A stretch of 36,849 bases of DNA from Candidatus Parcubacteria bacterium (GTDB taxonomy: Bacteria > Patescibacteriota > Patescibacteriia > Magasanikbacterales > UBA922): positions 1-36,849 of the forward strand of contig JABGUG010000032.1 in assembly GCA_018646705.1 (NCBI GenBank), given 5' to 3'. The translations under genes were made by a program, and so were the position numbers. Positions 1 through 36,849 of this stretch are shown here, piece by piece. The notes under the pieces were generated by a model, which searched no databases, was not told the origin of the DNA, and worked only from the letters and a program-made list of their open reading frames with translations. Each line of letters opens with the position of its first letter. Positions within the stretch are counted from its first letter, which is position 1.

Positions 1-1
1 C

Positions 2-40
2 GGCGATCCTCCTCCGCTGAACACGCACGACAAGTACTAG
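2..40 (+). CDS. C-terminal end of a small GC-rich ORF cut by the window edge (...GDPPPLNTHDKY*)
   Basis: Frame 2 is open to TAG at 38-40 in GC-rich DNA, followed by a strong hairpin (75-113) and a terminator (131-153). The reading frame is uncertain because frame 1 is also open. Confidence 0.3.
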   Translation, partial: GDPPPLNTHDKY

Positions 41-130
41 CTCGTACGACAAACATCAAACACCTGCTACGTCAGGAATGGGCCGTGGTATTTCAAAACC
101 ACGTTCCCATTCCCCTGCCAGAAAAAAAGA

Positions 131-153
131 AAACAGCACAATGGCTGTTTTTT
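131..153 (+). terminator. Intrinsic terminator
   Basis: AAACAGC-acaatg-GCTGTTT followed by a T run. Confidence 0.7.
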
Positions 154-173
154 GTTTTATACCTACTAACTCT

Positions 174-1247
174 CTAACTTACCAACTTATCAACTATTCC
201 AAGCACATTTTCTTTTTTTGCCACAGGCAACATTTTTTGTAAATTATGTACAAGTTGTTTTTGTTTTACAGTGTCTCCTAAAACTTCCCTGATAACCCTC
301 GCTAGATGCAAGCCATCTGAAGTTCGCTCATTTACAAATATTGCTGCACCAGCTTTTTCTAAAAAATGTACATTTTCTACTTGATGTCCAGGTTTTGGAA
401 TAATAATAGCGACCTTACCAAGCGCTGCAATCTCAGTCAAAGTACCAAAACCACCACGAGAAACCACTATGTCAGAGGCAGCGTATGCATACTTCATTTC
501 TTCAGTAAAAAATTGATGCACTTGATAATCAGAATACAATTCGACCGCACGATTTACCAGTTCTTGAGGACGTTCTTTGCCTGACAAATGAATTACTTGT
601 GCAAAACCTTTGAGATGATCTACCGCTCTTACGACGAGCTGATTCACACGCAGTGACCCTGTTCCACCACCAGTAGCAAAAACAACAGGTAAATCTTTTT
701 TCAAGTTAAACATTTCTTTAGCTTTTTTTCTATCACCTTGTAAAATTTCATCACGCACAGGATTTCCAAGCCAGATTGTTTTTTTCTTTGAATAATCTTT
801 TATATTTTGTTCGAGTGACGTAGTAATAACTTTTGCAAATGGAGCCATGAGTTTATTTGCAAGCCCAACACGAATATCTTGCTGATGTACCCAAGTCTTA
901 ATTCCAAGAAGCCATGCAGCCCAATGTAGAGGTACTGAAATAAATCCACCCGCAGAAATACAAACATCTGGACTTTCTTTCCATAAAAGTTTGAAAGATT
1001 GAAAAAAACCAATAATAATTCTGAAAATATCTACAACATTCCAGAAAGATAAATAACGACGCAACTTACCAGAAGACAATGTAACAAATCTAAGACCAAT
1101 TTTTTCCACCAACTCACGTTCTGGACCGCGCTTGGTTCCAACCCAAACAAACTCAACATCTCGATTCTCTTTTTCAATTATATCTTTTATAGCTAAAAGT
1201 GGTGTTACTGGGCCAAGAGTGCCACCACCTGAGAATATTATTTTCAT
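174..1247 (-). CDS. murG: UDP-N-acetylglucosamine transferase MurG
   Basis: Starts MKIIFSGGGTLGPVTPLLAI; contains GGGTGSLRVNQ and SRGGFGTLTEIAALGKVAIIIPKPG, typical of MurG. The ORF track extends 17 aa upstream to 1298. Confidence 0.92.
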   Translation of the reverse strand: MKIIFSGGGTLGPVTPLLAIKDIIEKENRDVEFVWVGTKRGPERELVEKIGLRFVTLSSGKLRRYLSFWNVVDIFRIIIGFFQSFKLLWKESPDVCISAGGFISVPLHWAAWLLGIKTWVHQQDIRVGLANKLMAPFAKVITTSLEQNIKDYSKKKTIWLGNPVRDEILQGDRKKAKEMFNLKKDLPVVFATGGGTGSLRVNQLVVRAVDHLKGFAQVIHLSGKERPQELVNRAVELYSDYQVHQFFTEEMKYAYAASDIVVSRGGFGTLTEIAALGKVAIIIPKPGHQVENVHFLEKAGAAIFVNERTSDGLHLARVIREVLGDTVKQKQLVHNLQKMLPVAKKENVLGIVDKLVS

Positions 1248-1324
1248 ATTACAGTTAGAAAGTATAAAGTTACAAAGTTCATAAAGTTTTTGCTGCAATA
1301 TCCCTTTATAAACTTTTTAACTTT

Positions 1325-2434
1325 TTACTTTGCACTACTATATTTACTAACATTAATAATAATACCCATCCCCACCATACCGATCATAAGCGCACTACCA
1401 CCATGACTAACAAAAGGTAGTGGTACACCAGTAAGTGGTAACAATCCAACCATAGCACCGATATTTAATAATGACTGTATAATAAACCAACTAATAATAC
1501 CTGCAACTAGCAAGCGCCCAAATGAATCAGGGCTATGTTTGGCAATATGCAAAACACGCAGTGTGATGAGTACAAGTAACGCCAAAAATAATCCAATAAT
1601 AACAATGCCAAATTCTTCTGAAGCTATAGCAAAAATACTATCTGCATGTACTTCTGGTAAATACTGAAACTTTTGCCTAGAGTGACCGAGACCTAAACCA
1701 AATACACCCCCTGATCCTATTGCCAAAAATGCCTGGTTTATCTGATAACCCTGTCCTTGTGGATCTAATTCTGGATGAAGAAAAGTAGTAAGACGTTGCG
1801 CACGATACGGTGCTGCAATAATCATAAGTATAAATGCAATAATTGCGACTAGACCAAGAGCTGACAGATGAGAAAATTTCGCATTTGCAAAAAATAAAAG
1901 AAATATCAAAATACTAAACAAAATAAATGTTGTACCAATGTCTGGCTGTGCTATAACCATGACAATAGGTATAAGACCGACTCCCAAAGCAACAAGAAAC
2001 CCGTGTTTGAGATCATAAATCTGTTTTCCCATATTGGACAAAAATGCAGCCATAAAAATAATCATCCCGAGTTTGATAGCTTCTGCTGGTTGAAAAGAAT
2101 TTCCTCCAAGAACAATCCAACTACGAGCACCGGTACCATGAGTAGAACCAATACCAGGTATAAATGGTAAAATAAGCAAAATTAATCCAGCTATAAAAAT
2201 AGGAAGTGCATACTTCTTCCATACATGATAATCAATCTTAGCTGCAATCAAAAATAATATGACTCCTGGAAGAAGTCCTAGTAATAACTGACGCTTGATA
2301 AAAAAATATGGATCTTGAAATCTCTCTATACCTACTGATACGCCTGCCGAACTAAGTACTAGAAGCCCAAACAAAATAAGTACTACAAAGTACGTAAGAA
2401 GTGTGTAATCACTTGTCCTAGTTCTAGTTGCCAT
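1325..2434 (-). CDS. ftsW: FtsW/RodA/SpoVE (SEDS) family cell division protein
   Basis: Multi-TM protein with SEDS motifs (AQPDIGTTF; GxGLGHSRQKFQYLPEVHADSIFAIASEEFG; LPLTGVPLPFVSHGGSAL); adjacent to murG. Confidence 0.92.
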   Translation of the reverse strand: MATRTRTSDYTLLTYFVVLILFGLLVLSSAGVSVGIERFQDPYFFIKRQLLLGLLPGVILFLIAAKIDYHVWKKYALPIFIAGLILLILPFIPGIGSTHGTGARSWIVLGGNSFQPAEAIKLGMIIFMAAFLSNMGKQIYDLKHGFLVALGVGLIPIVMVIAQPDIGTTFILFSILIFLLFFANAKFSHLSALGLVAIIAFILMIIAAPYRAQRLTTFLHPELDPQGQGYQINQAFLAIGSGGVFGLGLGHSRQKFQYLPEVHADSIFAIASEEFGIVIIGLFLALLVLITLRVLHIAKHSPDSFGRLLVAGIISWFIIQSLLNIGAMVGLLPLTGVPLPFVSHGGSALMIGMVGMGIIINVSKYSSAK

Positions 2435-2440
2435 GAAGCA

Positions 2441-2803
2441 CTATACATTTAAAAATATAAGCAAAAATGTCGCTATAACAACAAACACCTGGCAAAGGGC
2501 TGCAAAAAATAAAAGAGTCTGTGCCATAAACTTATCTGTACGATACAATACCCAGCCTAAACATAAATTGATTAGAAAAATCAAAAGTCCCAAAAGTGGT
2601 ACATAGAAAATCTTCCAACTCTCCCCCACCTGGTCTACCCCAAATAAGATATTATAATGCAAAAATACCTGATCTCCTGTCCTAGGGATTTGTATCCAAA
2701 GCCATACCCAACTAAATACATTGAGAATTGCAGATATACCCGTAAAAACTGCTACAGGCAAGGAGGCAAAATAAAGTTTAATAGGATAAAAACGCCATTT
2801 CAT
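2441..2803 (-). CDS. Small hypothetical membrane protein (120 aa)
   Basis: Several hydrophobic segments; directly upstream of ftsW on the same strand. Confidence 0.6.
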   Translation of the reverse strand: MKWRFYPIKLYFASLPVAVFTGISAILNVFSWVWLWIQIPRTGDQVFLHYNILFGVDQVGESWKIFYVPLLGLLIFLINLCLGWVLYRTDKFMAQTLLFFAALCQVFVVIATFLLIFLNV

Positions 2804-2830
2804 AAGTGAAAAAGGAATAAGAAGTAAGCA

Positions 2831-2848
2831 TGCCTGCCGACAGGCAGG
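2831..2848. repeat. Short GC-rich palindrome TGCCTGCCgacaGGCAGG
   Basis: Perfect CCTGCC/GGCAGG inverted repeat in an AT-rich intergenic region. Confidence 0.5.
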
Positions 2849-3005
2849 GATTAGGGAACAAAAGGTAAAAACATCTATTAATCCTTAGTTCTTACCTTAA
2901 ATTATACGCTAAATACGCCCTATTGACAAGAATAGAAAAATCCTTTATAATAGCCACCGTCCACTTTATTTTAAATTCTCTCACAAGAAAACTAACTCCG
3001 ACCCT

Positions 3006-3293
3006 ATGGCACATAAAAAAGCTGGTGGTTCTACCAGACTGGGACGAGATTCCCAACCACAATACCTTGGTGTGAAGGTTGGCGATGGCCAAACTGTCAA
3101 ACAAGGTTCTATGCTTGTTCGTCAACGTGGTACTAAAATCCACCCAGGAACAAACGTAAAACGTACTGGTGATGATTCACTTCTATCACTTATAGCAGGA
3201 ATTGTAAAATTTCAAACCAAAAAAAGAAAACGATTTGATGGTAGCCTAAAAACGGCTAAATATGTCAACGTTGTACCTGCTGAAAAAAAATAA
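3006..3293 (+). CDS. rpmA: Ribosomal protein bL27
   Basis: [51 protein letters not shown]. Confidence 0.96.
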
Positions 3294-3306
3294 ACATTAC
3301 TAAATA

Positions 3307-3332
3307 AAAAACTCCCGATTACGGGAGTTTTT
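3307..3332 (+). terminator. Intrinsic terminator after rpmA
   Basis: AAAACTCCCG-atta-CGGGAGTTTTT. Confidence 0.85.
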
Positions 3333-3403
3333 GTTTTGATATTTTTTCCTTTTTCCATACAAATCTGCTATAATCCTTACATAATATCTATAAATAATCT
3401 ATT

Positions 3404-3748
3404 ATGGTAAATGACAACGGCCTGTACCATGTTCAAAAAAGAAAACGAGCCCATGACAAAAAACTTGAACCATATCCACATCCTCATAAATTCAAAGGAT
3501 TTATCGACCACCTTGTATATGTTGTTGGTATTTTGGGACCAATGTTTGGTGCGGCTCAGGTATACAAAATATGGTCAACCCAAAATGCTGCTGGTGTTTC
3601 ACTTCTTATGTTTGGCTCACATATTGTATTTAATCTGGTTTGGCTCATATATGGTATTATTCATAAAGAAAAACCAATTGTACTCATGTATTCACTCTGG
3701 TTTATTATAAATATACTTATTACAGTTGGAACCATTCTATATAATTAA
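3404..3748 (+). CDS. SemiSWEET / PQ-loop family transporter
   Basis: Three-TM protein with LGPMFGAAQVYKIWSTQNAAGVSLLMF (PQ-loop-like signature). Confidence 0.75.
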   Translation: MVNDNGLYHVQKRKRAHDKKLEPYPHPHKFKGFIDHLVYVVGILGPMFGAAQVYKIWSTQNAAGVSLLMFGSHIVFNLVWLIYGIIHKEKPIVLMYSLWFIINILITVGTILYN

Positions 3749-3749
3749 T

Positions 3750-4544
3750 ATGCAAATATATCTAATAACGCTCATTACAGCTGTTTTCCTACAGATTATT
3801 GGTGTACTTGGAATATTTTTTGCACTCGGCTTTGTACATTCAAAGTTACAATATTTTACACATAAAAATTATAGACAAACACTTGGGTGGAAAGGAATTA
3901 TCTGGACTGCCTGGATTGGAACGCCTATCCATGAGATTGGCCATGCCTTTTTTGCAAAAGTCTTTAGACATAAAATCAACAATATTTCAATTTTCCAACC
4001 AAACGAAGCATCTGGAAATCTTGGTCATGTAGACCATTCATTTAATCCAAGAAGTTTATATCAAAAAATTGGTAACTTTTTTATAGGTGCAGCGCCAATG
4101 ATATTTGGATCTGTAGTCCTTATCATATTTTTATATTTTTTCGTCCCAAATGGAAAAGAAGTATTTGCACCGCTTGCTGAACAACAAAACAGTATTTCAG
4201 GATTTATTACTTCAATAATTGCTTCGCTCAAAAATCTATTTGCTCCAGAAAATATTAGTGCATGGAACTTTTGGCTTTTTCTATATATATCTTTTGCAGT
4301 GAGTTCTCATATGGCACCGAGCAATCAAGATCAAAAAGGTATGTGGAAAGGATTTGTCTGGCTCGTGTTTCTTGTGGTAATAATAAATGCCATCACCCTT
4401 GCGCTTGGTGTAGATATCACTGCTTATGTACTAAATATTACACAGTACTTGGGAATGCTAACTGCAATTTTTATCTATGCGATTCTCCTTTCACTGTTAC
4501 ATTTGATTTTGTCTTCCGTAATACTGCTTCCGTTCAAAAAATAA
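3750..4544 (+). CDS. Membrane protein with HEIGH (HExxH) motif, possible M50-like metalloprotease
   Basis: Start taken at MQIYLITLI; GTPIHEIGHAFFAKVFRHKI followed by multiple TM segments. ORF track start is 3726. Confidence 0.6.
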   Translation: MQIYLITLITAVFLQIIGVLGIFFALGFVHSKLQYFTHKNYRQTLGWKGIIWTAWIGTPIHEIGHAFFAKVFRHKINNISIFQPNEASGNLGHVDHSFNPRSLYQKIGNFFIGAAPMIFGSVVLIIFLYFFVPNGKEVFAPLAEQQNSISGFITSIIASLKNLFAPENISAWNFWLFLYISFAVSSHMAPSNQDQKGMWKGFVWLVFLVVIINAITLALGVDITAYVLNITQYLGMLTAIFIYAILLSLLHLILSSVILLPFKK

Positions 4545-4560
4545 AAATATCTAAACAAAA

Positions 4561-4584
4561 AAACGACTCGTAAGTCGTTTTTTT
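4561..4584. terminator. Bidirectional intrinsic terminator
   Basis: AAACGACT-cgta-AGTCGTTT with T run, between convergent genes. Confidence 0.8.
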
Positions 4585-4596
4585 TATTTTGTTTAT

Positions 4597-5013
4597 TTAT
4601 CTACCAAGAGTACTCAGCAAATCTCGTCTATGCTCTTCTTCATCCATAAGAATATCTTCAAGCACACGACGAACTCCATATTCTCCAAGCTCTTCAGCTT
4701 GAGCAACGCGTTCTTTGTAACGAGTAATAGCGAGCTCTTCTCCACCCAAATCTTGTTCAAGCATTGTTTTGCTATCACTTGAAACTTTTCTCTCTTCTAC
4801 ATCCACTACAGGCACACCGCCAAGATCAGAAATCATATCTGATAATTTTTGTGCATGGATCATTTCTTCGTTTGAGTGAATAAGTAATTCTTTTCCAATT
4901 GCATCATACTGAGCTCCAGTAATAGTCGCGGCATGTTGTACGTATTGTACTGCTGCAGCGTATTCCCACTCCAAGTCTTTGTTAAGTTCTACAATAAATT
5001 CTTCTTTTGTCAT
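4597..5013 (-). CDS. Ferritin-like / bacterioferritin-like diiron protein
   Basis: Carboxylate/His pattern: LEWEYAAAVQYVQH, SNEEMIHAQKL, EELAITRYKE, DEEEHRRDLL. Confidence 0.75.
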   Translation of the reverse strand: MTKEEFIVELNKDLEWEYAAAVQYVQHAATITGAQYDAIGKELLIHSNEEMIHAQKLSDMISDLGGVPVVDVEERKVSSDSKTMLEQDLGGEELAITRYKERVAQAEELGEYGVRRVLEDILMDEEEHRRDLLSTLGR

Positions 5014-5042
5014 AAAAATAAGTTAATAATTAATAATATAAT

Positions 5043-5510
5043 TTATTTTTCCAAAATTTCTACTGTTTGTACAACAACTGGCTCTACTGGTTGAGAAGGT
5101 TCTCCAGACATACTCATTTCCACCTTATCTTCAGCAATCATGTCTACTGCATCCATACCATCTTCAACTTCGCCAAAAATAGTATAATTTTTTGGTAAAG
5201 GATAATCTGCATGCATTATAAAAAACTGGCTACCGTTGGTATTAGGACCTGCATTAGCCATAGCCACAATACCACGATTATATTCACCTTCAAAAGGTTC
5301 GTCATCAAATTTATACCCAGGACCACCCATGCCAGTTCCTTGTGGACACCCGCCTTGAATCATAAAACCTTTTAAGACTCTGTGAAAAATAGTATCATTA
5401 TAAAAATCTTTTTTTGCAAGTGTAATAAAGTTATCTATTGTTTTTGCTGTTTGATTTTCATTAAACTTAATTGTAATATCTCCTTTTGTTGTGTGTAGTA
5501 TTGCTTTCAT
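5043..5510 (-). CDS. Cyclophilin-type peptidyl-prolyl cis-trans isomerase
   Basis: FHRVLKGFMIQGGCPQGTGMGGPGY, IVAMANAGPNTNGSQFFI, YTIFGEVEDGMD. Confidence 0.93.
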   Translation of the reverse strand: MKAILHTTKGDITIKFNENQTAKTIDNFITLAKKDFYNDTIFHRVLKGFMIQGGCPQGTGMGGPGYKFDDEPFEGEYNRGIVAMANAGPNTNGSQFFIMHADYPLPKNYTIFGEVEDGMDAVDMIAEDKVEMSMSGEPSQPVEPVVVQTVEILEK

Positions 5511-5554
5511 ATTATATTGACTTATGGTTATTTTATTGATATCCTAGTGCCCAT

Positions 5555-5639
5555 GGAAGGTTCGCATAGTGGTCTAGTGCGCCGCCTTGGAAAGGCGGTA
5601 TACCTCACGGTATCGGGGGTTCGAATCCCCCACCTTCCG
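5555..5639 (+). tRNA. tRNA-Ser (anticodon GGA)
   Basis: Acceptor GGAAGGT/ACCTTCC; anticodon arm CCGCC-TTGGAAA-GGCGG; long variable arm; T arm GGGGG-TTCGAAT-CCCCC; CCA not encoded. Confidence 0.93.
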
Positions 5640-5645
5640 CGAGGA

Positions 5646-5669
5646 AAAAACCGTTTTGAACGGTTTTTT
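5646..5669 (+). terminator. Terminator after tRNA-Ser
   Basis: AAAAACCGTT-ttg-AACGGTTTTTT. Confidence 0.8.
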
Positions 5670-7023
5670 ATTTTGCCCTAAATTCCTTCACAATATCTAG
5701 AGCACTCTCTACATTGTCTACAATCTGGTATAGTTCATCATCTTCATCACCAATTGTTTCGAAATTATGTACAAAGATCTTCTTGATAAAATCATGCAAC
5801 GGACCCCAAAATTCATGGTCGTACAAAATGATAGGAATCTTCTGCATTTTTTTGGTCTGAATAAGTGTCAAAACTTCAAACAACTGATGCAAAGTACCAA
5901 ACCCACCTGGAAAAAACACAAAGGCCTTGCTTGGTGTAGTAATCATGAGTTTGCGATTAAAAGGAAATTGGAATCCAATAGAGCGTTTTACATATGGATT
6001 AACTCGTTCACGATCACCAAACTTCATATTTATACCTACCGACTCTCCACCATTTTCAAATGATCCTTTATTTGCCGCTTCCATGATTCCCGGGCCACCA
6101 CCAGTAATTACTCCGAATTTTGCCTCAGCTAACTTTACTCCCATTTCATAGGCAGCTTCATAATATTTGGAGTCAGCCTTGATACTCTTCGTACCAAGTA
6201 TAGTGACGTCCTCAACCATGCCTGTAAGAAATTCAAACCCTTCTACAAGCTCTGCCATAATACGAAAGATTTTCCAATCAACATTACCACCACAATGAAA
6301 ACTCTCAGGAGACAATTCGCATACTGGTTTTTTGTCCTTTGTATCTTTTATAAATTCATAAGCTTCCTCTGCGCTATCCACAACATGCCAAGAGTCAATA
6401 TCTTTATTAGGAACAGAACCGATCTTGGATGATTTCTCTTTTAAAAATTCAATCAATGGATTCCAGTAATCTAGTCCGACTAAAATAATAGGAGCTTTAC
6501 TCATCTTACCAAGTTCTATGAGGTCCACTACTTCAAAAAATTCATCCATTGTTCCAAACCCACCTGGAAAATACACAAACGCATTAGCAGGAGACGTAAG
6601 CATTACTTTGCGTGTAAAAAAGTAATAAAATCCTGCAGACTCCTTTACATATGGATTAACACGTTGTTCAAAAGGAAGTTGAATATTGAGACCAACTGAC
6701 TTCCCTTCAGCTTCAAAAGCTCCGCGATTTGCAGCCTCCATAATACCAGGACCGCCGCCAGTAATTGTAGTGAAACCATTTTTACCAAGAAGCTTTCCCA
6801 GATCTCTTGCTATTCCATAATATTTATGATCTTCTTTGAGTCTTGCTGAACCAAGAACAGTAACTTCGCGCTCCAAATTTGATAAAAATTGATATCCTTC
6901 TACAAACTCTGACATGATACGAAAAATTCTCCATGACTCACGATAATCACCCGATTCATTCAAAGTATATGAAAAATCTTTTTTCGATTGTTTTTCTATT
7001 TTTTTTATTGTTTCTTCTTTCAT
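5668..7023 (-). CDS. Tandem fused LOG-family (lysine decarboxylase-like / cytokinin riboside phosphoribohydrolase-like) protein
   Basis: Two full copies: GGGPGIMEAANRGAFEAEG...PGGFGTMDEFFE and GGGPGIMEAANKGSFENGG...PGGFGTLHQLFE. Confidence 0.88.
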   Translation of the reverse strand: MKEETIKKIEKQSKKDFSYTLNESGDYRESWRIFRIMSEFVEGYQFLSNLEREVTVLGSARLKEDHKYYGIARDLGKLLGKNGFTTITGGGPGIMEAANRGAFEAEGKSVGLNIQLPFEQRVNPYVKESAGFYYFFTRKVMLTSPANAFVYFPGGFGTMDEFFEVVDLIELGKMSKAPIILVGLDYWNPLIEFLKEKSSKIGSVPNKDIDSWHVVDSAEEAYEFIKDTKDKKPVCELSPESFHCGGNVDWKIFRIMAELVEGFEFLTGMVEDVTILGTKSIKADSKYYEAAYEMGVKLAEAKFGVITGGGPGIMEAANKGSFENGGESVGINMKFGDRERVNPYVKRSIGFQFPFNRKLMITTPSKAFVFFPGGFGTLHQLFEVLTLIQTKKMQKIPIILYDHEFWGPLHDFIKKIFVHNFETIGDEDDELYQIVDNVESALDIVKEFRAK

Positions 7024-7033
7024 AAAGACGTCG

Positions 7034-7063
7034 TTGTCATCCCGACCGAAGTGGAGGGATCCC
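7034..7063. repeat. Left inverted repeat flanking the GIY-YIG ORF
   Basis: TTGTCATCCCGACCGAAGTGGAGGGATCCC resembles the reverse complement of 7402-7456. Confidence 0.7.
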
Positions 7064-7074
7064 TTTTTAAATTA

Positions 7075-7377
7075 TCAGATATGACTTCCAAACCAATCTA
7101 TTGCTAAATCTAGCCATTCTGGATTTTTAATTTTAATTAAATTTTCTTTTTTGTTTCTATTCCAGCGCTTTATTTGTTTTTCTCTACTTATTGCATCATT
7201 TATCATCTTATACTCTTCGTAAAAAACAAGCCTATGACATTTATATTTTTTTGTAAAACCTTCTTTCAAACTATATTTATGTTCAAATGTTCGTCGTACA
7301 AGATCATTAGTAACCCCAACATAAAGTGTACCCGTTTTACTTACCATTATATATACAAAATATTCATGTTTTTTCAT
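7075..7377 (-). CDS. GIY-YIG nuclease superfamily protein
   Basis: YFVYIMVSKTGTLYVGVTNDLVRRTFEHK...LVFYEEYKMINDAISREKQIKRWNRNKK. Confidence 0.92.
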   Translation of the reverse strand: MKKHEYFVYIMVSKTGTLYVGVTNDLVRRTFEHKYSLKEGFTKKYKCHRLVFYEEYKMINDAISREKQIKRWNRNKKENLIKIKNPEWLDLAIDWFGSHI

Positions 7378-7401
7378 AATTTCCTGTGCACCCCACAGAA
7401 A

Positions 7402-7456
7402 AGAGATTCCTCCACTTCATTCTGAACTTCGTCAGAATTCCGGTCGGAATGACAAG
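7402..7456. repeat. Right inverted repeat flanking the GIY-YIG ORF, with an internal hairpin
   Basis: Reverse complement reads TTGTCATTCCGACCGGAATTCTGACGAAGTTCAGAATGAAGTGGAGGAATCTC, matching the left copy plus an internal ATTCTGA/TCAGAAT palindrome. Confidence 0.7.
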
Positions 7457-7460
7457 GGTC

Positions 7461-8888
7461 TTAGGATATCTGTATAGCATGCCCTAGTTGCAAAACTTTT
7501 GCTTCACCTAGTCGTGGTCCCATGATTTGGAGACCTACTGGTAATCCTAACTTTGTATTACCAGAAGGAACTGAAAGTCCAGGAATACCTGCAACAGAGG
7601 CTGGGCATGTACATACATCTGCTAAATACATTGCCAAGACATCGTCTTTCTTTTCTCCAATTTTAAATGCCGGAAATGGAGAAGTGGGAGCAACAATACA
7701 ATCAACACTCTCGAAAACACGTTCAAAATCTTTTATAATTAATGTTCTTACTTTTTGTGCTTTTTTATAATACGCATCATAATACCCAGCTGACAAAGCA
7801 TACGTACCAATCATGATACGACGTTTTACTTCTTCTGGAAAACCTTGCGCACGAGATTTGGCATATATGTCATACAAATTCTTTCCTTCGGCTTGTACAC
7901 CATATCTTATACCATCAAGTCGTCCCATATTTGAACTGTCTTCACTTGGTACTACAATATAATAAACAGCCACTGCATATTTGATATAAGGCAATGAAAC
8001 ATCCACAAGCTCAACGCCAAGATTTTTTAAATCTTGAATTTGTTTCATCACAATCTCTTTTGTCTCATCTTCCATACCTTCCAATTCAAAATATTCTTTT
8101 GGTACACCAACTTTCATTCCTTTAACACTTTTTTTAATTTCCTCACTATATTTTGGTACTGCATCAGACACTGTTGTAGCGTCCTTATTGTCCTGACCTG
8201 CCATAACATCCATAAGGAGTGCAACATCTTCTACATTTTTTGCAAAAGGACCTACTGTATCAAGAGAACTTGCCATTGGCATAATGCCATAACGAGAATT
8301 ACGACCATAACTAGGACGCAAACCAGAAATTCCACACAGACTTGCGGGTTGACGAATAGACCCACCAGTATCTTCACCAATTGAAAATATACACATATTG
8401 TCAGCAACTGCTGCAGCACTACCACCAGATGAACCACCTGCAACACGTTCCAAATCATATGGATTCTTTACAGGACCATACATGGAGTTTTCATTGCTTG
8501 CTCCATGACCAAATGCATCACAATTGGTTTTACCAACCATAACAGCTCCTTCACTTCTTATTTTTGAAATCACTGTTGATTCAAATGGTGAAATATAATT
8601 ATCCAAAATCTTTCCTCCACCAGTAGAGCGAATATCGACAACGTTAATTGCATCTTTAGTAGCAAATGGAATTCCTGTTAATAGTTCTGCTTCACCTTTT
8701 TTTATTTTCTTGTCAGCCTCTTTTGCTTCTGCAATAGCTTGCTTTTCAGTAACAGTAATAAAAGCATTTATTTTTCCGTTCCTTTCATTAATTCTATCCA
8801 AACAAGCTTTTGTAAGATCAACAGAAGAAAAGTCTCCATTATCTAGACCTTCTCGTGCTTGTCTAATTGTGAGTTCATTTAGATTCAT
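7461..8888 (-). CDS. gatA: Asp-tRNA(Asn)/Glu-tRNA(Gln) amidotransferase subunit A
   Basis: Amidase signature GGSSGGSAAAVADNMCIFSIGEDTGGSIRQPASLCG; paired with gatC. Confidence 0.95.
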   Translation of the reverse strand: MNLNELTIRQAREGLDNGDFSSVDLTKACLDRINERNGKINAFITVTEKQAIAEAKEADKKIKKGEAELLTGIPFATKDAINVVDIRSTGGGKILDNYISPFESTVISKIRSEGAVMVGKTNCDAFGHGASNENSMYGPVKNPYDLERVAGGSSGGSAAAVADNMCIFSIGEDTGGSIRQPASLCGISGLRPSYGRNSRYGIMPMASSLDTVGPFAKNVEDVALLMDVMAGQDNKDATTVSDAVPKYSEEIKKSVKGMKVGVPKEYFELEGMEDETKEIVMKQIQDLKNLGVELVDVSLPYIKYAVAVYYIVVPSEDSSNMGRLDGIRYGVQAEGKNLYDIYAKSRAQGFPEEVKRRIMIGTYALSAGYYDAYYKKAQKVRTLIIKDFERVFESVDCIVAPTSPFPAFKIGEKKDDVLAMYLADVCTCPASVAGIPGLSVPSGNTKLGLPVGLQIMGPRLGEAKVLQLGHAIQIS

Positions 8889-8890
8889 AA

Positions 8891-9187
8891 TTATTCAAAA
8901 AAAACCCCTTTTACTTTCAACAAATTCACTTGATTCTTTGGGAATTGTTCAAGTAATTTCTTACGTGTGTCATCGTCACAACTTACAACTTCATCATTAC
9001 GAACCACATCTTGGAGTCCTGTAACCTGAGATGTTTCTTCTACACCCTCGACATCCACCTCGTCAAGCATATCTATATAACCCAAAACAGCCGAAAGCTG
9101 TTCGGTATACATGGTAATTTCCTCTTCACCTAGCTCTAGACGAGCTAGTTTTGCAATGTGTTCTACTTGGACTTTGTCTAATTTCAT
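8891..9187 (-). CDS. gatC: Asp-tRNA(Asn)/Glu-tRNA(Gln) amidotransferase subunit C
   Basis: VEHIAKLARLELGEEEITMYTEQLSAVLGYIDMLDEVDVEGVEET, immediately upstream of gatA. Confidence 0.94.
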   Translation of the reverse strand: MKLDKVQVEHIAKLARLELGEEEITMYTEQLSAVLGYIDMLDEVDVEGVEETSQVTGLQDVVRNDEVVSCDDDTRKKLLEQFPKNQVNLLKVKGVFFE

Positions 9188-9241
9188 AATAGGTATATTT
9201 TAGCAAAATTAAAGACCTGAAGCAAGGTTTAAACAATAAAT

Positions 9242-9270
9242 TTGACATAAAATCTTTATTACTTTATATT
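9242..9270 (+). promoter_or_regulatory. Sigma70-type promoter
   Basis: TTGACA (9242-9247), 17-nt spacer, TATATT (9265-9270). Confidence 0.8.
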
Positions 9271-9276
9271 TATGCC

Positions 9277-9518
9277 ATACCATGGAGGTCCGCCGCCTCC
9301 ACGGTATAGAGCCCTTCGAGGCTCCCCGGCCGTCCAGACGTCCTTCCAAAAATGCCGCTAGGGGCTGCGATTTATGGGGTCGACGCCTCTAAAACGCCTG
9401 GTAGGCCGGGTCTTTCTCTCTTTTTTGAGGGACTTAGGAGTTAGGGTGTGTGTATGGCGGTTACCACACACCCTTGACCCAAAATCAAAACACCCAGTCT
9501 CACGACCGGGTGTTTTTT
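9277..9518 (+). ncRNA. Candidate standalone structured ncRNA, family not recognised
   Basis: Promoter upstream; predicted +1 falls at a 5' hairpin (ATACCaTGGAGG/CCTCCAcGGTAT). Further hairpins: GAGCC/GGCTC, CCCGGCC/GGCCGGG, GGGTGTGTG/CACACACCC. Ends at a terminator; no convincing ORF. Confidence 0.7.
9487..9518 (+). terminator. Intrinsic terminator of the candidate ncRNA
   Basis: AAAACACCC-agtctcacgacc-GGGTGTTTTTT. Confidence 0.8.
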
Positions 9519-9541
9519 ATTGTATAAATAAGGCTTAATAG

Positions 9542-11485
9542 TTATTTTTTATTCTCAACAACTTTGTCTTCATTTTCTTCAATATTATTTTTCTTTTTAA
9601 CTTCTTTTTTTTTCTTGATCACTTTTTTTACAGATTCTTTTTCCTCTTCTTGTCCTTCAGTATGTCTTTCTTCCTTGTCCGCCGTAGCTTCAGCGGAGGT
9701 GGATTCTTTTTTAACCTTCTCTGACAAAGGTAGTGTGAAATAAAATGTAGAACCTTTATCTTCCACAGATGACGCACCAATAATACCCTCATGAGCCTCT
9801 ACAATCCCTTTGCTAATTGCAAGTCCAAGTCCAGTACCTTTTTGTTCTGCTTCACTGGTTGAACGTGATTTCAATTGTTTGAATTTATTGAATAATTCTC
9901 CTATATCTCCATCTGCAATTCCAGCCCCACTGTCTACGACAGCCACAATGAGACTGTCTGAAAGCCCATCTAATTCTTTATCTACTTTACTCATGTGCCA
10001 TTCAACTCCAGCATCTTTGGCTTCTGTTAATATACCCTCCCCTTTAACATGTTTAAATATATTAAGTGTTACAACTCCACCTTTTGATGTAAATTTTAAT
10101 GCATTTGAAATCAAATTATTAAAAACTTGTGAAATGCGTGTTTGGTCACTAAAAATAGTTTTTGGTACTTTTTTATCAATGGATGATTGTAATACAATAC
10201 CAGCATCTTTTGCTGATATATCATAAAAATGTATACGATTTTCTAATAATTCTCTTATGTTTGTATCCCCTTTATTTATCTCGAACTTTCCAGATTCTAA
10301 TTTTGCAACATCTAAAAGATCATTTACAAGCTCAAGCATTTGCGACGAACCGTCATATACCATAGTGTCAAATTCATTGATATCTTTTTTTGTTTGCTTG
10401 ATACCTGGGTCTTTCATAACCTCAGCCATCTTTTTGAGCCCGTCGAGTGGTGAACGCAATTCATGCACCATCATAGAGGTAAAGTCCTTTCGCATTTTCT
10501 CAGCAGCCTTCTCGGCACTTATATCATGAAAAATCACTGCTCCACCTAATACTTCTTTATTTTCTTCTGAAACAGCAACATGGTTCTTCACTGGAAGTAT
10601 TATCACTTGATAAACACCATCTCGTATCGTAATTTCATCTAGTTTTATTATTTTACCAAGCTTGACCGATTCCTCAAGTTTGGATCGGATATCAAAATCC
10701 TTTCCCAAATTATCTATAAAATCAAAAATCGTGACATCTTTTTTTGCAGGATCCATACCTGCAATTTTTATAGCAGCAGGGTTTGCCACAACAACATGAT
10801 ATTCAATATCTGTCATAAGCACACCATCGCCCATACTCTCCACCATTGCATTAAGTTTATGTTGCTCAGTCTGAATTACATTGTGCAATTTTGTTACAGC
10901 ATCAGATGCTTGTCTGACGATTTTGTAAAGTACAGTCATTTCTTCTTCTTTGTACAGACCTTCTTTTATACTTGCTACTGTCAATACGCCAACTGCTTTT
11001 CCACCTATAACGAGAGGAATATTGAAAAATGATTTTACCTCATCTTCCAAATCATCGATCACAATTGCACCAGATAGCACTTCTTCTATGCTTTCTTTGG
11101 TAAATGTCTGATTGAGTAATGCAGAAAGTGAGGTGAGCATCCTCTGACGCACATCATCTATAAACCCATGTGAGATTGATCGTTCAAGATGTGCTTTGAA
11201 TACAACACCCTTTGGTTCAAGCATCATGGATGAGACGACTGAATAATCCACGAGCTGCCCCAATGATCCTATAATAATATCAATGATTTTTTCGACATTG
11301 AGTGAATATCCGATACGATCCCCAAGTTCTTTTAATATCGCCATCTCATACATACGACGACTGACATCTTCTTCACGTTTTTTTATATCCATTTTAAATT
11401 GCCGGATTTTCCAATATGAAAATCCGGCAATACCTATAGATACACCAAAAAGTAATATTATTATACCACTATTAATATTCATCAC
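9542..11485 (-). CDS. Sensor histidine kinase (N-terminal TM, GAF-like, PAS-like, HisKA, HATPase)
   Basis: MMVHELRSPLDGLKKMAEVM (H box), NNLISNALKFTSKGG (N box), DSGAGI, GTGLGLAISKGIVEAHEG. Confidence 0.93.
   Translation of the reverse strand: MMNINSGIIILLFGVSIGIAGFSYWKIRQFKMDIKKREEDVSRRMYEMAILKELGDRIGYSLNVEKIIDIIIGSLGQLVDYSVVSSMMLEPKGVVFKAHLERSISHGFIDDVRQRMLTSLSALLNQTFTKESIEEVLSGAIVIDDLEDEVKSFFNIPLVIGGKAVGVLTVASIKEGLYKEEEMTVLYKIVRQASDAVTKLHNVIQTEQHKLNAMVESMGDGVLMTDIEYHVVVANPAAIKIAGMDPAKKDVTIFDFIDNLGKDFDIRSKLEESVKLGKIIKLDEITIRDGVYQVIILPVKNHVAVSEENKEVLGGAVIFHDISAEKAAEKMRKDFTSMMVHELRSPLDGLKKMAEVMKDPGIKQTKKDINEFDTMVYDGSSQMLELVNDLLDVAKLESGKFEINKGDTNIRELLENRIHFYDISAKDAGIVLQSSIDKKVPKTIFSDQTRISQVFNNLISNALKFTSKGGVVTLNIFKHVKGEGILTEAKDAGVEWHMSKVDKELDGLSDSLIVAVVDSGAGIADGDIGELFNKFKQLKSRSTSEAEQKGTGLGLAISKGIVEAHEGIIGASSVEDKGSTFYFTLPLSEKVKKESTSAEATADKEERHTEGQEEEKESVKKVIKKKKEVKKKNNIEENEDKVVENKK
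9677..9703. repeat. Short palindromic repeat within the kinase gene 3' end
   Basis: GTCCGCCGTAGCTTCAGCGGAGGTGGA encodes STSAEATADK in frame. Confidence 0.5.
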
Positions 11486-11487
11486 TT

Positions 11488-11934
11488 CTATTTACTTTCA
11501 GTAGTTGGTAATGTAGCCTTCCAAAAACGGAAAAAACCAACCGCCATCACACTAAATGCAAACAACACGAGTACATGATGAAATATATCATGACCTGCTT
11601 CTCCTAAGAGTGTCTCTACAATATGAAAATCGTAATGATGCAATGATGATAATATACGGTCCAAGGTAAATACTCCCAATCCAATAAACACCAGCTTCAA
11701 TCCACCACCTATAGCACCACCAAACATTTTGGTTCCCATCCAACCAAATACCATACCTAATATAACAGCAACCAAAATAAGCATGTCAAACAATATGGCG
11801 ACACTATTACCAGAACCATGTTCATGACCATGTAACACAGGCTCGGCCTCTTGCGCAAATACTGGTAATACTACCAACAACAATGCACCAATTGACATAA
11901 TACCTGTCAAAAAAATCTTTGTTTTTTTGGACAT
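11488..11934 (-). CDS. Hypothetical His-rich membrane protein with N-terminal signal segment
   Basis: Hydrophobic N-terminus, HGHEHGSG segment, several TM segments; abuts the kinase gene. Confidence 0.55.
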   Translation of the reverse strand: MSKKTKIFLTGIMSIGALLLVVLPVFAQEAEPVLHGHEHGSGNSVAILFDMLILVAVILGMVFGWMGTKMFGGAIGGGLKLVFIGLGVFTLDRILSSLHHYDFHIVETLLGEAGHDIFHHVLVLFAFSVMAVGFFRFWKATLPTTESK

Positions 11935-11961
11935 ATAAAATATGTTATTAAATCTCCTTAA

Positions 11962-12228
11962 TTATTCCACCTTGATAGATGGGTATTTGTCAAAAATAGG
12001 TCCCATGACATTTTTGACGATATCACCAGACAAGGCGATATATTCATCAATAAGTTTTTTCAATGCTCGTCCTGGCTCTCCTTCAATCTCAGTGACTTTC
12101 CCATCATCTGAAATAGTCAATTCAGAAACTCCTCGTGCTTTTAGAACAGCAATTTCTCCTCCTAAAATATCAGATTGTTTTTTTATAATATCTGACATGA
12201 GAGACGCATACTCATTTCCATTTTCCAT
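11962..12228 (-). CDS. Hypothetical protein (88 aa)
   Basis: ORF MENGNEYASLMSDIIKKQSDILGGEIAVLKARG...; the gene order leaves room for it. Confidence 0.5.
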   Translation of the reverse strand: MENGNEYASLMSDIIKKQSDILGGEIAVLKARGVSELTISDDGKVTEIEGEPGRALKKLIDEYIALSGDIVKNVMGPIFDKYPSIKVE

Positions 12229-12331
12229 ATATATAATTTAAAATATAGATTAATAACAGATGTTTCGACCTTTTCTATTAAAATATAGTATAACATATAC
12301 TTAAGATATATAAAAAAGTTTTTTATATATC

Positions 12332-14353
12332 TTAACTAGTTAATTTCAAAAACTCTTTCTCACTCAAAATTTCTACACCTAACTTCTCAGCTTTTGCAGC
12401 TTTACTTCCTGGTTTTTCTCCTACAATTACATAATCAGTTTTTTTACTTACTGAACTAGATACACTTCCACCTAGTTCACGAATTTTATCTTTTGCCTCA
12501 TCTCTACCTATACTCTCTAGACTTCCTGTTAAAACAAAAACTTTTCCTTCTAACTTACCCCTTACCACCTTCATCTTACTGCTCTCGATTTTTACTCCAT
12601 TATTTAAAAGTTCCCCTACTAAACCCTCCCCCTCTTCACTATTAAAATATTCATATAGAGATTCTGCAACACGTGGACCAACATCATTTACTGCTGACAA
12701 ATCTTCTTGGCTTGCTTTCATGATTTTTTTCAATGTTCCAAAATGTTCTGCTAGGCGAATTGCAGTCTCTTCTCCCACATGATTTATACCAAGACCAAAA
12801 ATAAAACGAGGTAGAGTTACTTGTTGTGCATTGCTGATCGCCAGAACAAGATTGTCTGCAGACTTTTCTGCAAATCTCTCTAGTGGTTCTAAATCCCCTT
12901 TTTGTAGTGTAAAGATATCTGCAACATTTTTTATAATACCTTCTTCTACCAACTGCTCAACTATCTTTTTCCCCATCCCATCGATATTATAAGCTTTTTT
13001 AGAAACAAAATGAATAATATTTTTTAATTCTTTAGCAAAACATTTCTTATTGGTACAAAATAATGCTACAGATTTAGTTTGCTTTTTATCTTGTATGTTT
13101 CTACGTTCTACTCCTGACTCACAAATCGGACAAATAGAAATTTCTTTAATTTTTTTCTCTTTCCCACTACGCATTTTTTCTAGCACTCTCAAAACTTTTG
13201 GGATGATGTCCCCTGCCTTTTCTACCACAACGGTATCCTCGACACGAACACCAAGACGCTCAATCTCGTCAAAATTATGCAACGTAGCGTGCGTAACTGT
13301 AGTTCCTGCCAACTGCACTGGCTCCATGAGTGCAACTGGTGTAAGAGCACCAGTGCGCCCGACCTGCCAATAAATATCTTTTATCTTTGTCGTACCTTGT
13401 TCTGCAGGAAACTTGAGAGCAATCGCCCACCTAGGAGCTTTGCCAGTAAATCCAAGGATATCTTGGTATCTTTTCTGGTTAACTTTTATCACTAATCCAT
13501 CAATCCAAAACTCTTTACTTGTGCGTTTCCCTATCCACTCTTTGTACATTTTCATAACATCATCAATTGTCTTACATACTTTCCAATGTTCATCAGTTTT
13601 GAATCCTAAGTCTTTTAATAAACCTAATTCAACCTCCTGTGACTCAGGAATATCTCCACCTGAAATATCATAAGCTGTGACAGAAAGTTTACGCTTTGCC
13701 ACAACACGTGGATCAAGCTGACGAATAGTTCCTGCCGCAGCATTTCTCGGATTTGCAAATTCTGGTTCGTCATTTTTTCTTCGCTCTTCATTTATTTTTT
13801 CCATTCTTTTGGCACCAAGCCAAACCTCACCCTCTGCAGTAATATTTAAAGGTTTACTTAATCTAAGAGGAATACTGTGAATTGTCCTAATATTTTGTGT
13901 AACATTCTCCCCTACTTTTCCATCTCCACGTGTTGCAGCCACTTTTAACTCTCCGTTTTCATAAGTAAGCACAACATGTAGCCCATCGATCTTTAACTCA
14001 GAAACATAACTCAAATCTTTTGGACGTTCCCCTAACTTCTTTTCTAAAATTTTCAAAATCCTTTCTTCCCATTCTTCTAATTTTTCTCTATTAAAGACGT
14101 CATTAAAAGACCACTGAGGAACATTGTGACGTACTTTTTCAAACTTATCCAAAGGCTCACCTGCCACACGCTGTGTTGGTGATTCTGGAGTGATGAGCTC
14201 TGGATAATCCATCTCAATGTGACGAAGTTCATCCATAAGACCTTCATACATTGTGTCAGTAACTTTTGGATCATTGAGAACATGATACCTATGGCGAAGA
14301 TCATCGATCTGTTCTCGAAGTTTTTTTACTTTTTGTTTTATATTTTTATTCAT
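12332..14353 (-). CDS. ligA: NAD-dependent DNA ligase
   Basis: YVSELKIDGLHVVLTYENG (KxDG), ANPRNAAAGTIRQLDP, Cys-containing zinc finger, HhH, BRCT (GKVFVLTGSLESIGRDEAKDKIRELGG). Confidence 0.97.
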   Translation of the reverse strand: MNKNIKQKVKKLREQIDDLRHRYHVLNDPKVTDTMYEGLMDELRHIEMDYPELITPESPTQRVAGEPLDKFEKVRHNVPQWSFNDVFNREKLEEWEERILKILEKKLGERPKDLSYVSELKIDGLHVVLTYENGELKVAATRGDGKVGENVTQNIRTIHSIPLRLSKPLNITAEGEVWLGAKRMEKINEERRKNDEPEFANPRNAAAGTIRQLDPRVVAKRKLSVTAYDISGGDIPESQEVELGLLKDLGFKTDEHWKVCKTIDDVMKMYKEWIGKRTSKEFWIDGLVIKVNQKRYQDILGFTGKAPRWAIALKFPAEQGTTKIKDIYWQVGRTGALTPVALMEPVQLAGTTVTHATLHNFDEIERLGVRVEDTVVVEKAGDIIPKVLRVLEKMRSGKEKKIKEISICPICESGVERRNIQDKKQTKSVALFCTNKKCFAKELKNIIHFVSKKAYNIDGMGKKIVEQLVEEGIIKNVADIFTLQKGDLEPLERFAEKSADNLVLAISNAQQVTLPRFIFGLGINHVGEETAIRLAEHFGTLKKIMKASQEDLSAVNDVGPRVAESLYEYFNSEEGEGLVGELLNNGVKIESSKMKVVRGKLEGKVFVLTGSLESIGRDEAKDKIRELGGSVSSSVSKKTDYVIVGEKPGSKAAKAEKLGVEILSEKEFLKLTS

Positions 14354-14939
14354 AAAAATCTCTCATCTTATTCTCAAAGTTTTCAAACCCTTCATATACC
14401 TCTGCATTAATACCCAACTCTTGAGCACCTTTCACATTAGACAATTCATTATCCCAAAACAAAACTTTTTCAGGTTCAAATTTTAAATCATTCAAAATAT
14501 ATTCAAAATATTCTCTTTGTGGCTTAGTATAACCAATATTACATGATGCGTATGTCTTATCTACTATGCCATTCAATTTCATAACATCATAAATATATGC
14601 AAGACGATATTTTTCTTGTCTAGTCGCAAGTGCACAAATAATACCACTCTTTCTATATTCTTGAATCTTTTTTACCATTTTTTCATTTATACAATTCTCA
14701 TAATCAAACCAGTTTTTCAAAAATTCATCAGCTGTCTTTTTATACCCCCACTTATCTAAAAAAGGTTTTAGTTCTTCTTTTAAATCTTTCTCTCCTTTTT
14801 GACATTCCAAAAATACTCCGTGAAAAAATTCAGACACATCTATATTACTCAACCCTTCACTTTCCAAAGTAAAATTTGCACCGTATCCCGGTGGTGTAAT
14901 AATTACATTATCTACATCAAATAAAATTGCTTTCATCAT
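14346..14939 (-). CDS. HAD-superfamily hydrolase
   Basis: ILFDVDNVI, ALATRQEKYR, KVLFWDNELSNVKGAQELGINA. Confidence 0.8.
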   Translation of the reverse strand: MMKAILFDVDNVIITPPGYGANFTLESEGLSNIDVSEFFHGVFLECQKGEKDLKEELKPFLDKWGYKKTADEFLKNWFDYENCINEKMVKKIQEYRKSGIICALATRQEKYRLAYIYDVMKLNGIVDKTYASCNIGYTKPQREYFEYILNDLKFEPEKVLFWDNELSNVKGAQELGINAEVYEGFENFENKMRDFYE

Positions 14940-14969
14940 AAATCTTTCTACTTTACAAACTTTTTAACT

Positions 14970-15773
14970 TTATAAACTAACAAAACCCATATACCAATCT
15001 AAAAATATCTGTCCCCAAAACATAACCACAAACGTTGCAAGAGTTAGAAATACTCCAAACGGAACCTCGCTTTTCATTTTCTTTTTTCTAAACAAAAGTA
15101 AAATTATACCTACTATGGCACCGACTACATAAGCAATCCACAATGCAAGTAATAATAATTTCCAACCAAGTATAACACCCATCAAAACACCGATACGAAC
15201 ATCTCCTCCTCCGATCCATTTTCCTTTTGATATTAGAAATTGAATTAAGAAGAAGCCACCACCAATAGCCACACCTATAAGCATGCTGACCCAATCCGCG
15301 TTAGTAAATAATGAAATAATAAACAAAATACCAGCCCCACCAAGTGTCACAAGATCAGACACTTCCATATACTTGAGATCGTATACAAATATAAATGTCA
15401 GTATCCATACAATAATTAAATCTTTTATAAAAATTATATAATCAATAAATGGAAGCATGTCTGTATTTCCCAATATAAGATTTTGGTAGACATTGTGATG
15501 GCAGAAAACAAAAATAAAAATCAAGCCCATCCACAATTCTACGAGCGGGTATTGCCAAGAAATACTTTTTTTACAATTACGACATTTACTTTTTAAAATA
15601 AAAAAACTGACAAGCGGAATATTGTCATACCATTTTATTTTCTCCTCGCACTTTGGACACTTAGAAGTCCCCTTGGTAAGTGAAATTTCCTTATTTAGAC
15701 GCCACTCCAAAGCATTCAAAAAACTCCCGAAAGAAACCCCGAGAACAAAAATAAGTATATAAAATCCAATCAT
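14970..15773 (-). CDS. pilD: Prepilin peptidase (A24 family)
   Basis: GVSFGSFLNALEWR, CPKCEEKIKWYDNIPLVSFFILKSKCRNCKKSISWQYPLVE, GGGDVRIGVLMG. Confidence 0.93.
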   Translation of the reverse strand: MIGFYILIFVLGVSFGSFLNALEWRLNKEISLTKGTSKCPKCEEKIKWYDNIPLVSFFILKSKCRNCKKSISWQYPLVELWMGLIFIFVFCHHNVYQNLILGNTDMLPFIDYIIFIKDLIIVWILTFIFVYDLKYMEVSDLVTLGGAGILFIISLFTNADWVSMLIGVAIGGGFFLIQFLISKGKWIGGGDVRIGVLMGVILGWKLLLLALWIAYVVGAIVGIILLLFRKKKMKSEVPFGVFLTLATFVVMFWGQIFLDWYMGFVSL

Positions 15774-15804
15774 ATTATCTCTAGTATATCACACTAAAAA
15801 TACT

Positions 15805-15832
15805 AAAAAAAGCCCCAAAACGAGGCTTTTTT
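15805..15832 (-). terminator. Terminator after the pilin gene
   Basis: AAAAAAGCC-ccaaaacga-GGCTTTTTT. Confidence 0.7.
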
Positions 15833-15849
15833 AATATATCTAAGTACTA

Positions 15850-16293
15850 CTATTGAGTGATACCTGATGGTGTTGCGCTAACTGTACCTAAGGTAAAGTT
15901 ACCAGCACCAACTTCAAGTGTCGCGTTGATAACATAGTCTGTACCAGCTGAGGAATTATACGTATAGTATTCGGTAGTTCCAGGACCAGCAGGGACGAGA
16001 CCCATGTAAGGACTAGCACATCCAGAAGCAGCAAAACCAGCTGAATTTAAACAAGTGTAACTACCTGTACCAAGATTAACAGCAGCAGTAGTAGTTGGGT
16101 ATGAATTGTTATCAGTATAATACAACTCAAGAGCTGTTTGAACTTGTTTAACATCGGATAAACGTTTTGAGTCATTTGCTTTCTTACGTGCAGAACCAAG
16201 AGCAACTACTGCAAGTGTAGATAGCAAACCAATGATCGCAATAACGACCAAAAGCTCAATTAATGTAAAGCCTTTTTTATTCATTGTTCTCAC
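15850..16293 (-). CDS. Type IV pilin-like protein
   Basis: Class III signal NKKGFTLIELLVVIAIIGLLSTLAVVALGSARKKAND. Confidence 0.93.
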   Translation of the reverse strand: MRTMNKKGFTLIELLVVIAIIGLLSTLAVVALGSARKKANDSKRLSDVKQVQTALELYYTDNNSYPTTTAAVNLGTGSYTCLNSAGFAASGCASPYMGLVPAGPGTTEYYTYNSSAGTDYVINATLEVGAGNFTLGTVSATPSGITQ

Positions 16294-16326
16294 CCCCTTC
16301 CTTATGGAAGATAATTGTTAATAAAT

Positions 16327-16707
16327 TTATAACTTTAGTACTTTTTTCACTTTATCCACCGTCTCTGATGGTTTAAAGTGAGCTTTGATAAGATAATCCA
16401 CAGCACCCATCTCAAGCCCCTTTTCTACGTCATCTTTTTGACCAAGATTGGTAAGTAAAATTACTGGAATATCTTTTACACTGTCTTCTTTTTTCAAATT
16501 TTCCAAAACCGTAAAACCATCCATCTTTGGCAAGAGGATATCCAAAAGAATAATATCTGGATTCTTCTTCTTGGCTGCTTCAAAACCTGCTTCACCATCT
16601 GTGGCCACAGATACTTTGAACTTTTCCATCTCAAACTTGGTTTTGTATATATTTGCCAAAAAAGTATCATCCTCCACTAGAAGCACATGAATTTCTTTGC
16701 TTGTCAT
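16327..16707 (-). CDS. Single-domain response regulator
   Basis: LLVEDDTFLANIY, PDIILLDILLPKMDGFTVLENLK, VILLTNLGQKDD. Confidence 0.93.
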   Translation of the reverse strand: MTSKEIHVLLVEDDTFLANIYKTKFEMEKFKVSVATDGEAGFEAAKKKNPDIILLDILLPKMDGFTVLENLKKEDSVKDIPVILLTNLGQKDDVEKGLEMGAVDYLIKAHFKPSETVDKVKKVLKL

Positions 16708-16787
16708 ATGACTATTATGATTATTAACTTACCTATTATAGCAAATAAACCTCAAATACCCTAAAGTACCTGTGGATAGTAGTGAAC

Positions 16788-17930
16788 TCAAAAATTTCGT
16801 AAAGCAAGACCAATACTCACTGCCATACGAGGCCCTATTTCGTCCAAAACACTCTTGAGACCATCTTGATAAATCACTCTGGCCCATGGATCTCCTACAA
16901 AAACTTTCAATGGAAACTCTTGTTCAATATAAGTACCAATTGGTGGAAAAAGACCAGATCCACCAGTAAGAACAATCTTTTCAGGACGTTTGCCCTCATT
17001 ACCACTCTGTCGTAAATAAAGATCAAAACTATATTGAATTTCTTTTGCAATAGGATCAAGTAATGACATAAATAGACCAGTTGAAACATCAGAAGATGAC
17101 AAGTCACGTTTGACTTGTTTTACCTTGTCCACCTCAATCCCAAGCTGATTACTCAAAATCTTATCAAAATTATTACCTCCAATTTGGAGACTTCTGTGTG
17201 TCATAGGAACACCACCATCTATAATAAAGAAATTTGTCCTCTCTGCTCCAATATCAACCATCATAGACACAGTACTATCACGACCCACAAGAGAACGAGC
17301 TAGAGCAAAAGCCTCTGTCTCTAACTCTTCGAGCTGTAACCCTGCACGCTGAAATATGGCCGTATAAAATGCCACAAGCGCTTTTGGGGCGGCAGTAACA
17401 AGTAAAGTAATATATTTTTTCTCTTTTTCTGAATCATTCCCCACTTTTTGATGGACAATTTGCATTTCCTCTATAGGCCTACTAATCATTTTTTCAACTT
17501 CAGCACGAACAATCTTAGGGATTTCTTTGTCATCTACTTTTGGTAAATTGAGAATTGCATGAAATACGTGTGATACAGGTAGACTAGACGTGGCCCGACG
17601 AGACTGAACCTTTGCCTCTTTTAGAAGTGTTTTCAATAATTCAGCATATTCATCAACACGAGAATCTTTCATAATGAGCTCTTGAACTGAAGTTGGTACT
17701 TCTTTGTCTTTTCTCTTTTTCTCATTTTCATATTTTATATCACCTTCGTGCAATAAATCATTTACATCCTTCTCTTGATTAGCATGAAGATGTATATCCA
17801 AATCTTTATCCAAAATACCATACGTCCACAATTGTGGACGTCCTTTTGTTTTTTTGAGTTCAATAAGTTTGATGCCATGTGCACCAATATCTACCCCAAG
17901 ATAAGATTCTGATTTTGAGAATAAGCTCAT
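16788..17930 (-). CDS. pilM: Type IV pilus assembly protein PilM
   Basis: YLGVDIGAHGIKLIELKK, MMVDIGAERTNFFIIDGGVPMTHRSLQIGGNNFD, KIVLTGGSGLFPPIGTYIEQEF. Confidence 0.9.
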   Translation of the reverse strand: MSLFSKSESYLGVDIGAHGIKLIELKKTKGRPQLWTYGILDKDLDIHLHANQEKDVNDLLHEGDIKYENEKKRKDKEVPTSVQELIMKDSRVDEYAELLKTLLKEAKVQSRRATSSLPVSHVFHAILNLPKVDDKEIPKIVRAEVEKMISRPIEEMQIVHQKVGNDSEKEKKYITLLVTAAPKALVAFYTAIFQRAGLQLEELETEAFALARSLVGRDSTVSMMVDIGAERTNFFIIDGGVPMTHRSLQIGGNNFDKILSNQLGIEVDKVKQVKRDLSSSDVSTGLFMSLLDPIAKEIQYSFDLYLRQSGNEGKRPEKIVLTGGSGLFPPIGTYIEQEFPLKVFVGDPWARVIYQDGLKSVLDEIGPRMAVSIGLALRNF

Positions 17931-17987
17931 ATGAAAAGATTATATCATATTTCAAATTTTGATGCCATAACAAAAGTAAAAATTGAC

Positions 17988-18899
17988 CTATTTCACACTC
18001 ACATTAATATCGTATGGTGTCATTTCAAGTAATACATCCCCTTGCAAATCTGTTCTCCAAATCGTACTCGACACACGCTCTAGTCGTCTCAAAACACGTC
18101 GTGACGGGTGTCCAAACTTATTATCTAACCCACATGAAGCTATAGCATGCTCTGGACTTGTAGCAGCAATGAATTCCTGAATTGATGAACTATCGCTCCC
18201 ATGATGTCCAAGTTTTAAAACATCAATATCTAGCTGGTCTTCGTAAATAGAAATAAGATATTCTTCCACGTGCTCTTCTGCATCTCCAGTTAATAATATT
18301 GAAGATTCTCCATAAACTAATTTAAATACAACTGAAGTGTCATTTGTATTTGTCTCACCATCATAGCCTGGTATACCAGAGTCTTCTGCAATAGAGTGAT
18401 CTGGATATAAAAAATGTAGGGTTGTTGATGAAATATTCCATACATCTTCTTTTTCTATTTCAAAATATGCAGCCCCCTCATTTTCCTTTGCCCACCAAAA
18501 TGATTGCCACATGGAATCATACTCTTTTTTCATTCCATTGTGGATTATATTTTTTACCTCAAATCTACCCAAAACTTCCTGACACCCACCATAATGATCG
18601 AAATCTGGATGTGTAATCATAAGATAATCAATATCACGATCATAATACGGCATCACCCTACCGAGTGCTTCTAAAATTTTCCCGTCTTCTGCACAATCCA
18701 CAAGCATTTGCTCACCATTTGGAAATTCTATAAATGTTGCGTCCCCCTGGCCTATGTCGAGGAAGGTTATCCTAAGCATATCATTGTTTTGAATTATATC
18801 ATTAGAAATATCTTCTGACACCTTATTATGTTTTATAAAGAACAACATTCCTGCCACAATTATAATAATTAACAAAAGAGTAATTTGTAATTTTTTCAT
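17988..18899 (-). CDS. Metallo-beta-lactamase-fold protein (ComEC C-terminal-like)
   Basis: FLDIGQGDATFIEFPNGEQMLVDCAEDG, MITHPDFDHYGGCQEVL, LLTGDAEEHVEEYL, LKLGHHGSDSS. Confidence 0.88.
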   Translation of the reverse strand: MKKLQITLLLIIIIVAGMLFFIKHNKVSEDISNDIIQNNDMLRITFLDIGQGDATFIEFPNGEQMLVDCAEDGKILEALGRVMPYYDRDIDYLMITHPDFDHYGGCQEVLGRFEVKNIIHNGMKKEYDSMWQSFWWAKENEGAAYFEIEKEDVWNISSTTLHFLYPDHSIAEDSGIPGYDGETNTNDTSVVFKLVYGESSILLTGDAEEHVEEYLISIYEDQLDIDVLKLGHHGSDSSSIQEFIAATSPEHAIASCGLDNKFGHPSRRVLRRLERVSSTIWRTDLQGDVLLEMTPYDINVSVK

Positions 18900-18968
18900 A
18901 GAAATTAGTTTTAAAGTTTATAAAGTTAAAAAGTTTATAAAGAATTATATAAACGATACTTTCTAACT

Positions 18969-20531
18969 TTATGAACCTTTAGACTTTCTAACTACGACAA
19001 AAATCATTACTACATATAAAACAAACATCACCCAGATAGGAAAACTAACATCTGCCGCTGCAAAACGTAAATTTGCAAACCATCTAACTATTATTACTAT
19101 GTATTCCATCCCAATCCATGCTATCCATGACATTATTATTGCGAGCGGTTTGAAAACAAAGCTTATGACAACAGTAAAAAATCCAATGGCCATAATCCAT
19201 GGTAAAATCCACAGGATTAATATATTTACAACTGGTGCGACAATGGAGAGACGCCCAAATTGATACAAGATAAGAGGAAGAGTAGCAGCAATTGCAGCAA
19301 GCGTGGTTACTAGAGATTCTTTCATACCAAAAGCTTCTGGTAATTTTATAAAAGGTCTCTCTATTACTGGAACTAGGTACACTAGGCCAAGTGTAGAAAT
19401 AAAAGAAAGCTGAAATCCCGCATCCCACATAAGAATATATGGATTTTGTAAACTCATTATCACAGCAGTGAGCATCATCACATTACCAACTTTTGAAGCT
19501 CTACCAACTTGCTTTGCTAGTAATACAATAATTCCCATAATACCCGCACGTACTACACTAGCACTTGCTCCTGCAAAAATAACAAAAACAGCAATACCAA
19601 TAACAATAATCCAAAATGCTTTTTTACGCGGAATATATAAGTGTGTACACATAGTTATCAAAATCGTTGCAATGATCGTAATGTTATATCCAGAGATTGC
19701 AACAATGTGTGTTACACCCGTTCGTGAAAACAATTCATTCAACTCCCCTAAACCCCCGCGATAACCATATAATAATCCTGCCATAAAACTTGCGTAAGGT
19801 TCATGCCATATTATATTGATACGCTCAGCCACAACTTGCTTTACTCCAAAAACGCTGCGCAAAAATCTACTTCCCTCTCCATACCCAATCTTTTTTATTT
19901 TTGCTTCCTGACATATAACAAAAACTCTATACCTTGCCAAATATTTATCATACCGAAAATCTTCGACTGGCTCAGGTGCGCGCAAACTACAATTCAATTC
20001 CAATTTATCACCATACGCGTATCGCGGATATAATTGTGATTTGAAATATATTTTGCCATGGATTTTATTGCTGTCATGCTGTGCAGACGCAAAATATTGC
20101 GTCTCTACATGTGCATTATTCCTCTGCTGTACAGACGCAATATTTTGCGTCTCAACAATATACCGCACCCCATCCAATCGCACATCCGGCTCGCTCGATA
20201 CATATCCCACAACTTTCATCCTCTGCCCTGCATAATGCACAATATTTTTTTCACTATCCTGCGGAATTGCAATTATATATCGAAAAAATCCTAATACTAA
20301 AAATAAGATACATAATAATACAAAACGAAATATTTTATTTTTCCAATATATCCAAATAAATATTCCTAAAACTAAAACACTAATTCCTAAATACAAAAAA
20401 TCTATATGGAAATCAGAAACAGAAATAATTCCAATACCTAACAAAAAACAAAAGCAGAATATAAAAAATACTCTACTTCTTGATTCTATAAATTGTTTTA
20501 ATCCCACACCCCGTTTAGGGGGTTTTATCAT
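18969..20531 (-). CDS. comEC: ComEC/Rec2 competence channel protein without the MBL domain
   Basis: YGYRGGLGELNELFSRTGVTHIVAISGYNITIIA, ASVVRAGIMGIIVLLA, LMWDAGFQLSFISTLGLVY. Confidence 0.9.
   Translation of the reverse strand: MIKPPKRGVGLKQFIESRSRVFFIFCFCFLLGIGIISVSDFHIDFLYLGISVLVLGIFIWIYWKNKIFRFVLLCILFLVLGFFRYIIAIPQDSEKNIVHYAGQRMKVVGYVSSEPDVRLDGVRYIVETQNIASVQQRNNAHVETQYFASAQHDSNKIHGKIYFKSQLYPRYAYGDKLELNCSLRAPEPVEDFRYDKYLARYRVFVICQEAKIKKIGYGEGSRFLRSVFGVKQVVAERINIIWHEPYASFMAGLLYGYRGGLGELNELFSRTGVTHIVAISGYNITIIATILITMCTHLYIPRKKAFWIIVIGIAVFVIFAGASASVVRAGIMGIIVLLAKQVGRASKVGNVMMLTAVIMSLQNPYILMWDAGFQLSFISTLGLVYLVPVIERPFIKLPEAFGMKESLVTTLAAIAATLPLILYQFGRLSIVAPVVNILILWILPWIMAIGFFTVVISFVFKPLAIIMSWIAWIGMEYIVIIVRWFANLRFAAADVSFPIWVMFVLYVVMIFVVVRKSKGS
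20085..20104. repeat. Palindrome AGACGCAAaataTTGCGTCT, in frame in comEC
   Basis: Inverted repeat with 8-bp arms; a related copy lies at 20133-20152. Confidence 0.75.
20133..20152. repeat. Palindrome AGACGCAAtattTTGCGTCT, second in-frame copy in comEC
   Basis: Same arms as the 20085-20104 element. Confidence 0.75.
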
Positions 20532-23506
20532 ACTACAATACTGACCAATTTACCCTTCACATAAATAACTTTCTTTGGTTCTTTTCCTTCGAGCCATTTT
20601 TGAACCTTATCTGAATCCAATACTAACTTCTTGATTTCTTCTTCACTAATATCTACTGCAACTTGGAATTCATCACGCACCTTACCATTCACTTGAGCAA
20701 CTACTGTAATGACATCATCGATAATCAATTCTGGATCGTATTTTGGCCATTTAATTGTAGAGATACTTTCTTTATTCCCCAAAGAGTTCCACAACTCTTC
20801 GGCTATATGTGGAGCAAAAGGTGAAATTAATTTTATAAGTACTGCATATCCTGCTTTAGAAATTTTTTCTTCTTTTGTCAGCGTATTAGTAAATTCCATA
20901 AGTGTTGAGATGGCAGTGTTAAACTTCATCTCTTCAATATCTTTTCCTACTTTTTTAATTGTCTGATGTACAAGAGTTGTTAAACTATTATTCTCTGATT
21001 CTACCTCTATTACTTTTTCCTGCAATTTCCAAACTTTATCCAAAAATCTTTTTGTTCCAACCACACCCTTTGTACTCCAAGCACATGGTTGATCAAATGG
21101 TCCCATAAACATCTCGTAAACCCTCATAGCATCAGCACCAAACTCTCCCACTATATCATCAGGATTTACCACATTATCCCAACGCTTACTCATCTTTCTA
21201 CCATCTTCTGCCAAGATGAGACCAACGTGTTGTAATTTTGTAAATGGCTCATCATTACTTACTACGCCGATATCATACAAAAACTTATGCCAAAAACGCG
21301 CATAAATAAGATGGCGCGTAGCATGCTCAGCCCCACCTACATACAAATCTACCGGTGACCAATATTTTTCTTTTTCTCTGTCAACCAAAGCTTTATCATT
21401 ATGTGGATCTTCATAACGAAGATAATACCAACAAGAACCCGCCCACTGAGGCATGGTATTGGTTTCACGTTTTGCGGGACCTCCACATTTTGGACATTCA
21501 GTATTTACCCACTCATCAATATTTGCCAAAGGTGATTCCCCTGTTCCGCTTGGTTCATAATTTTCTACATTTGGTAATTCCAAAGGAAGCTGATCTTCTG
21601 GGACAGGAAACCATCCTGTATTAGCTAACATATTTTGAACCCCAACTTCTTTTTCTCCTGTAAAATGCCTCTCTTTAGGTTTTTCTAAATATAATTTTGC
21701 ATCCAAATGTTCTTTCAAATTTCTTAAATCATTTTCTGATATGGTTCCAAAATCCATATCCCCCAAAATAACAAATTCATCACTCAAACCTTTAATCTTT
21801 TCCCAATCAAAATTCCAATCACAACTTTTTTCTACCACTGGACGTTTTTTGTCAGGAAACTTTGGTGTTACTACTGGATCAACCAATAAAACTTTTGACA
21901 CTTTTGTTTTTAGACGTTCCAATAATTTATATGTAACAACACCTCCCAAACTATGAGATACAATTATTGTATTCTCATCAATTTCAAAATCAATATTATC
22001 TTCTATATATTTTACTTGAGCATCAATATTTGGCTCTTCTGTATTTGGCAAATCAGGACTACAAACTGTATTTCCCATACCTTCTAATTTCTCTTTCAAA
22101 TTTGGCCAAAAAACACTGTCACTTTGTGCAGTATAGCCATGAACAAATAAATAATTATATTTTTTATTTGCACAGCTTTCACACTTCACCAAAGGGATCG
22201 GCTCGCCCCAATAACGCTGACGAGAAAATACCCAATCACGAAGTTTGTAATTAACAACTCGTTTTCCCCATCCATTTTTTTCAATATGATCCATTATCTT
22301 CTCAGTAGCTTCATGAATATCCATACCATCCAAAAATTCGCTATTTATCATTACTCCTGTCTCTTCTTGAACCTGCTCTAACTTGGTAATTGGACTAGCG
22401 TCACCATCTTTACCAATAACTACGCGAATTATTTCTAAATCCTTGGCAACTGCAAATTCAAAATCTCGTAAATCATGTCCTGGAACACCTACTACAGCGC
22501 CCGTACCAACATTAGCCAAAACAAAATCACTAACATAGATTGGCATTTTTTTACCTGTCAAATGGTTAGTGGCATATAATCCTGTAAAAACACCTGTCTT
22601 TTGTCCACCTTCTGCAATCCTATCTATATCACTCTTTTTAAGAGCTTCCTCAATATATTTATCAATTTCATCTTTATCAAAAAATTTATCAAAGTTATTT
22701 TTTACAAATTCACTTTCAGGCGCAACAACAACAAAAGTTGCACCAAAATTCGTATCTGGACGAGTTGTAAAACAAATAATTTTTTCATCAAGGTTATCAA
22801 CATCATATTCAATATTAATCCCTTCTTTTCTACCTATCCAATGTCTTTGCATTTCTTTTATAGAATGTTCCCATTCTGGCAACTGGTCTAATCCTTCCAA
22901 AAGACGATCTGCATATTTTGTAATTCCCAAAACCCACTGACGCAAAGGCTTTTGCTCCACCTGTGTACCACAGCGTTCACAATTACCATCTTCCAAATCT
23001 TCATTAGCAAGACCTGTTTTACAAGATGGGCACCAGTTTATAGGTTCGTGAGATTCATAAGCCAAACCACGCTTAAACATTTGGATAAAAGCCCATTGTG
23101 TCCATTTGTAATAATCTGAATCAGTAGTATTTACTTCCCTATCCCAATCATAAGTAAACCCAAGCATTCCTAATTGTTTTTTGAAAATTTCTATATTTTT
23201 ATTTGTTCCTTCTCTCGGATGAACTTTATTTGCAATCGCATAATTTTCTGCTGGTAAACCAAAAGCATCCCAACCCATAGGGTGAAGTACATTAAAACCC
23301 TGCATCATTTTCATGCGAGCAATTACATCTGTAGCAATATATCCCTTTGGATGACCAACATGCAAACCAGATCCAGATGGATAAGGAAACATGTCCAAAA
23401 TATAAAACTTCTGTTTATCACCAGATTCAGTAGTTTGAAAAGTCTTATTGTCTTCCCAATATTTTTGCCATTTCTTTTCTATTTCTTGTGGTTCGTATTT
23501 TTTCAT
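20528..23506 (-). CDS. leuS: Leucyl-tRNA synthetase with an inserted alpha/beta-hydrolase domain
   Basis: FPYPSGSGLHVGHPKGY, CWYYLRYEDPHN, VDLYVGGAEHATRHLIYARFW, KMSKRWDNVVNP; insert FVHGYTAQSDSVFWPNL...IIVSHSLGGVVTYKLLERL. Confidence 0.96.
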   Translation of the reverse strand: MKKYEPQEIEKKWQKYWEDNKTFQTTESGDKQKFYILDMFPYPSGSGLHVGHPKGYIATDVIARMKMMQGFNVLHPMGWDAFGLPAENYAIANKVHPREGTNKNIEIFKKQLGMLGFTYDWDREVNTTDSDYYKWTQWAFIQMFKRGLAYESHEPINWCPSCKTGLANEDLEDGNCERCGTQVEQKPLRQWVLGITKYADRLLEGLDQLPEWEHSIKEMQRHWIGRKEGINIEYDVDNLDEKIICFTTRPDTNFGATFVVVAPESEFVKNNFDKFFDKDEIDKYIEEALKKSDIDRIAEGGQKTGVFTGLYATNHLTGKKMPIYVSDFVLANVGTGAVVGVPGHDLRDFEFAVAKDLEIIRVVIGKDGDASPITKLEQVQEETGVMINSEFLDGMDIHEATEKIMDHIEKNGWGKRVVNYKLRDWVFSRQRYWGEPIPLVKCESCANKKYNYLFVHGYTAQSDSVFWPNLKEKLEGMGNTVCSPDLPNTEEPNIDAQVKYIEDNIDFEIDENTIIVSHSLGGVVTYKLLERLKTKVSKVLLVDPVVTPKFPDKKRPVVEKSCDWNFDWEKIKGLSDEFVILGDMDFGTISENDLRNLKEHLDAKLYLEKPKERHFTGEKEVGVQNMLANTGWFPVPEDQLPLELPNVENYEPSGTGESPLANIDEWVNTECPKCGGPAKRETNTMPQWAGSCWYYLRYEDPHNDKALVDREKEKYWSPVDLYVGGAEHATRHLIYARFWHKFLYDIGVVSNDEPFTKLQHVGLILAEDGRKMSKRWDNVVNPDDIVGEFGADAMRVYEMFMGPFDQPCAWSTKGVVGTKRFLDKVWKLQEKVIEVESENNSLTTLVHQTIKKVGKDIEEMKFNTAISTLMEFTNTLTKEEKISKAGYAVLIKLISPFAPHIAEELWNSLGNKESISTIKWPKYDPELIIDDVITVVAQVNGKVRDEFQVAVDISEEEIKKLVLDSDKVQKWLEGKEPKKVIYVKGKLVSIVV

Positions 23507-23511
23507 AAAAA

Positions 23512-24294
23512 CTAACTAAATAATTTCATTATTTGTGGATGTAATAATTTGTTTGATGCGACAATATCTTGTCTTCCTCGTTGCCATTCATTCCCATCAC
23601 TGTCAGTTACGATTCCTCCAGCTTCTCGAACGATTAAGGCTGGTGCCAAATAATCATGATCAAGCCCAGCGTTTTGTACACACAAATCAATTCCGCCTGC
23701 AGCCATATGACACATTGATAACATAGTACCAAACTGATGAATCCATATGTTTGTATCTCGGTTCATTCTATCAAGAAAATGTTTATATTCCTCAATATGA
23801 GAACCGTATACTTCCCCTTTGTTTGGCATACGAGAAAAATTACCAATAGCCATATCAAAATCATTTTTCTCTCCAATTTTTATTGGCATTCCGTTTACTG
23901 TTGCACCGTGTCCATATTCTGCAAAAAATAATTGATTTCCAACAGGATTATACACCGCACCAAGTATTGTCTCACCATTTTGCACAAACGCAATAATAAT
24001 GCACCACATTGGTATACCTACTGCAAAATTTCTTGTCCCATCAATCGGATCAATCACCCATTCATATTCTGCACCAGGATTGATTGATTCTTCAAGCTCC
24101 TCACTCGTTATACCATGGTCTGGATATTCCTTATGGATTGCATTAACCAAAAATTCACTTGTTTTTATATCTGCTTCTGTCAAAAGATCAGCCAAGTGAC
24201 TTTTTACCTCAAAAGAAACGCCTTTTTCAAAATAGTCCTTTGCTAGCTCCCCTGCTTCTAAAATTGTCTCTTTCAAAAAATCTTTCATATACAT
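23512..24294 (-). CDS. Inositol monophosphatase family protein
   Basis: EADIKTSEFLVNAI, ITSEEL, WVIDPIDGTRNFAVGIPMWC, AGLDHDYLAPALIVREAGG. Confidence 0.92.
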   Translation of the reverse strand: MYMKDFLKETILEAGELAKDYFEKGVSFEVKSHLADLLTEADIKTSEFLVNAIHKEYPDHGITSEELEESINPGAEYEWVIDPIDGTRNFAVGIPMWCIIIAFVQNGETILGAVYNPVGNQLFFAEYGHGATVNGMPIKIGEKNDFDMAIGNFSRMPNKGEVYGSHIEEYKHFLDRMNRDTNIWIHQFGTMLSMCHMAAGGIDLCVQNAGLDHDYLAPALIVREAGGIVTDSDGNEWQRGRQDIVASNKLLHPQIMKLFS

Positions 24295-24345
24295 ACAGAT
24301 ATTTTAGCAAATTTAGCTAAAAAAGCAAGAATGAGGGTATTCATA

Positions 24346-24374
24346 TTGACTTTTTAGTCTATATAGTGTAGTAT
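24346..24374 (+). promoter_or_regulatory. Promoter of GC-rich cassette A
   Basis: TTGACT (24346-24351), 17-nt spacer, TAGTAT (24369-24374). Confidence 0.7.
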
Positions 24375-24404
24375 ATTGCGGAATCGATTTTAAAGAGGTG
24401 CGCG

Positions 24405-24590
24405 ATGAGCGCGTTGATTTCCCGTTCGATCGAGAAGCTAGGCACGTTCGGAAATTCGATGACCGATCTCTCGGTCTTGCTGCGAGGTGCGCTCCACGAG
24501 AACCCCCTCGTTGACCAGCTGATCATGGGCCCAGTCGAGGGCCTTCGTGTCGCCAGAGATCTCATTACCTCTAGGCGACGGGCAATGTAG
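24405..24590 (+). CDS. Small GC-rich ORF of cassette A (61 aa), unknown function
   Basis: Preceded by AAAGAGGTG-like RBS; high-GC third positions; promoter upstream and terminator downstream. Confidence 0.65.
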   Translation: MSALISRSIEKLGTFGNSMTDLSVLLRGALHENPLVDQLIMGPVEGLRVARDLITSRRRAM

Positions 24591-24672
24591 GCCCAACAAG
24601 CGCTCTACATGGGCGCATAGACCAAAAGGAGCGTCGAACGACACGGCACACATAAACGCCTTGTTCGACAAG

Positions 24673-24757
24673 GCGACGTCAGTCCAAGTAAGCGAATGCT
24701 TCAGACAGACGTCGCTCACTTGGTTTAGTATATTTACAAAATATATTGAATCAAAAA
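24673..24757 (+). repeat. Structured 3' tail of cassette A, shared with cassette B
   Basis: Stem GCGACGTCaGTC/GACaGACGTCGC, then TCACTTGGTTTAGTATATTTACAAAATATATTGAATCAAAAA. Confidence 0.8.
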
Positions 24758-24797
24758 CAGTAGAGAAGTAATATATTGCGTCTCTACTGTTTTTTTA
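24756..24797 (+). terminator. Terminator of cassette A
   Basis: AACAGTAGAGA-agtaatatattgcg-TCTCTACTGTT followed by T run. Confidence 0.85.
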
Positions 24798-24826
24798 TTG
24801 ACTTCTTGTCATACTCAGTGTAATGT
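24798..24826 (+). promoter_or_regulatory. Promoter of GC-rich cassette B
   Basis: TTGACT (24798-24803), 17-nt spacer ending CAGTG, TAATGT (24821-24826); resembles the cassette A promoter. Confidence 0.65.
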
Positions 24827-24854
24827 TTTATATGAATCCACCCAATAGAGACGC

Positions 24855-25040
24855 GTGATGCGCAGGAAAGAAACGCTCATCGAACAGTTCGTCTATTCTC
24901 TGAAGAAACTCGGAGAAACCATGTTCTCGGTCTCGGTTTATGCACTCATCCTGGGTGTCAACCAGATCAGGAACAACACGAACCCCATGGAGCTCCTCAG
25001 GAGCTTCGAACGCAAAGCGGTCAGCTGGGGCGCGTCCTAA
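24855..25040 (+). CDS. Small GC-rich ORF of cassette B (60-61 aa) with a hydrophobic segment
   Basis: MMRRKETLIEQFVYSLKKLGETMFSVSVYALILGVNQIRNN...; GC-rich third positions; start could be 24858. Confidence 0.6.
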   Translation: MMRRKETLIEQFVYSLKKLGETMFSVSVYALILGVNQIRNNTNPMELLRSFERKAVSWGAS

Positions 25041-25109
25041 CGGCGAAGACGAGCGGCAAGAAAGCCGCATACTACAGGAGATGCTGGACGACGCTCGTCG
25101 TTCCGGCAG

Positions 25110-25195
25110 GCGACATTTACCCGAGTGGAAGCGAAAGGCAAAGGTAAATGTCGCTCACTTGGTTTAGTGTATTTACACAAATATATTGAATCAAA
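25110..25195 (+). repeat. Structured 3' tail of cassette B, shared with cassette A
   Basis: Stem GCGACATTTACC/GGTAAATGTCGC, then TCACTTGGTTTAGTGTATTTACACAAATATATTGAATCAAAAA. Confidence 0.8.
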
Positions 25196-25197
25196 AA

Positions 25198-25226
25198 AAC
25201 AACCTACTAATTAGCAGGTTGTTTTT
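25198..25226 (+). terminator. Terminator of cassette B
   Basis: AACAACCT-actaattagc-AGGTTGTT followed by T run. Confidence 0.8.
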
Positions 25227-25234
25227 AATTATTT

Positions 25235-25420
25235 TTATTTCTCTTTTTTTTGTTCATCAAGTAATCTTTGTGCTTCCTCAGAAATTTCTACTGTGTAAGC
25301 AGGATCTTCTTTCTTTGGTGTTGCTGGTGTGCCGTCTTCTTTTGGTATCACAGGTGCTCTGTCTGTCTTAGGATCATAAGGACGAGGAGCGTCTACTGGA
25401 GCTGGTTTTCCTATTTTCAT
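25235..25420 (-). CDS. Small Pro/Lys-rich hypothetical protein (61 aa)
   Basis: MKIGKPAPVDAPRPYDPKTDRAPVIPKEDG...YTVEISEEAQRLLDEQKK. Confidence 0.55.
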   Translation of the reverse strand: MKIGKPAPVDAPRPYDPKTDRAPVIPKEDGTPATPKKEDPAYTVEISEEAQRLLDEQKKEK

Positions 25421-25425
25421 ACACT

Positions 25426-26658
25426 TTAATTTAATATTTTCTTTATCCCTTCACCTACACGCTCAATAGCTTTTACAAAAGCTGCAGTGCGCATGTCTAT
25501 ATTATACTTTTCTTTAGTATCCCACACCTCATTAAAAGAATCTACCATTATTTTTTCTAATCTTTCTAATATATCTTCTTCACTCCAATGCTCACCTTTT
25601 ACATTTTGATCCCATTCAAAATATGAAACAGTAACACCACCAGCATTTGCGAGAACATCTGGTACCACCACAATTCCTTTTTCTTTCAAGATTTCATCTG
25701 CTTCTGGTGTTGTTGGACCATTGGCAAGTTCCACAATAGCTTTTGCTTTTATATTATTTGCATTGTCTTTTGTAATAACATTTTCAAGAGCAGCAGGAAC
25801 AAGAATGTCAACATCTAATTCAAGAATTTCTTCATTAGTAATTTCTTCAGCCCCTTCAAAACCTACTACAGATTTTGTTTCTTTTTTAAAAGCTTCAAGT
25901 TTTTCAATATCTAAATTATTTCCTTTTATAGCGCCTTTGGAATCACTCACAGCTACAACATTATATCCCTTTTCGCTTAAAATTTTTGCCATGAAGCTTC
26001 CTGCATTTCCAAAACCTTGGATTGCAACTTTTGTATCAGCTGGGGTCATATTCATCTTACCTGCAAGCTCAAGCACACAGTACACTCCACCCTGTGCAGT
26101 AGAATAACCACGAACTTCTGAACCACCATCTTCAATTGGTTTACCAGTAATAACACCTGGATCATCATATCCAACTAATTTTTCATATTCATTGCGCATC
26201 CAAGACATTATTTGAGGTGTTGTATACACATCTGGTGCTGGCACATCTTTGTCAGATCCAATATTTCTCCAAACTTTTTGTACATATCCGCGTGAAAGTC
26301 TTTCAATCTCCCCTTCGCTCATTTCTTTTGGATTCACAATTACTCCACCCTTACCACCACCCATAGGTATATTTACTGTCGCACACTTTACCATCATCCA
26401 AAAAGACAATGCTTTTACTTCATCAAGTGAAACATTCCAATGATAACGAATACCCCCTTTGTAAGGCCCGAGTGTATTGTTATATTGGCTTCTGTAACCA
26501 GTAAACACTTTTACTTCTCCATTATCCATTTTGATTGGGATTGAAACTGTAAGAACACGCTCTGGTTGCTTTAGAATTTCATGAACATCCTTTTCAAGAT
26601 TCATAATCTTGGCAGCTTTATCTAGCTGAGACATGGCATTTTCAAATGGATTACTCAT
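25426..26658 (-). CDS. gdhA: Glutamate dehydrogenase (Glu/Leu/Phe/Val dehydrogenase family)
   Basis: YNNTLGPYKGGIRYHWNVSLDEVKALSFWMMVKCATVNIPMGGGKGGV; VAIQGFGNAGSFMAK. Confidence 0.94.
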   Translation of the reverse strand: MSNPFENAMSQLDKAAKIMNLEKDVHEILKQPERVLTVSIPIKMDNGEVKVFTGYRSQYNNTLGPYKGGIRYHWNVSLDEVKALSFWMMVKCATVNIPMGGGKGGVIVNPKEMSEGEIERLSRGYVQKVWRNIGSDKDVPAPDVYTTPQIMSWMRNEYEKLVGYDDPGVITGKPIEDGGSEVRGYSTAQGGVYCVLELAGKMNMTPADTKVAIQGFGNAGSFMAKILSEKGYNVVAVSDSKGAIKGNNLDIEKLEAFKKETKSVVGFEGAEEITNEEILELDVDILVPAALENVITKDNANNIKAKAIVELANGPTTPEADEILKEKGIVVVPDVLANAGGVTVSYFEWDQNVKGEHWSEEDILERLEKIMVDSFNEVWDTKEKYNIDMRTAAFVKAIERVGEGIKKILN

Positions 26659-26785
26659 ATATTTTAGTATAAAGTTAAAAGTAAAAAGTTTATAAAGTAC
26701 CCATATTCAGTATGACAAAATAAACTTAATATGGGTTTACTGATAAATATTGTACGCCTTTTTTAAACACCGTGCAAGGGTGGAT

Positions 26786-26817
26786 AAAAAACCAGTGATA
26801 ATACACTGGTTTTTTTA
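26786..26817. terminator. Intrinsic terminator hairpin
   Basis: AAAAACCAGTG-ataata-CACTGGTTTTTTT. Confidence 0.75.
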
Positions 26818-26842
26818 TTGGCTATTGGCTACTGGCTATAAA

Positions 26843-27820
26843 CTATTGCATCATATTTGGTGAATCTGGCTTTTTCTTTCCTCTGAATATTCTCTGTATT
26901 ATCTTTACCACTATAAATATAACAAGTGAAAAGAATAACCACAATGGAATATAAATAACTATCCAAATTAAGAAATTTATAACTCCCTGGCTTACATCAA
27001 CAAGGGATCTAAAAGCTTGCTTGATCTGAGCAAATGGTTTCCATTGATCTTCCTCATCCCATGCTGGCAATACATCTGGATCGGTTGATAAATGTACGGT
27101 TAATGTTGAAAGGTCAGCGCTCTTACGCAAATATTTCATACGACCTTCAATACGATCAATATCTCCACGTACTCGAGAAAGTTCTCGCTGAACTGCCAAG
27201 ATATCTTCTATCTCAGTTGCCTTTTTCATGATCTCCAAAAATTGATTTTCAGTAGCACGAAGATTTTTTACCTGTGCGTCTAGATCTACGAACTCTTCTG
27301 TCACATCTTGTCCATTAACACGTTGTGAAGTAACTTCACCATAAGACTTTACCTCTTCCAAACCTTCATCAAATGATTCTACTGGGATACGTAATGTAAT
27401 ATTTCCATATAGTGCCAATCCTGATTTACTTATATCACTACTCACAATAAAACCACCTTTTTCTATCGCATACTCCCCTATTTTTTTAATCGCATCCCGG
27501 ACGTTTTCTACTACCATCGACATATTACCGGTCTTGATAATAAGCCTATCTTGGGCGACTGAAGTGTCTGCTGCTGTTGGTGATGCTGATGGAGCAGGCT
27601 TAGATCCATTATACGACGCACTTTTTTTTGCCGAACCCAAAGCCATGCCAGATTCTTCTACAACGGCTAGACCAAATGAATCATCCATGTCCATATTGTA
27701 TTGTTGGACATAACCTGTAGCTCCACTTAAATTATTATTTACAAGATTGTATCCTATAACTAAAATAAGAATGAGTATAGGAATTCCTATTATAAGCCCG
27801 ATTTTGAGTCCTTTTGACAT
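26843..27820 (-). CDS. DUF4349-like membrane-anchored protein
   Basis: RLIIKTGNMSMVVENVRDAIKKIGEYAIEKGGFIVSS...GNITLRIPVESFDEGLEEVKSYGEVTSQRVNGQDVTEEFVDLDAQVKNLRATE and C-terminal TM. Confidence 0.85.
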   Translation of the reverse strand: MSKGLKIGLIIGIPILILILVIGYNLVNNNLSGATGYVQQYNMDMDDSFGLAVVEESGMALGSAKKSASYNGSKPAPSASPTAADTSVAQDRLIIKTGNMSMVVENVRDAIKKIGEYAIEKGGFIVSSDISKSGLALYGNITLRIPVESFDEGLEEVKSYGEVTSQRVNGQDVTEEFVDLDAQVKNLRATENQFLEIMKKATEIEDILAVQRELSRVRGDIDRIEGRMKYLRKSADLSTLTVHLSTDPDVLPAWDEEDQWKPFAQIKQAFRSLVDVSQGVINFLIWIVIYIPLWLFFSLVIFIVVKIIQRIFRGKKKPDSPNMMQ

Positions 27821-27870
27821 ATGTCCTAAGTTTAAAAGTTATAAAGTTTATCAACTTGTCTACTATACCA

Positions 27871-27905
27871 CAAAAAAACAACTTGCTAAAGACAAGTTGT
27901 TTTTT
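27871..27905 (-). terminator. Terminator after trxA
   Basis: AAAAAACAACTTG-ctaaaga-CAAGTTGTTTTTT. Confidence 0.8.
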
Positions 27906-27927
27906 GAATAATATTTTTCGTATTTTT

Positions 27928-28248
27928 CTATGCGTGTTTGTCCATCAATTCTTTCAGCTTATCTTTCGTAATTCCACCAACCATTTGGTCAACAACTTCT
28001 CCGCCTTTGAAAACCAAAAATGTTGGGATACTCATGACCTTATACTGTCCAGCTACTGTACCATTTTCATCCACATTAAGTTTACCTACTTTTACCTTTC
28101 CTTCATACTCACCAGCAAGCTCTTCTACAATAGGACCCATCATCTGACAAGGACCACACCATGGTGCCCAAAAATCAACTAGCACTGGCGATTCTGATTT
28201 AATAACCTCTGCATCAAAATTTGCATCGGTGAATGTTACTTCTGCCAT
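27928..28248 (-). CDS. trxA: Thioredoxin
   Basis: VLVDFWAPWCGPCQMMGPIVEELA; VMSIPTFLVFKGGEVVDQMVG. Confidence 0.97.
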   Translation of the reverse strand: MAEVTFTDANFDAEVIKSESPVLVDFWAPWCGPCQMMGPIVEELAGEYEGKVKVGKLNVDENGTVAGQYKVMSIPTFLVFKGGEVVDQMVGGITKDKLKELMDKHA

Positions 28249-28284
28249 ATTTTTTTAATTTAAAAAAATTATAAGATTATAAAT

Positions 28285-29004
28285 TTATGCTGCTTCTTCA
28301 TAGTCTTCATTAGCAGTCTCTTCATGACCTACTTGTTTTTCTTTTCCAAAAAAGAATACAACTTTCTTTGGTTCATCATCCTTTTCCTCACGATAATAAA
28401 ATATCATTCCAAGACGATTATCAGAATTGCCTGGCTCTACAAAATAATTAAAGCGTGAATTTACTTGTAATTTTGGTGGTGGAACACTCATTCCTTCTGT
28501 AGGAGGATTTTTAATAAGTGCACAAATCTCTTGTTCACGTGACTCTGAAACCACAAACGCAAGACTTCCTTTCAAATCTATTCTACACCCAATTTTACGC
28601 TGATCAAGTCCGACACCCTCATCCTGTCGTACCATACCAATCTGATCACCAAATCTACGAAAGATTCGTGCATAGATATTAGTCAAATCAGGACTCACTT
28701 CAGCCTCCTTTAGACTACTCTCTATCCGATCCAATTTTTCTTCTTCATTAGTATCTGGATCATCATCATTATCTGCTTCACGTTGTTTTGCACGAGTCAA
28801 TTTATTTTCTGCCCTATCAATCAATTCAGGTTGTTTGAGTGTATCTATATTTACACGTGCACCTCCTTTTAAAAATGCATGTGTCTTTGTGTCAATTCCA
28901 TCTCCATATATGACCTCTAGGTGACCTGGTCTTTGTTGTTCTTCTTCTCTTCTATTTTCAAAAGATTCCGCTTTGGAAGAACAAAATGGAACTACTTCCC
29001 CCAT
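28285..29004 (-). CDS. Hypothetical protein (239 aa)
   Basis: Long ORF abutting infB on the same strand; no family recognised. Confidence 0.65.
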   Translation of the reverse strand: MGEVVPFCSSKAESFENRREEEQQRPGHLEVIYGDGIDTKTHAFLKGGARVNIDTLKQPELIDRAENKLTRAKQREADNDDDPDTNEEEKLDRIESSLKEAEVSPDLTNIYARIFRRFGDQIGMVRQDEGVGLDQRKIGCRIDLKGSLAFVVSESREQEICALIKNPPTEGMSVPPPKLQVNSRFNYFVEPGNSDNRLGMIFYYREEKDDEPKKVVFFFGKEKQVGHEETANEDYEEAA

Positions 29005-29010
29005 AAAAAA

Positions 29011-31035
29011 TTATTTAAAAATAATTTCTCTTGCTTTTGTTTCTTCTGTATAAAATTCTAATACATCTCCTTCTTCAATCTTGACTGAGCCTTCAAATTT
29101 TACACCACATTCAGTTCCTTGTATAGCTTCTTTTACACTAGCCTGTCCTACCTTACAGTCAGTAACTTTACCCTTACCCATGTTTACTCCTTCACGTTTT
29201 ACACGAGCGAGTACATTTTTCATTGCCTTTCCATCTTCTACCTTTCCTCCAACAATCATAGAACCTTTTTCTTTGAGGAAGATAGCTAGGATCTTCATAA
29301 TACCAAGTTCAGTTATAATCTTTTCGTCAGAAAGCATCTTTCCAAGCTCTTCTTTGATCCAATTAATCAAATCATAAATGATACTGTATTGTAAAAAGTT
29401 GATTTCTTCTTCGCGCATCATATCTTCTGCAACAGGAGTAGAAGCTACATTAAATCCTACGACAGTAGCGTCTCCAGATTGTGCTTTTTTTACATCATCT
29501 TCAGTAATATTTCCAAGTCCTTTTCCAACAATCTTTATACCAACTTCGTCGTGTTGAATCTTACCAAGAGATGCAACAATAGCTTCTAGACTTCCAAGTA
29601 CGTCAGCCTTTATAACAAGATTGAGTGTTTTTTTCTTTTCTTCTTCATCGTTTGATTCAGCCGCTGCAACAGTATCTTTTTCTGCACCAGTTTGCTGAGT
29701 TCGTTTCTTTTTGATATTAATTTCTTTTGCTTCTGATGTTTTACTCACATCCAGAACGTCTCCAACTTCTGGAGCAACTTTAAATCCAATAATCTGAACA
29801 GGTACAGAAGGGCCAGCCTCATCAATCGTACGCCCCTTATAATCTTTCAATGCGCGAACATTCCCATAAATTTCATTGTTCACCACAAGTTTGTCGCTTT
29901 TCTTGAGTGTGCCAGATTGAATCAAAACGGTTGCGACAGGACCCATGCCCTTGTCTACATGAGACTCAATCACAGTACCAACAGCAGGAACATCTGGGTC
30001 TGCCTTTATTTTTTCTTCATTCATATCAGCAACGAGCAATAGAACATCGAGTAATTTATCAATATGTAAATTTTCTTTTGCAGAAATCTCTACCATTGGT
30101 ATATTACCGCCCCACTCTTCAGCAAGGACATCTTGCCCTGACAAATCAGTTTTGGTCTTTTGCACATCAGCGCTTTCTTTGTCAATTTTATTAATTGCAA
30201 CCACAAAAGGAAGTTTAGCTGCTTTTATAATATTAATTGCTTCTTTTGTTTGAGGTTTAACACCATCGTCAGCCGCAACAATTAAAATTGCAATATCAGC
30301 CACCTGAGCACCACGTGAACGCATCATAGTAAATGCCTCATGTCCTGGAGTATCAATAAAACTAATTTCACGTTTATTTTTTGTTTTTGGATCTTTCCAT
30401 ACAGTCTGGTATGCACCAATATGTTGTGTAATACCACCTGCTTCTGTATCAATAATATTTGCTTCACGAATCGTATCGAGAAGTTTTGTCTTACCATGAT
30501 CTACATGACCCATGATAACAATAACTGGTGCACGAGATTTCAAATTTTCAGCTTTTGCAAGTGCTTCTTCTAAATCGTGTGTTCGTGCTTCTTCTTTTTC
30601 TTCATCCATTTCATTCTCTTCTGCTTTTTTTACCTCAAAACCAAGATCCTCTGCCAAAATTGCCATCGTATCATAATCAATATCTTGATTTTGATTTGCC
30701 AAAATACCGTTCTTCATGAGCTCGGTAATAATTTGGCTCACCGGAAGTTCTAGTACTACTGCAAAATCTTTTACAGGAAGGCGCGCTGGCAAAGCAACAG
30801 TCTGTCCAAGTTCCTTTCGCATCTCTTTTTCCTTTTCTTTTGCTTCTTCTTGATCTTTTCTACGTTTCTCTTCCATGTCACGTTTGATAAAACGCCATTT
30901 ACGTTGCACTTGTTCAGCAGTTTTATCATCAATCTTAATGGCTTTTGCACCAATATCAAAACCATACTGCGGCAATACATCGAGTAAATCTTTAGTATTT
31001 ATTCTAAGTTTTCGTGCGAGTTCAGTAACATTCAT
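29011..31035 (-). CDS. infB: Translation initiation factor IF-2
   Basis: VIVIMGHVDHGKTKLLDTIREANI, ISFIDTPGHEAFTMMRSRGAQVADIAILIVAADDGVKPQT, INKIDKE. Confidence 0.97.
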   Translation of the reverse strand: MNVTELARKLRINTKDLLDVLPQYGFDIGAKAIKIDDKTAEQVQRKWRFIKRDMEEKRRKDQEEAKEKEKEMRKELGQTVALPARLPVKDFAVVLELPVSQIITELMKNGILANQNQDIDYDTMAILAEDLGFEVKKAEENEMDEEKEEARTHDLEEALAKAENLKSRAPVIVIMGHVDHGKTKLLDTIREANIIDTEAGGITQHIGAYQTVWKDPKTKNKREISFIDTPGHEAFTMMRSRGAQVADIAILIVAADDGVKPQTKEAINIIKAAKLPFVVAINKIDKESADVQKTKTDLSGQDVLAEEWGGNIPMVEISAKENLHIDKLLDVLLLVADMNEEKIKADPDVPAVGTVIESHVDKGMGPVATVLIQSGTLKKSDKLVVNNEIYGNVRALKDYKGRTIDEAGPSVPVQIIGFKVAPEVGDVLDVSKTSEAKEINIKKKRTQQTGAEKDTVAAAESNDEEEKKKTLNLVIKADVLGSLEAIVASLGKIQHDEVGIKIVGKGLGNITEDDVKKAQSGDATVVGFNVASTPVAEDMMREEEINFLQYSIIYDLINWIKEELGKMLSDEKIITELGIMKILAIFLKEKGSMIVGGKVEDGKAMKNVLARVKREGVNMGKGKVTDCKVGQASVKEAIQGTECGVKFEGSVKIEEGDVLEFYTEETKAREIIFK

Positions 31036-31124
31036 GATTACAAAGCTTACAAGGCCTAAGAGACCCTTATTAAAGTGATTCGTATTATAGGTAAAAATAA
31101 CAAAAAAGTCAATAATTTAGACTA

Positions 31125-31151
31125 AAAACCGCCCTTTTGGGCGGTTTTTTA
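31125..31151 (-). terminator. Intrinsic terminator
   Basis: AAAAACCGCC-cttttg-GGCGGTTTTTT, between infB and the aminotransferase gene. Confidence 0.75.
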
Positions 31152-31167
31152 CATTATACTACTAATT

Positions 31168-32574
31168 CTAGCCAAAATACTTACCAACAAGATCACCAAT
31201 CTTTCCATCAACCTCATCAACTTTCAGAGGTGGCTCTTGTCCTGATTTTTCAATAAGCTCTATCACGACTTTCAAAATTTGTTTCATACCAGGAACCACA
31301 TGCGCGTCACGATCTTCTGCATATGAGAAACGGATATATCCTTGTCCCATTTCACCAAAGTCTGATCCAGAAAGTGTTGCTATTCCTCTTTCATACAAAA
31401 GCCAATTACGCATATCAACATCACTCTTAATATTTAATTCATTTTTTACATAATCCAAATCAAGTACACGTGCAAAACTTGGGAACAAATAAAATGCACC
31501 TTCTGCTTCATTACACACAACATAAGGCTGGAGTAAATTTAAAGACTCTGAAACAAATTGGCCTTTCTTTTCATATTCTACAAAATCCTTATTAATAAGT
31601 TCCTGCACTTCTTCTTTCACACTTTTATAATCAAACCCATCAAGACTAACGTCACCAAATACACATCCTGCGACGATCTGTTCCATGCGATTTACATTAC
31701 TCCACTTGTTGATTGCAAACCGACCAAAGATTTCTATGAGCCATTCTGGTGCAATCATAAACCCAAGACGCCATCCAGTCATGGCATAATTTTTTGAATA
31801 GCCATTTAGATTAATTGTCCAATCAAGCATTCCAGGAATAGACAAGAAACTAAAATGTTTACGACCATCAAATACGATTTGATCATAAATATCATCAAAG
31901 ATAACATAAAACTTATGCTCTTTCACCAACTCAGCAATTGCTTCGAGTTTTTCTTGTCCTATCATCATGCCAGTTGGATTTTGTGGCGTATTTACACAGA
32001 GAAGTTTTACCTGGTCATTTTCTTCAATGAGTTTTTGTAAATCTTCCACACGATATTCCAATGTTTGTGTCTCCTCATTTTTGTAAGCCTTCCAACGAAG
32101 CACTCCTCCGTGATTATAAAATTCTGCGAGGGACTCATATACAGGATATCCTGGATCCTGGACAATCACTTTGTCACCCGGCTCAAGAAGTGCTTGAAGT
32201 GCAAGTTCGATTACTGGTTTACCACCAGGCTGAAGCATTACATTTTCTTTTTTTATCTCAACTCCACGTGTTTCACTCCAATGCTTTGCAATATTTTCCA
32301 ATACCTGTGGATAGCCAGCAAAATGTCCGTACTTGGTTTGTTTGTCTTTCAAAGCTTGAATTGCAACATCAATAATCGGTTGAGGAGTTTTTGGACCAGT
32401 GTCTCCAACATGAAACTTATATACATGTTCAAATTTATTTGAACTATCCACAGCAATTACCTCGGCCCCAAAACCAAAAGCAGTTTCTGTACCTAGATAA
32501 TTAAGTGCAGGATTGATTGAGACATTTGGTTTAAAATCTTTGTCTGAAAGAAATTTTGGAATATCTTGATTCAT
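31168..32574 (-). CDS. Pyridoxal-phosphate class I/II aminotransferase
   Basis: VNTPQNPTGMMI, FDDIYDQIVFDG, NGYSKNYAMTGWRLGFMIAPEW. Confidence 0.92.
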   Translation of the reverse strand: MNQDIPKFLSDKDFKPNVSINPALNYLGTETAFGFGAEVIAVDSSNKFEHVYKFHVGDTGPKTPQPIIDVAIQALKDKQTKYGHFAGYPQVLENIAKHWSETRGVEIKKENVMLQPGGKPVIELALQALLEPGDKVIVQDPGYPVYESLAEFYNHGGVLRWKAYKNEETQTLEYRVEDLQKLIEENDQVKLLCVNTPQNPTGMMIGQEKLEAIAELVKEHKFYVIFDDIYDQIVFDGRKHFSFLSIPGMLDWTINLNGYSKNYAMTGWRLGFMIAPEWLIEIFGRFAINKWSNVNRMEQIVAGCVFGDVSLDGFDYKSVKEEVQELINKDFVEYEKKGQFVSESLNLLQPYVVCNEAEGAFYLFPSFARVLDLDYVKNELNIKSDVDMRNWLLYERGIATLSGSDFGEMGQGYIRFSYAEDRDAHVVPGMKQILKVVIELIEKSGQEPPLKVDEVDGKIGDLVGKYFG

Positions 32575-32577
32575 ATA

Positions 32578-34842
32578 TTAGCTTATGGCTTTGTTAATTT
32601 TATTTTTGATACCTTCTGGAGTTAATCCTGCAAGTTCATATACTTCATCGACACCACCAGATTTCAAATATGTGTCAATACAGATTGAACGTTTTACATA
32701 GTCAGCCGGAAGTAAGAATGGATATAAAAATCCTTTCCATCCAGCATGCACTGCAACAGTTATTTCACGTTCTTCATCTGAGAATATTTTATTTGCTTTT
32801 TCTGGATCTGTGGCACGTAAATCTTCAAACAATTCTGGGGAAGTTACTGCAAGAAGTTTTACATCAAGACCTTGTGATTCAAGTTCTGGAACAATTTCAA
32901 TTGTATTTTGCAAAACTTGCATACCAGAAATTGCTAACACGACTTTTTTGTTTCCATTATTTTTATAATCCTTGAAAGTGTATGCGCCATTTATTGCTTC
33001 ACGAGCTTCTGGAACAAACTGTCCACAACATGCATTTTCTCCACGTTTAAATACTGGAGTACCAGGACGTGTTACTGAAAGTGCGATTGGTTCACCTTTT
33101 TCAAATGCATGAAATGACATTTCAACCACTTCGTTAGCATCCATTGGTTTGTACACTTTGATTCCAGGATATGCGTTGTACATACTCATCCAATACAGAC
33201 CTTGGTGTGTAGGACCATCTTCTCCAGTCTCTGGACCATCATGTGCTGAAAGTAAAATGAAAAAACCTTTACTTTCTGGATACAGATGATTTCCAATCAA
33301 GATAAGACGAATAGCATTAGTCATCATAGAGCTAAATACACCGTATGAAGAAAACACTGATACTGGTGCATATCCTCCTGGCAATCTGTCAGCTGTCATT
33401 GCGGCACCCATCATTGCCATATTTTGCTCAGCAATACCAAATCGAATTCCACGACCGTAAGGATTTTCTCTATTGATAACCCCATACACATCTTCTGCCT
33501 TTGCAACTGATACTGATCCTGCGAGATCTCCTGCCCCCGCATAGAAAAATGCTGTCTCTTTCATAAGCCAAGAAAAGAATTCTTGGCTTGCCTTGCGTGT
33601 TGCCACAGCAGTTCCCTGCTCAAATACAAGTTCTTCTGGCAAAACGTCTGGACGTTTTATTTCAATAGGATTTTTAAATGGTCTGTCTCCCAATCTTGAT
33701 TTCATTTGAGAAACAAGTTCATCTTCTGACTTGATTAAACTTTTTGCAATGTCTAATCTTTCTACAATATAATTTGTAAGTTCAGGAGTAAGAGCTTCTA
33801 TAATAATATCTATATCTTTTCCAACTTCGCCTTCAACACCTGGAATTTCAAATCCTAATTTTTTCATGATATCAACATACTCATCATGTTTGGCTGGTGC
33901 ACCGTGAGATTTATTTGAATCTTCCACTGAACCATAATGTTTTCCTTTGATTGTGTGGGCAATAACAACAGTTGGACTACCATTATCAAATACTTTTTGC
34001 TCAGCCAATCGATATGCATATACGCATTCGAGAATATTGTGCCCATCAATCTCAATAACATTCCAACCAAGAGAACTCCAGTGATTGATATAAGGTGTCA
34101 TTACAACTTCATTGATATCACCGTCAATTCCATAATGATTATAATCAAGTGATACAATCATATTGTCTGCTCCAACAGTATTCAAGAGATTGCGTGCCTC
34201 ATATGTCATACCTTCTTCACTCTCCGCATCTCCCATAAACACCCAAACACTGGTATCTAGTCCTGATGCTTTGTGAGAAATAGCCAAACCACCTGCTGAA
34301 GGCATACCATGTCCTGAAGGACCTGTTGCAATATCAGCCAATGGTGAGTAATTTTCTACATGACCTTGTGGTCCATCGTGTTTTCTAAATTTAAGTAAGT
34401 CATGACCCATTACTGCATGTAATTTTTCTTTATCAAATTCTTTTCCTGCTTTTTTCAAACTTTCATAAATAAGAGATAATCCACCATATAAACCTGGGGA
34501 ACAATGTCCTGCAGACCAGACGACTCTGTCGCGTCCTTTATCTTTTGGATTAAGGGCATCAAACCCCATTGCACCACCAAGCACCATCCCAAGAAATTGT
34601 TCAGTCTTACCACTTGATCCGCCAGGATGACCAGAGTGTGAGGCTTCGAGCGACGCAAACATAAAACCACGCATGATACGCGCAGCCTCATTAAGCTTGT
34701 TTGTATCAATCCCTTCTATTGGTGATAGGTCTAGGCCCTGAATTTTAAGATACCCCCCGCTTTTTGCTTCATAGCTAAAACGTTCTGGTTGATCCCCTTT
34801 TAGTTTAGCGAGTTCCCCTCTGTCCAAAAGATTGTATGTCAT
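32578..34842 (-). CDS. tkt: Transketolase
   Basis: GHPGGSSGKTE, WVFMGDAESEEGMTYEARNLL, NPYGRGIRFGIAEQNMAMMGAAM, SAHDGPETGEDGPTHQGLYW. Confidence 0.93.
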   Translation of the reverse strand: MTYNLLDRGELAKLKGDQPERFSYEAKSGGYLKIQGLDLSPIEGIDTNKLNEAARIMRGFMFASLEASHSGHPGGSSGKTEQFLGMVLGGAMGFDALNPKDKGRDRVVWSAGHCSPGLYGGLSLIYESLKKAGKEFDKEKLHAVMGHDLLKFRKHDGPQGHVENYSPLADIATGPSGHGMPSAGGLAISHKASGLDTSVWVFMGDAESEEGMTYEARNLLNTVGADNMIVSLDYNHYGIDGDINEVVMTPYINHWSSLGWNVIEIDGHNILECVYAYRLAEQKVFDNGSPTVVIAHTIKGKHYGSVEDSNKSHGAPAKHDEYVDIMKKLGFEIPGVEGEVGKDIDIIIEALTPELTNYIVERLDIAKSLIKSEDELVSQMKSRLGDRPFKNPIEIKRPDVLPEELVFEQGTAVATRKASQEFFSWLMKETAFFYAGAGDLAGSVSVAKAEDVYGVINRENPYGRGIRFGIAEQNMAMMGAAMTADRLPGGYAPVSVFSSYGVFSSMMTNAIRLILIGNHLYPESKGFFILLSAHDGPETGEDGPTHQGLYWMSMYNAYPGIKVYKPMDANEVVEMSFHAFEKGEPIALSVTRPGTPVFKRGENACCGQFVPEAREAINGAYTFKDYKNNGNKKVVLAISGMQVLQNTIEIVPELESQGLDVKLLAVTSPELFEDLRATDPEKANKIFSDEEREITVAVHAGWKGFLYPFLLPADYVKRSICIDTYLKSGGVDEVYELAGLTPEGIKNKINKAIS

Positions 34843-34988
34843 ATATAACTTAGTTATTTATTGCCTATAATTATATCACTGTGACCGTAAAGTACGCAAG
34901 GCTTAAATATACAATATCCTGTGTATTAAAACACACAGATATGGTATATTTTATATGAGGTTTAACTGGCTCGAAAAGGAGGTGAAAT

Positions 34989-35222
34989 ATGAGCCAGCAC
35001 TACAGAAGAGGTTACCCCCGCGACCTAGCAGCAAGTGCGGGAAAAGTGTTCGCTCGGGAGCAGCCTGGACACGTAGTCGGCTATTCAACCGACCCTGCCA
35101 CCGGAATACGGACACTCCACATCATGCAGGATCTCTCTTGCGGACTGGGCACGGTGCTCAGGCTCAAAGAAGACGATCCACAGCTTCGGTGCGTGCGTTC
35201 CGCGACGCTTGCGGCGCGATAG
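34989..35222 (+). CDS. GC-rich small ORF of island C (77 aa), unknown function
   Basis: AAAAGGAGGTGAAAT RBS before ATG; GC-rich codons; MSQHYRRGYPRDLAASAGKVFAREQPGHVVGYSTDPATGIRTLHIMQDL.... Confidence 0.65.
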   Translation: MSQHYRRGYPRDLAASAGKVFAREQPGHVVGYSTDPATGIRTLHIMQDLSCGLGTVLRLKEDDPQLRCVRSATLAAR

Positions 35223-35247
35223 CGCGTCCGAAAAAAAGGAGGCCGTA

Positions 35248-35358
35248 ATGGCCAACCTGGTTTTGACGCCACGATACGGATCGGGCGTCAAATTCTATAT
35301 TACAAGTAAAAAGTTTATAAAGTTTTTAAAAAACTTTTTTAACTTTATCAACTTTTGA
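35248..35358 (+). CDS. Possible second ORF of island C (36 aa)
   Basis: AAAAAAAGGAGGCCGTA-ATG; MANLVLTPRYGSGVKF... runs into the AT-rich repeat. Confidence 0.35.
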   Translation: MANLVLTPRYGSGVKFYITSKKFIKFLKNFFNFINF

Positions 35359-35360
35359 AC
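35300..35360. repeat. AAAGTTTATAAAG-type AT-rich inverted repeat
   Basis: agtaaaaagtttataaagtttttaaaaaacttttttaactttatcaacttttgaactttt; related segments at about 1255-1335, 18908-18990, 26663-26697 and 27830-27857. Confidence 0.6.
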
Positions 35361-36243
35361 TTTTCACTCCAAGAATTACATATCCCTGACTTTCAATCCA
35401 TCTTCCAATCGTCACCATCTCAATCAATCCATACAATTCCCAAAACGCAGTAGAAAACGGATGCGTCTTTTTTTTAACAAAGAAAAATATTTTATTTAAA
35501 AATTTAAGTATTGAAAACTTCTTTTGACTTTGTAAAGCATCATATAGCTCATCTGGATGAGCTAGGAACTTTATCCAAAACGTAGAATACATTTTTTTTA
35601 CATGAAATCCTGCATCAAACAAAAGTGCATGCAATTCATGTTTACCAAAAAGTGAAATATGGAATTCCACATGTGGATCAGTATTGAGTCCGCGTTTCAA
35701 AAGATAGTTACGAATCCAAGCGTGTCGTCCAAGTTTTGACTCACTAAACATGGTAATAATTCCACCTGGTTTCAAAACACGATTCAAATCTGCAAGCCAC
35801 ATAGGAACATCACGAACATGCCCAAGTACATCAGAAGTATATATGACATCGAATGATTCATTTTCAAACGGAAGCTTATCTCCATCATAATGAAAAAATT
35901 TTGCCCACACTCCATATTCTTTTACACGTTCTTTTGCCAAATCAATTTGCATTTGTATTACATCAATACCCACAACCTCCACTTGTTTACCCCACAACTT
36001 TTTCATTTCAATTACAGCAGCTCCTGTGCCACACCCTACATCCAAGATTCTAATCTTCTTTCCATTCTTTATTTTTTTTCGTATCCATTTATATAGCAAA
36101 AACTTTTTTGGAAAAAAAATAAGCTTTAATCTATCTTTGAGTGTGATTTCTGATCCTGTCAAAACAGGTCTCGCATCCCAAAATTCAGTTTGCGTACCTT
36201 CTATAGTTCCCCACCCTTTGGTTTTTATTTTTTTGTCATTCAT
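35326..36243 (-). CDS. Class I SAM-dependent methyltransferase
   Basis: IRILDVGCGTGAAVIEMKKLWG, FDVIYTSDVLGHVRDVPMWLADLNRVLKPGGIITMFSES. Confidence 0.92.
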   Translation of the reverse strand: MNDKKIKTKGWGTIEGTQTEFWDARPVLTGSEITLKDRLKLIFFPKKFLLYKWIRKKIKNGKKIRILDVGCGTGAAVIEMKKLWGKQVEVVGIDVIQMQIDLAKERVKEYGVWAKFFHYDGDKLPFENESFDVIYTSDVLGHVRDVPMWLADLNRVLKPGGIITMFSESKLGRHAWIRNYLLKRGLNTDPHVEFHISLFGKHELHALLFDAGFHVKKMYSTFWIKFLAHPDELYDALQSQKKFSILKFLNKIFFFVKKKTHPFSTAFWELYGLIEMVTIGRWIESQGYVILGVKSSKVDKVKKVF

Positions 36244-36314
36244 ATGAATCTATTGTATCATATTTATGTGCGAACATACGAACATTACAAATATACTGAA
36301 TTTTGAGGATGGAT

Positions 36315-36347
36315 AAAATAAAAAAATTGGGAATAACCCAAACTTTT
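36315..36347 (-). terminator. Terminator of minus-strand GC-rich island D
   Basis: TTGGG-aataa-CCCAA with flanking A/T runs. Confidence 0.65.
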
Positions 36348-36396
36348 TCTTTCCCGACCAACCCCGAGGTCCAGAAGGACGTCGGGGTCGGCCGGA

Positions 36397-36540
36397 TCAA
36401 ACATGCAGCAGACTCCTCAGCCGCCGCACGCGAAGGATGATGTACTCGGTGCCCATGCAGGCGCCGATGGCCAGAAGGCAGAAACCTTGGACAAAGACGT
36501 CAGCCGGGCCGTCGGGAGAGAACAAGTGTTGGTCGAGCAC
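36397..36540 (-). CDS. Small GC-rich ORF of island D (47 aa, GTG start), putative single-TM peptide
   Basis: Reverse strand AAAGGAG-cgtcgac-GTG; VLDQHLFSPDGPADVFVQGFCLLAIGACMGTEYIILRVRRLRSLLHV*; not in the ORF track. Confidence 0.5.
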   Translation of the reverse strand: MLDQHLFSPDGPADVFVQGFCLLAIGACMGTEYIILRVRRLRSLLHV

Positions 36541-36574
36541 GTCGACGCTCCTTTCCTCTCGTGGTGTTATAATT

Positions 36575-36603
36575 ACTATACTCTGAGTAAACTATTTTTA
36601 CAA
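36575..36603 (-). promoter_or_regulatory. Promoter of island D
   Basis: Reverse strand TTGTAA, 17-nt spacer, TATAGT. Confidence 0.55.
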
Positions 36604-36693
36604 ACAAAAAAAGCCCTTTAAAAAAGCTTTTCCTTTCGCCACCTCGTCCTGCAGAGATCCGCGGGACGAGGCGACTTGTTGTGGCACACGACC

Positions 36694-36849
36694 TCACACG
36701 CGCTGGTGCACGAGCTCGGCCGTGGTCTTGGAGGTGAGGACCAAGCCAATGCCCATAAGGCTGACGAATCTCACGGTCTCGACCGCCTCACGCGTAAGCT
36801 TGGCCGAACGCTTGACCACGATCGCGGACATGAACGCCAGCGTCAGCCC
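36694..36849 (-). CDS. C-terminal part of a small GC-rich ORF (island F) cut by the window edge, putative TM segment
   Basis: Reverse strand ...GLTLAFMSAIVVKRSAKLTREAVETVRFVSLMGIGLVLTSKTTAELVHQRV*, followed by hairpin CCTCGTCC/GGACGAGG and a T-rich terminator. Confidence 0.5.
   Translation of the reverse strand, partial: GLTLAFMSAIVVKRSAKLTREAVETVRFVSLMGIGLVLTSKTTAELVHQRV

Follow-up and report, generated by a model that had tools for sequence, protein, structure and literature searches.

Tandem GC-rich mini-genes between suhB-like and gdhA-like genes of a Candidatus Parcubacteria bacterium: probable members of a scattered class of self-contained units

Integron gene cassettes are promoterless and are served by a common promoter; they are associated with an integron integrase and carry a 3' attC site with RYYYAAC / GTTRRRY cores. 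In type I toxin-antitoxin systems, the toxin is a small, hydrophobic, membrane-active peptide whose translation is blocked by an antisense RNA. A deviant GC content of bacterial genes is usually taken as a record of their history, viz. recent import. The morons of temperate phages are independently transcribed accessory genes (PMC6469090).

The GC-rich units described here come from a stretch of DNA of 36,849 nucleotides (hereafter, the window), which consists of positions 1-36,849 of the Candidatus Parcubacteria bacterium contig JABGUG010000032.1 (contig GC 36.6%; the genome is labelled G000), and they have been compared mainly with G001, Candidatus Parcubacteria bacterium BM521, of the same genus. 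As in integron gene cassettes, a short ORF is combined with a structured 3' element, and units with differing ORFs and similar ends stand in tandem arrays; unlike integron cassettes, the units are individually provided with a promoter-like site and a terminator, and the tails are locus-specific. Reading the window and the C42/C50 tails by eye revealed no attC core sites (RYYYAAC / GTTRRRY), and the best score for an integron integrase in G000 (TIGR02249; cut-off 265) was 94.9 bits, a sub-cut-off level that was likewise reached in 14 of 14 control genomes. Short ORFs, folded mRNAs and tandem paralogous units are likewise found in type I toxin-antitoxin loci of the hok/sok, ldr/rdl and ibs/sib kind, but in our units an antisense RNA is merely hinted at, the payloads are too varied, and the products of units 1 and 2 do not clearly span a membrane. 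Phage morons agree with the units in having their own promoter, ORF and terminator between unrelated genes, a deviant composition, an accessory orphan payload, and a pattern of presence and absence among relatives. The units differ from morons in that they lie on a bacterial chromosome among housekeeping-type neighbours (suhB-like and gdhA-like), where neither a phage gene nor a viral homolog was detected, in that their deviant composition is kept over long divergence, and in their folded 3' block and their fixed sites with changing payloads. The titles, abstracts and term counts of the open-access literature yielded no earlier account of units of this kind from Patescibacteria.

Two tandem units are located between a suhB-like gene (23512-24294, minus strand) and, beyond a small ORF of 61 codons on the minus strand, a gdhA-like gene (25426-26658, also minus strand). 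Both are read on the plus strand and have the same order of parts, viz. a TTGACT-N17 promoter, a GC-rich ORF, a folded GC-rich 3' UTR, a tail of ~48 nt, and an intrinsic terminator; all of the parts listed in an earlier note on this DNA (promoters, ORFs of ~60 codons, GC-rich stems, near-identical tails, and terminators) are present in the window. Local GC peaks at 0.58-0.62 in the units vs. 0.28-0.40 in their flanks, and it falls abruptly at the AT-rich promoter and tail adjoining the GC-rich body. Unit 1 begins with the promoter TTGACT-N17-TAGTAT (24346-24374; recognized in the sequence and by a promoter scan, and conserved in G001), followed by an ORF of 61 aa with the Shine-Dalgarno sequence AGAGG and a GC3 of 0.70-0.71 (24405-24590). 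Its 3' UTR contains the hairpin Pa (GTCGAAC...GTTCGAC; 24633-24671), an equivalent of which is placed alike in unit 2 and in both G001 units, and a stem GCGACGTC/GACGTCGC with a probable pseudoknot between CCAAGT (24684-24689) and ACTTGG (24718-24723), the whole element spanning 24673-24723. The tail (24711-24757) includes an AT hairpin (24722-24751) and is succeeded at about 24757-24796 by the intrinsic terminator CAGTAGAGA...TCTCTACTG with its T run. In unit 2 the promoter TTGACT-N17-TAATGT (24798-24826; found in the sequence and by a pattern scan) precedes an ORF of 60 aa from its ATG with a GC3 of 0.75-0.77 (24858-25040), a folded 3' UTR (25083-25163) comprising hairpin Pa and a stem GCGACATTTAC/GTAAATGTCGC whose loop CCGAGT would pair with ACTTGG, a tail with an AT hairpin (25150-25196), and the intrinsic terminator CAACCTACTAATTAGCAGGTTG with a T run (about 25199-25230). 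The promoter lies at -59/-60 relative to the start codon in unit 1, unit 2, and unit 1 of G001. The ORFs differ greatly, as had been noted earlier: the similarity of the two proteins barely exceeds that of shuffled sequence (p = 0.04), a value by which homology between them is suggested.

The tails of units 1 and 2 match at ~46 of 48 aligned positions, which is far above chance. Their final 30 bases form the AT hairpin, of about 13-14 pairs, and their first part closes the stem, the loop of which carries a motif (CCAAGT, CCAGGT, CCGAGT, CCAAGG...) complementary to an invariant ACTTGG immediately 3' of the stem. Four sequences were compared (units 1 and 2 and the orthologous units of G001). Pairing amounts to 95% in the stem, where three pairs are altered on both sides, and to 91.7% in the pseudoknot helix, where the changes are of the G-U type, one control being only partly exceeded; an H-type pseudoknot in the 3' UTR is thus probable, and no more than probable because just four sequences stand behind it. 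The 3' UTRs fold well below dinucleotide shuffles (z = -9.3, -7.8, and -9.2). The ORFs show little or no folding beyond that expected from their composition, apart from a weak excess in unit 2, which counts against an RNA function of their GC bias.

The idea that the tail of ~45 nt marks a dispersed family did not hold. A covariance-model search of 46 family genomes led to the suhB-gdhA locus alone, in G000 and G001, and outside this locus of two species the exact tail pattern was absent from all GTDB r220 species genomes and from IMG/VR. A second tandem pair (C42:3051-4180) has its own shared tail, which is different and equally local. Since the tail is confined to one locus and the C42 pair has a different one, the likeliest reason for its presence in both units is an old tandem duplication at this locus, from which units 1 and 2 would have arisen. 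The possibility raised beforehand, of a local duplication without a wider family, is most likely right in its first half and wrong in its second, as a wider class does exist by architecture and GC. Two sets of candidates were rejected: what looked like a third copy of the tail, at C45:44529, is a chance match within a glycosyltransferase gene, which a GC-rich unit happens to adjoin, and weak covariance-model matches in other genera (E 0.07-0.8) were unconvincing, the best one falling in a coding gene.

Units 1 and 2 are found at the same place in G001, where they are separated by a contig break, and the G001 locus adds a third unit, absent from G000, which encodes a 46-aa hydrophobic peptide and has a degenerate tail. 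The unit proteins are clearly homologous to their G001 counterparts, with 54% identity for unit 1 and 67% for unit 2 (67-68%, E 4e-22), and they evolve faster than the products of suhB and gdhA, which are 83% and 93% identical. Differences per codon position 1/2/3 are 0.36/0.29/0.51 for unit 1 and 0.25/0.12/0.39 for unit 2, and three ortholog pairs pooled give 48/40/78 changes. Because this third-position excess is what translated frames predict, the ORFs of units 1 and 2 are, on the comparison of the two genomes, real translated genes. Among the 46 family genomes the unit proteins rise above noise in G000 and G001 alone; the small payloads have no credible relatives in Pfam, PHROGs, NCBIfam, PADLOC or PDB; viral contigs queried with both unit proteins and two tails gave no match; and no unit reaches the gathering score of an Rfam family.

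A scan of 362 kb of sampled stretches of G000, with tRNAs masked, has identified 17 islands of like size and GC, corresponding to ~5 units per 100 kb; as composition was the criterion for calling them, it may be that a few represent ncRNAs or contain spurious ORFs. Their usual plan is a Shine-Dalgarno sequence, a short ORF, and a GC-rich stem ahead of a terminator, and nearly all of the ORFs are orphans. Payload GC3 is 0.42-0.90, mostly 0.6-0.8, vs. 0.245 +/- 0.050 in 252 ordinary ORFs. TTGAC-type promoters precede 9 of 19 cassette first ORFs vs. 9 of 132 ordinary genes (p = 3e-5), a count which varies with the choice of first ORFs, and 9 of 28 listed payloads pass the hydropathy threshold for a membrane segment. 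Within the window, a unit of the same plan at 34915-35310 (plus strand) has a folded 3' end and a 77-aa ORF (34989-35222) with a syntenic G001 ortholog at 71% aa identity, while 36280-36849 (minus strand) contains two GC-rich units with ORFs of 47 aa (36397-36540) and 45 aa (36694-36831) and is truncated by the contig end. Similar GC-rich genes are present in some further genera of this family (G003, G020, G021, and G022); within the 60 kb examined of the single-contig genome G028, no GC-rich units were seen. A dispersed cassette class, if defined by architecture and GC rather than by the tail, is thus upheld, with same-plan units at many loci and differing payloads.

Nine sites were compared between G000 and G001, and the payload is kept at two and partly kept at one; at four the ORFs of the two genomes are unrelated, and the remaining two are empty in G001. 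It is kept at suhB-gdhA, where G001 has its extra unit, and at 34989. At C42/C50 the first ORF (Cys-rich, 49% identity) and the 3' tail are kept and the ORFs in between are unrelated. Conservation at C45:43430/C31 covers the promoter region (83%) and the 3' hairpins (78%) but not the ORFs, which have 106 vs. 35 codons and a non-significant similarity, and at C48/C37 a TTGACA/T-N17-TATTCT promoter stands at -116/-118 in both genomes before unrelated ORFs. The sites C15:36300/C12 (window 36280-36849) and C32:10700/C41 are also kept with unrelated ORFs, and G001 is without a counterpart of C32:9100 (C32/C41) and of the C45:48875 enzyme (C45/C31). The promoter and/or the 3' end is accordingly conserved around different ORFs at three sites (C42/C50, C45/C31, and C48/C37). 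The unrelated ORFs at kept sites and ends bear out the idea of variable payloads within constant ends, though not as a family defined by its tail. These payload differences may reflect true replacement rather than extreme divergence, the two being not fully separable in a comparison of two species, and we infer the former; whatever mobility and function the units may have is likewise something that we infer.

The high GC of the units has persisted. In three ortholog pairs, 53%, 62%, and 35% of 4-fold sites differ between the species (39-52% in neighbours), and 4-fold-site GC is 0.59-0.76 in both species vs. 0.17-0.28 in neighbours. A GC-rich CDP-alcohol phosphatidyltransferase gene (Pfam E 4e-12) adjoins an AT-rich gene sharing its motif, and its homolog in another genus, at 31% identity, has a GC3 of 0.78 against a background of 0.36 and lies beside a matching AT-rich gene. 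Because GC is still high after 35-62% divergence at 4-fold sites and in a syntenic homolog of 31% identity, it is, as judged from these comparisons, maintained and not a result of recent import. The codon bias of highly expressed genes is ruled out as the cause, as translation genes, which are presumed to be highly expressed, have an ordinary GC3 of 0.23-0.27. The rise in GC spans the ORF and the 3' UTR and leaves out the promoter, AT hairpin, and terminator, and selection on the transcript is preferred for this reason.

These observations are in our judgement best explained, with reasonable though by no means firm confidence, if units 1 and 2 are members of a class of mini-genes, scattered in a genus of Parcubacteria, which are autonomous and insulated in composition, are subject to selection at the RNA level, and occupy fixed sites with changing ORFs. 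Each unit would constitute a full expression cassette, with a sigma-70-type promoter, a Shine-Dalgarno sequence, a short ORF that is in most cases an orphan, a folded 3' end, and an intrinsic terminator, and would lie among ordinary genes at a constant position in the chromosome. This position would be passed on vertically, as would the promoter and 3' fold in several cases, while the ORF would evolve very fast, be gained and lost, or be swapped. The promoter, AT hairpin, and terminator would track the AT-rich genome and the transcript body would remain GC-rich, most likely through selection at the RNA level; high GC together with the pseudoknot-like 3' block may render a single short mRNA compact, 3'-protected, and long-lived. 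The product may be a small accessory protein, often a membrane or exported one. A more far-reaching proposal, viz. that in some Parcubacteria the transcribed part of these genes is held at ~55-65% GC in a 36% GC genome by RNA selection and that the sites are slots for renewing small envelope or exported proteins in a cassette system unlike integrons or phage cargo, is tentative and on balance rather unlikely to hold in full.

The main alternative to RNA selection is recurrent exchange of payloads with a pool of GC-rich genes, or GC-biased gene conversion at recombination-prone sites, either of which would keep GC high with no selection on the RNA. We regard this as fairly improbable. The unrelated ORFs at sites with conserved ends are what such processes would leave, and contig breaks are over-represented within GC-rich islands (4 of the 31 contig starts in G000, p = 0.002; the starts of C4, C11, C12, and C19 and the end of C15 in G000, and the starts of C12 and C57 in G001), which strain variation or poor coverage would produce. 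However, no GC-rich source turned up in the searched collections, gene conversion would be expected to raise GC in the flanking promoter and terminator too, where it instead drops sharply, and the 34989 unit and the GC-rich enzyme appear to be vertically inherited.

Recent import of GC-rich genes, whether as phage morons, plasmid cargo or host DNA, with adaptation to the AT-rich genome still to come, would account for the deviant GC, the orphan ORFs, each unit's own promoter and terminator, and the presence/absence between sister species. This explanation is improbable and is already largely contradicted by the 4-fold-site divergence between two species that are both GC-rich at the units, by the synteny of the GC-rich enzyme across genera, by the lack of relatives in viral contigs or PHROGs, and by the sharp boundary between AT-rich promoter or tail and GC-rich body.

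It is very improbable that the units are structured non-coding RNAs with spurious ORFs, for although the 3' folding is strong (z to -9.3), the GC-rich bodies stand in an AT-rich genome without protein homologs, and two islands (9241-9525 and C45:40081) have no convincing ORF, the codon-position pattern of the three ortholog pairs, the identical start, stop, and frame in G001, the good Shine-Dalgarno sites, the ordinary folding of the ORFs, and the absence of an Rfam match above threshold all speak against it. Equally remote is a type I toxin-antitoxin system with a small peptide toxin, a folded mRNA, and an antisense RNA starting in the tail: the tandem small ORFs with folded mRNAs, a minus-strand promoter-like TTGATT-N16-TATACT in the unit 1 tail, comparable hexamers readable in the tails of unit 2 and of unit 1 in G001, and the strong hydrophobic segment encoded by several other units fit it, but the maximum 19-residue hydropathy is 0.74 (unit 1) and 1.09 (unit 2), under the membrane-helix threshold of 1.6, the promoter scan gave 4 promoter-like sites vs. 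1.4 +/- 1.1 expected, so that a single extra site is weak evidence, a good -35 is missing in G001 unit 2, and other payloads are soluble or an enzyme.

If the units are confirmed as mini-genes kept GC-rich by selection on their transcripts, gene-level GC can be strongly selected in a small-genome bacterium, which by analogy with cultured relatives is probably host-dependent. Composition alone could then serve to find small accessory proteins that are otherwise hidden in uncultured Patescibacteria, perhaps the ones which meet hosts or rivals. The tiny genes of this class have kept their deviant GC over long divergence; their sites are fixed and their regulatory ends are in several places conserved, but their contents change fast. 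Such genes would be misassigned by compositional import detectors.

Several other features of these regions were observed. The window's 9241-9525 island (plus strand) has a promoter-like start and a terminator, no convincing ORF, and no Rfam match, and is possibly an undescribed ncRNA. A GC-rich element at L087:81-400 (G000 C45:40081-40400) and one at L132:800-1031 (the end of C31 in G001) are alike by eye (AAGTRCCGCACAAGCGTCACAAC...); the former, searched in L087, has no Rfam match and no convincing ORF, and looks like a structured ncRNA. Window positions 35230-35290, in the 3' part of the 34915-35310 unit, are better conserved than its ORF and on the minus strand form a hairpin with a T run (GGCCATTACGGCCTCCTTTTTTT), from which a short antisense RNA is possible. 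The Cys-rich payload of 63 aa (locus D; L070:3070-3261, conserved on the minus strand of L127) has the C-terminal motif C..GGY.CG..C..C.LG, is confined to this genus among 389 class genomes, and could be a metal-binding or modified peptide. Pfam matches are limited to long GC-rich genes, viz. the CDP-alcohol phosphatidyltransferase gene (H) and a longer GC-rich gene of G020 (L100:15541-16239) for a PP2C-type phosphatase; a 247-aa gene of G022 (L102:15515-16258), with GC up to 0.75 within a stretch of 34% GC, has no Pfam match. The numerous BLAST matches in G000 that might be taken for further unit copies are due to the unit 1 terminator, an CAGTAGAGACGC-like palindrome with a T run. This terminator is a repeated element, which recurs on C4, C6, C7, C43, and C48 of G000, and its motif is also present in G001, G024, G022, G025, and G042, including other genera of the family.
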